Assembly: GCF_003568845.1 (NCBI RefSeq)
Contig: NZ_CP030126.1
Location: 782,501 to 846,500 of the forward strand
DNA from: Indioceanicola profundi
GTDB taxonomy: Bacteria > Pseudomonadota > Alphaproteobacteria > Azospirillales > Azospirillaceae
Reading direction: 5' to 3'
DNA: 64,000 nucleotides
Under the pieces are notes generated by a model. The model saw only the letters and a list, made by a program, of their open reading frames with translations, searched no databases and was not told the origin of the DNA. The translations under genes and the position numbers were made by a program. Numbering within the stretch: position 1 is the first letter of the stretch; the number at the start of each line of letters is the position of its first letter. This document shows, in pieces, positions 1-64,000 of this stretch.

Positions 1-282
1 ATGTCGTCCGGTCGGGGCGGACACGCCGCCCTTCACCTCCAGGATGCGGAGCACCTGCGGACCCTTGGGGCCGGGACCGATCACGCAGATCATCTCCGCC
101 CCCTCCGGCACCTCGGCCACTCCGGCCCGGCTTAAAACGCTGGCATGCAGGAAGGCGTCCTGACCGCCATCGTCCGGCGATACGAACCCGAATCCCTTGA
201 CGGCGTTGAACCATTTTACCCGGGCCAGGCCGGGCAGCGTGTCGCCCATGCTGGGCGCGTAAGAGAAATCATCCCGCGACAC
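1..282 (-). CDS. Cold-shock-domain protein, 3' end outside window
   Basis: Nucleic-acid-binding cold-shock domain protein, expected to bind single-stranded RNA/DNA in the cytoplasm. The visible 94 residues contain the domain signature VKWFNAVKGFGFV (RNP-1 type) followed by DAFLHASVL (RNP-2 type). I start at the GTG at 280-282, which has GGGGGAA six bases upstream and gives an N-terminus MSRDDFSYAPS; the ATG at 247-249 lies inside this frame and has no comparable ribosome site. The reading frame is still open at position 1, after the first domain has ended, so the full protein is longer than a single-domain CspA. Alphaproteobacteria commonly carry two-domain cold-shock proteins with this kind of N-terminus, and that is my inference here. 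It is divergent from the acyl-CoA ligase gene. Confidence 0.9.
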   Translation of the reverse strand, partial: MSRDDFSYAPSMGDTLPGLARVKWFNAVKGFGFVSPDDGGQDAFLHASVLSRAGVAEVPEGAEMICVIGPGPKGPQVLRILEVKGGVSAPTGRH

Positions 283-467
283 GGCATTTCCCCCGTGATC
301 GATCCCCATGGCCGGGTGCCCACTGACTCCAGGCGTCAGACATGTCCGACGACCTGCCCCCGAGTCGGGAAGAAAGAATTGCACAATCTTGAAGCTCTGA
401 CCAGCAGGATGTTGCCCGCCCAGGTGGACCGGTGCTTGCGAAGTCTTCCGCCAAGGCTACGAAACTC

Positions 468-496
468 TTGAGAATATTGGCGTGGTCGCCGATATA
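468..496 (+). promoter_or_regulatory. Candidate sigma-70 promoter of the acyl-CoA ligase gene
   Basis: TTGAGA at 468-473 and GATATA at 491-496 are separated by 17 bases and lie about 65 bases before the fadD start. This matches spacing and most bases of a housekeeping promoter. It is a pattern match only. Confidence 0.4.
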
Positions 497-560
497 GATC
501 GGATGACGGGTCGGCCGTGTGGACCGTACCCCAAACACGAAAACAGGTGGGGAGGGGGGA

Positions 561-2276
561 ATGGCCGACACGGCTGCTCGTCCGGACATGGCACGCTCGG
601 TGACGCATCCTTGGGAGAGGAGCTATCCCCCCGGCGTGACCTGGGACGTGCCGATTCCGCAACGTTCCATGGTCGACATGTTCGACGGCGCCGTAGCGAA
701 GTTCGCGACCCGGCCCTGCATCGATTTCCTCGACAAGAAGTACAGCTATGCCGAGGTCGGCGGGCTGGTGGACCGGATTGCCAAGGGCCTGCAGGACATG
801 GGCGTCCGGAAGGGCGACAGGGTCGGGTTGTTCCTGCCGAACACGCCTTATGCGGTACTGTTCTTCTACGGCATCCTGAAGGCCGGCGGCACCGTCGTGA
901 ACTTCAACCCGCTTTATGCAGAGCGGGAGATCGAGCAGATGATCGAGGACAGCGAGACCGAGATGATGGTCACGCTGGACCTGAAGGTCACCTTCGACAA
1001 GCTGGCGAAGATGATCGGGCGCACGCGGTTGCGCACCATCATCGCCTGCCCCATGGCCGGCATACTGCCCTTTCCGAAGAACTTTCTGTTCCCGCTGGTG
1101 AAGCGGAAGGAACTGGCGGATACGAGCGTGGTCTCCGCCCATGTGAAGCCGTTCAAGCAGATCATCGCCAATGACGGCCGCCCGGCATCCGTGACGGTTG
1201 ATCCGGTCGAGGATGTGGCGGTTCTGCAGTATACCGGCGGCACCACCGGCGTCCCGAAGGGCGCCATGCTGACCCACGGGAATCTGTACGCCAACACCAT
1301 GCAGGCGGCCCTGTGGTTCCCGGATGCGGAGGAGGGCAAGGAGCGCATGCTGGGCGTGCTGCCCCTGTTCCATGTCTTCGCGATGACATCGGTGATGAAC
1401 TGGCCCCTGCTGAAGGGGGCGGAGATCGTGCTGCTGCCGCGCTTCGAGCTGGATCAGGTCATGCAGACCATCCACAAGAAGAAGCCCAGCCTGTTCCCGG
1501 CGGTCCCCACCATCTACACCGCCATCAACAATCACAAGGAGCGGGAGAAGTACGATCTCTCCTCCATCAAGTTCTGCATCTCCGGCGGGGCGCCGTTGCC
1601 GGTGGAGGTGAAGGCCCAGTTCGAGAAGGTCACCGGCTGCAAGCTGGTGGAGGGTTACGGCCTGTCCGAAAGCTCCCCCGTCGCCACGGTCAACCCGGTG
1701 CACGGCACCAGCAAGCCGGGTTCCATCGGCCTTCCTGTGCCCGGCACCATGATCGAGATCATGAGCCTGGAGGACCGGACCAAGCCGGTGCCCCAGGGCG
1801 AACGCGGCGAGATCTGCATCCGCGGGCCGCAGGTCATGAAAGGATACTGGAAGCGTCCGCAGGAAACGGCGGACACGCTGCTTGATGGCCGGCTGCACAC
1901 CGGCGATGTCGGCTTCATGGACGAGGACGGTTTCACCTTCATCGTGGACCGGATCAAGGACATGATCCTGGCCGGCGGTTACAACGTCTATCCGCGCAAT
2001 GTGGAGGAGGCGCTGTATCAGCATCCGGGCGTGGCGGAGTGCATCGTGCTGGGCGTGCCGGACCCCTATCGCGGACAGACGGTGAAGGCTTACGTCAAAC
2101 TGCGCGACGGATACGCGCCGACGCCGGAGGAGTTGAAGGGCTTCCTCAAGGACAAGCTCAGCCCCATCGAGATGCCGAAGCAGTTCGAGTTCCGCGACGA
2201 ACTGCCCAAGACCATGGTCGGCAAGCTGTCCCGCAAGGCCTTGCTGGATGAACTGGCCGAGAAGAAGGCGGGCTGA
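561..2276 (+). CDS. fadD: Long-chain acyl-CoA ligase (FadD type)
   Basis: ATP-dependent ligation of CoA to fatty acids (EC 6.2.1.3 type), feeding beta-oxidation or lipid synthesis at the inner membrane. The 571-residue protein is full length for the family. The AMP-binding P-loop YTGGTTGVPKGA lies near residues 224-235, the adenine-contact motif GYGLSESSP near 365, and the LHTGDVGF / DRIKDMI hinge region near 445-465; a C-terminal lysine-bearing segment (TMVGKLSRKAL) closes the protein. I chose the ATG at 561 because GGGAGGGGGG precedes it directly, rather than the GTG at 519. It starts a rightward run of genes and is followed three bases later by a secreted unknown. The chain-length preference cannot be read from sequence by eye. 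Confidence 0.93.
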   Translation: MADTAARPDMARSVTHPWERSYPPGVTWDVPIPQRSMVDMFDGAVAKFATRPCIDFLDKKYSYAEVGGLVDRIAKGLQDMGVRKGDRVGLFLPNTPYAVLFFYGILKAGGTVVNFNPLYAEREIEQMIEDSETEMMVTLDLKVTFDKLAKMIGRTRLRTIIACPMAGILPFPKNFLFPLVKRKELADTSVVSAHVKPFKQIIANDGRPASVTVDPVEDVAVLQYTGGTTGVPKGAMLTHGNLYANTMQAALWFPDAEEGKERMLGVLPLFHVFAMTSVMNWPLLKGAEIVLLPRFELDQVMQTIHKKKPSLFPAVPTIYTAINNHKEREKYDLSSIKFCISGGAPLPVEVKAQFEKVTGCKLVEGYGLSESSPVATVNPVHGTSKPGSIGLPVPGTMIEIMSLEDRTKPVPQGERGEICIRGPQVMKGYWKRPQETADTLLDGRLHTGDVGFMDEDGFTFIVDRIKDMILAGGYNVYPRNVEEALYQHPGVAECIVLGVPDPYRGQTVKAYVKLRDGYAPTPEELKGFLKDKLSPIEMPKQFEFRDELPKTMVGKLSRKALLDELAEKKAG

Positions 2277-2279
2277 GGA

Positions 2280-2885
2280 ATGGGCCGACCAGACCGCCGT
2301 TGCGGCGTTTCCATGCGACTGCCTCTTGCCGCATCATTGGCGTTGATTGCCGCCGCGGCGCAGGCCGCGCCGGCGGACGATTTCCTGGATGCGCTACGGC
2401 CCCTGTGCGGGCAGGCCTATGAGGGGCGGATCGCCGCGAACCAGCCTGCCAGCGCCAACGACCCGTTCGAGGGCAAGACGCTGGTCATGCATGTGCGGGA
2501 GTGCGGCCCGGACCAGATCAGGATTCCCTTCCATGTGGGTGAGGACCGGTCGCGCACCTGGGTGCTGACCCGCACGGAGGACGGCCTTCGCCTGAAGCAC
2601 GACCACCGGCACGAGGACGGAAGCGAGGACAAGGTCACCCAGTATGGCGGCGACACGGCCGCCGAAGGGACGGCGAACCGCCAGGATTTCTCGGTGGACG
2701 ACTTCTCCAAGGAGATGTTCGGCCGCGAGGGCCTCAATGTATCGCTGACCAATGTCTGGGCGATGGAGGTGGAACCGGGGAAGAGCTTCACCTATGAGCT
2801 GTCGCGGCCAGGCCGGCTGTTCCAGGTGGAGTTCGACCTGACGAGACCGGTTCCGCCGCCGCCCGCGCCCTGGGGACATCGCTGA
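2280..2885 (+). CDS. Secreted protein of unknown function
   Basis: A 201-residue protein with an N-terminal signal peptide: the hydrophobic stretch LAASLALIAAAAQAA ends in AQAA just before APADDF, a good signal-peptidase I site. The mature part is soluble, with two cysteines (LCGQAY and RECGPD) that could form a disulphide, and is rich in charged residues (HDHRHEDGSED). It reads like a small periplasmic protein; I do not recognise the family. The start at 2280 lies three bases after the fadD stop, suggesting co-transcription; the ATG at 2313 (MRLPLAASL) would give a more compact signal peptide and may be the real start. Confidence 0.75.
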   Translation: MGRPDRRCGVSMRLPLAASLALIAAAAQAAPADDFLDALRPLCGQAYEGRIAANQPASANDPFEGKTLVMHVRECGPDQIRIPFHVGEDRSRTWVLTRTEDGLRLKHDHRHEDGSEDKVTQYGGDTAAEGTANRQDFSVDDFSKEMFGREGLNVSLTNVWAMEVEPGKSFTYELSRPGRLFQVEFDLTRPVPPPPAPWGHR

Positions 2886-2965
2886 GGCGAAACCGATCTG
2901 GTCTGACACACGTCGGCAATGTAGCTGTGGCACGGCATGCGCAATGTCCTGCCACGAGGTTCCGT

Positions 2966-3982
2966 ATGCGCGCCTGGATCGCCGCTGCCGCCCTGCTCCC
3001 CATCCCGGTCGCCGTTGCATATTTCCTCTTCGCGCCGGCCGGCGCGGTTGAGGGACCGGGGCCTGTCAGCCGGGTGGCGGCCGGCTATCTGTCCGATGCG
3101 CTGAAAGTGCTGGAGCGGAACCACGTGAACCGCGGTTCGGCGGACTGGGTGGAACTCAGGGCGCTGGCGATGCGGGAGGCGGACGGAGCCGCGACGCCCG
3201 CCGATACACACAAGGCGATCCGTGCGGTTCTGGAGCGGCTGGGGGAGAAGCACAGCCAGCTCTATGCCCCGCCGCCGCCCCGCTCACCCGAACCGGGCGC
3301 GGACGCGCCGCGGAAGCCGCTGCCCGAACCGCAGGGGCGGCTGATCGATGGGCGCTTCGGCCACGTCGCGGTCACCCGGTTCAACGGCAGCAGGGAGCAG
3401 GGGCTGCCCTATGCGGAGCGGCTTCGGGCCTTCATCGGCGAGTTCGACGCCGCAGGGGCCTGCGGCTGGATCGTTGACGTTCGGGGCAATGGCGGCGGCA
3501 ATATCTGGCCGATGCTGGACGGTATCGGCCCGCTGCTCGGCGGGTCGAAGGTCCTGTCGTTCGACATCGCGGGCGATCAGGTCTACGACGTATTCTACAG
3601 GGACGGCGTTGCGGTGCAGGCGGGCGGCTGGGCGCCGCGAGCGCCATCCGGTCCCGCGGCCCTGCGCAATCCGGAGGCGCCGGTGGCCGTGCTGATGGAC
3701 GGCGGCACGGCCAGTTCGGGTGAAGGCATCGTCATCGCGCTGGCCGGCCGCTCCAATGTCCGGACATTCGGACAGCCCACGGCCAATTACGTCTCCGTCA
3801 ACAATGTCTTCCCGCTGGAGGATGGCGCCGCCCTGGCCGTGACCATGGGGTGGAACCGCGACCGGACCGGGCGCATCTACCGGACGGCCATCAATCCGGA
3901 CGTGACCGTGGGGACGGAGGGAGAGGAGCCGGTTGCCACCGCGACGGCCTGGTTGGCGGAACAGCCGGCCTGCCGGAACTGA
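2966..3982 (+). CDS. S41-family peptidase, membrane-anchored or periplasmic
   Basis: Serine peptidase of the C-terminal-processing/IRBP-like S41 group, 338 residues. An N-terminal hydrophobic segment (AWIAAAALLPIPVAVAYFLF) serves as signal or anchor. The core shows the S41 block VDVRGNGGGNIWPM near residue 170 and the nucleophile block GGTASSGEGIV near 247, followed by TFGQPTANY. In CtpA-type enzymes the last block carries the general-base lysine (FGKGTVQ); here that position reads Q, which fits the lysine-free IRBP/tricorn-like branch better. No PDZ domain is evident. The ATG at 2966 has CGAGG upstream and was preferred to the GTG at 2927. Substrate unknown. Confidence 0.82.
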   Translation: MRAWIAAAALLPIPVAVAYFLFAPAGAVEGPGPVSRVAAGYLSDALKVLERNHVNRGSADWVELRALAMREADGAATPADTHKAIRAVLERLGEKHSQLYAPPPPRSPEPGADAPRKPLPEPQGRLIDGRFGHVAVTRFNGSREQGLPYAERLRAFIGEFDAAGACGWIVDVRGNGGGNIWPMLDGIGPLLGGSKVLSFDIAGDQVYDVFYRDGVAVQAGGWAPRAPSGPAALRNPEAPVAVLMDGGTASSGEGIVIALAGRSNVRTFGQPTANYVSVNNVFPLEDGAALAVTMGWNRDRTGRIYRTAINPDVTVGTEGEEPVATATAWLAEQPACRN

Positions 3983-4047
3983 CCGGCCATCTTCCCAGTT
4001 CCGGCCGGTTGGGCTAATGAGGATGCCGACAGGATAAAGGGAAGGCC

Positions 4048-4965
4048 ATGCCCAAGGTCGTCATCGTCGGCTCCATCAATATCGACATCCTCTCCACCAT
4101 GCAGCGCGCGCCCCGGCCGGGCGAGACGGTGAACGGCGACACGGTCGCGTTCATGCCGGGCGGCAAGGGCTTGAATCAGGCGGTGGCCTGCGCGCTCCAG
4201 AATGTCGAGACGGCCTTCGTCGGGCGGGTGGGGCAGGACGCCTTTGGCGATCAGGTGCTGGCCTTCTTCAAGGAACGTGGGATCGATGCGTCCGGCATCG
4301 TGCGCACGGCCACGCAGCCCACCGGCAATGCAATCATCTTCGTGGATTCCAAGGCGGAGAACTGCATCGTCGTGATCCCGGCTGCTAACCGGGAGGTGTG
4401 CCCGGAGGATGCGGCCGGCGTCGAGTTCGCCCCCGGCGACGTGGTGGTAAGCCAGTTCGAAGTGCCGCGCACCACTATCGCCGCCGTCTTCGCCCGCGCC
4501 CGCAAGGCCGGGGCCGTCACGGTGCTGAACGCGGCGCCGGCGCTGGACGACGCGCCTGACGCCCTCTGGCTCGATACCGACATCCTGGTGGTGAACGAGA
4601 CGGAGCTGGGGCATTTCGCCGGTGTGGACGTTTCCGCCGACGCGCCGGTCGCGGAGGTGGGGAATGTCGCCCGCCATCTGATCCGCCGCCAGGGTCAGAC
4701 GGTGATCGCCACGCTGGGAGGTCGCGGGGCCGTGGCAATCACAGAGGCCGGCGAGGTGCTGGTGCCCGGCCGCAAGGTCAAGGCGGTGGATACGACCGGC
4801 GCGGGCGACTGCTTCGTCGGCGCGCTCTGCGCGCGCCTGTCCGCGGGGGAAGGGATCGCCGACGCCATGCGCTATGCCGGCGTCGCAGCCTCCATTTCCG
4901 TTACCCGGATCGGCACCAGCACCTCCATGCCGGCTGCGGGCGAAGTGCGGGCGGAGCTGGGCTGA
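4048..4965 (+). CDS. rbsK: Ribokinase (PfkB family)
   Basis: Phosphorylates ribose (or a related sugar) with ATP in the cytoplasm. The 305-residue length is typical of RbsK. The N-terminal GSINIDI and MPGGKGLNQAVA (PfkB signature 1) and the C-terminal DTTGAGDCFVGALC (signature 2, anion hole and catalytic Asp) are intact, and NAAPA and VVNETE occur at the usual places. The start has AGGGAAGG upstream. No ribose transporter or RbsD pyranase is nearby, so it may serve salvage of nucleoside-derived ribose; other PfkB substrates cannot be excluded. Confidence 0.9.
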   Translation: MPKVVIVGSINIDILSTMQRAPRPGETVNGDTVAFMPGGKGLNQAVACALQNVETAFVGRVGQDAFGDQVLAFFKERGIDASGIVRTATQPTGNAIIFVDSKAENCIVVIPAANREVCPEDAAGVEFAPGDVVVSQFEVPRTTIAAVFARARKAGAVTVLNAAPALDDAPDALWLDTDILVVNETELGHFAGVDVSADAPVAEVGNVARHLIRRQGQTVIATLGGRGAVAITEAGEVLVPGRKVKAVDTTGAGDCFVGALCARLSAGEGIADAMRYAGVAASISVTRIGTSTSMPAAGEVRAELG

Positions 4966-5014
4966 TCCGGGGACGGCGCGCCGTCCCTCGTTACAAGCTG
5001 GTGACAAGGTTCCC

Positions 5015-5044
5015 TTACAAAGGCGGGGGGCGGCGTGCTATAGG
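5015..5044 (+). promoter_or_regulatory. Candidate promoter of the POT transporter gene
   Basis: TTACAA at 5015-5020 and TATAGG at 5039-5044 are 18 bases apart in the intergenic region, about 30 bases before the transporter start. Pattern match only. Confidence 0.4.
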
Positions 5045-5075
5045 CGCGGCTTTACCGAATCCAGTGCAGGGACCG

Positions 5076-6641
5076 ATGGCAGTCTTCTCCTCAGACCCGG
5101 ACCGCGGGTTCTTCGGGCATCCACGCGCGCTGATGCCCCTGTTCTTCACCGAGATGTGGGAGCGTTTCAGCTTCTACGGCATGCGCACGCTGCTGATCCT
5201 GTATCTCGTCTCCCACTTTGCTTTCCCGCGCGACCGCGCCTACGACACGATGTCGGCCTATCTGGCTCTGGTCTATCTGCTGCCGCTGTTCGGCGGTCTG
5301 ATCGCCGACCGGCTGCTGGGCTACCAGCGGGCGGTGATGATCGGGGCCACGCTGATGCTGCTGGGCCATGTCGCCATGGCTTATGAAGGCGGCGGGGGCG
5401 AAGACCCCGTCGCCGTGGGCGTGATGTTCTTTGCCCTCGCCCTGCTGTCGGTGGGCAACGGCTTCATGAAGCCCAATATCTCCTCGATGGTCGGGAAGCT
5501 CTATGCGCCGGACGACCAGCGCCGGGATGCCGGCTTCTCCCTGTTCTACTTCTCCATCAACCTGGGCGCATTCGCCGCCACGCTGATCTGCGGCTGGCTG
5601 GGTGAGACTTATGGCTGGAGCTACGGCTTCGGCGCGGCCGCAATCGGCATGGGGCTGGGGCTGTTCGTGTTCCAGCGTTCGCGCCCGATGCTGCCGCCGG
5701 ATGAGCTGGTGTCGATGGGAACGGGCGCCGCCCTGGCTGAGAAGCCGCGGGTGCCGGCCTGGATGTGGGCAGCGATTCCGGTCGCCGTGGCGGCCTCCTG
5801 GGGGCTGATGCAGCGGGCCGACATTGTCGGCTACCTGCTTGCCGTTTCGGCTTTCGTGATGATCGGTTGGGTCCTGGTGATGATGTTCACCAAGGCGACG
5901 CCGGTGGCACGCGACCGCATGATCGTGGCCCTGGTCCTTACGCTGTTCGCAATCTTCTTCTGGATGCTGTTCGACCAGTCGCCGGGTTCGCTGAAGCTGC
6001 TGGCGGACCATTTCGTGGACCGTCAGGGTTGGGCGGCCAGCCAGTTCGAGGCGCTGAACCCCATGTTCATCGTGCTCATGGCCCCGCTGATGGCAGGTAT
6101 CTGGACGTTCCTGGCCGTCCGCGGCAAGGACCTGTCCCTGCCGGTGAAGTTCGCGCTGGGGCTTCTCTTCAACGGCGCCGCCTTCGGACTGCTGGTCATC
6201 GCCATGCAGGACCCGGAGAACGGCATGCTGATGAGCCTCTGGTGGCTGGTGCTGTTCTACTGGGTGCAGGCGATCGGCGAGCTGTGCCTTTCGCCCATTG
6301 GCCTGTCCATGATCACGCGGCTATCCATGCCCGGCACCACCGGCGTGATGATGGGGATCTGGTTCCTGTCCACCGCCGGCGGCGCATGGCTGGCGGGACA
6401 GACGGCGAAATGGTTCTCCGCGCCGGAGGAGGTGACGGGGTTCGACGCCGCCTACGGCTTCACGGACCTGTTCTGGAACCTGTTCTGGCCGGCCTGCGTG
6501 GCGGGCGTCATCGTGCTTGCCCTGTCCCCGTGGCTGAAGCGGATGATGCATGTCGGGGTGGACACAACCGGCGTGCGGTCCGCCGGCCTGGATGAAGGCG
6601 TGCAGGCGGGCAATGTGGTGATGCGGCGCGGCGCCGAATAA
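5076..6641 (+). CDS. POT-family proton-coupled peptide transporter
   Basis: Inner-membrane MFS transporter that imports di- and tripeptides with protons. The 521-residue protein shows the family signature EMWERFSFYGMRTLL in helix 1 (the ExxER proton/peptide motif) and the PTR2 block FYFSINLGAFAATL near residue 160; about 14 hydrophobic segments are visible, the usual bacterial POT number. The ATG at 5076 follows CAGGGA. A rho-independent terminator follows at 6664-6695, so this ends a transcription unit. The pairing with an M3 peptidase and peptide-binding protein elsewhere in the window fits peptide use, but those genes are not linked. Confidence 0.92.
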   Translation: MAVFSSDPDRGFFGHPRALMPLFFTEMWERFSFYGMRTLLILYLVSHFAFPRDRAYDTMSAYLALVYLLPLFGGLIADRLLGYQRAVMIGATLMLLGHVAMAYEGGGGEDPVAVGVMFFALALLSVGNGFMKPNISSMVGKLYAPDDQRRDAGFSLFYFSINLGAFAATLICGWLGETYGWSYGFGAAAIGMGLGLFVFQRSRPMLPPDELVSMGTGAALAEKPRVPAWMWAAIPVAVAASWGLMQRADIVGYLLAVSAFVMIGWVLVMMFTKATPVARDRMIVALVLTLFAIFFWMLFDQSPGSLKLLADHFVDRQGWAASQFEALNPMFIVLMAPLMAGIWTFLAVRGKDLSLPVKFALGLLFNGAAFGLLVIAMQDPENGMLMSLWWLVLFYWVQAIGELCLSPIGLSMITRLSMPGTTGVMMGIWFLSTAGGAWLAGQTAKWFSAPEEVTGFDAAYGFTDLFWNLFWPACVAGVIVLALSPWLKRMMHVGVDTTGVRSAGLDEGVQAGNVVMRRGAE

Positions 6642-6663
6642 GCCGGCTTCCAGCATCGGTCGG

Positions 6664-6695
6664 AAAAGGCCGCCGGGTTGTCCGGCGGCCTTTTT
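6664..6695 (+). terminator. Rho-independent terminator after the POT transporter
   Basis: A 13-base-pair perfect stem (6664-6676 with 6682-6694, core GGCCGCCGG) around a five-base GTTGT loop runs straight into TTTTT. The A-run on the 5' side lets it act on the other strand too. Confidence 0.92.
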
Positions 6696-6740
6696 CATGT
6701 CCGTGGCCGGAGTTCCGGCCGTAACGAAAACTCATTCATC

Positions 6741-6758
6741 GCTTCACACGCCTGTCAT
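6741..6758 (+). promoter_or_regulatory. Possible Pho box upstream of the phytate receptor/phytase unit
   Basis: GCTTCAC, four bases, then CTGTCAT: the second half matches the PhoB half-site exactly and the first keeps only TCAC. It lies about 125 bases before the receptor gene. PhoB control would make biological sense for a phytase operon, but one perfect half-site can occur by chance. Confidence 0.35.
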
Positions 6759-6884
6759 GCGAGGGCCTTAAGCAGACGACCGTATGCATCGGGGGCGCGG
6801 AAAAGCGCGCAACGCCCGCCGGTGCCCTGCACGCCCTCCGCTCCGCCCCGGTTCCGGGCGCGGACCGCCATCACAGGACCGATC

Positions 6885-9110
6885 ATGACGCCCAGGCACT
6901 GTCCGCGGCTGGCTGCCGCGCTGCTTCCTCTTTTCCTCGGCACCACCGCGCTGGCCCAGCCGGCCCAGGACGTCGTTGCCGTGGCCGAGCGGCAGGAGAT
7001 CGAGGAGATCATCGTCAACGGCACCATCATGTTCCGCAACCGGGCGCCGGACCCCAATCCGGTGCTGTCCTACGACCTGGAGTATTTCCAGCGGTTCGAG
7101 CCGGTGTCTGTGGGCGAGATGCTGAAGCGGGTGCCGGGCGTCACCTTCGCTTCCGATGTGCTGGAATATGATGCGGCCCAGATGCGCGGCTTGCCGCCGG
7201 GCTATACCCAGGTGCTGATCAACGGGCGACGCGCGCCGGGCGGGGAGGCGGACCGCAGCTTCTTCGTGGACCGTATCCCGGCCGAGCTGGTTGAGCGGGT
7301 AGAGATCGTCCGCGCCCCGCGCGCCGATCAGCCCAGCGAAGGCGTGGCCGGCACGCTGAACATCATCACCAAGGACAGCGCCCGGTTCGAGGGCGGCTTC
7401 GCCAAGGTCGGCGGGCTGATCAACGAGGACGGCAAGGTGCGCCCTTCCGGCGCAATCGCCTATGCCGACACGCTGGACCGTGACGACACCTCCTACTGGG
7501 TGGCGCTGAATTACCAGGGCCGGCGGAACCCGAAGGAAAAGGTGACGGACTTCTTCGGCGGCGAGTTCGAGGAGTTCACCGGGCGCGAACTGCAGGAGGA
7601 TACACGCGACGGCGTCGACATCTCTGCCAATGGCGAGCTGGTGACGGCGCTGGGCGCAGGGTCATTGCGTCTGTCGGGCCTGATCGTGGACACCGACCGA
7701 GACGAGGACGAGACCTCCCTGGTCTATGAGGGGCCGAGCCCGGACGAGCTGGAGCTGGACGAGGTGGAGGTCCAGCGCGAGCGGATCGGCCAGCGGACCT
7801 ACGCGCTGGGTGCGGAGACGGAGTTCCCGCTGGCCGGCGGCGAGATTGCCCTGATCGCCGGCTGGTCCGGCTACCGCGAGGACACCGACGCCGAGGCGGA
7901 CGAGGGCGACACGGTGCCGGAAGCGGAGCTTGTCGAGCGCGAAACGCTGAACATCGACGATGACGAATTCACCGGCACGCTGAGCTACCGCTTCGGCGCC
8001 GGCCGCATCAGCACCAAGGTCGGCATGGACCTGCTCTACAAGCAGCGGGACAGCGCCCTGCGCACCTTCGAAATCGAGGATGGCGAGGAGGAGGAGGAGA
8101 CCCCGCCCGGCGCCATCTTCACCATCGAGGAAACCCGCGTCGATCCCTATGCCCGCTTCTCCATCGATCTGACGGACCAGCTCCTCCTTGATGCCGGCGC
8201 GCGGTATGAGATCACCAGTCGCGACGTGGAGAGCGAGGGCGACAGCGGCTCCTACGACGTGAAGAACTTCAACCCCTCCGCCCACCTCCGCTATAGCCCG
8301 ACGGAGGAGGACCGGTTCCTGCTTTCCGTTGCGCGCACCGTGCGGCGGCCCGACTACGACCTGCTGGCCCCGTACCGCCAGGAGGAGGAGCCGGCCGACG
8401 AGGATGAGCTGATCGGCAATCCACGCCTGAAGAACGAGACCGCCTGGGGCGTGGATGTGGGCTATGAGCACCAGATCGGCCGGCGCGGCATCTTCGGCGT
8501 CAACCTGTTCTACCGCGACGTCACCGACGTGATCGAGCTGGTGAATACGGGCGAGGATACGGAGGCTGGCGGCAGCGTTTACGAGGCCGCCAATATCGGC
8601 GACGGCGAGACCTGGGGCGTGGAGTTCGATCTGTCCCTGCCGCTGGACTTCGCCGGCCTGCCGGATACCGGTCTGTTCGCCAACTACACCTGGCTGGATA
8701 GCTCCATCACCGACCCCTTCACCGGGGAGGACCGGCGGTTCAACAATCAGCCGGCACACGTCTACAATGTCGGCTTCATCCAGACCATCCCGAGCTGGGA
8801 TGCGAGCTTCGGCGCCTCCCTGTCCGGCCGCAGCGACGCGACCGAGTCCTCGCTGGACGAGACTGTCGAGCTGCGCTACGGCCAGGATCTGGAGGCCTTC
8901 GTGGAGAAGCGCTTCGCCGACCGCTACGTGCTGCGCTTCACCGCCAGCAACCTGCTGGATCGCAAGAAGGAGGAGGATTTCCGCTTCTATGACGGCGATT
9001 CGGTGGATGAAATCCTGGCCGCCCGCGCCGCCGGCGAGGTGGACGAATCGGAGCTGGAAAGCGAACGCTCCGGCATCCTTTTCCAGGTGACCCTGCGCGC
9101 CGCATTCTGA
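6885..9110 (+). CDS. TonB-dependent outer-membrane receptor, probably for phytate or its breakdown products
   Basis: Outer-membrane beta-barrel importer energised by TonB, 741 residues. A signal peptide (AALLPLFLGTTALAQ) is followed by a TonB-box-like EEIIVNG, a plug domain (LKRVPGVTF, LINGRRAPG, ERVEIVRAP, GVAGTLNIITK) and a barrel ending in an aromatic terminal residue (VTLRAAF). Acidic clusters (EDGEEEEE, EEEPADEDE) are unusual and could bind cations that accompany phytate. I start at the ATG at 6885, since the frame upstream overlaps the terminator. The stop TGA at 9108-9110 sits 23 bases before the phytase start, so the pair is very likely one operon; the substrate is inferred from that partner only. 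Confidence 0.9.
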   Translation: MTPRHCPRLAAALLPLFLGTTALAQPAQDVVAVAERQEIEEIIVNGTIMFRNRAPDPNPVLSYDLEYFQRFEPVSVGEMLKRVPGVTFASDVLEYDAAQMRGLPPGYTQVLINGRRAPGGEADRSFFVDRIPAELVERVEIVRAPRADQPSEGVAGTLNIITKDSARFEGGFAKVGGLINEDGKVRPSGAIAYADTLDRDDTSYWVALNYQGRRNPKEKVTDFFGGEFEEFTGRELQEDTRDGVDISANGELVTALGAGSLRLSGLIVDTDRDEDETSLVYEGPSPDELELDEVEVQRERIGQRTYALGAETEFPLAGGEIALIAGWSGYREDTDAEADEGDTVPEAELVERETLNIDDDEFTGTLSYRFGAGRISTKVGMDLLYKQRDSALRTFEIEDGEEEEETPPGAIFTIEETRVDPYARFSIDLTDQLLLDAGARYEITSRDVESEGDSGSYDVKNFNPSAHLRYSPTEEDRFLLSVARTVRRPDYDLLAPYRQEEEPADEDELIGNPRLKNETAWGVDVGYEHQIGRRGIFGVNLFYRDVTDVIELVNTGEDTEAGGSVYEAANIGDGETWGVEFDLSLPLDFAGLPDTGLFANYTWLDSSITDPFTGEDRRFNNQPAHVYNVGFIQTIPSWDASFGASLSGRSDATESSLDETVELRYGQDLEAFVEKRFADRYVLRFTASNLLDRKKEEDFRFYDGDSVDEILAARAAGEVDESELESERSGILFQVTLRAAF

Positions 9111-9133
9111 TGTTCGAGCATAGGAAAGTACCG

Positions 9134-10489
9134 ATGACCCGCCAGACCCTATCCGCCGCCGCCGCACTCGCACTTCTGTTGCTGGGCGGGACCGCCTGTG
9201 CCGCACCGCCGGCGGAGGTCGCCACCGTGCGGCCGGCGCTGGAGACCGGGCCCGGCATGCCGGACACGGCGGAGGATGGCGATGCGGACGATCCCGCCGT
9301 CTGGCTGCATCCGACCGATCCGGCGAAAAGCCTGGTCATCACGGCCGTGAAGGATGCCGGCCTGCGGGTCTACGACCTTCAGGGCCGGCTGGTGCAACGG
9401 ATCGATCCGGCGCCTGCCGGGGCGGATGGGCTGGCCGGACGCTACAACAATGTGGACGTGGCCTATGGGCTGGCGCTGCCGGGCGGCGGCGCCATGGATG
9501 TGGCGGTGGCCAGTGACCGCGGCCGCGACCGCATCATGGTCTGGCGGATCGATCCGGCGGCGCAGGGTGTTCCGCTCACCGACGTCACCGATCCGGAGCA
9601 GCCGCAGGTGTTCCCCACCCGGCGCGCCGCGGACGGGTCGGGAGAGGTGCCGAATCCCGCAACGGACCAGCACAGCGCTTATGGCCTGACCACTTGGAAG
9701 GGGCCGGACGGGCACCGCGCCATTGTGGCCCAGCGCAACGAAGCGCGGCTGGTGGAACACCGGCTGGTGGTCAATGCCGACGGAACGGTCGGCCATGAAC
9801 GGCTGCGCCACTGGGACTTCCCCTACAGTCACCGCGGCCAGGACCTGACCATCGAAAGCGAAACCGATCCCGCCCTGGACTGGGCGGCCCAGTTCGAGGG
9901 GCTGGCGGTGGACCAGGAGCGCGGCATGCTGTTCGCCGGGCAGGAGGATGTCGGCCTCTGGCGCATCGACCTGACAACCGGCAAGGCGGACGACAAGCCG
10001 TTCTATGAGACCCGCGGCTCGGCCAAGAGCTCCTTCAACGTGGAGGAAAGCCGGGTGGTGCGGGATGTGGAGGGGCTCACGCTCTATTACGGGCCGGACG
10101 GAAGCGGCTATCTGCTCGCCTCCAGCCAGGGCGATGCCCATGGGGACGAGAAGGCGCCCGATCCGTCCGGGCTGGACGATACCTTCGCCGTGTTCGAGCG
10201 GGGCGGGGAGAACCGCTATCTCGGCTCCTTCCGCATCGTCGCTGCCGACGGCGTGGACGGCGTGCAGGAGTGTGACGGGGCCGAGGTGGTGAGCTTCGGG
10301 CTGCCGGGCTTCCCGAACGGGCTGCTGGTGGTTCAGGACGGCTATAATGACGACCTGAACGACATGTCCGGAGAGCCCTCGGCCACCAACTTCAAATATG
10401 TGGACTGGCAGGCGGTCGCCGGTAGCTTCAAGGAGCCGCTGATGGTCACGCCGGGCGCTTGGGACCCGCGAAAGGGCGCGGCACGCTGA
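9134..10489 (+). CDS. Beta-propeller phytase (3-phytase)
   Basis: Releases phosphate from myo-inositol hexakisphosphate using calcium, in the periplasm or outside the cell. The 451-residue precursor has a signal peptide with a lipobox-like LLLLGGTAC near residue 20, so it may be a lipoprotein. Family blocks are all present: DADDPAVWLHP, TAVKDAGLRVYDL, GRYNNVDVAYG, FEGLAVD with AGQEDVGLW, and DVEGLTLYY with YLLASSQGD; these hold the calcium and phosphate ligands of the six-bladed propeller. The ATG at 9134 has AGGAAAG upstream and is preferred to the ATG at 9110 that overlaps the receptor stop. A terminator follows at 10516-10551. Confidence 0.94.
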   Translation: MTRQTLSAAAALALLLLGGTACAAPPAEVATVRPALETGPGMPDTAEDGDADDPAVWLHPTDPAKSLVITAVKDAGLRVYDLQGRLVQRIDPAPAGADGLAGRYNNVDVAYGLALPGGGAMDVAVASDRGRDRIMVWRIDPAAQGVPLTDVTDPEQPQVFPTRRAADGSGEVPNPATDQHSAYGLTTWKGPDGHRAIVAQRNEARLVEHRLVVNADGTVGHERLRHWDFPYSHRGQDLTIESETDPALDWAAQFEGLAVDQERGMLFAGQEDVGLWRIDLTTGKADDKPFYETRGSAKSSFNVEESRVVRDVEGLTLYYGPDGSGYLLASSQGDAHGDEKAPDPSGLDDTFAVFERGGENRYLGSFRIVAADGVDGVQECDGAEVVSFGLPGFPNGLLVVQDGYNDDLNDMSGEPSATNFKYVDWQAVAGSFKEPLMVTPGAWDPRKGAAR

Positions 10490-10515
10490 CCCGACAGGCG
10501 GAAGCTCGGAACCAG

Positions 10516-10551
10516 GGGCGGGAGCGGCGGCGGGCCGCTTCCGCCCTTTTT
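10516..10551 (+). terminator. Rho-independent terminator after the phytase
   Basis: A 13-pair stem (10516-10528 with 10534-10546, one G-U pair) ends in TTTTT. It closes the receptor-phytase unit. Confidence 0.87.
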
Positions 10552-10614
10552 GTTTCCGGCATGTTCGTGCCGCCATTGATCACAGGTGAAGAGCAGCGGC
10601 CGACATGAGCGGAT

Positions 10615-10640
10615 GGAACCCGGCGAGCGGATTTCCGGTT
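10615..10640 (+). promoter_or_regulatory. Weak EcfG-like promoter before the 25-residue peptide gene
   Basis: GGAAC at 10615-10619, 17 bases, then GGTT at 10637-10640. The general-stress consensus is GGAAC-N16/17-CGTT, so the -10 element has one mismatch. Low confidence. Confidence 0.25.
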
Positions 10641-10708
10641 CTTCTAACACCCGCACCCTGGGCGATCGGCGCCGACTGGACCGGGATAACAAAAGGGAGT
10701 CAATCAAC

Positions 10709-10786
10709 ATGGGGCGTAGCATCTTCTACATCATCGGCGTGGTCGTGGTGGTGGTCGTCATCCTGTCGCTGCTTGGCGTCGTCTGA
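10709..10786 (+). CDS. 25-residue single-pass membrane peptide
   Basis: Tiny open frame starting MGRSIFYIIG and continuing as one hydrophobic helix of mostly valine and leucine to the C-terminus (ILSLLGVV). AAAAGGGAG lies eight bases upstream of the ATG. Very short MxRSIFYIIG-type membrane peptides are, from memory, repeatedly annotated in Rhodospirillales and Rhizobiales, which supports it as a real gene. It sits alone between the phytase terminator and the PHA-system gene. Role unknown; a stress-linked membrane peptide is a guess based on the possible EcfG site upstream. Confidence 0.7.
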   Translation: MGRSIFYIIGVVVVVVVILSLLGVV

Positions 10787-10826
10787 CATCCGCCAGGAAA
10801 TCGCTTTCGGGGAAGGGAGCAGGGGC

Positions 10827-11159
10827 ATGGCCGTAGGCAGGCCGGTAACCGTCACCATCCCGCACCAGTTGGGCCGGGCGGAAGCTCGGCGTCGGCTGGA
10901 AGGGGCGGCGGGGCAGATCCGCTCCCAACTCTCCGGCATCGCAACGGTCGAGGATGAACAGTGGGTCGGCGACACGCTGACCTTCCGTATCACCGCAATG
11001 GCCCAGAGCGTTTCTGGCCGCATCGACGTGATGGAGGAGCAGGTCGCTGTGGAGGTCCGGCTCCCCTGGATGCTGGCCATGCTGGCGGAAAAGCTGAAAG
11101 GCAAGATCAGCCGGCAGGGAAGCGTTCTTCTTGAGGATAAGCGGCCCGACCGGGCCTGA
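10827..11159 (+). CDS. Polyhydroxyalkanoic-acid system family protein
   Basis: A 110-residue protein resembling the PHA-system family (TIGR02610-like), small proteins found with or near polyester granule genes. Recognisable points are the opening VTVTIPHQLGRAEARRRLE, the central LTFRITAMAQSVSGRIDV and the helical end LPWMLAMLAEKLKGKI. No signal peptide or membrane segment is present. The ATG at 10827 follows GGGAGCAGGGGC. No PHA synthase or phasin is in the window, so a direct role in polyester storage is not shown. Confidence 0.8.
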   Translation: MAVGRPVTVTIPHQLGRAEARRRLEGAAGQIRSQLSGIATVEDEQWVGDTLTFRITAMAQSVSGRIDVMEEQVAVEVRLPWMLAMLAEKLKGKISRQGSVLLEDKRPDRA

Positions 11160-11192
11160 TCCGGGACAAGATAGTCGGGCAGACTTGCCACA

Positions 11193-11822
11193 ATGCCGGT
11201 CGCGGGCGATCATCGCCGCATGGACGACCCCTCAGCTCAGATCACCGATCTTTACCAGCGGCATGCCCGTGAATGGGATTCAGACCGGGGCCGAAGCCTG
11301 TTCGAAAAGGACTGGCTGGACCGGTTCCTGTCCGGTCTGCCGCCGGGCGGGAGCATTCTCGATCTTGGCTGCGGTTCGGCCGAGCCCATGGCCCGCTATA
11401 TCATCGGACAAGGCTTCCGGGTGACGGGCGTGGATGCCGCGCCAAGCCTGATCGACCTGTGCAAGAGCCGGTTTTCCGATCAGGAATGGATCGTCGGCGA
11501 CATGCGGAGCCTGTCACTGGGACGGAGCTTCGACGGCATCCTGGCCTGGGACAGCTTCTTCCATCTCCGCCACGAAGATCAGCGGAGGATGTTCGACATC
11601 TTCCGCCGACATGCGCAGCCCTCGACCGTACTGATGTTCACCAGCGGCCCGTCCCACGGGGAGGCTATCGGAACCTACCGGGGCGAGCCCTTGTACCACG
11701 CCAGCCTTGATCCGGAGGAATATCGCCGGCTCCTCGCGGAGCACGGGTTCAGCGTGGCGGAGCATGTCGTCGAGGACCCGGATTGCGGCGGCCACACGAT
11801 CTGGCTCGCGCGCTCCCGGTAG
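11193..11822 (+). CDS. Class I SAM-dependent methyltransferase, substrate unknown
   Basis: Soluble methyltransferase of 209 residues with a clear SAM-binding motif I (ILDLGCGSAEPMARY), the acidic end of strand 2 (VTGVDAA), and a later FDGILAWDSFFHL motif IV region, as in Methyltransf_11/25 proteins. The C-terminal part (EEYRRLLAEHGFSVAEHV) is the usual last helix-strand pair. Neither the ATG at 11193 nor the in-frame ATG at 11220 has a clear ribosome site, so the start is uncertain. It ends convergently with RNase J, 32 bases apart. Confidence 0.82.
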   Translation: MPVAGDHRRMDDPSAQITDLYQRHAREWDSDRGRSLFEKDWLDRFLSGLPPGGSILDLGCGSAEPMARYIIGQGFRVTGVDAAPSLIDLCKSRFSDQEWIVGDMRSLSLGRSFDGILAWDSFFHLRHEDQRRMFDIFRRHAQPSTVLMFTSGPSHGEAIGTYRGEPLYHASLDPEEYRRLLAEHGFSVAEHVVEDPDCGGHTIWLARSR

Positions 11823-11854
11823 ATCACTGGGGTAGGGGAAGGAGGCGACGGCGC

Positions 11855-13393
11855 TCAGGCCGTCGCCGTCTTGGCCCGGTAGGGCACCCGGTTGCCGTTC
11901 TCGTCGTTCGAGAGATGCAGCTTCGGGGCATCCACACGGCCCAGCACGCGCGCACCACCCTGTGCAAGCCGGATCACCTCCGCCTCTTCCGAGACGATGG
12001 CGGCCTCCACCCCGGCCCCGCGGGCCAGACGGGCATGGGCCGTCAGATGCATTTCCGTGCCGTGGACCGGCATGGCGAAGCGGGGACGAACCAGGCTGTA
12101 CAGCTCCCGCAGCTCGTTCGCCCCTGGATGGCCGGAGACGTGGAGCGGGAAGCCGTCAATGGTGTCGGCGCCCATCAGCACCTCCACCCCGCGGGCGCGG
12201 AGTGCGGAGCAGACCTTCTCCACCGCCTCCTCGTTGCCGGGGATGACGCGGGTGGAGAGAACCACCGTGTCGCCCCGCCCGAAGCTGGGAAGGCGGCGGT
12301 CACCGCGTGCCAGCTTGGCAAGGGCGGCATTCTCCTCACCCTGGCCGCCGGTGCAGACCAGGGCCGTCTGCGCCCGGTCCAGACCGCGGAGGTGGGACGG
12401 CTCGGCCAGGAACTCCGGAACATCGTCCAGCAGACCCAGACCGCGCGCATTCTCCTGCGAATTACGCATGGAGCGGCCGGTGATCGCGACGTGGCGGCCG
12501 GATGCCGTCGCCGCCACCGCGGCCGACGCCATGCGGGCCACGTTGGTGGAGAAGCAGCAGATCGCGACCTGACCCTTGCGGCTGGCGAAGAGGCGCATGA
12601 ACGCCTCCCGCACCATCGCTTCGGAGGTGATCTCCAGATCTTTGTGCGCGTTGGTGCTGTCACACACCATCGCCAGGACGCCGGCGTCGCCGATCTCCCG
12701 CAGAGCGTCGAAATCCGTCGGCTCCCCGACCATGGGGGCCGGGTCGAACTTCCAGTCGCCGGTGTGCAGCACCGTACCGGCCTCGGTCCCGATGGCGAGG
12801 GCCACGGGTTCCGGCACCGAGTGCGTCATCCGCACGGAGCGGATCTTGAACGGCCCGATCTCGAAGCTGCCGCCGACCGGGTAGCTGTTCAGCTCCACCT
12901 CGTCCAGCGTGCTGGCTTCCTCCAGCCGCCGCTCAAGGGCGCGGCAGGCGAAGGGGGTCGCCCAGATCGGGCAGTTGATGGCATAGGGCCACAGGCGGTC
13001 GATCGCGCCGATATGATCTTCGTGCGCGTGGGTGACCACAAGGCCCAGAAGCTTGTCGGCGATGGGCGCCAGGAAGGCCGGGTCGGGAACGATGGCGTCC
13101 ACGCCCTCCATCTCCTCCTCGGGGAAGGACATGCCGGCATCCACCAGCAGCCAGGCGCCATCGTGCCCGTACAAGGTCCAGTTCATGCCGATGCGGCCCA
13201 GACCGCCCAACGGCACGACAAGCACTTCGCCGCGCGTCGGCACTGGCCAACGCATTCCGAAGTCGGTGTATCTGTGAAGGGGAACGACGGTGGCCCCCTG
13301 GGCGGCCTCGTCGCGATCTCGATCCGCGCTGGCCCGGCCTCCGGGCGTCGCGGCAGCGTCTTGGAAAGAGACGCGGATTTGTTCGTCTGTCAT
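11855..13393 (-). CDS. rnj: Ribonuclease J, C-terminally short
   Basis: Metallo-beta-lactamase/beta-CASP ribonuclease that processes and degrades RNA from the 5' end and internally. Zinc motif 2, THAHEDHIGAI, gives His122, His124, Asp126 and His127; the beta-CASP part has CDSTNAH, CTGGQGE and HVSGHPGANEL, and PVHGTEMH near the end. The protein has 512 residues from the ATG at 13391-13393 and stops about 35 residues after the VIRLA strand, where typical RNase J (about 550) carries a further C-terminal domain used for dimer contacts. The alternative ATG at 13253-13255 would remove a 46-residue N-terminal extension and place the start where family members usually begin. A -10-like element ends only ten bases before the first ATG. 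Confidence 0.88.
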   Translation of the reverse strand: MTDEQIRVSFQDAAATPGGRASADRDRDEAAQGATVVPLHRYTDFGMRWPVPTRGEVLVVPLGGLGRIGMNWTLYGHDGAWLLVDAGMSFPEEEMEGVDAIVPDPAFLAPIADKLLGLVVTHAHEDHIGAIDRLWPYAINCPIWATPFACRALERRLEEASTLDEVELNSYPVGGSFEIGPFKIRSVRMTHSVPEPVALAIGTEAGTVLHTGDWKFDPAPMVGEPTDFDALREIGDAGVLAMVCDSTNAHKDLEITSEAMVREAFMRLFASRKGQVAICCFSTNVARMASAAVAATASGRHVAITGRSMRNSQENARGLGLLDDVPEFLAEPSHLRGLDRAQTALVCTGGQGEENAALAKLARGDRRLPSFGRGDTVVLSTRVIPGNEEAVEKVCSALRARGVEVLMGADTIDGFPLHVSGHPGANELRELYSLVRPRFAMPVHGTEMHLTAHARLARGAGVEAAIVSEEAEVIRLAQGGARVLGRVDAPKLHLSNDENGNRVPYRAKTATA

Positions 13394-13403
13394 TCGTAAC
13401 AGA

Positions 13404-13432
13404 CATATAGCCCGCACAGACGCTTATCACAA
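13404..13432 (-). promoter_or_regulatory. rnj: Candidate rnj promoter
   Basis: On the minus strand TTGTGA (13427-13432) and TATATG (13404-13409) are 17 bases apart. Transcription would begin around 13397, leaving almost no leader before the first ATG, or a 140-base leader before the ATG at 13255. Confidence 0.5.
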
Positions 13433-13616
13433 GCCGCAAGCTCTGCTGAAAATGCATTGCCGCCCGTTTGCGTGCGGTGCCGCTCCCTCGAAATACCGAC
13501 GCCCTTCACGATAGGGGCTAACCACCATGTTCCTGGGAAATGAGGGCCGGGAAGGTCGCCCGGCGCTGCGGAACGTTTATGTTCATGTGCGCCCTTGCCC
13601 TAAGACCGGAGGCTTC

Positions 13617-14885
13617 ATGCCGGACAGCCTGTATCCAGCCGCCAACCCTCCTGCCTTGGCCGAGCGCCTTGCGCAGGTGCGGGCCCGCAGCCTGGCCCTG
13701 GCCGAAGGTCTGTCACCGGAGGACATGGTGGTCCAGTCCATGCCGGATGCCAGCCCGGTGAAATGGCATCTGGCCCATACGACATGGTTCTTCGAGACCT
13801 TCGTGCTCGGCCCCCAGGCGGGGCAGCCGCCGCTCCGGCCGGAGTGGGGATATCTGTTCAATTCCTATTACGAGGCTGCGGGTCCCCGCCATCCACGCCC
13901 TCGACGCGGTCTGCTGACCCGCCCGCCAGTGGCGGAGGTGCTGGAGTGGCGTTCCCTGGTGGACCGGCGGCTCATGGATTTCCTGGCGCAGGACCCGTCC
14001 GCCGAAGCGCAGGCCCTGATCGAACTCGGCCTGAACCATGAGCAGCAGCATCAGGAACTGATCCTGACCGACCTGAAGCACCTTCTGTCCGGCAACAGCC
14101 TTATGCCGGCCTACCGGGAACGGCCGGAGCAGGAGCCGTCGCCGGCGCCGCCGCTGGGCTGGGCGGAGCATCCCGGCGGGCTGGCGGAGATCGGCTGGGA
14201 CGGAAAGGGATTCGCCTTCGACAATGAGGGCCCGCGGCACAAGGTCTGGCTGGAGCCCTTCGCCATCGCCGACCGGCCGGTGACCTGCGGCGAGTGGCTG
14301 GCCTTCATGGCCGACGGCGGTTACCGCGATCCATCCCTGTGGCTGTCGGACGGCTGGGCCGCGGTTCGGGCGGAAGGCTGGGAGGCGCCGGCCTATTGGC
14401 GGCGGGATGAGGATGGCGGCTGGGTTCAGTTCACCCTGGCGGGGGAGCGGCCGGTGAACCAGGCCGAACCGGTGGCCCATGTGAGCCTGTACGAGGCGGA
14501 CGCCTTCGCCCGCTGGGCCTCCGCGCAATGGACGGGCGCCCGCCTTCCCACTGAAGCGGAGTGGGAAATGACGGTCGGCGGACGCAAGCCCACCGGCGGC
14601 TTTGCCGATGCATGGCGTTTCCACCCCCAGCCGCTCACCGGTCCCTCCTGGTGGGGGGAGGTCTGGGAATGGACCGGCTCCGCTTATCTGGCCTATCCCG
14701 GCTTCCGCCCGGCCGAAGGGGCGGTGGGGGAATATAATGGCAAGTTCATGAGCGGGCAGATGGTGCTGCGCGGCGGGTCCTGCGCCACGCCCGAAGGGCA
14801 TGTCCGCCCAACCTATCGGAACTTCTTCCCGCCAGCGGCGCGCTGGCAGTTCAGCGGCCTGCGACTGGCCCGCGACCTGGAATAG
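13617..14885 (+). CDS. egtB: EgtB, ergothioneine sulfoxide synthase
   Basis: Iron-dependent enzyme that joins a thiol donor to hercynine with oxygen, the C-S bond step of ergothioneine synthesis in the cytoplasm. The 422 residues hold an N-terminal DinB-like domain with the iron ligands His51 (KWHLAH) and the HxxxHxE motif at His141, His145 and Glu147, then a C-terminal formylglycine-generating-enzyme-type domain (LPTEAEWE, WEWTGSAY, LRGGSCATPEGHVRPTYRN). The ATG at 13617 has GGAGG five bases upstream. It is 13 bases ahead of egtD, making an egtBD operon. No egtA is present, so whether cysteine or gamma-glutamylcysteine is the donor is open. Confidence 0.94.
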   Translation: MPDSLYPAANPPALAERLAQVRARSLALAEGLSPEDMVVQSMPDASPVKWHLAHTTWFFETFVLGPQAGQPPLRPEWGYLFNSYYEAAGPRHPRPRRGLLTRPPVAEVLEWRSLVDRRLMDFLAQDPSAEAQALIELGLNHEQQHQELILTDLKHLLSGNSLMPAYRERPEQEPSPAPPLGWAEHPGGLAEIGWDGKGFAFDNEGPRHKVWLEPFAIADRPVTCGEWLAFMADGGYRDPSLWLSDGWAAVRAEGWEAPAYWRRDEDGGWVQFTLAGERPVNQAEPVAHVSLYEADAFARWASAQWTGARLPTEAEWEMTVGGRKPTGGFADAWRFHPQPLTGPSWWGEVWEWTGSAYLAYPGFRPAEGAVGEYNGKFMSGQMVLRGGSCATPEGHVRPTYRNFFPPAARWQFSGLRLARDLE

Positions 14886-14898
14886 GGAGCCTTACCGC

Positions 14899-15891
14899 AT
14901 GTCCGCAGCTACCCGCCCGCCGGCCGCCCGGTCCGCCTTCATGGACCTCGCGCCGGAGGTGGAGAACTTCCGCGATGCCGTGCTGGCGGGACTGTCCCGC
15001 CGGCCCAGGGCGGTGCCGGCCAAGTTCTTCTATGACGCCGAAGGGTCGCGCCTGTTCGACCGGATCACCGAACTGCCAGAGTACTATCCGACACGCACCG
15101 AAATCGGCATCCTTGATCGTTACGGACCCGAAATGGCTGACATGTTCGGCGCCGGGGTGCAGCTCGTCGAGCTCGGAAGCGGGTCGTCAGTGAAGGTGCG
15201 GCTGCTGCTGGACCGGCTGACCGCGCCGGCCGGCTATGTCGGGATCGACATCAGCCGCGACCATCTCCGCGAAGCCTGTGAGCGGCTGGCCGAGGACCAT
15301 CCCGGCCTGGAGGTTCTGGCGCTCTGCGCCGATTATATGGGGGAGGTGGCGGTGCCCCCGCCCTCCAGCGGGCTGCCGCGGCGGCGCGTCGCATTCTTCC
15401 CCGGCTCTACCATCGGAAATCTGACGCCGGGGGAGGCGGAGGCGTTCCTGGCGCGCTGGCGGACTTGGCTGGCCGACGACGATGTTCCTGGCGGGATGCT
15501 CGTGGGGGTGGACCTGAAGAAGGACCCCGACATCCTCCACGCCGCCTATAATGACGCGGCCGGAGTAACGGCGGCGTTCAACCTGAACCTTCTGGCCCGG
15601 ATCAACCGTGAGCTGGAGGGTACGTTCGACCTCTCCGCCTTCCGGCACAGGGCGTTCTACAACGCGGAGAAGGGGCGGATTGAAATGCATCTGGAATCGG
15701 CGCGCGATCAGATCGCCATGGTGGCCGGCCGCCGCTTCGCCTTCACGGCGGGAGAGACCATCCACACCGAGAACTCGTACAAGTACGACCTGCCGGAGTT
15801 CCAGGCCCTGGCCGTCCGCGCCGGATTCACGCCAGCTCGGGTCTGGACCGACGAGGACAGGCTTTTCAGCGTCCATTGGCTTGAGGCCTGA
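14899..15891 (+). CDS. egtD: EgtD, L-histidine N-alpha-methyltransferase
   Basis: Trimethylates histidine to hercynine using S-adenosylmethionine, the first step of ergothioneine synthesis. The 330-residue length and the opening VPAKFFYDAEGSRLFDRI, LPEYYPTRTE are diagnostic of the family; VELGSGSSVK forms the SAM site, FFPGSTIGN and GVDLKKD follow, and the C-terminus has HTENSYKY, the block that holds histidine-binding residues. The start at 14899 follows AATAGGGAG. Co-directional and nearly contiguous with egtB. Ergothioneine protects against oxidative stress. Confidence 0.95.
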   Translation: MSAATRPPAARSAFMDLAPEVENFRDAVLAGLSRRPRAVPAKFFYDAEGSRLFDRITELPEYYPTRTEIGILDRYGPEMADMFGAGVQLVELGSGSSVKVRLLLDRLTAPAGYVGIDISRDHLREACERLAEDHPGLEVLALCADYMGEVAVPPPSSGLPRRRVAFFPGSTIGNLTPGEAEAFLARWRTWLADDDVPGGMLVGVDLKKDPDILHAAYNDAAGVTAAFNLNLLARINRELEGTFDLSAFRHRAFYNAEKGRIEMHLESARDQIAMVAGRRFAFTAGETIHTENSYKYDLPEFQALAVRAGFTPARVWTDEDRLFSVHWLEA

Positions 15892-16001
15892 GCGCGCTGC
15901 GCATAGAAAAGCCCTACCCCGCAATTTCCGGCCCAACATTCGCCCACTTTCCAGGTGAGGTGATGTGATAGGAATCCGGATCGGAAAGATGGGGGGAGGT
16001 C

Positions 16002-17396
16002 ATGGCGCCAACGCTGGCGGGTCGGCAGGATGCGCGCCTGGAACAGGCCTTCCTGCGCGAGCAGCGCGACGGTATCCGGATGGCGACCTTCGCCCGGCTG
16101 ATCACCCTTGGCGTGATCCTGGGCTGGGTCCTGGTCATCGACGTCAACCATGAGAACCTTGAAGGCTATCTGGTCGCAGCACTGCTGGCCTTGTCCGGTC
16201 TTGCCATGTGGGGCGTCAGCCGCATGCCCTTCTACCGCACCTGGCATCTGTACCTGTTCGTGTTGCTGGACCATGCGCTGGTCGCCTACGCGTTCTCCAC
16301 GCCCTGGATGATCGGCGGGGATGCGGTGCCGCTGGCGATGAATGTGCGCACCGTCTGGTTCGCCTTCTTCTTCATCTTCATCGCCGGCGCGGCCATCACC
16401 CAGACGCCCAGCGTGGTGGTGTGGAGCGGGGTGTCGGCCGCCATCTGCTGGTCGGCCGTGGTGCTGAAGGCGCTGGCACAGCCGGACAGCTTTGCCGTCG
16501 GCAACAAGGTCCTGCTCGACAATCCCAGTCTGGAGATGTTCCTGAGCGTCACGCTGGACCCGCATTATGTCGATCTGACCGGCTGGATCAGCCAGGTCCT
16601 GTTCATGATCCTGGTGTCGCTGACCCTGGCGGCGGCGGTGGGGCGGTCGCGCCGGTTGGTCGTCCGGCAGATCGCGACCGAGCGGGAGCGGGCGAACCTG
16701 GCCCGCTATTTCTCCCCCGACGTGGTGGATCGTCTCGCCTCCAAGGACAGCCCGCTGGCCCAGCCGACCCAGCGGCCGGTCGCCATCCTGTTCGCCGACA
16801 TCGTGGGCTTCACGGCGCTCTGCGAGAATGCGCGGCCGCAAGAGGTGATCGAACTGCTGAGCGAGTTCCGTCAGCGCATGGAAACGGCGGTGTTCGAAAA
16901 CCAGGGAACGGTGGACAAATATATCGGCGACTGCGTCATGGCCACCTTCGGCCTGCTCTCCGCGACGCCCGGCGACGCCGCCGCGGCCTTGTCCTGCGCC
17001 CGCGACATGCTGGACAGCGTGGATGAGTGGAACCGGGAACGCGCGGCGCAGGGGCTGCCTGCCGTGGATCTGGGCATCGGGGTGCATTACGGGCCGGTGA
17101 CGGTGGGCGATATCGGCGGAGACCGACGGGTGGAGTTCACGGTGGTGGGCGACACGGTCAATGTCGCCAGCCGCCTGATGAGCCTGACCCGCCAGTTGGA
17201 GGCGCATCTCGTCATCTCCCACGATCTGGTGGAGGCGGCGAAGATCACCCTGGACGGGCAGGTGCTGGCGGATTTCGAGCGGGCGGACCCGATGACCCTG
17301 CGCGGGCGGGAAGGGGCCGTGGCCGTGTGGTACCACCGGCGCGGCGCCATGCCGGGCGCGCAGGAGCCGGGGATCGTGCTGGGCGCGGCCGAGTAG
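16002..17396 (+). CDS. Membrane-bound class III adenylate cyclase
   Basis: Likely makes cAMP from ATP, sensing a signal through its membrane domain. The 464-residue protein has about six transmembrane segments in residues 25-230, then a cyclase homology domain at about 255-430. Metal-binding aspartates lie in FADIVGFTALCE and DKYIGDCVM; the lysine in DKYIGD and the block VVGDTVNVASRL fit adenine rather than guanine specificity. The start has GGGGGAGG just upstream. No HAMP or cAMP-binding regulator is adjacent. A shared promoter with the following VWA gene is possible (71-base gap) but not shown. Confidence 0.88.
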   Translation: MAPTLAGRQDARLEQAFLREQRDGIRMATFARLITLGVILGWVLVIDVNHENLEGYLVAALLALSGLAMWGVSRMPFYRTWHLYLFVLLDHALVAYAFSTPWMIGGDAVPLAMNVRTVWFAFFFIFIAGAAITQTPSVVVWSGVSAAICWSAVVLKALAQPDSFAVGNKVLLDNPSLEMFLSVTLDPHYVDLTGWISQVLFMILVSLTLAAAVGRSRRLVVRQIATERERANLARYFSPDVVDRLASKDSPLAQPTQRPVAILFADIVGFTALCENARPQEVIELLSEFRQRMETAVFENQGTVDKYIGDCVMATFGLLSATPGDAAAALSCARDMLDSVDEWNRERAAQGLPAVDLGIGVHYGPVTVGDIGGDRRVEFTVVGDTVNVASRLMSLTRQLEAHLVISHDLVEAAKITLDGQVLADFERADPMTLRGREGAVAVWYHRRGAMPGAQEPGIVLGAAE

Positions 17397-17467
17397 GCGG
17401 CCCGCCCTTCAACGGGGGCGACTTCCTCTGTTAAGCTCCCGGACCTCTTCGCGGAACGGGACGCACG

Positions 17468-18655
17468 ATGTTCATCAGCTTCTTCTACGAGCTGCGCAAG
17501 GCGCAGGTGCCGGTCTCGCTCAAGGAGTATCTGGCGCTGATGGAAGCCATGCAGGCCAACATCGCCGGCTTCAGCGTGGAGGATTTCTATTACCTCTCCC
17601 GCGCCATCCTGGTGAAGGACGAGCGCAACCTGGACCGATTCGACCAGGTGTTCGGCCATGTCTTCAAGGGGCTGGAAGGGGAGGCGGCCACAGGGGAGGA
17701 CCTTGCACGCGAGCTGCCGGAGGAATGGCTGCGCAAGCTGGCGGAGAAGTACCTGACCGAGGAGGAGAAGGCGCAGATCCAGGCGCTGGGCGGCTGGGAC
17801 AAGCTGATGGAGACGCTGGCCCAGCGGCTGAAGGAGCAGCAGGGGCGGCACCAGGGCGGCAGCAAATGGATCGGCACCGCGGGCACCAGCCCGTTCGGGG
17901 CCTATGGCTACAATCCCGAGGGCGTCCGCATCGGCCAGCATGAGAGCCGGCATCGTCGCGCCGTGAAGGTCTGGGACAAGCGGGAGTTCCGGAACCTCGA
18001 CGATTCGGTCGAACTCGGCACCCGCAACATCAAGGTGGCGCTCCGCCGGCTCCGCAAGTTCGCCCGGACAGGGGCGGCGGATGTGCTGGACCTGCCGGAC
18101 ACGATCCGCTCCACCGCCGCCAATGCCGGATATCTGGACCTGAAGATGGTGCCGGAGCGGCACAATGCGGTGAAGGTGCTGCTGTTCCTGGACGTGGGCG
18201 GCAGCATGGACGACCATATCCAGGTCTGCGAGGAGCTGTTCAGCGCCGCCCGCGGCGAGTTCAAGCACCTGGAATATTTCTACTTCCACAACTGCGTCTA
18301 TGAGAGCGTGTGGAAGGACAATGCCCGCCGCAATGCGGAGCGGATCAGCACCTGGGATGTAATCCACACCTACGGCCCCGACTACAAGCTGGTCTTCGTC
18401 GGCGACGCCAGCATGAGCCCCTATGAGATCGTGCAGCCCGGCGGCAGCGTGGAGCATCTGAACCCGGAAGCCGGGCAGGTCTGGATGCAGCGCCTGCTGG
18501 CCCAGTACCGCCGCGCCATCTGGCTGAATCCCACCCAGGAACGCTACTGGGACTTCACCCACTCCATCGGCATGATCCGCCAGATCATGGAAGACCGCAT
18601 GTACCCGCTGACCCTGCAGGGGCTGGATGCGGGAATGCGGGAGTTGAATCATTAG
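17468..18655 (+). CDS. CoxE-like VWA-domain protein
   Basis: A 395-residue cytoplasmic protein with a C-terminal von Willebrand A domain whose metal-ion site is LFLDVGGSMDDH near residue 240 (DxGxS). The N-terminal part (SFFYELRKAQVPVSLKEYL) is typical of CoxE/YeiM-like proteins, which work with MoxR-type AAA+ ATPases in cofactor or metal-centre insertion and complex assembly. No MoxR gene is adjacent in this window; upstream is the cyclase and downstream the toxin-antitoxin pair, so the partner must lie elsewhere. The target complex is unknown. Confidence 0.85.
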   Translation: MFISFFYELRKAQVPVSLKEYLALMEAMQANIAGFSVEDFYYLSRAILVKDERNLDRFDQVFGHVFKGLEGEAATGEDLARELPEEWLRKLAEKYLTEEEKAQIQALGGWDKLMETLAQRLKEQQGRHQGGSKWIGTAGTSPFGAYGYNPEGVRIGQHESRHRRAVKVWDKREFRNLDDSVELGTRNIKVALRRLRKFARTGAADVLDLPDTIRSTAANAGYLDLKMVPERHNAVKVLLFLDVGGSMDDHIQVCEELFSAARGEFKHLEYFYFHNCVYESVWKDNARRNAERISTWDVIHTYGPDYKLVFVGDASMSPYEIVQPGGSVEHLNPEAGQVWMQRLLAQYRRAIWLNPTQERYWDFTHSIGMIRQIMEDRMYPLTLQGLDAGMRELNH

Positions 18656-18689
18656 CGGGATTGTAGGGAAACCCGCTGTTCCGTATCAT
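18654..18689 (+). promoter_or_regulatory. Promoter and inverted repeat of the toxin-antitoxin pair
   Basis: TTGTAG (18661-18666) and TATCAT (18684-18689) are 17 bases apart. An inverted repeat AGCGGG (18654-18659) / CCCGCT (18672-18677) overlaps the -35 and spacer, placed as an operator for autorepression would be; it could also be the end hairpin of the VWA gene. Confidence 0.45.
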
Positions 18690-18713
18690 ATGCGTGGTGT
18701 TACGGAGGATGCC

Positions 18714-18971
18714 ATGCCCAATGCCAGTGCTGCGGATGTCGCCAAGAATTTCGGCGCCTATCGCGAGCAGGCCCAACGTGAGCCCGTCATCGTCACGCAA
18801 TATGGCAAGCCATCGGTCGTGATCCTGTCGGCGGAGGAGTATGCGCGCCTTCAGGAGTTGGATCGGCGGATTCTCCGGCTGGAAGAGATGTCCGACGACG
18901 AGCTGGACGAGATGCTGACGGCGGAAATCCCGCCGGAGCACCGCTACTCCATCAATGATATCCCGGACTGA
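18714..18971 (+). CDS. Phd/YefM-family antitoxin
   Basis: An 85-residue antitoxin with a Phd fold: NASAADVAKNFGAYREQAQ forms the DNA-binding N-terminus, and PVIVTQYGKPSVVILSAEEY is the family's core strand-helix block. The acidic C-terminus (MSDDELDEMLTAEIPPEH) would wrap the toxin. The ATG at 18714 has GGAGG upstream. The stop lies six bases before the toxin start, the usual antitoxin-first order. It is expected to repress its own promoter, where an inverted repeat is visible. Confidence 0.87.
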   Translation: MPNASAADVAKNFGAYREQAQREPVIVTQYGKPSVVILSAEEYARLQELDRRILRLEEMSDDELDEMLTAEIPPEHRYSINDIPD

Positions 18972-18977
18972 CCGGCC

Positions 18978-19418
18978 GTGCCGCTGCCGCAAGCGCCTTT
19001 CCCAGGCTTGGTGGTGCGCTATGCGTTCCTGTGGTCGCACGAAGCCCGTAGCGGTCGCGAGCAAGGCGCAAAAGACCGCCCTTGCGTGATCGTGGTCGCG
19101 CGGCGGCGTCTTGCCGACGGGCGCTATCTGGTTCGGGTGGCGCCAATAACGCATCGGGAGTCTGATTCAGGGCGCGGCATTCCATTGCCGGTCAAGGTCA
19201 AGCGGCACCTCGGTCTGGATGCGGATGCATCCTGGGTGATCCTGGACGAGTTCAACCAGTTCATCTGGCCCGGCGTCGACCTGCGCCCCGTCTCCCATGA
19301 ACGGCCCGGGGTCTGGACCTACGGCGTCCTACCGGAGGAGCTGTTTGCGGACATCCGGGCCATGGTGCGATCCATCATCGAAGGGCGACGTGCGTCCGTC
19401 ATTCAGCGCGACGACTGA
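18978..19418 (+). CDS. PemK/MazF-like toxin
   Basis: A 146-residue protein that I assign to the MazF/PemK endoribonuclease fold from ordered blocks: WSHEARSGREQGAKDRPCVI (as in MazF GxEQxGxRPxxV), VRVAPITHR (as in VxPITS) and SWVILDEFNQF (as in SxVLLDQ). It would cleave mRNA when freed from the antitoxin. The GTG start at 18978 is inferred from the six-base gap and the open frame. Base composition looks less GC-rich than the flanking genes, which suggests acquisition by transfer. Pairing with a Phd rather than a MazE antitoxin is unusual. Confidence 0.75.
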   Translation: MPLPQAPFPGLVVRYAFLWSHEARSGREQGAKDRPCVIVVARRRLADGRYLVRVAPITHRESDSGRGIPLPVKVKRHLGLDADASWVILDEFNQFIWPGVDLRPVSHERPGVWTYGVLPEELFADIRAMVRSIIEGRRASVIQRDD

Positions 19419-19470
19419 ATTCGACGCACAGCGGCGCATGGCAGGCGGCCATCCCATGCCCCGCATGCGA

Positions 19471-19499
19471 TTGAAAGAATTGGGCTTAGGGACTAGTCT
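19471..19499 (+). promoter_or_regulatory. Candidate promoter of the long isocitrate dehydrogenase gene
   Basis: TTGAAA (19471-19476) and TAGTCT (19494-19499) are separated by 17 bases, about 50 bases before the start codon at 19554. Confidence 0.5.
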
Positions 19500-19553
19500 G
19501 CCGCCCGCCCGATAAACCCCGCTGAATGGGGAGTGGCAGAAAGGACCCGAATT

Positions 19554-21011
19554 ATGAGCACCGAAGCGATTCCGGTGACGATCGCCCGTGGCGACGGCAT
19601 CGGTCCCGAGATCATGGATGCGACCCTGGAAATCCTCCAGGCCAGCGGCGCGAACCTCGCCTTCGAGGAAATCCAGATCGGCGAGAGCGTCTACAAGCGC
19701 GGCATCATGAACGGCATGGAGCCGTCCGCCTGGGAAAGCCTGCGCCGCACCAAGGTATTCCTGAAAGCCCCGATCACCACCCCGCAGGGTGGCGGCTACA
19801 AGTCCCTGAACGTGACGATCCGCGGCGCGCTGGGCCTGTTCGCCAATATCCGCCCCTGCGTCAGCTACCACCCGTTCGTGAACACGAAGCACCCGCAGAT
19901 GGACGTGGTGATCGTGCGCGAGAACGAGGAGGACCTGTATGCCGGCATCGAGTACCGGCAGACCCAGGGCGTCACCCAGGCGGTGAAGCTGATCTCCCGC
20001 CCCGGCTCGGAAAAGATCATCCGCTATGCCTTCGAGTACGCCCGCGCCAACCACCGGCGCAAGGTCACGGCGTTCGTGAAGGACAACATCATGAAGATCA
20101 GCGATGGCCTGTTCCATCGCGTCTTCGATGAGATCGCGGCCGAGTATCCGGAGATCGAAGCCGAGACGATGATCATCGACATCGGCGCGGCCCGTCTTGC
20201 CGACACGCCGGAGCATTTCGACGTCATCGTCACGCTGAACCTGTATGGCGACATCATCTCCGACATCGCCGCCCAGATCACCGGTTCGGTCGGGCTTGCC
20301 GGCTCCTCCAACATCGGCGACCAGTGCGCCATGTTCGAGGCGATCCACGGCTCCGCCCCCACCATCGCTGGCAAGGGCATCGCCAACCCGTCCGGCCTGA
20401 TCCTGGCCAGCGTCATGATGCTGGTCCATATCGGGCAGGCCGAGGCGGCGGAGAAGATCCATAATGCCTGGCTGAAGATGATCGAGGACGGCATCCACAC
20501 CGTCGACATCTTCAAGCGTGGCGTCTCCAAGGCCCGAGTCGGCACCCGCGATTTCGCCGCCAACCTGATCGACCGGCTGGGCGAGCGTCCGACCACCCTG
20601 ACCCCGGCCAGCTATCCGGTGGATGTGAAGGCGACCCTGACCGGCTTCGCGCTGAAGGAGGTCGTCCCGGCCGACAAGCGTCTGGTGGGCGTGGACGTGT
20701 TCCTGGACCATCGCGGCGGCAATGGCGACGAGCTGGCCGCCAAGGTCCAGCCGCTGGTGGGCGACGGGCTGAAGCTGGCGATGATCTCCAACCGCGGTCA
20801 GAAGGTGTGGCCGGAGGGCGTGGGCGAGACCTTCTGCACCGACCACTGGCGCCTGCGCGTCATGGGCGAGGGGAAGGATGCCCCCGTGCAGCCGGGCCGC
20901 ATCGCCGAGCTGCTGGGCCGGCTGGGCGAGGGCGGGTTCGATGTCGTCCAGACCGCGAGCCTCTACACCTATGACGGTGCGCCGGGCTTCTCGCTGGCGC
21001 AGGGCCAGTAA
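19554..21011 (+). CDS. Isocitrate dehydrogenase, long (Rickettsia/Thermus-like) type
   Basis: Oxidative decarboxylation of isocitrate to 2-oxoglutarate in the TCA cycle. At 485 residues it belongs to the beta-decarboxylating dehydrogenases with an extra C-terminal region of about 140 residues, as in Rickettsia and Thermus enzymes. RGDGIGPEIMDATL opens the fold; SLNVTIRGALGLFANIRP carries the substrate-binding Ser/Asn/Arg set; ENEEDLYAG, TLNLYGDIISD and EAIHGSAPTIAGKGIANPSG follow. The cofactor block does not let me decide between NAD and NADP. It lies 2 kb from a second, unrelated IDH on the other strand. A homoisocitrate or isopropylmalate role is less likely given the length. Confidence 0.85.
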   Translation: MSTEAIPVTIARGDGIGPEIMDATLEILQASGANLAFEEIQIGESVYKRGIMNGMEPSAWESLRRTKVFLKAPITTPQGGGYKSLNVTIRGALGLFANIRPCVSYHPFVNTKHPQMDVVIVRENEEDLYAGIEYRQTQGVTQAVKLISRPGSEKIIRYAFEYARANHRRKVTAFVKDNIMKISDGLFHRVFDEIAAEYPEIEAETMIIDIGAARLADTPEHFDVIVTLNLYGDIISDIAAQITGSVGLAGSSNIGDQCAMFEAIHGSAPTIAGKGIANPSGLILASVMMLVHIGQAEAAEKIHNAWLKMIEDGIHTVDIFKRGVSKARVGTRDFAANLIDRLGERPTTLTPASYPVDVKATLTGFALKEVVPADKRLVGVDVFLDHRGGNGDELAAKVQPLVGDGLKLAMISNRGQKVWPEGVGETFCTDHWRLRVMGEGKDAPVQPGRIAELLGRLGEGGFDVVQTASLYTYDGAPGFSLAQGQ

Positions 21012-21040
21012 ACCCGCTGTCGGACTGGTTCCGAGGGACC

Positions 21041-21063
21041 GATTCGCCGAAATCGTAAGATTC
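21041..21063. promoter_or_regulatory. Two GANTC (CcrM) methylation sites upstream of gcrA
   Basis: GATTC occurs at 21041-21045 and 21059-21063, 18 bases apart, about 200 bases before gcrA. GcrA acts at promoters methylated at GANTC by CcrM, so the pair could mark cell-cycle control. The distance to the start is large and function is unproven. Confidence 0.35.
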
Positions 21064-21254
21064 AGAAACGGTCCCTCTACCCATCCCCTCGCAGGTTTGG
21101 TATCGTGCGTGTCATAGCGCCACAAGATGTTGTCACATTTGCTGTGGTCGCTTGTTTACATGGTTGCCGATCCCCCAAAGGTGCGGAAACGCTGGAAAGG
21201 CGGCCCGCACCCGTGGGGTTGTCACGGGAACCAGGGAGCTTGAAGGGGGCTTGA

Positions 21255-21614
21255 ATGAGCTGGACGGACGAGCGGGTGGCAAAGCTGCGCGAACTCTGGG
21301 GACAGGGGATGAGCGCCAGTGAAATCGCCGATCTCCTTGGCGACATCACCCGCAACGCGGTAATCGGCAAGGCCCACCGGCTCGGCCTCTCTGGCCGGCC
21401 GTCGCCGATCAAGAAGAAAGAAACCAAGGGCGCGACGATCCTTTCGCTGACCGAGCGCATGTGCAAGTGGCCGGTCGGCGATCCGAAGAGCCCGGATTTC
21501 CATTTCTGCGGCAAGCAGGCCCATGCCGGCCTGCCTTACTGCGCAGAGCATGCGGCGCTCGCCTACCAGCCCGCCAAGCGGCGGGATGAGGAGCGGAAGG
21601 TCAGCGTCGCCTGA
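21255..21614 (+). CDS. gcrA: GcrA cell-cycle regulator, short form
   Basis: Transcription factor that binds RNA polymerase sigma-70 holoenzyme and activates CcrM-methylated promoters in Alphaproteobacteria. The N-terminus SWTDERVAKLRELW with SEIADLLGDITRNAVIGKAHRLGL is the helix-turn-helix, and the cysteine-bearing end CKWPVGDPKSPDFHFCGKQA with GLPYCAEH is the sigma-interaction domain. At 119 residues it is clearly shorter than Caulobacter GcrA (about 173) because the linker is short; both functional ends are present. The ATG at 21255 follows GAAGGGGG. A terminator follows at once. Confidence 0.93.
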   Translation: MSWTDERVAKLRELWGQGMSASEIADLLGDITRNAVIGKAHRLGLSGRPSPIKKKETKGATILSLTERMCKWPVGDPKSPDFHFCGKQAHAGLPYCAEHAALAYQPAKRRDEERKVSVA

Positions 21615-21633
21615 GCTTCCTACTGTTCGGCAG

Positions 21634-21663
21634 AACCCCGGCATTCCAGGTGCCGGGGTTTTT
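21634..21663 (+). terminator. Rho-independent terminator after gcrA
   Basis: AACCCCGGCA (21634-21643) pairs with TGCCGGGGTT (21651-21660) around a seven-base loop and is followed by TTT. Confidence 0.92.
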
Positions 21664-21748
21664 GCTGTTCATTGCCGACCTGATCCGGGAGCGTTCCCGC
21701 CGCTGCCCTGTTCCTTTGCAGACGCTCTGGAATCAAGGAGGCACAGGC

Positions 21749-22318
21749 ATGAATGGGGATGCGGCCGTTCTGGCCCGGCTGAACGACCTGCTGCAACTGG
21801 AATGCGACGCGCTGGCCTCCTACCATCTGGCGATCACGTTGTTGCGGTCGCCGGAGCACCGCGCGCCCATGCAGGACTTCCTGGCCGACCATGAGCGGCA
21901 TGTGCGCGACCTCACCGCCATGATCCATGGCCGTGGCAGCCTGGCGCTACGGCTGCCGCACATCCCCACCGGAATGTTCAAGGTGGCCGTTCAGGCCGCG
22001 GGCGCGCTGGGGGACGAGCGGGCGGTGCTGCTGGCCTTCCGGGCGAATGAGCAGCAGGCCAGGGACAAATATGCCCGCGAGGCCGGCATGAACCAGCCGC
22101 CGGAGGTCGCGGCCCTTCTCAGCCGGCATGCGGATGACGAGGCCAGACATTTCGACTGGGTCTGCGCCACGCTGGATCGGCTGGGCGTGGGAAGCGGCAC
22201 GGCGGTGGGAACCGTGGTGGGCCTGTTCTCCAGCTTTCACGGCGCTGCCGCAAACGCGGTGGAGGCGGTGGGGCGCTGCGGCCTGGAAATGGCCTACCGC
22301 ATGACGCGCCCCACCTGA
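21749..22318 (+). CDS. Ferritin-like four-helix-bundle protein (DUF2383/PA2169-like)
   Basis: A 189-residue protein dominated by helices with the residue pattern of a ferritin-like di-iron bundle: ECDALASYH, DHERHVRDL, RANEQQARDKY and DDEARHFDW place Glu and His at regular helix positions, including ExxH. A C-terminal glycine/alanine-rich segment (GTAVGTVVGLFSSFHGAAANAV) is hydrophobic and may associate with membrane. The ATG at 21749 has a perfect AAGGAGG upstream. Similar proteins are stress-induced in Pseudomonas and others; the exact role is unknown. Its neighbours on the right are small stress-type proteins. Confidence 0.72.
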   Translation: MNGDAAVLARLNDLLQLECDALASYHLAITLLRSPEHRAPMQDFLADHERHVRDLTAMIHGRGSLALRLPHIPTGMFKVAVQAAGALGDERAVLLAFRANEQQARDKYAREAGMNQPPEVAALLSRHADDEARHFDWVCATLDRLGVGSGTAVGTVVGLFSSFHGAAANAVEAVGRCGLEMAYRMTRPT

Positions 22319-22327
22319 GCCGATCGG

Positions 22328-22597
22328 TCAGCCCTTGCGGATGCCGGTGTCCTTGCTCTCGCCTCCATCCTGGGCGGGACGGGAATAGCGCGGCTCCGCC
22401 TCCGACTGGGCCTGGTCGGCATCGCCGGAGTGGCGGCGGCCGACTTCCCCGCCTTCGCGGGCGCGGCGGGCATGTTCCTCGGGCGTGCTGGACAGGCCGG
22501 CGAAGCCGCCGTCGGGCGCCTTGTGCAGGCCGTCCTTCGGCACATCCTTGCCGTCGCCGATGCCCTCGGAATGGGGCTGGTGGCCGGTGCGTGTCAT
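22328..22597 (-). CDS. Small hydrophilic protein with a KGG-like stress motif
   Basis: An 89-residue, strongly charged protein without hydrophobic segments. The segment GGFAGLSSTPEEHARRAREG followed by GEVGRRHSG resembles the Con-10/GsiB KGG repeat (GFA...P...A..GG), here with EGG in place of KGG and a single unit. AGGAGAG lies five bases before the ATG at 22595-22597. It ends ten bases from the convergent ferritin-like gene and is divergent from the next small gene. KGG proteins are desiccation and general-stress proteins in many bacteria; this assignment is by eye. Confidence 0.72.
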   Translation of the reverse strand: MTRTGHQPHSEGIGDGKDVPKDGLHKAPDGGFAGLSSTPEEHARRAREGGEVGRRHSGDADQAQSEAEPRYSRPAQDGGESKDTGIRKG

Positions 22598-22670
22598 CTG
22601 GACTCTCCTGTTCCGGTGGATGTGCGCTGCCAACAGGGGCGGGCCAAGGAGGTTGCCCCGCTGGCGGCCC

Positions 22671-22695
22671 GGAATGATCCGTAGCCTCCGCCGTT
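22671..22695 (+). promoter_or_regulatory. EcfG-type general-stress promoter
   Basis: GGAAT (22671-22675), 16 bases, CGTT (22692-22695), against the alphaproteobacterial EcfG consensus GGAAC-N16/17-CGTT. It points at the small gene starting 50 bases downstream. Confidence 0.6.
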
Positions 22696-22745
22696 GATCC
22701 CTGTAGACCGACGCAAACCGAATCGGATGCCCGGAGGGAGAGATC

Positions 22746-22961
22746 ATGCCGAACGACCAGAAGTCCCGTCCCGAGGAGCGCCCCGCGGAGAAACACACGG
22801 GTCAGGGCGACAAGCCGGGTGCGGGCGCCCAGCGCACGGACATGGATCACACGCCCGGCGACGGCACCCTGCAGGGCGCCACCCCGGCCGGCCTGACCGC
22901 CGATGAGCTGCGCAAGCGGGCGGAGGATACCGACCGCACGTCCGAACCGGGGACGGGCTGA
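22746..22961 (+). CDS. Small hydrophilic protein, probable stress-induced
   Basis: A 71-residue protein, almost entirely polar (PNDQKSRPEERPAEKHTGQG...), predicted disordered except for a short helix TADELRKRAEDT near the end. No cysteine and no membrane segment. GGAGGGAGAG lies just before the ATG at 22746. It has an EcfG-like promoter 50 bases upstream, so I infer general-stress induction. Family not recognised. Confidence 0.7.
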   Translation: MPNDQKSRPEERPAEKHTGQGDKPGAGAQRTDMDHTPGDGTLQGATPAGLTADELRKRAEDTDRTSEPGTG

Positions 22962-22966
22962 ACCCC

Positions 22967-23010
22967 TGGAAAGAAAACGGGCGGCACCCTCTGCGGCGCC
23001 GCCCGTTCCC
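22967..23010 (-). terminator. Rho-independent terminator of icd
   Basis: AACGGGCGGC pairs with GCCGCCCGTT (22976-22985 and 22998-23007). Read on the minus strand the stem is followed by TTTTCTTT, 26 bases beyond the icd stop. It may also stop the small gene on the plus strand. Confidence 0.82.
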
Positions 23011-23035
23011 GACCGGTCGGAAGGGGGAGTGGGGC

Positions 23036-24253
23036 TTAGAGCCCCATCTCCTTCTTCAGATTCTCGTCGATCTTGGCCAGGAAGTCCTGGGTGGTCAGCC
23101 AGGGCTGCTCCGGCCCGATCAGCAGGGCCAGATCCTTGGTCATGAAGCCGGCTTCCACCGTCTCCACGCAGACCCGCTCCAGCGTCTTGGCGAACAGGAT
23201 GACTTCCGGCGTCTGGTCGAACTTGCCGCGATATTCCAGGCCCCGGGTCCAGGCGAAGATGCTGGCGATCGGGTTGGTGCTGGTCGGCCGGCCCTTCTGG
23301 TGCTCCCGGAAGTGGCGGGTCACGGTGCCGTGGGCGGCTTCCGCCTCCACCGTCTTGCCGTCGGGGGTCATCAGCACGGAGGTCATCAGACCCAGGCTGC
23401 CGAAGCCCTGGGCAACCAGATCCGACTGCACGTCGCCGTCATAGTTCTTCGCCGCCCAGACGAAGTTGCCGTTCCACTTCAGGGCGGAGGCGACCATGTC
23501 GTCGATCAGGCGGTGCTCGTAGGTGATGCCCTTCGCCTCGAACTGGTCCTTGAACTCGGCGTCGAACACTTCCTGGAACAGGTCCTTGAAGCGGCCGTCA
23601 TAGGCCTTCAGGATCGTGTTCTTGGTGGACAGATAGACCGGATAGCCGCGCTGCAGGCCATAATTCATGCAGGCCCGGGCGAAGCCGCGGATCGATTCGT
23701 CCACATTGTACATGCCCATCGCGATGCCCGGCCCGTCGAAGTCGAAGACGGTGTGCCGGATGTTGCTGGTGCCGTCCTTGCTGGTGAAGGTGATGGACAG
23801 GCGGCCGGCGGACGGGATGATGAAATCGGTGGCCTTGTACTGGTCGCCGAAGGCATGGCGGCCGATCACGATCGGCGCCGTCCAGTTCGGAACCAGACGC
23901 GGCACGTTCTTGCAGATGATGGGCTCACGGAAGACGGTGCCGCCCAGGATGTTGCGGATCGTGCCGTTCGGCGACCGCCACATCTGCTTCAGGCCGAACT
24001 CCTCCACCCGCGCCTCGTCGGGGGTGATGGTGGCGCACTTCACGGCGACGCCGTACTGCTTCGTGGCCTCCGCGGCCTCCACAGTGACCTGGTCGTCGGT
24101 CTTGTCGCGGTTCTCAACGCCCAGATCGTAGTACTTCAGGTCCACATCCAGGTAGGGAAGGATCAGGCGGTCCTTGATGAACTGCCAGATCACGCGGGTC
24201 ATCTCGTCGCCATCCATCTCGACGATCGGATTTACGACCTTGATCTTGGGCAT
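23036..24253 (-). CDS. icd: NADP-dependent isocitrate dehydrogenase, eukaryote-like type
   Basis: TCA-cycle enzyme making 2-oxoglutarate and NADPH. The 405 residues match the homodimeric type found in mitochondria/cytosol of eukaryotes and many Alphaproteobacteria: [11 protein letters not shown]-like start ([16 protein letters not shown]), substrate block [29 protein letters not shown], and the NADP block [19 protein letters not shown] followed by [16 protein letters not shown], with the Arg-His pair that contacts the 2'-phosphate. I start at the ATG at 24251-24253, preceded by GGGAGAG; the longer frame upstream is not coding. It faces a second, distinct IDH 2 kb away. Confidence 0.95.
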
Positions 24254-24395
24254 AGGTTGCTCTCCCGGTGGTTCGGCCGCCGCGCTGACACCGGTGTCCG
24301 GAGGCAAAGGCGGGCCGTCAGGCTGGAAATCGGCGGTGACTATAACCCGGAACGGCCACGGCTCCGCAAGCGGTGCCCGTCCGTCCGGTATGCGT

Positions 24396-24995
24396 TCACA
24401 GCCGGCGGATATTGTCCCCGACGCTGGGGTCGGGCTGGCGCATGATGGCGGGCAGGATGTCCTCCACCCTGTCCACGATGGTGTAGAGGGCACGCTCGGC
24501 GCCGGGGATGTTCGGCTTGCGCATGAAGCCCGTCGCCTGCATATGGTTCAGCAGGTCGATCAGCGGCTGCCAGAACCCGTCCACATTGGCGATGATGATG
24601 GGCTTGTCGTGCAGTTGCAGCTGCCGCCAGGTGATGATCTCGAATGCCTCGTCCAGCGTGCCGATGCCGCCCGGCAGGATGACGAAGGCGTCCGACCGCT
24701 CCACCATCATGGCTTTGCGGATGTGCATGCTGTCCACGACATGCAACTCGGTCAGACCGGTGTGATCGACCTCCAGCGCCTGGATGTGTTCGGGGATGAT
24801 GCCCACGACCTCGCCGCCGGCTGCGAGCGTCGCATCCGCCGTGATGCCCATCAGCCCGACCCGGCCGCCGCCATAAACCAGTCGCAGCCCAGCCTGGCCA
24901 ATCTGGGTCCCAAGCTCATGTGCCGCTTGCTTGTACGTGTCCGCCACATTGCCGGAGGAGCCGCAATACACGCAGACGGAACGGATTTGCGACAT
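24396..24995 (-). CDS. LOG-family nucleoside 5'-monophosphate phosphoribohydrolase
   Basis: A Rossmann-fold enzyme of 199 residues that removes ribose phosphate from nucleotides; LOG proteins activate cytokinins or act as AMP/nucleotide nucleosidases. The catalytic signature PGGIGTLDE lies at residues 108-116, with CVYCGSSGN at the nucleotide-binding start and [10 protein letters not shown] at 41-50. It is close to the TIGR00730 group. The start at 24993-24995 opens toward the divergent cytochrome c' gene. In plant-associated bacteria such enzymes can make cytokinin; housekeeping nucleotide salvage is equally possible. Confidence 0.88.
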
Positions 24996-25186
24996 GACGC
25001 TTCCTTGCTATCGCCGGTGGAACCGGTCCCGATCTTGCGCCGCAGCACCGGTGGGGCCATGTTGGAACCACGGTCCGCGGCAGGAACTCCGCGGTTACAC
25101 CATCCCCGTCCGGCAGACAAGCGGGCAGGGGATGGCGCGGAGAGTCGGCGGACGGGTTTGCATCCACTGGAAAAGGGATCGGCTAG

Positions 25187-25651
25187 ATGTTGCGTCGCAG
25201 GATCGGAAATCACCTCATGGCCGTGACGGCCGTCACTCTGCTCGGCCTTGCCGCCGGTCCCGCCCTGGCCCAGTCGCCGGAGCAGCTGGTGAATCAGCGT
25301 CAGGAGAACATGAAACAGCTCGGCGGCGCCATGAAGGTCCTCTCCGGCTACGTGAAGGGCGAGGCCGACCAGGCGGCTGCGTCGAAGGCCGCACAGGTGC
25401 TGGTGGATGTCGGCGGGCAGATGCAGGAATGGTGGCCGGAGGGAACGGCCGTCGGCGTCGGCGACAGCGAGGCCAAGCCGGCCATCTGGACCGAGACGGA
25501 GAAGTTCAACGCCAACATCGAGAAAATGAAGGCCGCCACGCCGGCCCTGCTGGCCGCCGTGCAGAGCAGCGACAGCGGAGCCACCGGCAAGCAGCTCGGC
25601 GCCGTGGGCGCGACCTGCAAGAGCTGCCACCAGGATTACAAGGCGGACTGA
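25187..25651 (+). CDS. Cytochrome c' (class II c-type cytochrome)
   Basis: Periplasmic haem protein of 154 residues: signal peptide ending ALAQ near residue 28, four-helix-bundle body, and a single haem-attachment motif CKSCH at residues 144-148 close to the C-terminus, as in class II cytochromes. Family roles include NO binding and electron transfer; which applies here cannot be seen. It is four bases ahead of a cytochrome b gene, so the two probably form an electron-transfer pair. Confidence 0.9.
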   Translation: MLRRRIGNHLMAVTAVTLLGLAAGPALAQSPEQLVNQRQENMKQLGGAMKVLSGYVKGEADQAAASKAAQVLVDVGGQMQEWWPEGTAVGVGDSEAKPAIWTETEKFNANIEKMKAATPALLAAVQSSDSGATGKQLGAVGATCKSCHQDYKAD

Positions 25652-25655
25652 TCCG

Positions 25656-26354
25656 ATGCGGTCGCCGCAAGCCGCATCCACTACCGCGCCCGCGTCCCGG
25701 ACCGTCACGGTCTGGGACGCGCCCACCCGTATCTTCCACTGGGCGCTCGTCCTGTGTCTCGCCGGTTCCTGGTGGACGGCGGAGAATGACGACTGGGAGA
25801 CGCACCTGCTGTTCGGTTACGGCGTGCTGGGGCTGGTGGCGTTCCGACTGATCTGGGGCCTGCTGGGCAGCGAGACGGCCCGGTTCCGGCATTTCCTCAA
25901 GGGGCCGGGCGCGGCGCTGTCCCATCTGCGGGGGCTTGTCCTGCCCGGCCCCCTGGCACCCGAAGCCGGGCACAATCCGGCTGGGGGCTATGCCGTGGCG
26001 CTGATCCTGCTGCTGCTCGCACTCCAGGTCGGAACCGGCCTGTTCCTGTCCGGAGGAGACATCTTCCTGATCGAGGCGCCGTTGAGCGGCGCCGTGTCGT
26101 CCGACACGACCGATACGCTGGAATGGCTGCACGAGACCAACTTCAACCTGCTTCTGGCGCTGGCGGGCCTGCATGTGGTCGCGGTGCTGGGCTATTGGGG
26201 GCTGAAGCGCGCAAACCTGATCCGCCCCATGCTGACCGGGAGGATGGAACTGCCCGCGGATGCTAGGCCGCCGCGGATCGCCTCATCACTGCTGGCGCTC
26301 ATGGTCGCAGGCGGGGTAGCCCTCTCCGTCTGGGCTTTCGTGACCTTCGTTTAG
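25656..26354 (+). CDS. Cytochrome b561-family membrane protein
   Basis: A 232-residue inner-membrane di-haem cytochrome b with about five hydrophobic segments, four being the core helices. Likely haem ligands are His28 (IFHW), the His in WETHLLFGYG, and the two His in WLHETNFNLLLALAGLH. Known partners of such proteins are class II cytochromes c and nickel-hydrogenase or thiosulphate systems. The very close spacing to the cytochrome c' gene suggests quinol-to-cytochrome c' electron flow, an inference. Confidence 0.88.
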   Translation: MRSPQAASTTAPASRTVTVWDAPTRIFHWALVLCLAGSWWTAENDDWETHLLFGYGVLGLVAFRLIWGLLGSETARFRHFLKGPGAALSHLRGLVLPGPLAPEAGHNPAGGYAVALILLLLALQVGTGLFLSGGDIFLIEAPLSGAVSSDTTDTLEWLHETNFNLLLALAGLHVVAVLGYWGLKRANLIRPMLTGRMELPADARPPRIASSLLALMVAGGVALSVWAFVTFV

Positions 26355-26450
26355 GCGCTTGGAGTGCCTCCATCTCGAGGGGGCGACAGGGGCTATGGGT
26401 TGGCGTAGGTTGGGTTTGTGTGCAGTGCGGCCTTGCAGGGTGGGGACGAT

Positions 26451-27491
26451 ATGAACCGGTCGATACTGGGCGGCATGGTGGCCGTCCTGCTGCTGCTGAT
26501 CGGGATCGTCGCCTGGCGCGCCGGCACCTTCGCCACGGGCGACGGGACCGGCCAACCGGCGCCGGTGCCGGTGACGCGCGAGGCAACGCCCGTTCAGCCG
26601 CAGGCCGTGCCGGAACCTGAGCCGGAGCCCGTAACGCCCGCCCCGAGCTTTGACGTCGTCCGCATCGAGGCGGATGGCACCGCCGTGCTGGCCGGGCGTG
26701 CCGCGCCGGGGGCGGAGGTGACCATCCACGATGGAGAGCGGGTGGTCGGCACGGTAACCGCCGATTCCCGTGGCGAATGGGTCCTGCTGCCCCAGGAAGC
26801 GCTGCCGTCCGGTGCGCGTGAGCTGCGGGTGGAGGCGCGCAATCCGGATGGAACGCAGGTGGCCGGCGCGGACAGCGTCGTGCTGGTCGTGCCGGAGCCG
26901 AAGCGGGACATTGCCGGCCGTCGGCAGGAGCAGACTGGCGGAGCTTTGGCGGTTCTGACCCCGGAGGAGGGGGCGCCGAGGGTGCTGCAGGCCCCGCCCA
27001 CCGACGGTACGGCCGGGAGCACGCCGTCACCCGGCGGGGTCGTGGCGGTGGACGCGATCAACTACGACCGTGACGGCCGGGTCAGCGTCGGCGGGCGCGC
27101 CGCGGCCGGCAGAGAGGTGATGGTCTACCTGGACAATACGCTGGTCGGCCGTGCCACGGCCGACGATCAGGGCCGGTGGGAACTGACGCCGGATCAACCG
27201 GTCCAGGCGGGACAGCGCAGCCTGCGCATCGACCAGCTCGGCCCCGACGGCAAGGTATCCGGCAGGGCGGAGGTGGCATTCGACCGGCGGGAGATCGGAG
27301 AGACCGCTCTCGGCGGCCGGGCTGTGGTCGTCCTGCCCGGCAATAATCTCTGGACCATCGCGCGCCGTAGCTTTGGCGGCGGGCCGCAGTACACCATGAT
27401 CTTCGAGGCCAACCAGGGCCAGATCCGGGACCCGGACCTGATCTATCCCGGCCAGATCTTCATTCTGCCCGGCGGTCAGGCCGGGCACTGA
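26451..27491 (+). CDS. LysM protein with two Ig-like repeats
   Basis: A 346-residue envelope protein: an N-terminal membrane anchor (GGMVAVLLLLIGIVAWRAG), a proline-rich linker, two related Ig-like domains at about 62-130 and 200-275, and a C-terminal LysM domain at about 290-340 (GNNLWTIARRSFGGG ... IYPGQIFILPGG) that binds peptidoglycan. The two repeats share the pattern GRAAxGxEVxx, V/LVGxxTAD, GxWxL and RxLRxxxxxPDG, clearly an internal duplication. Similar proteins are common but functionally obscure in Alphaproteobacteria. The ATG at 26451 follows GCAGGGTGGGG. Confidence 0.85.
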   Translation: MNRSILGGMVAVLLLLIGIVAWRAGTFATGDGTGQPAPVPVTREATPVQPQAVPEPEPEPVTPAPSFDVVRIEADGTAVLAGRAAPGAEVTIHDGERVVGTVTADSRGEWVLLPQEALPSGARELRVEARNPDGTQVAGADSVVLVVPEPKRDIAGRRQEQTGGALAVLTPEEGAPRVLQAPPTDGTAGSTPSPGGVVAVDAINYDRDGRVSVGGRAAAGREVMVYLDNTLVGRATADDQGRWELTPDQPVQAGQRSLRIDQLGPDGKVSGRAEVAFDRREIGETALGGRAVVVLPGNNLWTIARRSFGGGPQYTMIFEANQGQIRDPDLIYPGQIFILPGGQAGH

Positions 27492-27497
27492 GGCCTG

Positions 27498-27956
27498 TCA
27501 GAGATAGCGGCCGAAGACACGCAGATAGGGACGGACCTCCTGCACGAACTGTACGGTCTCGTACATCACATCGTTCAGGGTGAGGGGGCCGGGCACCTGC
27601 CGCTGGCCCAGCACCATGATCTTCTGCGCGTCATCCACCACGAACCGCGCAAACTTCAGCCACATGGTGGCGCGCAGGATGGTCATCAGCTTCTGCCGCT
27701 TTTCCGGTGATTCGATGCTGTAGGGCAGATAGCCCACCTCTGCCCAGATCTGGAACAGGGTGGACGGCCCTTCCTGCGGGGTCAGGGAGACACGGAACAG
27801 CAGCCCGTCCAGGAAGAAATGATGGCGGGAGGCCACCGGCTCACGCCGGACCTCCACCTCGCCTGTATCCAACACGGTGACCAACCCCGGACCAAGGGGC
27901 AGCCCCGCCTCGACCTCGCGGGCGAGCCGGGCGACGGTGCCGAGGGCCTGGGACAT
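27498..27956 (-). CDS. Conserved-looking protein of unknown function
   Basis: A 152-residue soluble protein starting MSQALGTVARLAREVEAG. It contains VRREPVASRHHFFLDGLLFR, a region with aromatic residues (FQIWAEVGYLPYS) and helices rich in Lys/Arg near the middle, ending VQEVRPYLRVFGRYL. No signal peptide, membrane segment or known motif. Coding character is good over the whole frame from the ATG at 27954-27956. It is convergent with the LysM gene (six-base gap) and divergent from the next small gene. Confidence 0.65.
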   Translation of the reverse strand: MSQALGTVARLAREVEAGLPLGPGLVTVLDTGEVEVRREPVASRHHFFLDGLLFRVSLTPQEGPSTLFQIWAEVGYLPYSIESPEKRQKLMTILRATMWLKFARFVVDDAQKIMVLGQRQVPGPLTLNDVMYETVQFVQEVRPYLRVFGRYL

Positions 27957-28113
27957 GGCGCAGTCGCTCCACTGTAAAGGGTACGTCCCCTGGGATATAC
28001 GCCACCAACCCTTTCGGTCCAGTGAATTTGGATGGGGTCTGGGCAAAGGCCGGGCTTTCCAGGCCGGCCCGAGGGGAGCATACTGTGGTAATCCCAGGAG
28101 CGCGCCGATCCCA

Positions 28114-28425
28114 ATGATCCCCTATCCCGACGTGACATCGCTGCCCGAAGAGCTGGCCCGGGCGGTCGGCAGGATGGTGCGGCTGGTCAACGAGATGCGC
28201 CGCCGCCATCCGGATCTGGACACGCTCGCCCTGTCCACCGAAACAGCGCTCGACCGCGAGGCAGCCACGGTCCTGGCCGACTGGGTGGAGTGCCAGGGCG
28301 GGAATTTCCGGCTGATGCTGAGCCCGTGGGATGGCCGCCAGTTCCTGAACGGCCGCAGCCCCTTCGCTTCCGCCCCGCAGGCGGCGTCAGGGGCGGGAGC
28401 GGAGGAGGAGCCGGAGCTCCCCTGA
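28114..28425 (+). CDS. Small protein of unknown function
   Basis: A 103-residue protein starting MIPYPDVTSLPEELARAVG. The first 70 residues look folded (MVRLVNEMRRRHPDLDTLAL, ADWVECQGGNFRLML); the tail is alanine, glycine and glutamate rich and probably disordered. A weak promoter (TTTCCA at 28056, CATACT at 28079) fits a transcript that starts just before the ATG. I do not recognise the family. Confidence 0.55.
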   Translation: MIPYPDVTSLPEELARAVGRMVRLVNEMRRRHPDLDTLALSTETALDREAATVLADWVECQGGNFRLMLSPWDGRQFLNGRSPFASAPQAASGAGAEEEPELP

Positions 28426-28449
28426 TCGCCGCCCTGGCCCGCTGCGGTC

Positions 28450-28719
28450 CTACTCGTCCAGCATGTCGCCTTCCTGTGCGACCTCCTCGGCCAGTTCCTG
28501 CGCCAGCTCGGCGAACAGGAAGGCGTCGGCCTCCACGCCCTGGGCCTCGCAGATGCGCATGAACACCCGGTAGGCATGCAGCGTCGCGACGTCCAGCGCC
28601 GCTTCGTCCGCCTCCTCGGAGTGACGCTCCTTGATCCCGCGCTCCTCCAGCGTGCCCAGCACGTCCATGTCGGCGGCCTGCAGGACTGCATCCATTGCCC
28701 GTTTGTGAAGGCTCGACAT
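28450..28719 (-). CDS. Small acidic helical protein of unknown function
   Basis: An 89-residue, strongly acidic protein (LHKRAMDAVLQAADMD ... ELAQELAEEVAQEGDMLDE), predicted all-helical, with one cysteine and no membrane segment. GGGAGTGAG precedes the ATG. It is convergent with the preceding small gene, 24 bases apart. Family not recognised. Confidence 0.62.
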   Translation of the reverse strand: MSSLHKRAMDAVLQAADMDVLGTLEERGIKERHSEEADEAALDVATLHAYRVFMRICEAQGVEADAFLFAELAQELAEEVAQEGDMLDE

Positions 28720-29153
28720 CTTCTCACTCCCGAAAGCCGGGGGGATTCCCCCGCTAGGACAGGCCGCCGATCCGCGGCCCCATCCAGCATAGCAACACAG
28801 CCGCGCCTCATATCAGCCCGCCTTACGGCTGGAAATCTCTTTCGCGTCAGACCTGCCGCGCAGGAGTTAGAGCGATTTGCGAAAGCCAGCGGCGCCTGCA
28901 TCTATGCCGCACCCTGACCGTTGCAATGCCTGATGCGATGGAAGGATGCGCAGAGGGATAGGGGCAGCGGCGGACTGCCACCTCTGAAACATGCATTTGT
29001 GTGAATGGTTGTCGTACAAAGACATTGCCCCTGTTCCCGACGCGGTAATTTCATGTCCAGCCGCAGCATGCGCAGCTTCCCCTCCCGGCCTCTGTACGGC
29101 TGCTCCATCCACTGCCCGGCAATCTGCTGGCCCTACCGCCCGGAAGCGTGAAC
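28720..29153. other. Intergenic region before the hybrid kinase
   Basis: About 430 bases without a supportable gene. The right part (28985-29025) is more AT-rich than its surroundings and probably holds the kinase promoter, but no convincing -35/-10 pair stands out. No RNA gene or repeat was seen. Confidence 0.5.
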
Positions 29154-32100
29154 ATGGCTGCTGACGGCGGTGGCCGGACGACGACCTGGCCGCGTGGCGG
29201 CGGCGCCATGGGCGCGCGGATCAGGTCCTATGACTGGTCCCGCACCTCCGCCGGGCCCGTTTCGGACTGGCCGCAGAGTCTGCGGACGGCGGTTGGGATC
29301 ATGCTGAGCACGCGGCACCCGATGTTCATCTTCTGGGGGCCGGAGCATCTCTGCCTCTACAACGACGCTTACAGCGCCTCCCTCGGTCCGGAGAAGCACC
29401 CCTCCATCCTGGGCACGCCTGGACGCGAGGCGTTCACCGAAATCTGGACGATCATCGGACCGCAAATTGAACAGGTCATGTCCGGCGGCGAGCCGACCTG
29501 GCATCGAAACCATCTGGTCCCCATCGTCCGCCATGGCCGACGGGAGGATGTGTACTGGACCTACAGCTTCGGTCCGATCAACGATGCCGATGCGCCCAAC
29601 GAAGTCGGCGGCGTGCTGGTCGTCGTCACGGAGACCACCATGGAGGTGGTTGCCCGGCAGGAGAGCGAGGAGCGGTTCCAGGCCTTGGCAGAGGCCAGTT
29701 CCGAAGCCCTGTTCCGCATGAGCCCGGACTGGTCCGAGTTGCGCCAGCTCCGCGGCGGCGGCGTCGTGCCCGACACGGAAACACCGGTGCGCAACTGGAT
29801 GGAGTGGTACGTCCATCCGGACGACCGGGCACTCTGCCGGGGCGTGATCCGGGACGCCATCCAGACCAGGGGCAGCGTCCAGCTGGAGCACCGGATCATC
29901 CGCCTTGACGGCAGAACGGGCTGGTCCCTCACGCGCGCGGTGCCGATCCTGGGACCGGACGGAGAGGTCACGGAATGGTTCGGCGCGGCCAGCAACGTGA
30001 CCGCCCGCCGCCGCGCGGAGGAGGCGCTGCGGGAGAGCGAGGCCAGCCTTGCCACCATCTTTGCCCGCGCTGCGGTCGGCCTGTCGGAGATCGCCCCGGA
30101 CGGCCGCTTCCTCAAAGTGAATGATGAAATCTGCCGGATACTGGGGCGGCCGCGGGAGGAGATTCTCAATCTCACCATTGCCGACGTGACCCATCCCGAG
30201 GAGGTCGAGGCCAGCCTTTCCGCGGCAGACTGGGTCCTCCGCTCCGGAAAGTCCATTTCGCTGGACAAGCGCTATATGCGTCCGGACGGGACGGTAGTAT
30301 GGGCGAACAGCAGTCTGGCCTCCCTGGGAAACGGGGAGCGGCTGCTGGCGGTCACGGCCGATCTGAGCGCCCGGCGCAAGGCGGAGCAGGCCCTTCGCCA
30401 CAGCGAGGAGCGCCTCCGCAGCACCTTCCAGATCAGGACGGTGGGCGTCATGTTCTGGGGCAAGCGGTTCGGGCTCACCGACACGAACGACGCCTTTCTG
30501 GAAATGACCGGATTCAGCCGGGAAGAGGCGCTGGGCAAGACGTGGCAGGAGCTGACGCCGCTGGAGTTCCATCCGGCCTCGCTCAAGGCGGTCGAGGAGG
30601 TGACCAGCCTGGGCGAGACCACGCCCTATGAGAAGCAGTACTACCGCAAGGATGGTTCCCGCTGGTGGGGGCTGTTCGCCGCCCGCAGGGTGGGCGACGA
30701 GGTGGTCGAGTTCGTTCTGGACGTCACCGAGCGCCGGCAGGCGGAAGCCGCCCTGCGCGAGAGCGAGGCGCGGTTCCGCACCCTGGCCGAAACCATGCCC
30801 CAACTGGTCTGGACGGCGCTGGAGGCTGGCGGCTGCACCTGGGTCAATCACCGGTGGGCGGAGTTCACCGGGCTGCCGGCGGAGAGCATGCGGGGGCTGG
30901 GCTGGCTGTCCGTCCTGCATCCCGACGACCGCGACCGGGTGCGGCGTATCTGGGACAGTGCGCCGACGTCGGACTGGTACGAGGCCGAGTTCCGGATGCG
31001 GCGCGCCGACGGGGCTTGGCGCTGGTTCCAGGTGATGGCCAAGCCTGTTCCCGTCGCCGGGGCCGAGGAACGGGAATGGTGCGGCGCCTGCTCCGACATC
31101 ACAGAGCTGAAGGAGGTCGAGGCGGTCTTGCGGGCCGCGCGCGACGAGGCCGAGCGGGCACGTGCCGCGGCCGAGGAGGCGAACCAGGCCAAATCCCGTT
31201 TCCTGGCGGCGGCCAGCCACGATCTGCGCCAGCCCGTCATGGCGGCCGGCCTCTATATGGGGCTGCTGGAAAGCCGTGTGCGGGATGCGGAGGCGCGCGG
31301 GCTGGTGGAGATGGTCTCCCTCTCCCTGGAGGGGCTGCGCGGCATGCTGAACGGCCTGCTGGAGATGGCGCGGTTGGAGGCCGGAATCGTCGAGCCGAAG
31401 CTGGAGACCTTCGCCCTGGACGAGCTGCTGCAACGGCTGGGCGCGGAGTTCACCGGGCCGGCCGGCGCGGCGCGGCTCTGGCTCCGAGTGCCGCCGACGG
31501 GGGCGGTGGTGCGGAGCGACCGATTGTTGCTGGAGCTGGTGCTGCGCAACCTGATCTCCAATGCCGTCAAATATACCCGGCAGGGCGGTGTCACGGTGCA
31601 GTGCGTCCGCGTCGATCGCTGCGTCCGCATCGACGTGGCGGATACCGGCCCCGGCATCGCGCCGGAGCATGTGGGCCGCGTGTTCGAGGATTTCATGCAG
31701 GTGGGAGAGGAGAACCGCTCCATCGGCTTCGGCATCGGCCTTGCCACGGTGCGCCGGGCGGCGGACCTGCTGGGCCATCGGGTGGAGGTGCGCTCCATAC
31801 CCGATCAGGGCTCGACCTTCAGCGTCTGGGTGCCAGACGGGGAGGGGGGCGCGCGAACGACGGGCGCCGCCGCTCCTGGCGAGGACGCCCCGCTGCCCGC
31901 GCGCACGGCGCTGGTGGTGGAGGATGACCGGATGGTCGCCGCCGCCCTCTGCATGGCGCTGTCCGACTGGGGGCTGGTGGTCACGGTGGCCCATTCCGTC
32001 ACCGAGGCGCGCGCCGCGGCGGACGGACGGCGGTTCGACTGCGTGGTCTCCGACTTCCAGCTTCCCGACGGCAACGGCTTCGACGCCATCGCGGCCGCGC

Positions 32101-32273
32101 GCGAGAGTGGATCGGGCGAGGCGGTCCTCTTGACCGGAGACACCCGCCCCGACACCCTCCGCCGCGCCCACGAGGCCGGCCTGCGCCTGCTCACTAAGCC
32201 GGTGGATGTGCGGGCCCTGCGCGCGGCGGTGCGGGAGGCGACGGATGAGGGGGCGGGGACGTATCAGATTTGA
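29154..32273 (+). CDS. Hybrid sensor histidine kinase with five PAS domains
   Basis: A 1039-residue cytoplasmic kinase. Residues about 1-165 form a divergent PAS-like domain (YDWSRTSAGPVSDWPQSLR, FWGPEHLCLYND), followed by four PAS/PAC repeats at about 170-290, 295-410, 415-530 and 535-670. A coiled coil leads to the dimerisation box AAASHDLRQPVMA (His near 688), the ATPase N box NLISNAVKYT near 800, G boxes DTGPGIAPEHV and FGIGLATV, and a C-terminal receiver domain with phospho-acceptor Asp in VVSDFQLPDG near 965 and Lys in LLTKPVD. No membrane segment, so it senses an internal or redox/light-type cue. The ATG at 29154 is preferred over the GTG six bases earlier because GGAAG is correctly spaced. 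No partner regulator is adjacent. Confidence 0.92.
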   Translation: MAADGGGRTTTWPRGGGAMGARIRSYDWSRTSAGPVSDWPQSLRTAVGIMLSTRHPMFIFWGPEHLCLYNDAYSASLGPEKHPSILGTPGREAFTEIWTIIGPQIEQVMSGGEPTWHRNHLVPIVRHGRREDVYWTYSFGPINDADAPNEVGGVLVVVTETTMEVVARQESEERFQALAEASSEALFRMSPDWSELRQLRGGGVVPDTETPVRNWMEWYVHPDDRALCRGVIRDAIQTRGSVQLEHRIIRLDGRTGWSLTRAVPILGPDGEVTEWFGAASNVTARRRAEEALRESEASLATIFARAAVGLSEIAPDGRFLKVNDEICRILGRPREEILNLTIADVTHPEEVEASLSAADWVLRSGKSISLDKRYMRPDGTVVWANSSLASLGNGERLLAVTADLSARRKAEQALRHSEERLRSTFQIRTVGVMFWGKRFGLTDTNDAFLEMTGFSREEALGKTWQELTPLEFHPASLKAVEEVTSLGETTPYEKQYYRKDGSRWWGLFAARRVGDEVVEFVLDVTERRQAEAALRESEARFRTLAETMPQLVWTALEAGGCTWVNHRWAEFTGLPAESMRGLGWLSVLHPDDRDRVRRIWDSAPTSDWYEAEFRMRRADGAWRWFQVMAKPVPVAGAEEREWCGACSDITELKEVEAVLRAARDEAERARAAAEEANQAKSRFLAAASHDLRQPVMAAGLYMGLLESRVRDAEARGLVEMVSLSLEGLRGMLNGLLEMARLEAGIVEPKLETFALDELLQRLGAEFTGPAGAARLWLRVPPTGAVVRSDRLLLELVLRNLISNAVKYTRQGGVTVQCVRVDRCVRIDVADTGPGIAPEHVGRVFEDFMQVGEENRSIGFGIGLATVRRAADLLGHRVEVRSIPDQGSTFSVWVPDGEGGARTTGAAAPGEDAPLPARTALVVEDDRMVAAALCMALSDWGLVVTVAHSVTEARAAADGRRFDCVVSDFQLPDGNGFDAIAAARESGSGEAVLLTGDTRPDTLRRAHEAGLRLLTKPVDVRALRAAVREATDEGAGTYQI

Positions 32274-32322
32274 GGAAGGTATGATGAGATGGCCGGTGGA
32301 CCGTGATCGATCTCCGGCATCG

Positions 32323-32363
32323 CCATATCCTCGCCCTTCGACAGGCTCGGGGTGAGGATATGG
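32323..32363. repeat. REP-like palindromic element, copy A
   Basis: Core CTTCGACAGGCTCGGGGTGA within a perfect flanking inverted repeat CCATATCCTC / GAGGATATGG. The core is a widespread alphaproteobacterial intergenic repeat. Copy B lies 80 bases away in opposite orientation. Confidence 0.8.
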
Positions 32364-32442
32364 TTGCGGGCCTCGTTGGACAGCGGCGGGATGGTGGTTT
32401 CCGAGCCTCGTGACCGGAGAAAATTTGCCGAACGGGCACGGA

Positions 32443-32491
32443 GCCAAGTGGTCCTCACCCTGAGCCTGTCGAAGGGCGGGGAGCACTTGGC
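32443..32491. repeat. REP-like palindromic element, copy B
   Basis: Core TCACCCTGAGCCTGTCGAAG, inverted relative to copy A, with its own different flanking inverted repeat GCCAAGTG / CACTTGGC. The two copies share the core, not the flanks. Confidence 0.8.
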
Positions 32492-32510
32492 GGTGGTTCA
32501 GGAATGACAA

Positions 32511-32541
32511 CGGCCCCGGCGCTTTCCCGCCGGGGCCGTTT
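32511..32541. terminator. Strong GC hairpin between convergent genes
   Basis: CGGCCCCGGCG (32511-32521) pairs perfectly with CGCCGGGGCCG (32528-32538), with a short TTT on the plus side. It lies between the converging kinase and nrdJ genes and could stop either transcript. Confidence 0.55.
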
Positions 32542-32598
32542 CGCAATCAAGAAATCCCGGCCAGCACCTGCTGCACATCACCCCGGGCGCTTACTCGG

Positions 32599-32690
32599 CG
32601 TAGGTCGCAAGGAGGGCGGAGCCCGGATTGCGACGTCACCCGTGGGCGGATGATGTGTCGCAATCCGCCTCCGGCTTCTTGCGACCTACG
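32599..32690. repeat. 92-base palindromic repeat, copy 1 (3' of nrdJ)
   Basis: Perfect 13-base ends CGTAGGTCGCAAG / CTTGCGACCTACG, with inner arms continuing the symmetry (GGATTGCGAC / GTCGCAATCC). The whole unit can fold into one long hairpin. It lies 17 bases beyond the nrdJ stop. A second copy is at 59023-59116. Confidence 0.85.
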
Positions 32691-32707
32691 GCGCTGGGGA
32701 ATATCCC

Positions 32708-35700
32708 TCAGCTACACCCCGTCGTACCCCCACAGGTGTCGCACTTCAGGCAGGTGCCGTTGCGGACCAGGGTCATGTTCTGGCACTCGGGGCAGGGGTC
32801 GCCTTCGTAGCCCTTCATGCGGGCTTCGCGGATGCGCTCCATGCGGGAGTCGGCTCCGCCGCTGCGGGACGTGTGGACATGGGCGGCGGCGACCTCGGCG
32901 GCAGGGGCCGCATGGGTATGCGCGTGGCTGTGGCCGTGGGTGCCGGTGGCCTTGACCGGCTCCGCGGCGCGGGCCTCGGTGGCGGTCTCGTAGGCCTGGA
33001 CGGCGCGGCCCATCTGGCCGCCGGGCAGGACCCGCAGGTTGGAGCGGACATAGCCGGTGCTGGCCACGCGGGCCACCACGTCCAGCGTTTCCTGGCTGAT
33101 CGGGGCCGCGGGGCGGTGGCTGGGAGCCACGGGGGCCTCCATCTCCTTCAACTCGGCCTGGGCTACGCCGCCGCCCATCGTGTCAGGCAGCAGATCCTCC
33201 GGCGTGGCATGGGCCAGATCGTGGCGGCCGAGATAGGAGATGGCCAGCTCACGGAACACATAGTCCAGGATGCTGGTCGCCATCTTGATGGCATCGTTGC
33301 CCTGGACCATGCCGCTGGGCTCGAACCGGGTGAAGGTGAAGGCCTCCACATACTCCTCCAGCGGCACGCCGTACTGGAGCCCGAGGGAGATGGCGATGGC
33401 GAAGTTGTTCATCAGGCTGCGGAAGGCGGCGCCCTCCTTGTGCATGTCGATGAAGATCTCGCCGATGCGGCCGTCCTCATACTCGCCGGTGCGCAGATAG
33501 ACCTTGTGCCCGCCCACCATGGCCTTCTGGGTGTAGCCCTTGCGCCGATGGGGCAGCTTCTCCCGCTCGGTGGCGCGGATCACGCGCTCAACCACCCGCT
33601 CCACGATGCGCTCGGCGACGACGGGGATGCGGGCTGCGGCCGGGGCCTCCAGCACCTTCTCCAGGATTGTCTCCTCGGCGGCGTCCTCCTCCTCCTCATC
33701 CTCCAGCACCTGGGCGTTCAGGGGCTGGCTGAGCTTGGAACCGTCGCGGTAGAGGGCATTGGCCTTCAGGCCCAGCCGCCAGGAGAGCTGGTAGGCCTGC
33801 TTGCAGGCCTCCACCGTGGCGTGGTTGGGCATGTTGATGGTCTTGGAGATAGCGCCGCTGATGAAGGGCTGCGACGCCGCCATCATGCGGATATGCGCCT
33901 CCGCCGAGAGATAGCGCTTGCCGATCTTGCCGCAGGGGCTGGCGCAGTCGAAGACGGGCAGATGCTCCGCCTTCAGGTGCGGTGCGCCCTCCAGCGTCAT
34001 GGCCCCGCAGACATAGGTGTTCGCGGCCTCGATCTCCTGTTTCGTGAAGCCCAGATGGGTGAGAAGGCAGAAGCTGAAATCGTCCAGCCTGGCGGCCGGG
34101 ATGTTCAGCACTTGCGTGCAGAAATCCTCGCCCAGGGTCCATTTGTTGAAGGCGAACTTGATGTCGAAGGCGTTGCAGAGGCCCTGCTCGACCGCCTCGA
34201 TCTCCTTGTCCGTCAGGCCCTTGGCGCGCAGCCGCTCATGGGTGACGCCGGGGGAACCGGCCAGCGTGCCGTGGCCGACGGCATAGCGCTCCATCGCCGT
34301 GATCTGTTCCGCTGTGTAGCCGAGCTTGGACAGCGCCTCCGGCACCACGCGGTTGATGATCTTGAAGTAGCCGCCGCCGGCCAGCTTCTTGAACTTCACC
34401 AGGGCGAAGTCCGGCTCGATGCCGGTGGTGTCGCAATCCATCACCAGCCCGATGGTGCCGGTGGGGGCGATCACGGTGGCCTGGGCGTTGCGGTAGCCGT
34501 GCTGGCTGCCCAGCTCCAGCGCCTTGTCCCAGGCGGCGCGGGCGGCGTCGATCAGGGTGCGGTCCGGGCATTCGGCGGCGTTCAGCGCCACCGGGGCGAC
34601 GGACAGCCCCTCATAGCCGGTGTTGGCCCCGTGGGCGGCGCGGCGGTGGTTGCGGATCACGCGCAGCATATGCTCCGCATTCTTGGCATAGCCGGGGAAG
34701 GGGCCCAGCTCCTTCGCCATCTCCGCGCTGGTGGCATAGGCGATGCCGGTCATGATGGCGCTGATCGCGCCGCAGATGGCCCGCCCCTCCTCGGAGTCGT
34801 AGGCGATGCCGGCCGCCATCAGCAGGCCGCCGATGTTGGCGAAGCCCAGGCCGAGCGTGCGGTACTCGTAGGACAGGGTCGCGATCTCTCGGCTGGGGAA
34901 CTGCGCCATCAGCACGGAGATTTCGAGCACCATGGTCCATAGACGGGTGGCATGCTCGAAGGCGGCGATGTCGAAGGTGCCGTCGAACTTCCGGAACTCC
35001 ATCAGGTTCATGGAGGCCAGGTTGCAGGCCGTGTCGTCCAGGAACATGTATTCGGAGCAGGGGTTGGAGGCGTTGATCCGCCCCGACGCCGGGCAGGTGT
35101 GCCAGTCATTGATGGTGGTATCATACTGCACGCCGGGATCGGCCGACTGCCAGGCGGCGTAGCCGATCTTGTCCCAGAGGGCGCGGGCCTTCAGGGTCTT
35201 GGCGACCTTGCCGTCGGTGCGACGGATCAGGTTCCAGTCGCCGTCATTCTCCACCGCCTCCAGGAAGGCGTTGGACACGCGCACCGAATTGTTGGAGTTC
35301 TGGCCGGAGACGGTCAGATAGGCCTCCGAATCCCAGTCGGTGTCGAAGGTGCGGACCTCGAACTCGGTATAGCCCTGGCCTGCGAGCTGGATGGCGCGCT
35401 GGATGTAGTTTTCCGGGATCATGGCCTTGCGGGCGGCCAGGATGGCGCGCTTCAGAGCCTTGTTCCGGGTCGGGTCCAGCCGCTCCTCATCCGTGCCGAA
35501 GCCTTCCGCGCAGGCGGCCATGATCTGGGAGAGGTGCTTCCTGGACAGCTTGGAGCCGGCGACCAGGGCGGCCACCTTCTGCTCCTCCACCACCTTCCAG
35601 TCGATATAGGCCTCGATATCCGGGTGGTCGAGGTCGACGGTCACCATCTTGGCGGCCCGGCGGGTGGTGCCGCCGGACTTGATGGCCCCCGCCGCACGGT

Positions 35701-36484
35701 CGCCGATCTTCAGGAAGCTCATCAAGCCCGACGACTTGCCGCCGCCGGCCAGCTTCTCATTCTCGCCGCGCAGGCTGGAGAAGTTGGTGCCGGTGCCGCT
35801 GCCGTACTTGAACAGGCGCGCCTCGCGGACCCAGAGGTCCATGATGCCGCCCTCATTCACCAGATCGTCCTGGACGGACTGGATGAAGCAGGCGTGCGGC
35901 TGCGGATGCTCATAGGCGCTGTCGGACTTCACCAGCTTGCCGGTCTTGAAGTCCACATAGAAGTGGCCTTGGCTCGGCCCGTCGATGCCATAGGCCCAGT
36001 GCAGGCCGGTGTTGAACCATTGCGGCGAGTTCGGCGCGGCCATCTGGCGGGCCAGCATGAAGCGCATCTCGTCATAGAAGGCGCCGGCATCCGACTCGCT
36101 GTCGAAATAGCCGCCCTTCCAGCCCCAGTAGGTCCAGGTGCCGGCCAGCCGGTCGAACACCTGCTTCGCGGACATCTCGGACCCGTGCCGCTCCCCCTCC
36201 GGCAGGGCGGCGAGCGCCTGCTCGTCCGCCACGCGCCGCCACAGGAAGCTGGGGACGGTGTTCTCCTCCACCGGCTTGAGGGCGCGGGGGACGCCGGCCT
36301 TGCGGAAATATTTCTGCGCCAGGATATCGCAGGCGACCTGGCTCCAGTCCGCCGGCACCTCGATATCGCTCAGCTTGAAGACGGTGGAGCCGTCGGGATT
36401 GCGGATTTCGGAGGTGGTGCGGCGGAAGGCGATGCCCTCATAGGCGTCCTGGCCCTCGGTCGTGAAGCGTCGCTCGATGCGCAT
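32708..36484 (-). CDS. nrdJ: Vitamin B12-dependent (class II) ribonucleotide reductase
   Basis: Reduces ribonucleotides to deoxyribonucleotides with adenosylcobalamin, independent of oxygen. The 1258-residue protein has the long bacterial NrdJ layout: N-terminal [12 protein letters not shown], catalytic barrel blocks [48 protein letters not shown] (split in the family's usual way), a long C-terminal extension, and a final cysteine cluster ([21 protein letters not shown]) that binds zinc or relays electrons. Near residues 1181-1205 sits a histidine-rich stretch (HGHSHAHTH). The ATG at 36482-36484 follows GAGGGAA. No B12 riboswitch was recognised upstream. No other reductase is in the window. 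Confidence 0.95.
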
Positions 36485-36919
36485 GGCTACTGTTCCCTCG
36501 GTCGTCCGTTTCCCGCGCCTGCCGGCTGTTTCCATCCGCGCGGCGGGGTGGCGGCTGCATCAAGTGCGGCCAGCCCAGCCCCTAGATGATGTGTATAACA
36601 GGAACGTAGGCTACGAGTTCTGGTGTCAGCAACGAGATTTTATTGTCGAAATCGTCCTGCATGCAGTTGACAAGCGGCCCCGGAGATGACTCCTGGAATC
36701 GTGCCGAAACCCGCGGAATCCAGTTGGGACTCGGGATTTCGAGCGGTACGGACGCCAGCGAGGCACAGGATGCGTAAGCCCGCCTCTCCGCCCGGCGGCC
36801 AAAGGGGCCGGCCGCCGCCGCGGGAATGGCACCACTCGCCGCAGGGGCTTGGAAATAGCCCTGAACGGTGGCAGGTTGCGCGCGCCGGGGCCGCGGGCCC
36901 CCCTGATACCGACCGATTG
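36485..36919. other. Divergent intergenic region between nrdJ and a membrane protein gene
   Basis: About 435 bases. An AT-richer patch at 36590-36670 probably holds the nrdJ promoter; a TTGACA at 36667 on the plus strand has no matching -10. I looked for a cobalamin riboswitch and did not see one. Part of this stretch (from 36770) could be coding if the downstream gene starts earlier. Confidence 0.45.
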
Positions 36920-38026
36920 ATGGATTCCCATACACACAGCCTGGCAGCTGACGACGGCGACCGCGGCGGCGCTCCTTCCGGCGGCATCTCTGCGAATGCG
37001 CCCGTGACGGAGCAGGGCGACGGACCTGGTCCGGCTTCCGGCATGCCGGGGCGGTCCGCTTCCGGCTGGAAGACCTGGACCGGCATCGTCACCGCGCTGG
37101 TGCTGCTGGCGCTCGCCGCGCTGGCCATCAACCATGTCGCCAACGAGGTCGATTTCCGGGAGGTCTGGGCCTATCTAGACGCGCTGCCGCTCTGGAAGGT
37201 GCTGGATGCCATCGCGCTGACGGCGGTGGGCTATGCGGTGCTGACGCTCTATGACGTGGCGGCGCTACGTTTCCTGAAGACCAGGGTGCCCTACCGGACG
37301 GTGGCGCTGGCCAGCTTCTGCGGCTATGCCATTTCCAACAATGTGGGCTGGGCGGTGATCAGCGGCGGTTCGGTCCGCTACCGCGTCTACAGCGCCGCCG
37401 GGCTGAAGGCCGCCACCATCGCCAAGGTGGTGGTGATCTCCACGACGACCTTCACGCTGGGCGTGACCTTTACCGGGGCGGTCGGCTTGCTGATCGGACC
37501 GCATCCGGTGGCCCACCTGCTGTCCTTGCCGGAGCTGCTGGTCCAGGGGCTTGCGGGGGCGACGCTGATCGCGCTTGTCGCGGTCTGTATCATCGCCGGC
37601 ATCACCCATAAACCGGTGCGTATCTGGCGCTGGAGCTTCGAGCTGCCTGGAACCATCGCTGTGCTGAGCCAGATTTTCATCGCCTCGCTGGAAATCGTGA
37701 TCTCGGGCGCTGCTCTCTATCTATTGCTGCCGGATACGCACGGGGCCGGCTTTTCCGAGTTCCTGGGCATCTACTGCGCCGCCCTGGTGGTGGCGATGAT
37801 CAGCCATGTGCCCGGCGGGCTCGGCGTGTTCGAGACGATCCTGCTGCTGGGCCTGTCTGCGCAGGGGAGTGCGGGCGGGGTGCTGGGCGCGCTGCTGGCC
37901 TACCGCTTCGTCTATTATGTGCTGCCCCTGGTCGTGGCCGGGCTGACTTTCCTGACCTGGGAGGCGCAGGCCAAGCACGGGCCGGTGGCAGCGCTCCGGG
38001 CCTGGATCAAGCGGGACAGGGAATAG
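36920..38026 (+). CDS. Lysylphosphatidylglycerol-synthase-type membrane protein (MprF N-terminal-like)
   Basis: A 368-residue inner-membrane protein with about eight hydrophobic segments after a polar N-terminal 50 residues. The blocks TLYDVAALRFL, GYAISNNVG, SGGSVRYRVYS and HVPGGLGVFE are those of the UPF0104/LPG-synthase transmembrane domain, the flippase-like half of MprF. The catalytic aminoacyl-transfer half (DUF2156) is absent, so it cannot itself aminoacylate lipid. The start is uncertain: the ATG at 36920 has no good ribosome site; the ATG at 36770, with GAGGCACAGG upstream, would add 50 polar residues. Confidence 0.82.
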   Translation: MDSHTHSLAADDGDRGGAPSGGISANAPVTEQGDGPGPASGMPGRSASGWKTWTGIVTALVLLALAALAINHVANEVDFREVWAYLDALPLWKVLDAIALTAVGYAVLTLYDVAALRFLKTRVPYRTVALASFCGYAISNNVGWAVISGGSVRYRVYSAAGLKAATIAKVVVISTTTFTLGVTFTGAVGLLIGPHPVAHLLSLPELLVQGLAGATLIALVAVCIIAGITHKPVRIWRWSFELPGTIAVLSQIFIASLEIVISGAALYLLLPDTHGAGFSEFLGIYCAALVVAMISHVPGGLGVFETILLLGLSAQGSAGGVLGALLAYRFVYYVLPLVVAGLTFLTWEAQAKHGPVAALRAWIKRDRE

Positions 38027-38125
38027 GCGCAGGGCAGGGGCGGCTCTGACCATTGGCCGTATTCCCGTAATGATTTTGAGGGATTAGGGTCCGCGCCGAT
38101 ACCGGTCCAACCAGGGAGCCGATTG

Positions 38126-39475
38126 GTGCTGCTCATTCTCCTGCTGCTCGCGTCCATTGCCTTCATCGTCTTCGCGACGGCGCGGCTCAAGCTTCATCCT
38201 TTTCTCGCACTGTTAATTACGGCCTTCGCCTTCGGGCTTCTGTCGGGCATGCCGCTGGGCGATGTTGTTAAGTCGGTGAATGACGGCTTCGGCGGCACCA
38301 TCGGGTCCATCGGCATCGTCATCCTGGCCGGCACAATCATCGGCGTCTTCCTGGAGAAATCCGGCGGCGCCTTCCGGCTGGCAGCGGGCATCCTGCGCAT
38401 GACCGGCCAGCGGAACGCGCCGGCGGCCATGTCCATCATGGGCTTCCTGGTCTCGATCCCGGTGTTCTGCGATTCCGGCTTCGTGATCCTGTCCTCGCTC
38501 AACAAGGCGCTGGCGAAGAAGGCCGGGATCAGCCTGGCGGCAACCTCCGTCGCGCTGGCCCTCGGCCTCTACGCCACGCACACCATGGTGCCGCCGACAC
38601 CGGGGCCGGTGGCCGCGGCCGGCATCCTCGGGGCCGATCTTGGCCTCGTGATCCTCTGGGGCCTGATCATCGGGGCGGTGGCGACCTTCGCGGGATGGCT
38701 GTTCGCCGTCACCGTGGCCGCCAAGGTGCCGGTCCCGGCCTATACCGACGAGGAGGCGGCGGCCAGCGCCGACCTCCCGCAGGTGGAAGCGTCGGCGCCC
38801 GGAGTGTTCAAATCGCTCCTGCCCATCGCGGTGCCGATCCTTCTGATCGTACTGCGCTCCATCGCCGAGCTGCCCGCCAAGCCGTTCGGCGAGGGTGGGA
38901 TCGTTCCGCTCCTTGGCTTCCTGGGGCAGCCGGTGGTGGCCCTGCTGCTGGGTGTTGCACTGGCCCTTCTGCTGCCAAAGCGGCTGGAGTCGGAAAAGAT
39001 GCTCTCCACTTCCGGCTGGGTGGGGCAGGCGGTGGTGGATGCGGCGATCATCATCGTCATCACCGGTGCCGGCGGCGCCTTCGGAAAGGTGCTCCAGAAC
39101 TCCGGCATCGCCGCCGTGATCGGGGAGGGGCTGGCCGGGGCCAATCTGGGCCTCTGGCTGCCATTCCTGGTGGCGGCCGGCATCAAGACGGCCCAGGGCT
39201 CCAGCACGGTCGCGATCATCACCACGGCCGGCCTGATGGCCCCGCTGCTGGAACCGCTGGGGCTGGACAGCGCCACGGCGCGCGCTCTGGCGACGGTCGC
39301 CATCGGCGCCGGGGCCATGGTGGTGTCCCATGCCAATGACAGCTTCTTCTGGGTGGTCACCCAGTTCTCCAACATGGACGCGCCCACCGGTTATCGGCTG
39401 CACACGGTCGGCACGCTGGTGCAGGGGCTCGTCGGCGCGGTGGCTGTCTGGGTGGCGGGGATGATCGTGCTGTAA
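38126..39475 (+). CDS. GntP-family permease
   Basis: Inner-membrane proton symporter for gluconate or a related sugar acid/hydroxy acid. The 449-residue protein has about 12 hydrophobic segments and family blocks LHPFLALLITAFAFGLLSG, GFGGTIGSIGIVILAGTIIG, SIPVFCDSGFVIL, and SHANDSFFWVV near the end. I start at the GTG at 38126, with AGGGAG seven bases upstream; a TTG three bases earlier is possible. No gluconate kinase or dehydratase is adjacent, so the substrate is open. Confidence 0.9.
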   Translation: MLLILLLLASIAFIVFATARLKLHPFLALLITAFAFGLLSGMPLGDVVKSVNDGFGGTIGSIGIVILAGTIIGVFLEKSGGAFRLAAGILRMTGQRNAPAAMSIMGFLVSIPVFCDSGFVILSSLNKALAKKAGISLAATSVALALGLYATHTMVPPTPGPVAAAGILGADLGLVILWGLIIGAVATFAGWLFAVTVAAKVPVPAYTDEEAAASADLPQVEASAPGVFKSLLPIAVPILLIVLRSIAELPAKPFGEGGIVPLLGFLGQPVVALLLGVALALLLPKRLESEKMLSTSGWVGQAVVDAAIIIVITGAGGAFGKVLQNSGIAAVIGEGLAGANLGLWLPFLVAAGIKTAQGSSTVAIITTAGLMAPLLEPLGLDSATARALATVAIGAGAMVVSHANDSFFWVVTQFSNMDAPTGYRLHTVGTLVQGLVGAVAVWVAGMIVL

Positions 39476-39637
39476 GAGCGGGGCCGCCAGCGCCCGACAC
39501 AGTGGACGCGGGCGTGCCGCGGTGCCATAGTCCGGCGCATCGCCGTGCCGGCTGGACCTGCGCGGGCGATCAACCATGTTTATCGTGGGCTGGCGGAACC
39601 GCCGCCATCCCACCCGCGGCCCGGAAGTGCTGAGAGC

Positions 39638-40033
39638 ATGAGCGAACGTCAGAGAATCTCCCTGGTCACCTGGATGGCCAATGTCTCCATCCGCCTGCTG
39701 ATCTGGCGGAAGGGAACGCTGGTCGGCACCGACAAGGCCGGCAACCGGTATTTCCGGGAGAAGGCGAAGCGCGCCGGCATGAAGGAGCGCCGCTGGGTGC
39801 TCTACAATGGTGAGCCGGACGCCTCCAAGATTCCGCCGGAATGGCATGGCTGGCTGCACTACACCACGGCGGAGCCCCTGCCGGACAACAGCCCGTTCCG
39901 CCAGCCCTGGCAGAAGGAGCATGTGCCGAACCTGACCGGCACGCTGAACGCCTACCGCCCGTCGGGCCACACCTACGCCGGGGGCAAGCGCGCCCGCGCC
40001 ACGGGCGACTACGAACCCTGGACGCCGTCCTGA
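39638..40033 (+). CDS. NDUFA12-family complex I accessory subunit
   Basis: A 131-residue homologue of the mitochondrial complex I subunit B17.2, shared by Alphaproteobacteria and mitochondria. Recognisable blocks are GTLVGTDKAGNRYFREK, RRWVLYNGEPDASKIPPEWH, GWLHY and TPxYxP-like KEHVPNLTGT. It sits at the cytoplasmic arm of NADH dehydrogenase. The ATG at 39638 was chosen over upstream frames because it is where family members begin. The order NDUFA12, MlaD, DUF2155, aat resembles the conserved alphaproteobacterial arrangement. Confidence 0.92.
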   Translation: MSERQRISLVTWMANVSIRLLIWRKGTLVGTDKAGNRYFREKAKRAGMKERRWVLYNGEPDASKIPPEWHGWLHYTTAEPLPDNSPFRQPWQKEHVPNLTGTLNAYRPSGHTYAGGKRARATGDYEPWTPS

Positions 40034-40137
40034 CCGCGACCGTCATCCGCGGCATTGGCGGCCGGCAGCTTGCACCGGCGGGCTGATGCCCTAATTACGC
40101 AGTCAGCCGGTTTGCCGCCGGCTGCGTTATCGGAAGA

Positions 40138-40163
40138 GGGGCGGCGCCTGCCGGGGCCGCCCC
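40138..40163 (+). terminator. GC hairpin between NDUFA12 and mlaD
   Basis: GGGGCGGC (40138-40145) pairs with GCCGCCCC (40156-40163), followed by GCTTT. Possible terminator of the NDUFA12 transcript or an mlaD leader hairpin. Confidence 0.4.
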
Positions 40164-40194
40164 GCTTTGCAATGAACAGGAAACGGCAGGACAG

Positions 40195-40713
40195 ATGCGC
40201 AGGAACGTGATCGAGACGGTGATGGGGGCGGTGGTCCTGGTCGTGGCCGGGTTCTTCCTCTTCTTCGCCTACACCTCCGCCGATGTGGGCGCCGTCAGCG
40301 GCTATCAGCTCACTGCCCGGTTCAGCAGCACCGGAGGGCTCAGCCCCGGGGCCGACGTGCGCATCAGCGGCGTCAAGGTCGGTACCGTCCGTGAGCAGTA
40401 TCTGGACAAGCAGACCTTCCAGGCCGTGGTGGTGATGGAGATCGATCCCAGCGTCCAGCTTCCCCTCGACACCTCCGCCGTGATCGCCAGCGAGAGCCTG
40501 CTGGGCGGGCGTTACCTCCAGCTCCAGCCGGGAGCCGACGAGGAGGCGCTGAAGGGCGGGGACACCATCGAGTACACCCAGTCCGCCGTGAACCTCGAAG
40601 AACTGTTGGGCCGCTTCATGTTCTCCAGCGGCGGCGGAAGCAGCGGCGGGGATGCGGCCGCTCCGGCGGCGGAACCGGCTCCGGCCGGCGGCGGGTTGCT
40701 GGGCGGACAGTGA
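40195..40713 (+). CDS. mlaD: MlaD, MCE-domain lipid-transport protein
   Basis: Inner-membrane-anchored, periplasmic MCE protein that carries phospholipid for maintenance of outer-membrane asymmetry with the MlaFEDB ABC system. The 172 residues have one N-terminal anchor (GAVVLVVAGFFLFFAY, about 10-27), an MCE domain at about 38-115 (ARFSSTGGLSPGADVRISGV, ASESLLGGRYLQL), and a Gly/Ala/Pro-rich tail. The other Mla genes are not in this window. This single mlaD among NDUFA12 and DUF2155 is a normal alphaproteobacterial arrangement. Confidence 0.92.
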   Translation: MRRNVIETVMGAVVLVVAGFFLFFAYTSADVGAVSGYQLTARFSSTGGLSPGADVRISGVKVGTVREQYLDKQTFQAVVVMEIDPSVQLPLDTSAVIASESLLGGRYLQLQPGADEEALKGGDTIEYTQSAVNLEELLGRFMFSSGGGSSGGDAAAPAAEPAPAGGGLLGGQ

Positions 40714-40802
40714 CGCCGGGCGTTACGCCTGCGCACCGTCGCTATTCCGCCATATCTGCTGTTCAGGATCGGATGCTACCGCGGCCGAGATGAGGACCTG
40801 AC

Positions 40803-41429
40803 ATGACCGAGACCGTGAACCGCCGCCGGCCCGCCGGTCCGCGTGCCGGCATCCTCGCGCTTTCAGGATTGCTGGCGATGCTGCTGGCCGGGCAGGCCGC
40901 GGGGCAGGAGCAGAGCGTTCCCGGTGCGGCACCGTCCGTGCCGGCCGGCGAGGTTCGGGGCGAAGTGGTGCCGGACAGCGAAATTCAGGCCGTGCCCGGC
41001 GCGGAACCGGCCCCGGGTGCCCCTGGAAACGGCGGGCCCGTGCCCTTGCCGGAATTCGGCAACTCCACGGACCCGGCGCAGACGCCCCGCACCTTCGAAG
41101 ACAAACAGGTCGCGGTGCTGCAAGGCTTGGACAAGATCACCGCCCGCACCTCCACGTTCGAGGTCAAGGTCGGGGAGACGGGCCGGTTCATGCTGATGGA
41201 CGTCTCTGTGCAGGCCTGCCGCAAGACCCCGCCAATCGAGCAGCCGGAGGCCGCTGCTTTCCTGGTGCTGGAGGAAAAGCGGCCGGATGAGCAGCCGGAG
41301 AAGCTGTTCAGCGGTTGGATGTTCGCGTCCAGCCCAGCCCTCTCCGCCCTGGAGCACCCGGTCTACGATGTCTGGGTGATCGACTGCAGGAACGAGTCGA
41401 CCAAGGCGGCCTCGTCCGACGCGCAGTGA
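40803..41429 (+). CDS. DUF2155 periplasmic protein
   Basis: A 208-residue exported protein: signal peptide ([18 protein letters not shown]), a Pro/Gly/Glu-rich linker, and a C-terminal DUF2155 domain ([52 protein letters not shown]) with paired cysteines. Function is unknown; the family is conserved next to NDUFA12 and aat. Its last 67 bases overlap the 3' end of the convergent aat gene. Confidence 0.9.
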
Positions 41430-42016
41430 AACTCCGCCTTCGTGGCGACGGCCTCGGTCAGCAGGGCCTTGTAGCGGCTGCGGGGAATTTCGACTGCGCC
41501 GAACTGCGACAGGTGCGTGGTCACGAACTGGGTGTCCAGCAGCCGGTAGCCGCCCCGTACCAGCCGCGCCACCAGATGGACCAGCGCCACCTTGCTGGCG
41601 TCCGCAACGCGCGAGAACATGCTCTCCCCGAAGAAGGCGCCGCCCAGCGACACGCCATAGAGCCCACCCACAAGCTGCCCATCCAGCCGGCATTCCACCG
41701 AGTGGGCGTGGCCCAGCCGGTGCAGGTCGCAATAGCTTTCCAGAATCTCGGCATTGATCCAGGTGTTCGGCCGCTCGGTCGTGGACTCCCCGCACAGGTT
41801 CATGACCTCCCGGAACGCCGTATCCACGCTTACCACGAACCGACCCTGGCGCACGGTGCGGCGGAGCCGGCGCGGGACATGGAACCGGTCCAGGGGAAGT
41901 ATCCCGCGGAGCTGCGGATCGAACCACAGCAGCTCCGTCGCCTCGGCGCTTTCAGCCATGGGAAAAACCCCGGCGGCATAGGCGTGCAGCAGAAGTTCGG
42001 GCGTGAGGACGATCAT
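41363..42016 (-). CDS. aat: Leucyl/phenylalanyl-tRNA-protein transferase
   Basis: Adds Leu or Phe from aminoacyl-tRNA to N-terminal Lys/Arg of proteins, marking them for ClpS/ClpAP degradation. The 217 residues show the family blocks [63 protein letters not shown] and [12 protein letters not shown] start at the ATG at 42014-42016; the longer frame lacks family similarity. Its 3' end overlaps DUF2155 by 67 bases on the opposite strand. Confidence 0.94.
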
Positions 42017-42276
42017 CGCGTCGCAGTCATGGTTTCGCCGGGGCGACAGGATACACCGAACCACCGGCCCTGGTAGGGGGCGAAGCGGGCGGTACCCCCG
42101 CCGTACAGGAGGCACGCGCCGACGCCGGCCAATGGTTTAAGCTTCGTAAAGAAAACTTCGCGGAACCGTGACGAAAACTTACTGATCTAACCACTTATTG
42201 ACGGGCGGAGGCGACCGGCCGCCCGTGGGCGACCGTGTGCCGGCAATCTTTCCATCTTGCAAAGGAACGGCCGGAA

Positions 42277-44307
42277 ATGACGGATGATGCGCTGTCCACG
42301 GCACCTGCGGAGATCCCCGATGCAGGGCAGGAAAGCGGGATTCTCGCCCGCTTCTCCATCGCCACCCGGATCGGCGCGCTGGTCGTCGCCGCGCTGTCGA
42401 CGCTGGTGATGGTCGGGGGCGTGTTCCTGCTGGGAGAGGCGCGCACGGGGGCCGCAACCGACCGGCTGGTGGCCTATGGCAGCTTGGCGGAGCAGGTGGC
42501 GGCGGTTGGCCGGCAGGCGGCGGAGCTGCGGTTCCAGACGCAGGGGTTTCTGCGTCACCGCGACATCGCCGCGGCGGAGGCGGTTCGGGCGTCGATGGAC
42601 AGCATCGATCGGACACTGGCCGCCATCCGGGAGGAGCCGGCAGCCGCGGCCGCCCGTCCGGCGGTGGACGGGATCGCGGCGCGGCTGGCCACGGCGCTAG
42701 CGGGATTCGAGCGAGTTTATGAGGCGACGCGGGTCGTGGGCTTCACCGACCAGGAAGGGCTGCGCGGAACCATGCTCACGGCCGCCGCGGAGGTGGAGGC
42801 GGAGCTGAAGAAGTGGCCGGCCGGGATCGCGGCGGAGCTGCTGATCCTGATGTCCCAGATGCGGGAGGCGGAACGGGCCTTCCTGGCGAGCGGGGAGGAC
42901 AGGTATCTCGGCCTGCACCGCAAAGCCTTCAACGAGATGGGCTTCTTCATTCCATCCTCGCAACTGGATGAGACCACGAAGGTGGATTTGGACCGGATGG
43001 TGAGCGCCTACCGCCAGGGCATGGTGGCGCTGGCCGAGGCGATCCAGGGCCAGATGGCCGAAGCTGCGACCTTTGCAGCCACCTTTGCGGAGGTGGAGCC
43101 GCAACTCGACCAGCTTGCCGCCATGACCGGCAGCGGGATGCTGGAGGCGGAGACCGCGCTGGCGGAAATCCGTGAGCAGACCCGGGCGCTGTCCCTTACG
43201 GTCGGCGTCGTTCTGGTGGCGCTGTTCTGTGGTCTTTCGCTGCTGCTGGTCCGGTCCATTATCCGGCCGCTGGCCCGCATCGAAGAGGCAATGCAGCGGC
43301 TGGCGGAGGGGGAGCGCCTGAGCCTGATCCCCGGAACCACCCGCAGGGATGAAATCGGCGACATGGCCCGTGCCATCGACGTGTTCCGGCGCAATGCGGA
43401 GGAGATCGACCGGCTTAAGGCGGAGGAGCAGGAGCGGGAGCGCCTTCACAAGCTGGAGTTCGAGACGCGGCTGACCGATCTGGCGCAGGTGCTGGAGCGG
43501 GAAGTGGCGGCGGCGGTGGATGCGGTTCTGGCCGAAACAGCCGGCATCTCCTCCTTGGCGGAGCAGATGAGCGAAGCGGCACGCCGGACGGGGGAGCAGT
43601 CGCGCGGCGTGGCCGGCGCGGCGCAGGATGCGACGGGCAATGTCCAGACCGTTGCCGCCGCGACGGAGGAGCTGGCGGCCAGCGGCCGGGAGGTCGGCCG
43701 GCAGGTCACTCAGGTTGCAGACATGGTCCACGAGGCTGTGCGCCGCGGCGCACAGACCCGGTCCATCGCGGCGCAACTGGCAAGCGCCGCCCAGAATATC
43801 GGTCGGGCGACCGAACTGATCAGCGACATCTCCGGCCAGACGAACCTGCTGGCCCTGAATGCGACGATCGAGGCGGCGCGGGCCGGCGAGGCGGGACGCG
43901 GGTTCGCCGTCGTGGCGGGCGAGGTGAAGAGCCTGGCCGGGCAGACCGGCAAGGCGACGGAGGAGATCGCGACCCAGATCGCGGAGGTTCAATCCGCAAC
44001 GGAACAGGTGATCGGCGACATAAGCCAGCTTCAGGACCTTATCGCCGGGATCGACGGCATAGCCGGGGCGATCAGCGCAGCCGTGACGCAGCAGGGCAGC
44101 GCCACCGAAAGCATCAGCAAGTCGGCGGCAGGTGCGGCCGGCGGCACCATCGAAGTTTCCGACCGAATCCGGGCGGTTGCGGAGGATGCCGGCACCACGG
44201 GCGCCATCGCCCAGGAGCTGGATGCCAAGGCAGCCGAGGTGACATCCAGGGTCAGGATGCTGCGCGAGGCGTTGCTGGACATCCTGAAGGAAAGCCGCGC
44301 CGCCTAG
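42277..44307 (+). CDS. Methyl-accepting chemotaxis protein
   Basis: A 676-residue chemoreceptor. Transmembrane helix 1 is at about 30-50, a mainly helical periplasmic sensor of 250 residues follows, helix 2 is at about 308-330, then HAMP ([19 protein letters not shown]) and the signalling domain with the conserved tip hairpin [20 protein letters not shown] and [15 protein letters not shown]. The C-terminus lacks a CheR/CheB-tethering pentapeptide. The ATG at 42277 has AAAGGA upstream. No che genes are nearby. The ligand is unknown; the helical sensor resembles four-helix-bundle types. Confidence 0.93.
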
Positions 44308-44380
44308 GCTCCGGACGGTCGACCGCGCCGCGCACGCCCGCTACTGTCGCCGCGATTGATCGACCGGAAAGGGGATCGGC

Positions 44381-46099
44381 GTGGCGGAGGCAGGTGCGGA
44401 CACGGGGATCGGCCGAGCGCAGGGACGCATCTCCCCGCTCGCCCTGGTTCCGCCGTTGACGCTGGCGCTGTTCCTGGGACCGGTCGCGGCAGGGCTCGCA
44501 GGGGCGGTGCTGCCGGCGTTCGGCTGGCTGCCGGTCCTGGGCGGCACGGAGATCGGGTTGGATGCCTGGCGGTCATTGGCCGCCGCGCCCGGTCTGGGAA
44601 CGGCGGTGCGGCTGTCGGTGACGGTGGGCGTCGGCGCTACCCTGCTGGCCTTTCTGGCAGCCGTGGGGGTGAGCGCCCTGGTGCACGGAACCCGTTGGGC
44701 GGAGCGGCTGCGGCTGGCGCTGGCGCCGCTGCTGGCGGTGCCGCATGCGGCCTTTGCCGTGGGCGTGCTGTTCCTGGCGGCGCCCAGCGGCTGGATCGCC
44801 CGCCTGCTCTCGCCCTGGGCGACGGGGTGGGATCGGCCGCCGGACCTGCTGCTGGTGGGCGACCCAGGCGGAATCGCCCTGATGCTTGCGCTGGCGGTGA
44901 AGGAGAGCTTCTTCCTGCTGCTGATGATCCAGGCGGCACTCGCGCAGGTGCCGGCGGACGGGCATCTGCGCGTGGCCGCGTCGATGGGGTATGGGCGGCC
45001 GACCGGCTGGATGAAGCTGGTCCTGCCGCAGATTTATCCGCAGGTGCGGCTGCCGGTTTATGCGGTGCTGGCCTACGCCTGCTCTACCGTCGACATGGCG
45101 GTGGTGCTGGGACCGGCGACGCCGCCGCCGCTCGCCGTCATGGTGCTACGCTGGACCCAGGACCCGAACCTCGCCGCCCGCTTCACCGCGGCGGCGGGCG
45201 CGCTGCTGCAGGCTGGGGTGGTGCTGGCGGCGATCCTGTTCTGGCGGGCGGGGGAGCTTGCGGCAAGAGTACTGATGCGGCGGTCGGCAGAACGGGGCGA
45301 TCGGCAATCGGCGGAACGACCGGTGCGCGCGGCGGCGCTGCTTGCCGGGGCCGGGATCGCGGTGCTGACCGCATCCGTGTTGGCGCTGGGACTGTGGAGC
45401 ATCGCAGAGCGGTGGCGGTTCCCGGATGCCTGGCCGGCATCGCTGTCCGCCGCTGCCTGGGAACGGGCGGGGCCGCTGCTGACCGGACCGCTTCTCACCA
45501 CGTTGGGGATCGGCATGGCGGCATCGGTGACAGCGCTTCTGCTGGTCCTTGGATGCCTGGAGCATGAGGACCGGGCGGGTCTGGCCGTGCCGCGGCGCGT
45601 GCTCTGGCTGCTCTACATACCGTTGCTGGTGCCGCAGGTGAGCTTCCTGTTCGGCGTGCAGGTTCTGTTGTCGCTGGCGGGAATCGCCGGAGGAGTGGCG
45701 GCGGTGTTCTGGATGCATCTGCTGTTCGTGCTGCCCTATGTGTTCCTGACGCTTGCGGATGCGTGGCGCGCCCTGGACCTCCGCTATGCGAGGGTGGCGC
45801 TGTGCCTTGGCCGGTCGCCGGCGGATGTGTTCCTGCGGGTGAAGCTGCCGCTGTTGAAAAGACCGATACTGGCCAGCTTGGCTGTGGGCTTCGCCGTCAG
45901 CGTGGCCTTGTACCTTCCGACCCTGCTGGCCGGCGCGGGGCGGGTGCCGACACTTGCGACGGAGGTGGTCGCGCTGGCCGCAGGCGGGGATCGGCGGCAA
46001 TTGGGAGCCTTCGCCTTTCTTCAGACGCTTCTCCCCCTGGCCGCCTTGCTGGCCGCGGCGATTCTGGGCCGGCCCCGGTTCCGCGGAGCCGCGCCATGA
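44381..46099 (+). CDS. ynjC: ABC transporter permease, YnjC type (fused two-module)
   Basis: Inner-membrane permease of 572 residues with about 12 segments in two binding-protein-dependent permease modules; coupling EAA-type loops are ASMGYGRPTGWMKLVLPQIYP in the first half and ALCLGRSPADVFLRVKLPLL in the second. The overall form matches the YnjC / iron-III or thiamine-type fused permeases. GTG start at 44381 with GAAAGGGGA upstream. Its stop overlaps the ATPase start (ATGA at 46096-46099), so the two are translationally coupled. No substrate-binding protein is adjacent, unlike E. coli ynjBCD. Substrate unknown. Confidence 0.82.
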   Translation: MAEAGADTGIGRAQGRISPLALVPPLTLALFLGPVAAGLAGAVLPAFGWLPVLGGTEIGLDAWRSLAAAPGLGTAVRLSVTVGVGATLLAFLAAVGVSALVHGTRWAERLRLALAPLLAVPHAAFAVGVLFLAAPSGWIARLLSPWATGWDRPPDLLLVGDPGGIALMLALAVKESFFLLLMIQAALAQVPADGHLRVAASMGYGRPTGWMKLVLPQIYPQVRLPVYAVLAYACSTVDMAVVLGPATPPPLAVMVLRWTQDPNLAARFTAAAGALLQAGVVLAAILFWRAGELAARVLMRRSAERGDRQSAERPVRAAALLAGAGIAVLTASVLALGLWSIAERWRFPDAWPASLSAAAWERAGPLLTGPLLTTLGIGMAASVTALLLVLGCLEHEDRAGLAVPRRVLWLLYIPLLVPQVSFLFGVQVLLSLAGIAGGVAAVFWMHLLFVLPYVFLTLADAWRALDLRYARVALCLGRSPADVFLRVKLPLLKRPILASLAVGFAVSVALYLPTLLAGAGRVPTLATEVVALAAGGDRRQLGAFAFLQTLLPLAALLAAAILGRPRFRGAAP

Positions 46100-46734
46100 G
46101 CCTTTGCCTTTCGGACATCACCCTGCTGCTGCACGGAAAGCCGTTGGTCCGCGGCCTGTCGGTAGAGGTCCCCGATGGTGACGTGGTGACGTTGATGGGC
46201 CCGAGCGGAAGCGGCAAGAGCAGCCTTCTGGCCCTGCTGACCGGCAATCTGCCACCCGCTTTCACCGCCAGCGGCAGCGTGCGGCTGGACGGCGCGGAAG
46301 TGTTGCGCCTGCCGCCGGAGCGGAGGGGGATCGGTATCCTGTTCCAGGACGACCTCCTGTTTCCCCATCTGACGGTGGGAGAAAACCTTTCCTTCGCCAT
46401 TCCGAAGTCCCGCGCCCGCGGGACGGAGCGGCGGCGGCTGGTGGAGCATGCGCTGGAAGAGGCGGAACTTGGCGGCTTCGCCGCCCGCGACCCGGCCACC
46501 CTGTCCGGCGGGCAGCGGGCGCGAGTGTCTCTTCTGCGCGCCCTGCTGGCGGAGCCGAAGGCGCTGCTGCTGGACGAACCGTTCGGGAAACTGGACGCGG
46601 CCTTGCGGGACCGGTTCAGGAGCTGGGTGTTCGGCCGGGTGCGGCAAAGCGGCGTGCCGACGCTGCTGGTCACCCACGATCCGGCCGATGCAGAAGCCGC
46701 TGGCGGGCCGGTGGTGAGGCTGGGCGAGCTGTAG
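46096..46734 (+). CDS. ynjD: ABC transporter ATP-binding protein, YnjD type
   Basis: A 212-residue ATPase subunit. Walker A is GPSGSGKSS, the Q loop is ILFQDDLLFPHLTVGEN, the signature is LSGGQRARVSLLRALL, Walker B is ALLLDEPFGKLD and the H switch is LLVTHDP. The short length without an extra C-terminal domain and the four-base overlap with the permease fit YnjD. A TonB-dependent receptor gene follows on the same strand after 105 bases, raising the possibility of a linked outer- and inner-membrane uptake route. Confidence 0.88.
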   Translation: MSLCLSDITLLLHGKPLVRGLSVEVPDGDVVTLMGPSGSGKSSLLALLTGNLPPAFTASGSVRLDGAEVLRLPPERRGIGILFQDDLLFPHLTVGENLSFAIPKSRARGTERRRLVEHALEEAELGGFAARDPATLSGGQRARVSLLRALLAEPKALLLDEPFGKLDAALRDRFRSWVFGRVRQSGVPTLLVTHDPADAEAAGGPVVRLGEL

Positions 46735-46839
46735 GTCGGGTTCACCATGCCCGCCTGATCCGACATACGCGGTAGAGACGCATCCGATGCTCTGCGCCTA
46801 TTCTCCCGCACGCTCTCAACGAGAAGGCTCCATCGCCCT

Positions 46840-49806
46840 ATGCGCAATCCGCTTCTGGCATCCGCCGCCGCCGTCATGCTGCTTGCCGCACCGGTCACCG
46901 CCCATGCGCAGGCGGCCATCGAGGTGCTGGTCCTGGACCAGGGGACGGGGGAAGCGGTCGCGGATGCAGCGGTCAGCCTGACGAACAGGGCAACGGGCTA
47001 CAGGGCCGAGGCGGTGACGGACGGGGCGGGCCGGGCGCGCTTCCCGGCCCTGCCGACCACCGGCGCCTACGTGGCCAGCGTCGGAGGCTCCGCGGCGGAG
47101 CCTGTAGAGTTGCGGGCCAGCTTCACGCGCACTGTCACCCTTCTGCTGCCGGACGCGGGCGGCCGAATCGAGGAAATCGTGGTCGAGGGAACGCGCAGCG
47201 TTACCCGCCTGAACCTGTCCAATGCCGAGGTATCGGCCAGCCTGGATGCGGTGACGCTGGAGACCTTGCCGGTGGAGGCACGGGACCTGTCCACGGTGCT
47301 GTTCCGCCTGCCCAATGTGACACGGGCGACCGGCTTCTTCCCGGAGGCGCCAGCGGTCAGCATCAATGGGGCCAATGCGCTTTTCACCCAGTATCTGATC
47401 GACGGGCTGGACAATAACGAGAACTTCCTCGGCGGGCCGAAATTCCCTGCGCCGGTCGGCGCGGTGGCGGAAGCGACGGTGCTGGCCAACAGCTATTCCA
47501 CGGAGTTCGGCCGCACCGCCAACGGCGTGGTCAACCTGACGACCCGCGGCGGCACGAACGAATTCAGCGGCGAGGTCTTCACCCTGTGGCGGCCCGGCAG
47601 TGCGCTGGATTCGGAGACGGACTTTCCCGGCCGCGACCTGTCGGGAAATGCGGTGCTGGAGGGGTTCCGGCGGTATCAGGGCGGGGCGTCGTTGGGCGGG
47701 CCGATCGTCCGCGACCGCACCTTCTTCTTCATCAATGCCGAACTGACCCGCGACACCAAGGACAATCGGCTGACCGTGCCGGCGCTGGGCGTGGATGAAA
47801 CCATCGAGGGGGAGAACCGGTTCGACTACTACACGCTGCGCCTGGACCACCGGATCAGCGAGGACTGGTCAGCCACGCTGCGCCTTAACCGCGGCGACGT
47901 GGCTGTGGAGCGGCAGGGCGGCGGGCTTGAGGGGGGCTTCACCTTTCCCAGCGCCGGCGACGAGCAGACCCGTCTCTCCCATCTGGCGGCGTTCCAGACC
48001 CGGTATTCAGGCCGGACCCTGTCCTATGAGGGAGAGGTGCAGTTCAGCGCCTTCGACTGGAACTACAGCGATCCTGTCAATGCTGGGCCGCAGGTGACCA
48101 TCCTGGACCCGCTGGAACAGACCATCGGCGTCATCGGCAATAACGGCTCCACCTTCGATGTCGAGGAGCGGACGTGGCAGACCCGCCATAAGCTCGCCTT
48201 CGATCTGGGGCGGCAGCGGGTAAGTGCAGGGCTGGACATACTGCGTGCCGACTTCGACCTGCGCGGCGGCGGCAATCCTGCCGGCAATTACCGGGTCCGC
48301 CTGACCGAGGCGCAGCTCGCCCAGGTGCGGGCGCTGGGCCGCGGGACTGCGCTGAATGTCGAGGACCTGCCAGCGGGTGTGGAGGTGCTGGACTATGCGG
48401 TGGAGCTGCGCCCGGCCAGCTTCGGGGAGGCGCAGATCCTGTACGGCGCCTGGCTGGAGACGGAGTTCGACCTCAGCGCCGACCTGACCGCGCGGGTCGG
48501 TCTGCGCTACGACTATGACGATCTGACGGAGTTCGGGGACGGGAGCGGAGACAAGGACAATATCTCGCCACGGGCCAGCTTCAATTACCGCCTCTCGGAC
48601 ACGCAGGTGATCCGCGGCGGGGCAGGGTTATTCTATGAGAAGCTGCCTTATGTGGTGATCAGCGATGCCTTGCAGCGCAACTCGGACACGCCGGGCTTCC
48701 GCGCCCAGCTTCAGGACCTGATCGACCAGGGCATCCTGCCGGCGGATACGGAGCTGGACCGCATCCTGTTCAACGGCAACGCCACGGCGAACCTGTCGGA
48801 TGTCGGCTATCTGCAGGGTCCATCGGGTGAGGCGTTGCAGCCGCAGCGGGACACGCTGAATGCCGCCGAGCGGCAGATCCTGAACCCGTCCGGCTACGAG
48901 AATCCGTCCAGCTTCCAGGCATCGTTGGGATACCAGCAGCTTGTGGCCGGCGATTGGCTGCTGGATGCCAATCTACTTTACAGCCGCGGGCGAAACCTGG
49001 TCCGGCTCGTGGATTTGAACAGCCCGGGCCCCTACCGGATCGATCCGGCGGCGCTGGAGGGGCTGACGCCGGAGCAGCTCGCCGCCCTGCCGCGCACGCC
49101 GGAGGAGGCGGATGCCACGCGCCCAACAAATCCGGCCGATTATCCAGGCGGAGCCCGGAGCATCCTGGTGTCGGATACCGGCGGGCATTCGGAATACAGG
49201 GCGCTGAATCTCAGCGTCACCAAGGACAGGGGGCAGGATATCTGGGGCCTACGGCTGTCCTACACGCTGTCACGGCTGAAGAACGACACCGACGACATCA
49301 ACTTCCGGGCCCAGGACGCCAACGACTTCGGCGCGGAATGGGCGGCGAGCCTGAATGACCGGACCCATGTCCTCAATGCCATGCTGTTCCTCTATCCGCT
49401 CGACGGGTTGACCATCAGCGTGGCGGGGCTGTTCCAGTCCGGCCAGCCTGTCAATTATGGACCGAACGCCGCCCTGTTCGGCACCACGGACCTGAATGGC
49501 GACGGTCGCTCCTTCACCAACCAGTATACGGGCAATCCCGACCGGGCCCCCGGAACCGGGCGCAACAGCGGCCGGCTGCCCTGGTCGGAGGTGGTGGATA
49601 TCGGCGTGCAGTATGAAATCCCGCTGGCCCGCGGCGCGGTGGAGCTGAGGGCGGATGTATTCAACATCCTCAACCAGACGAACCTTGGCGGCTATGTCGT
49701 CAATGCCACCGCCAGTAACCAGTTCCAGATCGCCGGCCAGCCCTTCGTGACGCGCAGCGCCGGGCCGCCGCGTACCTTCCAGTTCGGGCTGAGGTACCTC
49801 TTTTAG
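46840..49806 (+). CDS. Oar-like TonB-dependent receptor with carboxypeptidase-regulatory domain
   Basis: A 988-residue outer-membrane protein. Signal peptide ending AHAQ, then a beta-sandwich carboxypeptidase-D-regulatory-like domain at about 25-105 (VLVLDQGTGEAVADAAVSL, TDGAGRARFPAL), a TonB box region (GGRIEEIVVEGTRS), a plug (LPNVTRATGF, YLIDGLDNNENFLGG, NGVVNLTTRGGTNEF) and a barrel ending FGLRYLF. This architecture is the Oar/SusC-adjacent group that takes up large substrates or peptides. It lies downstream of the ynjCD-type genes in the same direction. No degradative enzyme gives the substrate away. Confidence 0.9.
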   Translation: MRNPLLASAAAVMLLAAPVTAHAQAAIEVLVLDQGTGEAVADAAVSLTNRATGYRAEAVTDGAGRARFPALPTTGAYVASVGGSAAEPVELRASFTRTVTLLLPDAGGRIEEIVVEGTRSVTRLNLSNAEVSASLDAVTLETLPVEARDLSTVLFRLPNVTRATGFFPEAPAVSINGANALFTQYLIDGLDNNENFLGGPKFPAPVGAVAEATVLANSYSTEFGRTANGVVNLTTRGGTNEFSGEVFTLWRPGSALDSETDFPGRDLSGNAVLEGFRRYQGGASLGGPIVRDRTFFFINAELTRDTKDNRLTVPALGVDETIEGENRFDYYTLRLDHRISEDWSATLRLNRGDVAVERQGGGLEGGFTFPSAGDEQTRLSHLAAFQTRYSGRTLSYEGEVQFSAFDWNYSDPVNAGPQVTILDPLEQTIGVIGNNGSTFDVEERTWQTRHKLAFDLGRQRVSAGLDILRADFDLRGGGNPAGNYRVRLTEAQLAQVRALGRGTALNVEDLPAGVEVLDYAVELRPASFGEAQILYGAWLETEFDLSADLTARVGLRYDYDDLTEFGDGSGDKDNISPRASFNYRLSDTQVIRGGAGLFYEKLPYVVISDALQRNSDTPGFRAQLQDLIDQGILPADTELDRILFNGNATANLSDVGYLQGPSGEALQPQRDTLNAAERQILNPSGYENPSSFQASLGYQQLVAGDWLLDANLLYSRGRNLVRLVDLNSPGPYRIDPAALEGLTPEQLAALPRTPEEADATRPTNPADYPGGARSILVSDTGGHSEYRALNLSVTKDRGQDIWGLRLSYTLSRLKNDTDDINFRAQDANDFGAEWAASLNDRTHVLNAMLFLYPLDGLTISVAGLFQSGQPVNYGPNAALFGTTDLNGDGRSFTNQYTGNPDRAPGTGRNSGRLPWSEVVDIGVQYEIPLARGAVELRADVFNILNQTNLGGYVVNATASNQFQIAGQPFVTRSAGPPRTFQFGLRYLF

Positions 49807-49917
49807 CTGGTCGTTGTCGATGGGCGGACATGGTGCGGACATAGAGCGGAAATGTCGGGCCGGTAAATGACTGCCCTGCCGGCCACGAAGGCCGGTGACC
49901 TGCTGGAGGGAAGGGCC

Positions 49918-50322
49918 ATGGGCCTGGGCAACCGTTTTCTGATCACCGCGCTGCTGTTCGGCACCATGGGGATGGCGCTCGGCCTTGCCATGGGTGCTTC
50001 CCACGACTTCACCCTGATGCCCGTGCACGCGCATCTCAACCTGCTGGGCTATGTCGGCATGTTCATCGCGGGCCTCTACTACCGGACGGCGCCGGAAGCG
50101 GCGGAGTCGCGGATGGCCGAGGTGCATTACTGGGCCAATGCCGTCGGCGTGGTCATGCTCACGGGTCCGCTCGCCGGGTTGCTGCTGGGGGGAGCGCCGC
50201 AGTTGGGGCTGCTTGTGCTGGGAGGCGGCGTCATCCTGATCTCCAGCATGATGCTGTTCATCCTGATTATCGCCATGTCTGTCCTGCGGTCCCCCGGCGT
50301 GACCATCGTTCCCGCCGAATGA
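49918..50322 (+). CDS. Small membrane protein similar to a heme-copper oxidase subunit I fragment
   Basis: A 134-residue inner-membrane protein with four hydrophobic segments. The sequence VHAHLNLLGYVGMFIAGLYYR resembles the HxHLNxxG haem-ligand helix of cbb3-type oxidase subunit I and NO reductase; only this helix group is present, so it is not an oxidase. Such stand-alone proteins are common in Proteobacteria and may bind haem, which is my inference. The ATG at 49918 has GGAGGGAAGGG upstream. Confidence 0.75.
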   Translation: MGLGNRFLITALLFGTMGMALGLAMGASHDFTLMPVHAHLNLLGYVGMFIAGLYYRTAPEAAESRMAEVHYWANAVGVVMLTGPLAGLLLGGAPQLGLLVLGGGVILISSMMLFILIIAMSVLRSPGVTIVPAE

Positions 50323-50501
50323 CAGTCCCGGCCGCCCGCCTGGAATTTGCGGCGAGCAGACTTCCGGGCGGGCCAATGTGCGGCGTACAGGCGAAAATGT
50401 GCAGGAGGCAAGCGTTCAGGCATGTCTGCGTGTGCAGCCCAAGACGATCCCGACCCATCCTAAGCTGATGGGCTATCGACTCGGTTCTGACCCTTAGGCT
50501 G

Positions 50502-50529
50502 CTTGCATCGAAAGATCGTGGCGTATATT
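50502..50529 (+). promoter_or_regulatory. Candidate promoter of the TAXI-TRAP genes
   Basis: CTTGCA (50502-50507) and TATATT (50524-50529) separated by 16 bases, 65 bases before the binding-protein start. Confidence 0.5.
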
Positions 50530-50594
50530 TGGGGAATGATACCGGTGTGGCGTGGGCTGCGCCGGATAAGCTTTTCCCTGGGAGGAACGCCAAG

Positions 50595-51587
50595 ATGATG
50601 CTTCTCACGCGCCGCCTGTTCGTGGCCGCTTCCGCCATTGCCGGTCTTGCCTTGGCCACGCCGGCTATGGCGCAGAAGGAAAACTGGCCGAAGAGCTTCA
50701 CCATCGGCACCGCCAGCCAGGGCGGCACCTACTTCCAGTACGGCTCCGGCTGGGCGGACTTCATCGCACAGCAGCTCGGGATCACGGGCAGCGCGGAAGT
50801 CACCGGCGGTCCGGCCCAGAACATGGCGCTGGTTCATACCGGCCAGCTTCCCTTCGGCATGGTCACCATGGGCCCCGCCCGCGACGCGCTGGAAGGCAAC
50901 AGCGAGATCGCGCCGGGCATGCCGATGGACAATGTCCGCGCCATCTTCCCGATGTACGAGACCCCGTTCAGCCTCGTCACCCTGGCCGCCTCCGGCGTGG
51001 ATGACGTCAGCAAGCTGAAGAACGGCGCCCGCATCGGCGTCGGCCCGGCCGGCGGCACCTCCGACGCCTATTTCCCGGCCATGCTTGAGGCGCTGGGCGC
51101 CAAGATCCAGAAGTCCAATGCCGGCTACAGCGACCTCAGCGGTCAGCTCATGGACGGGCTGATCGAAGGCATCGGCTTCGCCGCGGGCGTGCCGATCCCG
51201 GCCGTGTCGGAGCTGGAGAGCACGACCAAAATCAACATCATCTCGTTCACGCCTGAGCAGTTGATGACGCTGACCAAGACCTTCCCGGTCTCGCCCTACA
51301 CCATCCCGGCTTCCACCTACCGGACGACCGAGGCGCAGGGTAAGGACATCCAGGCGGTGTCGATGTGGAACTTCGCGGTTGCCAGCGCCGACCTACCGGA
51401 GGACTTCGTCTATCAGATCGTGAAGCTGACCATGGAGAACAATGAGAAGATGGTCGCCATTCACAAGTCGGCGGAGACCACCATCCCGGAAAACTACGTG
51501 CACAACAAGGTCCTGAAGTGGCACCCGGGCGCGGTTCGTTGGTTTGAGGAAAACGGCCACAAGATCCCGGCTGAGTTGAAGGACTGA
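50595..51587 (+). CDS. TAXI-family TRAP transporter solute-binding protein
   Basis: Periplasmic binding protein of 330 residues: signal peptide ending AMAQ near residue 25, then the TAXI fold opening FTIGTASQGGTYFQYGSGW, with MALVHTGQLPFGMV, GARIGVGPAGGTSDAYFPAML and a C-terminal HPGAVRWFEENG. Delivers an organic acid or amino acid to the fused permease. GGAGGAAC lies just before the ATG. It precedes the permease by 159 bases that hold a strong hairpin, the usual way to raise binding-protein level over permease. Confidence 0.92.
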   Translation: MMLLTRRLFVAASAIAGLALATPAMAQKENWPKSFTIGTASQGGTYFQYGSGWADFIAQQLGITGSAEVTGGPAQNMALVHTGQLPFGMVTMGPARDALEGNSEIAPGMPMDNVRAIFPMYETPFSLVTLAASGVDDVSKLKNGARIGVGPAGGTSDAYFPAMLEALGAKIQKSNAGYSDLSGQLMDGLIEGIGFAAGVPIPAVSELESTTKINIISFTPEQLMTLTKTFPVSPYTIPASTYRTTEAQGKDIQAVSMWNFAVASADLPEDFVYQIVKLTMENNEKMVAIHKSAETTIPENYVHNKVLKWHPGAVRWFEENGHKIPAELKD

Positions 51588-51660
51588 ACGGACAAGTATG
51601 GCGGCGGCCCGGCATGACGGAGCCGCCGTCGGCATCCTGGCATAACCTTGCCCCTGGTCC

Positions 51661-51689
51661 GGCCCCGGCTGCATGTGCGGTCCGGGGCC
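51661..51689 (+). other. Stem-loop between TRAP binding-protein and permease genes
   Basis: GGCCCCGG (51661-51668) pairs with CCGGGGCC (51682-51689), with no T-run. Placed to stabilise or partly terminate the binding-protein transcript. Confidence 0.5.
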
Positions 51690-51746
51690 GAGCCGTAGAG
51701 GCAGGGCCGAATAGAATTCCATTGCTGCTGATCAAGGCGACCGCCC

Positions 51747-53999
51747 ATGAACCGACCGACCGACAGCCACGATAGTGCCGAGCCGCCCGTGTCGCATCCG
51801 TCCCACGCCGGGAATGAACGGGTTCCGCTGGCACTGGAGTCCGAGGGCCCCATCGAGCAGGTCATGGCCCAAGGCGTGGATGAGGAACCCACGCCGGGCT
51901 ACCAGCGCACCCTGCTGGGGACGGTCGGATGGGTGGTCAGCGGGTTCAGCCTCGCCTACGCGGTCTTCCATCTGATCTGCCTGAACGTCTACCCGCTGGA
52001 GACTTGGAACTACCGCATGCTCCACGTCATGGGGGCGCTGATCCTGGGCTTCGCCCTGTCGTCGGCGACCACCTTGACTGGACGGGAGGTCGGGGCCGGG
52101 CAGCGCCGGCTGGGCTGGATCGTCGCGGCGGTCGCGGCGGCGCCGGTCCTCTATGCGCTGGTCCAGGTCGGGATCTACTGGCAGTCCATCGGCGCCCGGC
52201 CGCCGATGACCCCGGCGTGGGAGACGTACCATTTCGGCATCCCGCTGCTCGTCGGCACCGTTGTCGCCATTCTGGGCGGATGGTTCGTGCGGGCGCCGGA
52301 CGACCGCATTCATCCCTGCGATCTGGTGCTGATCCTGGCGGCCATCGCCAGCTCAGGCTTCATGCTGGTGGCGCTCGAGGGTTATGCCATGCGCATGCGC
52401 GCGGGCACGCCGTTCGCCAGCCCCGGCAACATGTACGCCGCAATCGCCAGCGTTGCCCTGGTCTGTGAACTCACCCGCCGGGTGGCCGGTCTGGCGCTGG
52501 TCATCATCGCGGGCGTTTTCGTGCTCTATTCCTTCGGCGGGCCGTATCTGCCGGGCTTCCTGGCCCATAGCGGGTTCAGCATCAGCCGCTTCTTCACCTA
52601 CATCTACACGGACAACGGTATCCTGGGCGCCACCACGGCCGTGTCCTCCACCTACATCATCCTGTTCATCATCTTCGCGGCCTTCCTCCAGGCTTCCAAG
52701 GTGGGCGACTTCTTCGTGAATTTCGCCTTTTCCCTGGCCGGGCAGCGGCGGGGCGGGCCTGCGAAGGTGGCGGTGTTCGCCTCTGGCCTGATGGGCATGA
52801 TCAATGGCACTTCCGCCGGCAATGTGGTCGCCACGGGCTCGCTGACCATCCCGCTGATGAAGCGGGTCGGATATCCGGCCAAGACGGCGGGCGCGGTGGA
52901 AGCCGCAGCCAGCACCGGCGGCCAGATCATGCCGCCGATCATGGGGGCTGGCGCCTTCATCATGGCCGAGGTGACGGGCATTCCCTATACCGACATTGCC
53001 ATCGCGGCGATCATTCCGTCGGTGCTCTATTTCGCCTCCGTGCTGTTCATGGTGGATCTGGCGGCGGCGAAGCTGGGCATGAAGGGCATTCCGCGCAGCC
53101 AGTTGCCGGACCTGTCCAAGATGCTGCGGCAGGTGCATCTGTTCACGCCGATCATCATCCTGATCGCCGCCCTGTTCATGGGCTACTCGGTGATCCGCGC
53201 AGGCACGCTGGCCACGGTTGCCGCCGTGGTGGTGAGCTGGCTGTCGCCCCATGCCATGGGACCGCGCGCCATCCTGCGCGCCCTGGTGCTGTCCGGCACC
53301 ATGTCCATCCAGATCATCGCGGTCTGCGCCTGCGCCGGCATCATCGTGGGCGTCATCGCGCTGACCGGCGTCGGCGCCCGCTTCTCCAGCCTGCTGTTGC
53401 AGATCGCAGCGTCCAGCACGATCATCGACGGCCAGCTCCTGGCCCTGTTCTTCGCCATGCTGATCAGCATCATCCTGGGCATGGGCATGCCGACCACGGC
53501 GGCCTACGCCATCGCGGCGTCGGTCGTGGCGCCCGGTCTGATCGCCATGGAGATCGATCCGCTGACGGCCCATTTCTTCGTCTTCTACTATGCCGTCGTA
53601 TCCGCCATCACGCCCCCGGTGGCGCTGGCCGGCTACGCCGCAGCGGCCATTTCAGGGTCCGGCCCGATGGAGACGTCGGTGGCCAGCTTCCGCATGGGCC
53701 TAGCCGCCTTCATCGTGCCCTTCATGTTCTTCTACAGCCCGGCCCTGCTCATGGAAGGCGACTGGCTGGTGATCCTGCGTTCGGTGCTGACGGCGACCAT
53801 CGGCGTCTATCTGCTGGCGGCGGGGCTCCAGGGCTGGTTCTTCGGTCATATCAGCACCTGGATGAAGCCACTGCTGATCCTGGCCGCGCTGCTGATGATC
53901 GAGGGCGGCATCACCACCGACCTGATCGGCGCTGCCATTGTCGGCGTCGTGGTGCTGGCGCGGTTCATGACCGGACGCGGCACCGCCCACGCGGGCTGA
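51747..53999 (+). CDS. TRAP transporter fused permease (4TM-12TM)
   Basis: A 750-residue inner-membrane protein joining the small DctQ-like and large DctM-like subunits, typical of TAXI systems; sodium- or proton-driven import. A polar N-terminus of about 55 residues precedes some 18 hydrophobic segments. Family blocks include GLMGMINGTSAGNVVATGS, GGQIMPPIMGAGAFIMAE, GMGMPTTAAYAIAASVVAP and SAITPPVALAGYAAAA. AAGGCGA precedes the ATG. Together with the preceding binding protein it is a complete transporter; substrate unknown. Confidence 0.94.
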   Translation: MNRPTDSHDSAEPPVSHPSHAGNERVPLALESEGPIEQVMAQGVDEEPTPGYQRTLLGTVGWVVSGFSLAYAVFHLICLNVYPLETWNYRMLHVMGALILGFALSSATTLTGREVGAGQRRLGWIVAAVAAAPVLYALVQVGIYWQSIGARPPMTPAWETYHFGIPLLVGTVVAILGGWFVRAPDDRIHPCDLVLILAAIASSGFMLVALEGYAMRMRAGTPFASPGNMYAAIASVALVCELTRRVAGLALVIIAGVFVLYSFGGPYLPGFLAHSGFSISRFFTYIYTDNGILGATTAVSSTYIILFIIFAAFLQASKVGDFFVNFAFSLAGQRRGGPAKVAVFASGLMGMINGTSAGNVVATGSLTIPLMKRVGYPAKTAGAVEAAASTGGQIMPPIMGAGAFIMAEVTGIPYTDIAIAAIIPSVLYFASVLFMVDLAAAKLGMKGIPRSQLPDLSKMLRQVHLFTPIIILIAALFMGYSVIRAGTLATVAAVVVSWLSPHAMGPRAILRALVLSGTMSIQIIAVCACAGIIVGVIALTGVGARFSSLLLQIAASSTIIDGQLLALFFAMLISIILGMGMPTTAAYAIAASVVAPGLIAMEIDPLTAHFFVFYYAVVSAITPPVALAGYAAAAISGSGPMETSVASFRMGLAAFIVPFMFFYSPALLMEGDWLVILRSVLTATIGVYLLAAGLQGWFFGHISTWMKPLLILAALLMIEGGITTDLIGAAIVGVVVLARFMTGRGTAHAG

Positions 54000-54021
54000 C
54001 CGCCGCTGCCCGATCCAGCCG

Positions 54022-54055
54022 GCCCGTCATCCAGGGTTCTGCCGGGATGACGGGC
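54022..54055. repeat. Inverted repeat after the TRAP permease
   Basis: GCCCGTCATCC (54022-54032) and GGATGACGGGC (54045-54055) form a perfect 11-pair stem without a T-run, between convergent genes. Possibly a REP-type element or a terminator. Confidence 0.5.
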
Positions 54056-54086
54056 ACGGCAGCGGAAGGCGGGTAAGCGCAATCGG

Positions 54087-55430
54087 TTACTCTGCCGCCT
54101 GCTCCGTCTCCGGCGGGGTCAGCTCCGTCAGCCGTTCGCGAAGACGGCGGCGGACATATTCCAGGTGAAGACGAAGCTGGTAGAGGCTCTCCGAGTAGGA
54201 GAGGGGAACGCGGGTGTGCCCGACCCGGTTCTGCACCATATCGAGCTGGGCCAGCGCCGCGCGGAGCTGCGGAACGGTAGGTCGGCTATCCAGCAGATCC
54301 TCGATCCGGCGCGCTTCCTTGTACCAACGGTAGATGCGGCGCCGGACCTGCCATTCATAGATCGGCGGCGCCAGCCGCATCAGCGGCAGCATCAGCGTCA
54401 GCAGCGGGATCAGCAGCACCCAGAGGCGTTCCGCGTAGTTCGCGGCCCAGAAGGGCAGCCAGCGCCGGGCGATGTTCGGCCCTTCCGAGAAGAAGCGCTC
54501 CGCCTCAGCCCGCAACGGGACGTCCAGATTGTCGGGGGAGGGGAAGCGGCCCATGGCGCCGTAGCTCCACTGCCGGCCGAACATGTCCCGCGCCTCGATC
54601 AGCGCTTGGGATACGAAGGCGGAATGCATGGTCTTGCCGACCAGCATGGCCGTGGTGGTCGCTACCAGCGTGACGTCCCGCTTGGGTAGGTCGGCGGCAA
54701 GATTCAGGGACCCTTCCGGCAGGGATACCTGCGTCAGATAGGGGAACAGGCGGGTAATGGCGGGACCGCGGTCCAGATCGGCCAACTCGACGTCCGGTGC
54801 GGCCATCAGCGTCCGCACCGATGTGGCCTGGGCCGTCGTCACCAGAATCGCGGCATCCACCTCGCCCGCCAGCAGGGCGCGGGCGGCGGCCATTCCGGAC
54901 AGTTCCACCGGCTCCACCCGCTCCAGCACGCCCGCAGCCTTCAGAAGGGTGGTGGAGAGAAGGCGGATGCCGCTGCCCTGCGGTCCCATGGCGATCCGCT
55001 TGCCGGCCAGATCGGCCAGCCGGTCGACCGGTGCGCCGCGGCTGAATATCCAGATCGGCTCAACGGCAAGGCTGGCGACGCCGCGGACATCCTCCAGCCC
55101 CAGCGTCTGCGCCGCGCCGCCCTGGACGAACGCGGCATCTGCCCGGCCGGACTGCAGCAAGGAAAGGTTTTCCACCGAGCCTGCGGTTTCCAGCACCTCA
55201 ACCTCGACGCCGACGCGGGCGAAGGCTTCGGCGAATTGCTCCCCGAGCTGCCAGTAGAAGCCCCCGCGCTCACCCGCCGCCAGGCGGAAGCCGTCGGGCG
55301 GGGCTGGATCGACGAAGCGCCAGGCGACCAGAAGGCCGGCCAGCACGATGCCGGCCATCAGCAGATAAAGAATGACGGCCTGAACCAGCGAATTGTCCTG
55401 AACCCGGCGCAGCCAAGCAATCGGTCCCAT
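54087..55430 (-). CDS. Membrane-anchored TAXI-family protein
   Basis: A 447-residue protein with an N-terminal membrane helix (AVILYLLMAGIVLAGLLVAW), a periplasmic TAXI domain at about 45-310 (LAAGERGGFYWQLGEQFAEA, GRADAAFVQGGAA, AGKRIAMGPQGSGIRLLS), a second helix at about 322-345 (RLWVLLIPLLTLMLPLM), and a charged helical cytoplasmic tail of 100 residues (RRIYRWYKEARRIEDLLDS). This form is more sensor- than transporter-like. It converges on the TRAP permease but has its own start, with GGGAGAACGG upstream. Function is unknown. Confidence 0.85.
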   Translation of the reverse strand: MGPIAWLRRVQDNSLVQAVILYLLMAGIVLAGLLVAWRFVDPAPPDGFRLAAGERGGFYWQLGEQFAEAFARVGVEVEVLETAGSVENLSLLQSGRADAAFVQGGAAQTLGLEDVRGVASLAVEPIWIFSRGAPVDRLADLAGKRIAMGPQGSGIRLLSTTLLKAAGVLERVEPVELSGMAAARALLAGEVDAAILVTTAQATSVRTLMAAPDVELADLDRGPAITRLFPYLTQVSLPEGSLNLAADLPKRDVTLVATTTAMLVGKTMHSAFVSQALIEARDMFGRQWSYGAMGRFPSPDNLDVPLRAEAERFFSEGPNIARRWLPFWAANYAERLWVLLIPLLTLMLPLMRLAPPIYEWQVRRRIYRWYKEARRIEDLLDSRPTVPQLRAALAQLDMVQNRVGHTRVPLSYSESLYQLRLHLEYVRRRLRERLTELTPPETEQAAE

Positions 55431-55489
55431 CCGTTCTCCCGTGCGAAGTGGAGGGGCAGTGTTGCCGCCGCCGTCTCCCGCTTCAACGC

Positions 55490-57328
55490 CTAATCGGACG
55501 CGGCGGCCCTGGCCTCGACGGTGTCGGCCGCTTCATGGGCGCTTGACGGGGCGAAGGAAAGCAGCTTGCCCGGCTCCGCCGGAACCTCATGCGTTTCGGG
55601 AGAGATGAAGATAATGCGGCCATCATCGTAGGCGACCAGCAGCGGCCATGTCCGGTCCCCCACATGCAGCTTCTCCGGCGTGAGGTCGTCCGGTCCGACC
55701 TCATCGACATGGAAGGTCCAGCCGTGCTTGAGGAGGCTCTTCAGGCTGTCATAGCCGGCGTTGGGCTGGAACAGGATCTTGCCGCGCCAGTCCCGCAACG
55801 GGGCCCGCTCGCCCGGCTGTATACCGGACTGGAAGGCGATCTGGTGGACCCGTTCCCGCCCCATATGAGGGGCGAAGCGCGTGCAGATCAGGGCGTTGTA
55901 GGCGTCGTCGGAACTGGCGGCCACGACATAGTCGACCTCTTGAAGATCCAGATCCCCCTCGCTCCGTTCCGACAGCAGGTCGCCGCGGAATGTGGGCAGC
56001 CCCTTGCGGCGTGCCGCCGTGAGCGCGGCCGGATCGGGGTCGGCGATGATCACCGGCACGTCGATGCCGCGCAGCGCATCACCCAGCGCGACTGTCCAAT
56101 CCCAGGCGCCGACGATCAGCACGCCCGGCCGGCTGGTTCCCGCCAGCCCCAGGGCGCGCGCGACCGGACCCACGGTGAAGCCATGGGCGATAACCGTGGC
56201 GCCGATAACGGAGAAGACGAGGGGAAGCAGCAGCTCGGCATCCGGATAACCGGCCCGCTCCAGCTGCCGCGTGGCGATGCCGGCCATGGCGGCCGCCACG
56301 ATGCCGCGCGGCGCGATCCACGCCACCAGCGCCCGTTCCCGCCAGTTCATGCTGTCGCCCAGCGTGGCGAGGATGATCGAGACCGGGCGCACAATGAACA
56401 GGATGGCCAGGACGGTCAGGATGATCGGCCAGGACAGCCGGGCGAAAACCTCCGCCTCCAGGTCCGAGGCGAGAAGGATGAAGACGCCGGAGACCAGGAA
56501 GACGGTCAGGCTCTCCTTGAACCGGCGGAGATCGTCCAGACCGGCGACGCCGATATTGCCGAGCGCCAGGCCGTAGACGGTGGCAGCGATCAGCCCCGCT
56601 TCCGGCATCACGGTGTTCGCGGCGGTGAAGGCGGCCAGGACGGAGGCCAGCAGGATCGGGGTCTTCAGGAATTCCGGCGCCAGGTCGCGGCGGAACATCC
56701 ATCGCAGACCATAGGCCAGCCCCAGCCCCAAGGCGGTGCCGACGACCACCCCGGCGAGAAGCCGCAGCAGCAGGCCCCAGGCGATTTCAGTTCCTTCGGT
56801 CGAGGACAGGACCAGCCATTCCAGGACCATGACGGCCAGAATGGCCCCGATCGGGTCGTTCAGGATGCCTTCCCATTTAAGGAAGGTGGCCGGCCGGCGG
56901 TGCAGCTTGGCCTGACGCAGCAAGGGCAGTATCACCGTGGGGCCGGTGATGACCATGATGGCCCCGAACAGGGTCGCGACGGGCCAGCCCACCCCTCCCA
57001 GGTAATGGGCAGCCAGCGTGCCAAGGCACCAGCTCAGCGGCACCGCCATGACCAGCCGCTTCACGCCGCCCCCGGCTGCCCGCCATTCCCGGATGTTCAG
57101 GTTGAGCCCGCCCTCGAAGACGATGATGGCGACAGCGAAGCCGATCGCAGGCTCCAGAAGCTCGCCCAGGGCCGCGCCTGGATCGAGGACTCCGAAAGCC
57201 GGGCCGGCCAGCAGGCCGGTCACCAGCATCATGGCGATCGCAGGGATGCGTAGCCACCAAGCCAGCCATTGCGAGGCGATGCCGGCCACGCCGATCAGGG
57301 CGATCACGGCAACAGCATCATCCGCCAT
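55490..57328 (-). CDS. CPA-type cation:proton antiporter with TrkA-N domain
   Basis: A 612-residue inner-membrane exchanger for sodium or potassium against protons. About 12-13 hydrophobic segments fill residues 1-395, with ITGPTVILPLLRQ, FLKWEGILNDPIGAI (the ND motif of CPA1) and VAWIAPRGIVAAAMAG. Residues about 400-520 form a Rossmann-type TrkA-N/RCK domain (GVLIVGAWDWTVALGDAL, VIIADPDPAAL, VVAASSDDAYNALI), and the last 90 residues are an extra regulatory domain. GGAGA precedes the ATG at 57326-57328. The gene is 59 bases downstream of the membrane TAXI gene start. Confidence 0.9.
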   Translation of the reverse strand: MADDAVAVIALIGVAGIASQWLAWWLRIPAIAMMLVTGLLAGPAFGVLDPGAALGELLEPAIGFAVAIIVFEGGLNLNIREWRAAGGGVKRLVMAVPLSWCLGTLAAHYLGGVGWPVATLFGAIMVITGPTVILPLLRQAKLHRRPATFLKWEGILNDPIGAILAVMVLEWLVLSSTEGTEIAWGLLLRLLAGVVVGTALGLGLAYGLRWMFRRDLAPEFLKTPILLASVLAAFTAANTVMPEAGLIAATVYGLALGNIGVAGLDDLRRFKESLTVFLVSGVFILLASDLEAEVFARLSWPIILTVLAILFIVRPVSIILATLGDSMNWRERALVAWIAPRGIVAAAMAGIATRQLERAGYPDAELLLPLVFSVIGATVIAHGFTVGPVARALGLAGTSRPGVLIVGAWDWTVALGDALRGIDVPVIIADPDPAALTAARRKGLPTFRGDLLSERSEGDLDLQEVDYVVAASSDDAYNALICTRFAPHMGRERVHQIAFQSGIQPGERAPLRDWRGKILFQPNAGYDSLKSLLKHGWTFHVDEVGPDDLTPEKLHVGDRTWPLLVAYDDGRIIFISPETHEVPAEPGKLLSFAPSSAHEAADTVEARAAASD

Positions 57329-57452
57329 GAAGTCTCCGGACCAGGGAGGTGGGCGTCACCTCGCGTCCATGCGCCCGAACGGCCCATGGTGGTCAGGAGA
57401 ACCGGCGGACATGCTTCCGGTTCCGTGATGCGCGCCTGTCGGAGCCTTGCGG

Positions 57453-57929
57453 TCAGTGGCTGGCGAAGACCTTGTCGCCGCCTTCGCCGCCGAACAGGAT
57501 CACGTCATAAGCGTCCTTGTGGCCGGTCTCCATGCCCGGAGAACCCTGGGGCATGCCGGGGACGGTCAGGCCCTTGGCGGCCGGCCGCTCCTTGATCAGG
57601 CGCAGCACGTCCTCCGCCGGGACATGGCCTTCCAGCACATATCCGTCCACCAGGGCGGTGTGGCAGGACTGAAGCTGGGGCGGTACCTGATGCACCTGCT
57701 TGATCGCCGCCATGTCCGTCGACTCGCGGACATCCACCTGGAAGCCGGCGGCGCGGACATGGTCCACCCAGGCGCCGCAGCATCCGCAGCTCGGGTCCTT
57801 CCAGACGGACATCTTCGGCAGCTCCGCACGCGCCTCCGACGGGGCGAGGGCAATGCCCAGACCGGAGAGGGTCAGGATTGCGGTGCCGGCGCCAAGGCCG
57901 GTGAGAACAGCGCGGCGGCTGGCGGTCAT
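57453..57929 (-). CDS. DUF411 metal-handling protein, Tat-type signal
   Basis: A 158-residue exported protein. The N-terminus TASRRAVLTGLGAG is a twin-arginine-type signal followed by a cleavable hydrophobic region ending ARA. The mature DUF411 domain has KDPSCGCCGAWVDHV with three closely set cysteines, CHTALVDGYVLEGHVPAEDV and GMPQGSPGME. DUF411 proteins occur in copper-resistance loci and are thought to bind metal. AAGGAG precedes the ATG. It is divergent from YbaN and lies 0.7 kb from a copper-storage protein, which supports the copper link. Confidence 0.9.
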   Translation of the reverse strand: MTASRRAVLTGLGAGTAILTLSGLGIALAPSEARAELPKMSVWKDPSCGCCGAWVDHVRAAGFQVDVRESTDMAAIKQVHQVPPQLQSCHTALVDGYVLEGHVPAEDVLRLIKERPAAKGLTVPGMPQGSPGMETGHKDAYDVILFGGEGGDKVFASH

Positions 57930-58079
57930 GGGACGGACTCCTTGCGGCGAACTTGTTCCTATAGTCTGGCGGCCAATATGGGCGATTGGAAGGCATTGTC
58001 GAGCCGGTGTGCCAGAGCAGGCGCGACAGGGCGCGGCCCTTACGTCTATCCTGTTCGTCCGATCCCGAAGTTGAGCACC

Positions 58080-58517
58080 ATGACCGGTGACGCCCAAGGC
58101 CCTACCGCCGCTCGCCCCGCCACGCCCGAGCCTTCCGACATGGCGGAGCCGCGTCGGTCTCACGCCGCGCGGCTGCTGCGCTGGGTTGGAATCGGGTTGC
58201 TGGCGCTCGGCACGGTGGGAATTTTTGTGCCGCTGCTGCCGACCACCATCTTCTGGATTCTTGCAGCAGTCTGTTTCGGGCGGAGCGATCCGCGGCTTCA
58301 GGCCTGGATCTTCAGCCATCATCGGTTCGGCCCCGGGGTGGAGGCGTTCGTCCGGCGCGGCGTGCTGAGCCGCAGGATGAAGGTAGCCGCTGTTATCGGC
58401 ATTCTGACCAGCTTCACCATCTCCGCCTTTCTGGTGGCGGATATGCGGGTGCGCTTCCTTGTGGGCGGCATCCTGGCCTGCGTGATCCTGTACGTCGTGA
58501 CCCGGCCGGAGGAGTAG
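58080..58517 (+). CDS. YbaN/DUF454 inner-membrane protein
   Basis: A 145-residue protein with three hydrophobic segments after a polar 30-residue N-terminus. The family block GIFVPLLPTTIFWILAAVCF and SDPRLQAWIFSHHRFGP are clear. Function of DUF454 is not established, though it often sits by haem or metal genes. The ATG at 58080 has only a weak ribosome site. It is between DUF411 and Csp3, both metal related. Confidence 0.87.
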   Translation: MTGDAQGPTAARPATPEPSDMAEPRRSHAARLLRWVGIGLLALGTVGIFVPLLPTTIFWILAAVCFGRSDPRLQAWIFSHHRFGPGVEAFVRRGVLSRRMKVAAVIGILTSFTISAFLVADMRVRFLVGGILACVILYVVTRPEE

Positions 58518-58610
58518 GGGTGATGGGCGGCGAGTAGATCCTCCGCCGCGACATCTTCCGGTTCTGCGCGTTGGGGAGGCACTGCCACCCGCAACCGAGG
58601 AGATTGAACA

Positions 58611-59012
58611 ATGCACGCACGGGAGATGATCGCGACCCATCCCGACGTGAAGGGCAACATCAACGAGGCGCTGATCCGCTGCATCGAGGAATGCTACGAC
58701 TGCGCCCAGACCTGCACCTCCTGCGCTGATGCCTGTCTGGCGGAGGAGATGGTCCAGAATTTGAGACAGTGCATCCGCCTGAATCTGGATTGCGCGGATG
58801 TCTGCGCCGCCACCGGTTCCGTCGCCACCCGCCGCACCGGCAGCAACGAAGGCCTGATCCGCAGCATGCTGGAAGCCTGCGCCACTGCCTGCAAGCTTTG
58901 CGGCGACGAATGCGAGAAGCATGCCGGCATGCATGAGCACTGCCGCATCTGCGCCGAGTCCTGCCGTCGCTGCGAGCAGGCCTGCCGCGCCGCGCTCCAG
59001 AGCATGCAGTAA
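58611..59012 (+). CDS. csp3: Csp3-like cytosolic copper-storage protein
   Basis: Four-helix-bundle protein that stores many Cu(I) ions on cysteines lining the core. The 133 residues contain 18 cysteines arranged as repeated CxxxC motifs along helices (CIEECYDCAQTC, CLAEE, CADVC, CATACKLCGDEC, CRICAESCRRCEQAC). There is no signal peptide, so it belongs to the cytosolic Csp3 branch rather than exported Csp1. GAGGAGA precedes the ATG. It is 93 bases behind YbaN. Its 3' end is followed after ten bases by a long palindromic repeat also found after nrdJ. Confidence 0.92.
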   Translation: MHAREMIATHPDVKGNINEALIRCIEECYDCAQTCTSCADACLAEEMVQNLRQCIRLNLDCADVCAATGSVATRRTGSNEGLIRSMLEACATACKLCGDECEKHAGMHEHCRICAESCRRCEQACRAALQSMQ

Positions 59013-59022
59013 TCTGGAACCC

Positions 59023-59116
59023 CGTAGGTCGCAAGAAGCGCAGCGGATTGCGACGCGGCTTGGTCTCGGCCAGACAGCGCGTCGCACTCCGGCCTTCGGC
59101 CTCCTTGCGACCTACG
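59023..59116. repeat. 94-base palindromic repeat, copy 2 (3' of csp3)
   Basis: Ends CGTAGGTCGCAAG / CTTGCGACCTACG identical to copy 1 at 32599-32690; inner arms CGGATTGCGACG / GTCGCACTCCG are related. The loop differs. Ten bases beyond the csp3 stop. Confidence 0.85.
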
Positions 59117-59130
59117 ACCGATCAAGGAAA

Positions 59131-59160
59131 AACCCCCGTCACGGGCTGGTGACGGGGGTT
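59131..59160 (-). terminator. Rho-independent terminator of the M3 peptidase gene
   Basis: AACCCCCGTCAC pairs with GTGACGGGGGTT (59131-59142, 59149-59160). Read on the minus strand the stem is followed by TTTTTCC, 33 bases after the stop. The plus strand has little T-run. Confidence 0.92.
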
Positions 59161-59192
59161 CCTCATGTCCGGGCCGGTGATCCGGCCGCGGG

Positions 59193-61376
59193 TCAGTTCA
59201 CCTTGGCCTTCTCGTCCGGCAGGAAGCCGCGGTTGCGCAGCAACGGCTCCACGCTGGGAGCGCGGCCGCGGAAGCGGATATAGGCTTCCATCGGGTCCAT
59301 CGTGCCGCCGGCGGAGTAGACGTTCTCCAGCAGCTTACGGGCCAGCTCCGGATCGAAGATGTCGCCCTTCTCCTTGAAGGCCTCGAAGCCGTCGGCATCC
59401 AGAACCTCGGCCCACATGTAGCTGTAGTAGCCGGCGGAGTAGCCGTCGCCGGAGAAGATGTGGCTGAAATGCGGGCTGCGATGGCGCATGACCATCACCT
59501 CCGGCATGCCGATCTTCTTCAGCGTGTCCTTCTCGAACTGGGCCACGTCCAGGTCCTTGGCGTCGGTCAGGGCGTGGAATTCCAGATCGACCAGGGAGGA
59601 GGCGAGGTATTCGACCGTGGAGAAGCCCTGGTTGAAGTTCTGCGCCGCCAGGATCTTCTCCAGCAGTTCGTCCGGGATCGGCTCGCCGGTCTTGTAATGG
59701 ACGGCGAACTTCTTCAGGACCTCCGGCTGCTCGATCCAGTGCTCGTTGATCTGGGACGGCAGCTCCACGAAGTCGCGCAGCACGTTGGTGCCGGCCTGAC
59801 CGGGATAGGTCACGTCGGACAGCATGCCGTGCAGGCCATGGCCGAACTCGTGGAACAGGGTATTTGCATCGTCGAATGAGAGCAGGGCGGGTTCACCCTG
59901 CTTGCCCTTGGAGAAGTTGTTGTTGTTGACGACGATCGGGCGGATATCGCCGCGCAGCTTCTCCTGGCTGCGATAGCTGCTCATCCACGCGCCGGAGCGC
60001 TTGGAGGGGCGGGCGAAGTTGTCAGACAGGAAGACGGCGACATGCTTGCCGTCCTTGTCCTTCACCTCGAAGGCGCGGACGTCGGGATGGTAGGTCGGGA
60101 TGTCCTTCCGCTCCTCGAATGTCACGCCGTAGAGACGGGTGGCGGTGTAGAACATCGCCTCGATCATCTTGTCGAGCTGGAAGTACGGCTTGATCTCAGC
60201 CTGATCCAGGTCGAACGACGCCTTACGGACCTTCTCGGCGTAGTAGCGCCAATCCCACGGCTCGATCTCGATGTTCTGGCCCTCGGCCGCGGCGGCGGAC
60301 TGGAGCATCTTCTGCTCCTCCGCCAGCGCCTGCTTCGCCGGCTCCCACACCTTCAGCATCAACTCTTCAACCGCGGCCGGGGTCTTGGCCATGGTGTCTT
60401 CGAGCTTGTAGTCGGCGAAGGTCGGATACCCGAGGAGGTTCGCCCGCTCGACGCGGAGTTGGACGATCTCCTTGATGATCTCCTTGTTGTCGTGCTCATC
60501 CCCGTTGTCGCCGCGGGCGATCCAGGCCTTGAACGCCTTTTCGCGCAGGTCGCGGCGGGCGGAGAAGGTCAGGAACGGCTCGATCGAGGAGCGGGACAGG
60601 GTGATGACGTGCTTGCCGTCGAGACCGCGCTCATTGGCTGCCTGGGCGGCGGCGGCGCGGACGAACTCCGGCAGGCCTTCCATGTCCTTCTCGGACTCCA
60701 GGACCAGCATGTAGTCCTTCTCGTCCGCCAGGACGTTCTGGCTGAACTGGTTCGAGAGGGTGGCCAGCCGCTCCATGATCTGGGCGAGTCGGTCCTGCTT
60801 CTCCTTCGGAAGCTGGGCGCCGGAGCGCACGAAGTCGAGGCGGTGGCGCTCCAGCAGGCGCACCTCCTCAGGCTTCAGCTTCAGCTTGTCGCGCTGCTGA
60901 TAGACGGCATCGATCCGGGCGAACAGCTTCGGATCCATGCTGATGTCGTTGCCGTGCTTGGCCATCTTCGGCGCCAGTTCGCGCGCGATAGCCTGCAACT
61001 CGTCATTCGTGTTGGAAGAATTCAGATTGTAGAAGACCGCGGCGACCTTATCCAGCGCAGCCCCCGACTTTTCCATCGCGACGATGGTGTTCTCGAAGGT
61101 CGGCGCTTCCGGATTGCCGGTGATAGCGGCAACTTCCGCCTTGTGGTCAGCCATGGCCTTTTCAAAGGCGGGCAGGAAATGCTCCGGCTCGATCTGGGAG
61201 AAGGGGGGCACGCCGAAGGGCGTGGTCCATTCCGCCAGCAGCGGATTAGCGGATTCCGCGGTCTTGGTCGCGGCGGCAACCTGAACCTGCTCGGCCGCAT
61301 TCACGGCGGCCATGCCGCCCAGCGCAGTCGTCATCATAAGTGCCACCCCGACACCAGCCTTGGAGAGAAGTCGCAT
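59193..61376 (-). CDS. Periplasmic M3-family metallopeptidase (Dcp-like)
   Basis: Zinc peptidase of 727 residues that cuts short peptides, probably as a dipeptidyl carboxypeptidase. A signal peptide (VGVALMMTTALGGMAAVNAAE) puts it in the periplasm. The zinc site HEFGH is at residues 509-513, with the family blocks FDDANTLFHEFGHGLHGML, DFVELPSQINEHW and the C-terminal FSGDGYSAGYYSYMWAEVLD that binds the peptide end. AAGGACA precedes the ATG. A divergent peptide-binding protein gene shares its upstream region, consistent with peptide use. Confidence 0.93.
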   Translation of the reverse strand: MRLLSKAGVGVALMMTTALGGMAAVNAAEQVQVAAATKTAESANPLLAEWTTPFGVPPFSQIEPEHFLPAFEKAMADHKAEVAAITGNPEAPTFENTIVAMEKSGAALDKVAAVFYNLNSSNTNDELQAIARELAPKMAKHGNDISMDPKLFARIDAVYQQRDKLKLKPEEVRLLERHRLDFVRSGAQLPKEKQDRLAQIMERLATLSNQFSQNVLADEKDYMLVLESEKDMEGLPEFVRAAAAQAANERGLDGKHVITLSRSSIEPFLTFSARRDLREKAFKAWIARGDNGDEHDNKEIIKEIVQLRVERANLLGYPTFADYKLEDTMAKTPAAVEELMLKVWEPAKQALAEEQKMLQSAAAAEGQNIEIEPWDWRYYAEKVRKASFDLDQAEIKPYFQLDKMIEAMFYTATRLYGVTFEERKDIPTYHPDVRAFEVKDKDGKHVAVFLSDNFARPSKRSGAWMSSYRSQEKLRGDIRPIVVNNNNFSKGKQGEPALLSFDDANTLFHEFGHGLHGMLSDVTYPGQAGTNVLRDFVELPSQINEHWIEQPEVLKKFAVHYKTGEPIPDELLEKILAAQNFNQGFSTVEYLASSLVDLEFHALTDAKDLDVAQFEKDTLKKIGMPEVMVMRHRSPHFSHIFSGDGYSAGYYSYMWAEVLDADGFEAFKEKGDIFDPELARKLLENVYSAGGTMDPMEAYIRFRGRAPSVEPLLRNRGFLPDEKAKVN

Positions 61377-61416
61377 CGAATGTCCTTGGTCTAACGGATC
61401 GAATGGTCCGTGTCCC

Positions 61417-61473
61417 TGTATATAGCCCGGATTCCGTGGGGCAAAGGGTGGGTGGGTTACAGCTTTGTAACCC
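61417..61473 (-). promoter_or_regulatory. Candidate promoter and palindromic operator of the M3 peptidase gene
   Basis: On the minus strand TTTGCC (61440-61445) and TATACA (61417-61422) are 17 bases apart. Just upstream is a perfect palindrome GGGTTACA-GCTT-TGTAACCC (61454-61473), well placed for a regulator of this gene or of the divergent binding-protein gene. Confidence 0.5.
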
Positions 61474-61594
61474 GATCGTCCGAAACGGCCCTGCCGGCCT
61501 GCAAACGCCTGTCGCCGCTCGACGCAAGTCGGGTCAATGGTTTAGCCTGATCCGGGCGGCATGGCGTTCATGCGGCGTTGAGCAGGAGGTGCGG

Positions 61595-63178
61595 GTGCGG
61601 CGGATTGTGGCGGCGGCCCTGATGGCCGGATCGATGCTTGCGGCGGGCGCCGCGTCGGCGGCGGACACGCTGGTCTACTGCGCCGAAGGATCGCCGGAAA
61701 GCCTGAACGGTCAGCTCACCACCGCCGGCAACGCCTTCGACGTGGTTGAGCATATCTACGACCGGCTGGTGCAGTACCGGCGCGGAACGGCAGAGCTTGA
61801 GCCCGGTCTGGCGGAGAGCTGGGAGGTGTCGGAGGACGGGCGCACCTATACGTTCCGTCTGCGCAAAGGCGTGAAGTTTCATTCCACCCGCGACTTCAAG
61901 CCCAGCCGGGACCTGAATGCCGATGACGTGATCTTCTCCATCGAGCGGCAGTGGAAGAAGGACCATCCCTTCCATTCCGTCGCCCCGGTCTATCCCGGCT
62001 TCCTGAATATGCGGCTGGGAGAGCTTCTGGAGGCGGTGGAGAAGGTGGACGACCTCACCGTCCGCTACCGCCTGACCCAGCCGGACGCCAGCTTCCTGGA
62101 CGCCATGGCCCATAATTCCCAGGGCATCATGTCGGCGGAATTCGCCGGAAAGATGATGGCGAAGGGCACGCCGGAACGGGTCGATCTGGAGCCGGTCGGC
62201 ACCGGTTCCTACCGGATGGTGCAATATCAGACGGACACCATGATCCGGCTGCGCAGCTTCCACGAGCACTGGGCGGGGGAGGCGCCGCTGAAGCAACTTG
62301 TGTTCGTCATCGCGCCTGATGCCGCGGTGCGGCTGGCCAAGGTGCGGGCGGGCGAGTGCCATGTCATGCCTTTCCCGAACCTGGCGGACGTGCCCTCCCT
62401 CCAGGCGGACCCGAATGTGGACCTGTTGGAGACGGAGCTTCTGAGCGTCGGCTATCTGGCCTTCAACACCGCGAAGAAGCCCTTCGACGATGTGCGGGTG
62501 CGGCGGGCGCTGTCCATGGCGGTGGATCGTAAGGCGATCCTGGAAACGATCTATCAGGGTCATGCAAAGCTGGCGAAGGGACCGCTGCCGCCTCTCTCCT
62601 GGGCTTATGATCCCGCCCTGCCGGATATCGGCTATGACCCGGCCGCGGCGAAGGTGCTGCTGGCGGAAGCAGGACATCCCGACGGGTTCGAGGTGGAACT
62701 CTGGGCCATGCCGGTCCAGCGCCCCTACAACCCCAACGCCCGCCGGATGGCGGAGATGATGCAGACCGATTTCGCGAAGATCGGGGTACGGGTCAAAATC
62801 GTCTCCTACGAGTGGGGCGAGTATCTGCGTCGGACCCGGTTCGGGGAGCACGACATGGCCCTGCTGGGCTGGAGCGTGGTGGAGCCTGCCTCCTTCATGG
62901 AGGACATACTGGGTTGCGCCTCGGCGGTGCCGGGCGGCGGCAACGTCGCCAAGTGGTGCAATCAGGATTATCAGGAGCTGGTCGGGGCCGCCCGCCGCAC
63001 GACGGTGCAGGAGGAGCGGGCGCAGCTGTACCGGGAGGCGCAGAAGATCTTCCAGGATCAGGCGCCCTGGTTGCCCATCGCCCATCCAACCGCCGCGACG
63101 CCGGTGCGCAAGGAAGTGAAGGGGTTCCTGCCCAGCCCCTTCGCCCGATACTGGTTCTATGGCGTGACGGTCGATTAG
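61595..63178 (+). CDS. ABC transporter substrate-binding protein, peptide/opine/nickel family
   Basis: A 527-residue periplasmic SBP_bac_5 protein. Signal peptide VAAALMAGSMLAAGAASAAD; then YCAEGSPESLNGQ, VVEHIYDRLVQYRRGTAELEPGLAESWEVS, RLRKGVKFHSTRDFKPSRDLNADDV and DDVRVRRALSMAVDRKAILE, all typical of DppA/OppA. The GTG at 61595 has AGGAGG at the right distance; the frame extends upstream without support. No permease or ATPase genes follow in the window, since the next gene converges with a one-base gap, so it serves a transporter encoded elsewhere. Confidence 0.92.
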   Translation: MRRIVAAALMAGSMLAAGAASAADTLVYCAEGSPESLNGQLTTAGNAFDVVEHIYDRLVQYRRGTAELEPGLAESWEVSEDGRTYTFRLRKGVKFHSTRDFKPSRDLNADDVIFSIERQWKKDHPFHSVAPVYPGFLNMRLGELLEAVEKVDDLTVRYRLTQPDASFLDAMAHNSQGIMSAEFAGKMMAKGTPERVDLEPVGTGSYRMVQYQTDTMIRLRSFHEHWAGEAPLKQLVFVIAPDAAVRLAKVRAGECHVMPFPNLADVPSLQADPNVDLLETELLSVGYLAFNTAKKPFDDVRVRRALSMAVDRKAILETIYQGHAKLAKGPLPPLSWAYDPALPDIGYDPAAAKVLLAEAGHPDGFEVELWAMPVQRPYNPNARRMAEMMQTDFAKIGVRVKIVSYEWGEYLRRTRFGEHDMALLGWSVVEPASFMEDILGCASAVPGGGNVAKWCNQDYQELVGAARRTTVQEERAQLYREAQKIFQDQAPWLPIAHPTAATPVRKEVKGFLPSPFARYWFYGVTVD

Positions 63179-63179
63179 C

Positions 63180-64000
63180 TCAGATGATCTCGCGTACCTG
63201 CTGGCCCATGACGCGTCCGATGATTTTTCCGGCCGCAGGTGTGCCGCGGGCCAGGGCTTGGGCGAAGTGCATGGCCTGACCGGGCTTGATGTGGGGCGGC
63301 ATGGGCGGGATGTGGGTGTCCACCAGAGCGTTCACGATCACCGGCCCCGGCGTGTGCAGCGCCTGCTCCAGCATGGCCCCGCAGCTCCGCGGGTCCTCGA
63401 TGGTGTAGCCGGTGCCGCCGCAGGCCTCCGCCACCTTCGCGAAGTCGATATACTCCAGATCGCAGACATATTCCGGGTTGCCCAGGAATACCATCTGCTC
63501 CCACTTGATCTGGCCCAGCGAGCGGTTGTTGCAGACCACGATCTTGATCGGCAGCTTGTACTTCACGGCCGTGGCGAAGTCGGCCATCAGCATGGACAGG
63601 CCGCCATCCCCGACAAAGGCCACCACCTGCCTGTCCGGATATGCGAGCTGCGCGGCAATGGCATAGGGCAGGCCAGGGGCCATGGTGGCGAGATTGCCCG
63701 ACAGCGTATGCATCTGCCCGCGCTTGGCCGGGATCTGCCGCGCCCACCAGGTGGCGATGGTGCCGCTGTCGCAGGTGACGATGGCGGTATCGGTGAGCCG
63801 TTTGCCCAGTTCCCAGGCCAGCACCTGCGGCTTCATCGGCATGGACATGTCGGTGCCGCGGGTCTCCATCAGCTCCATCCACTCCCGCTTCTCCGCCTGC
63901 GCGCGCTCCAGGAACGGGCGCTCATGCCGGCGGCGGACCAGCGGAAGCAGGGCGTCCAGCGCCAGCTTGGCATCGCCGACCAGCCCCAGCTCCATGGGAT
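63180..64000 (-). CDS. Thiamine-diphosphate-dependent enzyme (pyruvate oxidase/PoxB-like), 5' end outside window
   Basis: C-terminal 273 residues of a TPP enzyme; the frame runs off the right edge. The visible part is the pyrimidine/pyrophosphate-binding domain with the cofactor motif VGDGGLSMLMADFATAV ... CNNRSLGQIKWEQ (GDG...NN) and the later PPHIKPGQAMHFAQAL, which recalls the membrane-binding end of pyruvate:quinone oxidase family proteins. TCDSGTIATWWARQIPA matches PoxB-like rather than acetolactate synthase proteins. Likely oxidative decarboxylation of pyruvate to acetate, to be confirmed from the missing N-terminal two thirds. Confidence 0.85.
   Translation of the reverse strand, partial: PMELGLVGDAKLALDALLPLVRRRHERPFLERAQAEKREWMELMETRGTDMSMPMKPQVLAWELGKRLTDTAIVTCDSGTIATWWARQIPAKRGQMHTLSGNLATMAPGLPYAIAAQLAYPDRQVVAFVGDGGLSMLMADFATAVKYKLPIKIVVCNNRSLGQIKWEQMVFLGNPEYVCDLEYIDFAKVAEACGGTGYTIEDPRSCGAMLEQALHTPGPVIVNALVDTHIPPMPPHIKPGQAMHFAQALARGTPAAGKIIGRVMGQQVREII

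Follow-up and report, generated by a model that had tools for sequence, protein, structure and literature searches.

What binds together the three genes that lie between gcrA and the isocitrate dehydrogenase gene of the alphaproteobacterium Indioceanicola profundi, and do they belong to the general stress response? A preliminary description of this DNA had seen there an EcfG-linked divergent pair of small stress proteins next to a ferritin-like protein, and we have followed it up in the window, that is, the whole stretch of 64,000 nucleotides analysed (contig NZ_CP030126.1, positions 782,501 to 846,500), which comes from a genome of 5.37 Mb in four contigs. We favour, with a probability of about 0.6, the reading of this locus as a small general-stress cluster in which an EcfG-controlled, small, disordered protectant stands beside a ferritin-like oxidative-stress protein. 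The layout first described is correct in coordinates and orientation: the two small genes diverge, a ferritin-like reading frame adjoins them, and the gene for the 89-residue protein sits between the other two. The features are the following.

21255-21614: gcrA (Pfam GcrA, 151 bits)
21749-22318, plus strand: gene for a DUF2383-like, ferritin-like protein of 189 residues (Pfam match below cut-off, AlphaFold2 model, alignment with PDB 4etr)
22328-22597, minus strand: gene for a glycine-rich, hydrophilic protein of 89 residues, called KGG-like in the preliminary description (open reading frame, one convincing homologue)
22448-22507, minus strand: stretch GFAGLSSTPEEHARRAREGG of the 89-residue protein, KGG-like by eye with EGG for KGG (sequence, aligned with the homologue)
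22632-22656, minus strand: weak EcfG-like site GCAAC-N16-TGTT, starting 59 bases before the 89-residue gene (score 12.0, shuffle p about 0.2)
22671-22695, plus strand: EcfG-like promoter GGAAT-N16-CGTT, whose first base lies 75 bases 5' of the start codon (ATG, 22746) of the 71-residue gene
22746-22961, plus strand: gene for a small, probably disordered protein of 71 residues from an unassigned family (open reading frame, homologues, AlphaFold2)
22851-22958, plus strand: conserved C-terminal module of the 71-residue protein, TPGDGTLQGATPAGL..ELRKRAE...PGTG (alignment A4, 25 members)
23036-24253, minus strand: isocitrate dehydrogenase gene (Pfam)

An inverted repeat seen by eye 3' of the 71-residue gene (AACGGGCGGC / GCCGCCCGTT, 22976-23007), between the convergent genes, could be a terminator.

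Neither small protein matches Pfam, NCBIfam or PHROGs, in line with the statement that both were unassigned, and the first point to settle is whether the 71-residue protein is real. A single-sequence search found matches at E <= 0.01 in 14 of 59 genomes, the source genome included, of which 13 were accepted, the match in L022 being dropped as a chance hit devoid of the core. Scanning a wider set of genome contigs, from which the window's own records may be missing, confirmed 36 loci out of 100 candidate stretches, mostly in Azospirillum and also in Oleisolibacter, Aerophototrophica, Arenibaculum, Roseomonas/Pararoseomonas and metagenome-assembled Rhodospirillaceae or Rhodospirillales. At the level of the class, the family occurs in at least four of 387 genomes, the source genome included, in a thin sample with at most 15 candidates scored per genome; it is also found in 11 plasmid records, where, in an incomplete gene table, two list a hypothetical protein, five have no listed gene and four are unannotated. 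Compared with the window over a core of 25 codons, 40 homologues show 202, 136 and 417 changes at codon positions 1, 2 and 3, and this excess at the third position is the pattern of a coding sequence. Judged by these sequence comparisons, the 71-residue protein represents a real, conserved family and is more than a chance reading frame. Among the papers listed by our literature queries, which used neither motif nor locus tag, none deals with it. For the analyses below we used a set of 41 loci, made up of L030-L065 together with L009 (the window's own), L010, L011, L016 and L021; seven duplicate contigs (L013, L014, L015, L017, L018, L019 and L020) were left out, L012 was omitted although it is no duplicate and has a matching site, and the plasmid matches H1-H11 and the loci from the 387-genome class sample were kept apart. 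Start codons were placed by the best Shine-Dalgarno match, except for L056, where we chose a downstream ATG manually.

Members of the family vary at their N-terminus, which is prone to disorder, and share a conserved C-terminal module with the consensus TPGDGTLQGATPAGLSxxELRxRAE...PGTG, in which G40, P47, G49, E54, L55 and G69 are invariant among the 25 aligned members. Cysteine, tryptophan and tyrosine are absent from all 41 members, which hold one phenylalanine in total. The AlphaFold2 model of the window protein (pLDDT 59.4) has a single helix at residues 52-62, and is consistent with disorder everywhere else. It is worth mentioning that in L048 a separate small hydrophilic reading frame (MSTDKRYGDQ...) precedes the family gene (L048:4711-5147), while at L045:4887-5147 an N-terminus resembling that frame is, by eye, fused to the C-terminal module in one frame of 86 residues.

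This architecture invites an explanation other than a protectant, namely that the last 36 residues are the functional part and dock on a specific partner (an enzyme, the ribosome, the nucleoid or a protease), the N-terminus being a mere tether and any protection indirect. We regard it as possible, if rather unlikely. In its favour, conservation is much stronger in these 36 residues than elsewhere in the protein, 23 of the 25 aligned members end in GT[GS], the length of the family (51-88 residues) varies mostly at the N-terminus, the predicted helix falls where the local confidence of the model is highest, and the L045 fusion shows the module behind an N-terminus resembling the L048 frame; against it, no single neighbour was seen across all clades and the source genome shows no further copy of the module. 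In a bolder version, which strikes us as clearly unlikely, the general stress response in relatives of Azospirillum and in Roseomonas-type bacteria would add the module, with its near-invariant end, to disordered tethers as a docking tag; if true, EcfG would in this way direct a disordered protein to a single, specific target in the cell.

The protectant reading draws in part on composition. Glycine content and GRAVY are 14.1% and -1.56 for the 71-residue protein and 18.0% and -1.43 for the 89-residue protein, so that both, and 39 of the 41 family members, lie beyond the hydrophilin limits of more than 6% glycine and a GRAVY below -1. The hydrophilin criteria given in PMC4190154 also include a mean hydrophilicity above 1, and the Hopp-Woods means of the two window proteins, 0.81 and 0.77 in that order, fall below this value. 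The glycine and GRAVY limits are also passed by 22 of 159 six-frame reading frames of 60-120 residues; among the 54 gene-like frames of the window, when the 89-residue gene is taken with its longer start (156 residues), the two small proteins are the only ones to pass them.

The preliminary description had placed GGAAT-N16-CGTT before the 71-residue gene, and the match at 22671-22695 on the plus strand is indeed exact. A promoter sequence alone is weak evidence; the window site becomes significant because it is conserved before homologous genes. We scored sites of the type GGAA[C/T]-N15-18-[C/G]GTT in the 120 bases before each start. Between -85 and -45, a score of at least 13 is reached at 30 of the 41 family loci, window included, and by 51 of the 2050 segments that were drawn from these loci as a control; for a score of at least 16 the counts are 15 of the 41 and one of the 2050. 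In a second control, upstream of reading frames of at least 200 residues, eight of 418 regions reach 16, five of them within the same interval. Eleven of the 41 upstream regions are without a site of score 13 at the right offset. Since the loci are related, their upstream sequences were clustered, and one or more such sites are present in ten of 17 clusters; those without are L010, L011/L059, L016, L021/L064 (best at -34), L031, L049 and L054. At three loci (L030, L032 and L043) the site coincides in part with the stop codon or 3' end of the ferritin-like gene; its conservation there may be coding-driven and is not independent evidence, and nine of 17 clusters remain once theirs is set aside. 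The Azospirillum lipoferum-type cluster has GGAAC-N16/17-CGTT or -GGTT in 13 of 13 members and GGAAC recurs in several singletons, while the -35 box reads GGACC in brasilense-type loci and GGCAT or GCAAC in Roseomonas-type and metagenome-assembled ones.

How well does the window site fit what is known of EcfG? Its -10 box is CGTT at the usual spacing of 16-17 bases, and its -35 box is GGAAT, not GGAAC. According to PMC7083833, the conventional motif is GGAAC-N16-CGTT, the commonest -35 boxes are GGAAC and GCAAC, and the -10 box is flexible in Sphingopyxis granuli, where the AAC of the -35 box is near-invariant, with 3 of 79 boxes deviating; the site list of Sphingomonas melonis also has GGACC, GGATC and GCATC (PMC6599016). 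Genome-wide, GGAAY-N16/17-CGTT occurs 113 times and its reversed form 93 times; GGAAT-N15-18-CGTT occurs 89 times against 36, a ratio we set aside since the reversed control may carry a dinucleotide bias. By eye, GGAACTCCGTAGCCTTTCCGCCGTT at C1:2307318-2307342 of the source genome has a spacer largely common to that of the window site, GGAATGATCCGTAGCCTCCGCCGTT. One may suppose that these promoter-like sites are coincidental, or serve another ECF sigma factor, and that the 71-residue gene is constitutive or otherwise regulated. The GGAAT box of the window, the GGACC of the brasilense-type copies, the small genome-wide enrichment of the GGAAY pattern and the presence, on contig 2, of a second ECF-type sigma factor that likewise has a PhyR_sigma2 match all lean that way; we consider it very unlikely nonetheless, as position and spacing recur in ten of the 17 upstream clusters and in every member of the A. 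lipoferum-type one.

The genes of the general stress pathway are present in the source genome. PhyR has a PhyR_sigma2 match of 62.8 bits and a receiver domain of 49.5 bits (L115), and a sigma gene (L114) has a PhyR_sigma2 match of 37.6 bits for a cut-off of 27; we call the latter EcfG-like on the grounds of this match and of its neighbourhood, which includes a protein with a NepR motif about 1.2 kb away (27 bits, cut-off 25.7) and, some 400 bases upstream of the sigma gene, a GGAAC-N16-CGTT site (L114:3591). The NepR-motif protein (L114:5713-5958; about 1635.7-1636.0 kb on C1) shows at its N-terminus a sub-threshold zf-HC2 match, which is unusual for NepR, and a second, weak NepR-like match lies at C1:2232560. 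Given the partner-switch mechanism of PhyR, NepR and EcfG (PMC8999054), these products may well act on the promoter of the 71-residue gene.

For the 89-residue gene the supposed EcfG link finds no support. The GCAAC type of -35 box in its upstream site is known from EcfG regulons (PMC7083833); about 20% of shuffled sequences score as high as this site, and the 200 bases before its homologue in genome G027 hold no EcfG-like site (best score 10.6, p about 0.47). The association of the pair with EcfG is supported, in silico, for the 71-residue gene with its 30 of 41 family upstream regions, and is not supported for its neighbour. Nor is the order of the divergent pair conserved: G027, the sole other genome found with both genes, has the homologue of the 89-residue protein on contig 99 and that of the 71-residue protein on contig 1. 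Immediately upstream of the former is a gene for a protein with ribosome-hibernation (S30AE) and cold-shock domains (L117:4479-5361).

That homologue is also the only convincing one, with 50% identity. The core common to both reads DGGFAGLSSTPEEHxxRAREGGxxGRRHxGD, with 4, 4 and 12 changes at codon positions 1, 2 and 3 over 31 codons. The single-sequence search matched three of 59 genomes, own included, the third match (G031) being a frame of 641 residues without the motif, which was dropped. Within the order, four of 82 genomes, own included, have a match at E <= 0.01, those besides the own and G027 being weak (G092, a frame of 609 residues; G087, with an internal stop); within the class, with at most 13 candidates scored per genome, at least two of 387 do, the own and a weak match with an internal stop in G301. 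A plasmid search gave no match.

The single GGFAGLSSTPEEHARRAREGG stretch, with EGG at the KGG position, is in the protein as first described. That the protein belongs to the KGG family was not borne out. The Pfam family PF10685 gave nothing at E <= 10 on the protein (hmmscan; more than 20.4 bits required), and nothing at E <= 10 in a six-frame search of the source genome, while the same search matched 8 of 59 genomes, none of them the source. A local KGG profile scored -2.0 bits, a value that 156 of 500 shuffles equalled or passed (-1.6 bits and 71 of 500 for the G027 homologue), and hhalign returned a probability of 0.7%; one EGG stands in the place of a repeated KGG tripeptide. On these four negative profile tests, one half of what the preliminary description had said would refute its reading, we do not file the protein under KGG. 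As the local profile was built solely from relatives' KGG units and the hhalign alignments were shallow (2 and 7 rows), a very remote relation stays conceivable, and a role similar to that of KGG proteins is possible.

The ferritin-like protein scores 27.0 bits (E 5.3e-06) against Pfam DUF2383 (PF09537), under the cut-off of 30.8. Its AlphaFold2 model (pLDDT 83.3) is a helical bundle with a further C-terminal helix at 152-186, and a ferritin-like fold is predicted. Foldseek found no match to the model at E <= 0.001; structural alignment of its candidates placed Dps, PA2169, bacterioferritin and YciF chains at Z 15.5-17.1, Dps at Z 17. PDB 4etr (PA2169, DUF2383) aligns with an rmsd of 1.2 over 121 residues, 28% identity and Z 15.5; YciF (2gs4), less close in sequence, aligns with Z 16.1, an rmsd of 2.2 over 145 residues and 10% identity. 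The encapsulin cargo protein EncB (NF058679) was considered and rejected, at 17.8 bits far below the cut-off of 90. Counting the source genome, 15 of the order's 82 genomes have the gene, one match being weak (G004; L113) and left out of the neighbourhood, promoter and alignment sets; L109 is also out of the alignment (A5), in which the row of L100, a locus cut by a contig end, is shifted and was kept for structure prediction. The best EcfG-like site before the window gene scores 12 (p about 0.2), and we do not claim EcfG control for it; the other 13 genes show no consistent EcfG-like site, L101 having one at -85 (p 0.015).

A 71-residue family gene lies within the fetched 1.5-kb flanks of the ferritin-like gene in four of the 14 genomes, own included, and is absent there in ten. 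Three Azospirillum species (A. rugosum, A. canadense and A. soli) have the ferritin-like gene first, with 36-52 bases between its stop codon and the start of the family gene. Elsewhere the family gene has as neighbours genes for citrate synthase and response regulators (two Azospirillum plasmids with annotation) and, of a stress type, a Mn catalase in L051 and a YflT stress protein about 1.3 kb off in L063.

In enterobacteria, yciG and yciF belong to one operon, yciGFE. That the three window genes would form such a unit, as under sigma-S, with the 89-residue gene as the counterpart of yciG, is highly improbable: a small glycine-rich protein does stand beside a ferritin-like one, YciF is among the structural matches and YciG is RpoS-controlled and disordered (PMC7161692), but the 89-residue protein fails the KGG profiles and lacks a KGG repeat, it is convincing in two of the 82 genomes of the order, so that the three others with the ferritin-like and 71-residue pair (G068, G083 and G084) are without it, and PA2169 is nearer in sequence than YciF.

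Returning to the EcfG-controlled protectant beside a ferritin-like protein, it is tempting to propose the following course of events. Stress would activate PhyR, whereupon the NepR-type anti-sigma factor would release EcfG; the freed sigma factor would transcribe the 71-residue gene from the promoter at 22671-22695, and a small, mostly disordered, glycine-rich protein, free of cysteine and tryptophan, would accumulate in the cytosol. The N-terminal part, variable and hydrophilic, may serve as a solvent-holding shield and the C-terminal module, a short helix with a PGTG end, may touch a partner or a surface, while the neighbouring ferritin-like protein would handle iron or peroxide under the same stress. 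Site conservation, the regulator genes, the composition, the ferritin-like neighbour in three Azospirillum species and the other stress-type neighbours argue for this reading as far as sequences can tell; the GGAAT box, the slight genome-wide enrichment, the 11 family loci without a site, a ferritin linkage that is not general and a hydrophilin-like composition that is common among random frames weigh against it. Whatever the exact role, the family is now defined and offers a conserved module as a target for mutation, along with an EcfG-like promoter that is conserved too. Among its bearers are species of Azospirillum, which are plant-associated and whose survival of drying matters for inoculant use.

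The kind of system described here is already known, the 71-residue family and its C-terminal module being the part that Pfam, NCBIfam and PHROGs leave unassigned. The window proteins resemble hydrophilins by a glycine content of 14-18% and a GRAVY of -1.4 to -1.6, and differ from them by their lower mean hydrophilicity, their protectant role being putative. With the KGG family (PF10685; YciG, YmdF, PA2146) the 89-residue protein shares small size, richness in glycine and one GFA...GG stretch, whereas it has EGG, a single stretch, and a distance from GFA to GG two residues longer than in relatives' KGG units. Like yciGFE, with the KGG protein YciG and the ferritin-like YciF, the locus joins a small glycine-rich protein to a ferritin-like one in a general-stress context, but neither small protein here matches KGG and the sigma factor is another than sigma-S. 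The ferritin-like protein is akin to the DUF2383 proteins (PA2169, PDB 4etr) in predicted fold and sequence, while its Pfam score lies below the cut-off and it has an extra C-terminal helix. In comparison with the EcfG (ECF15) regulons of S. granuli and S. melonis, the window site differs in its -35 box, GGAAT; the GGAAC-like -35, the N16-17 spacing, the CGTT -10 and the PhyR, NepR-motif and EcfG-like sigma genes are shared. Many general-stress genes of Alphaproteobacteria encode small hypothetical proteins, several of them in the S. melonis list, and the EcfG-dependent genes of that species include hypothetical and DNA-binding ferritin-like proteins (PMC6599016).
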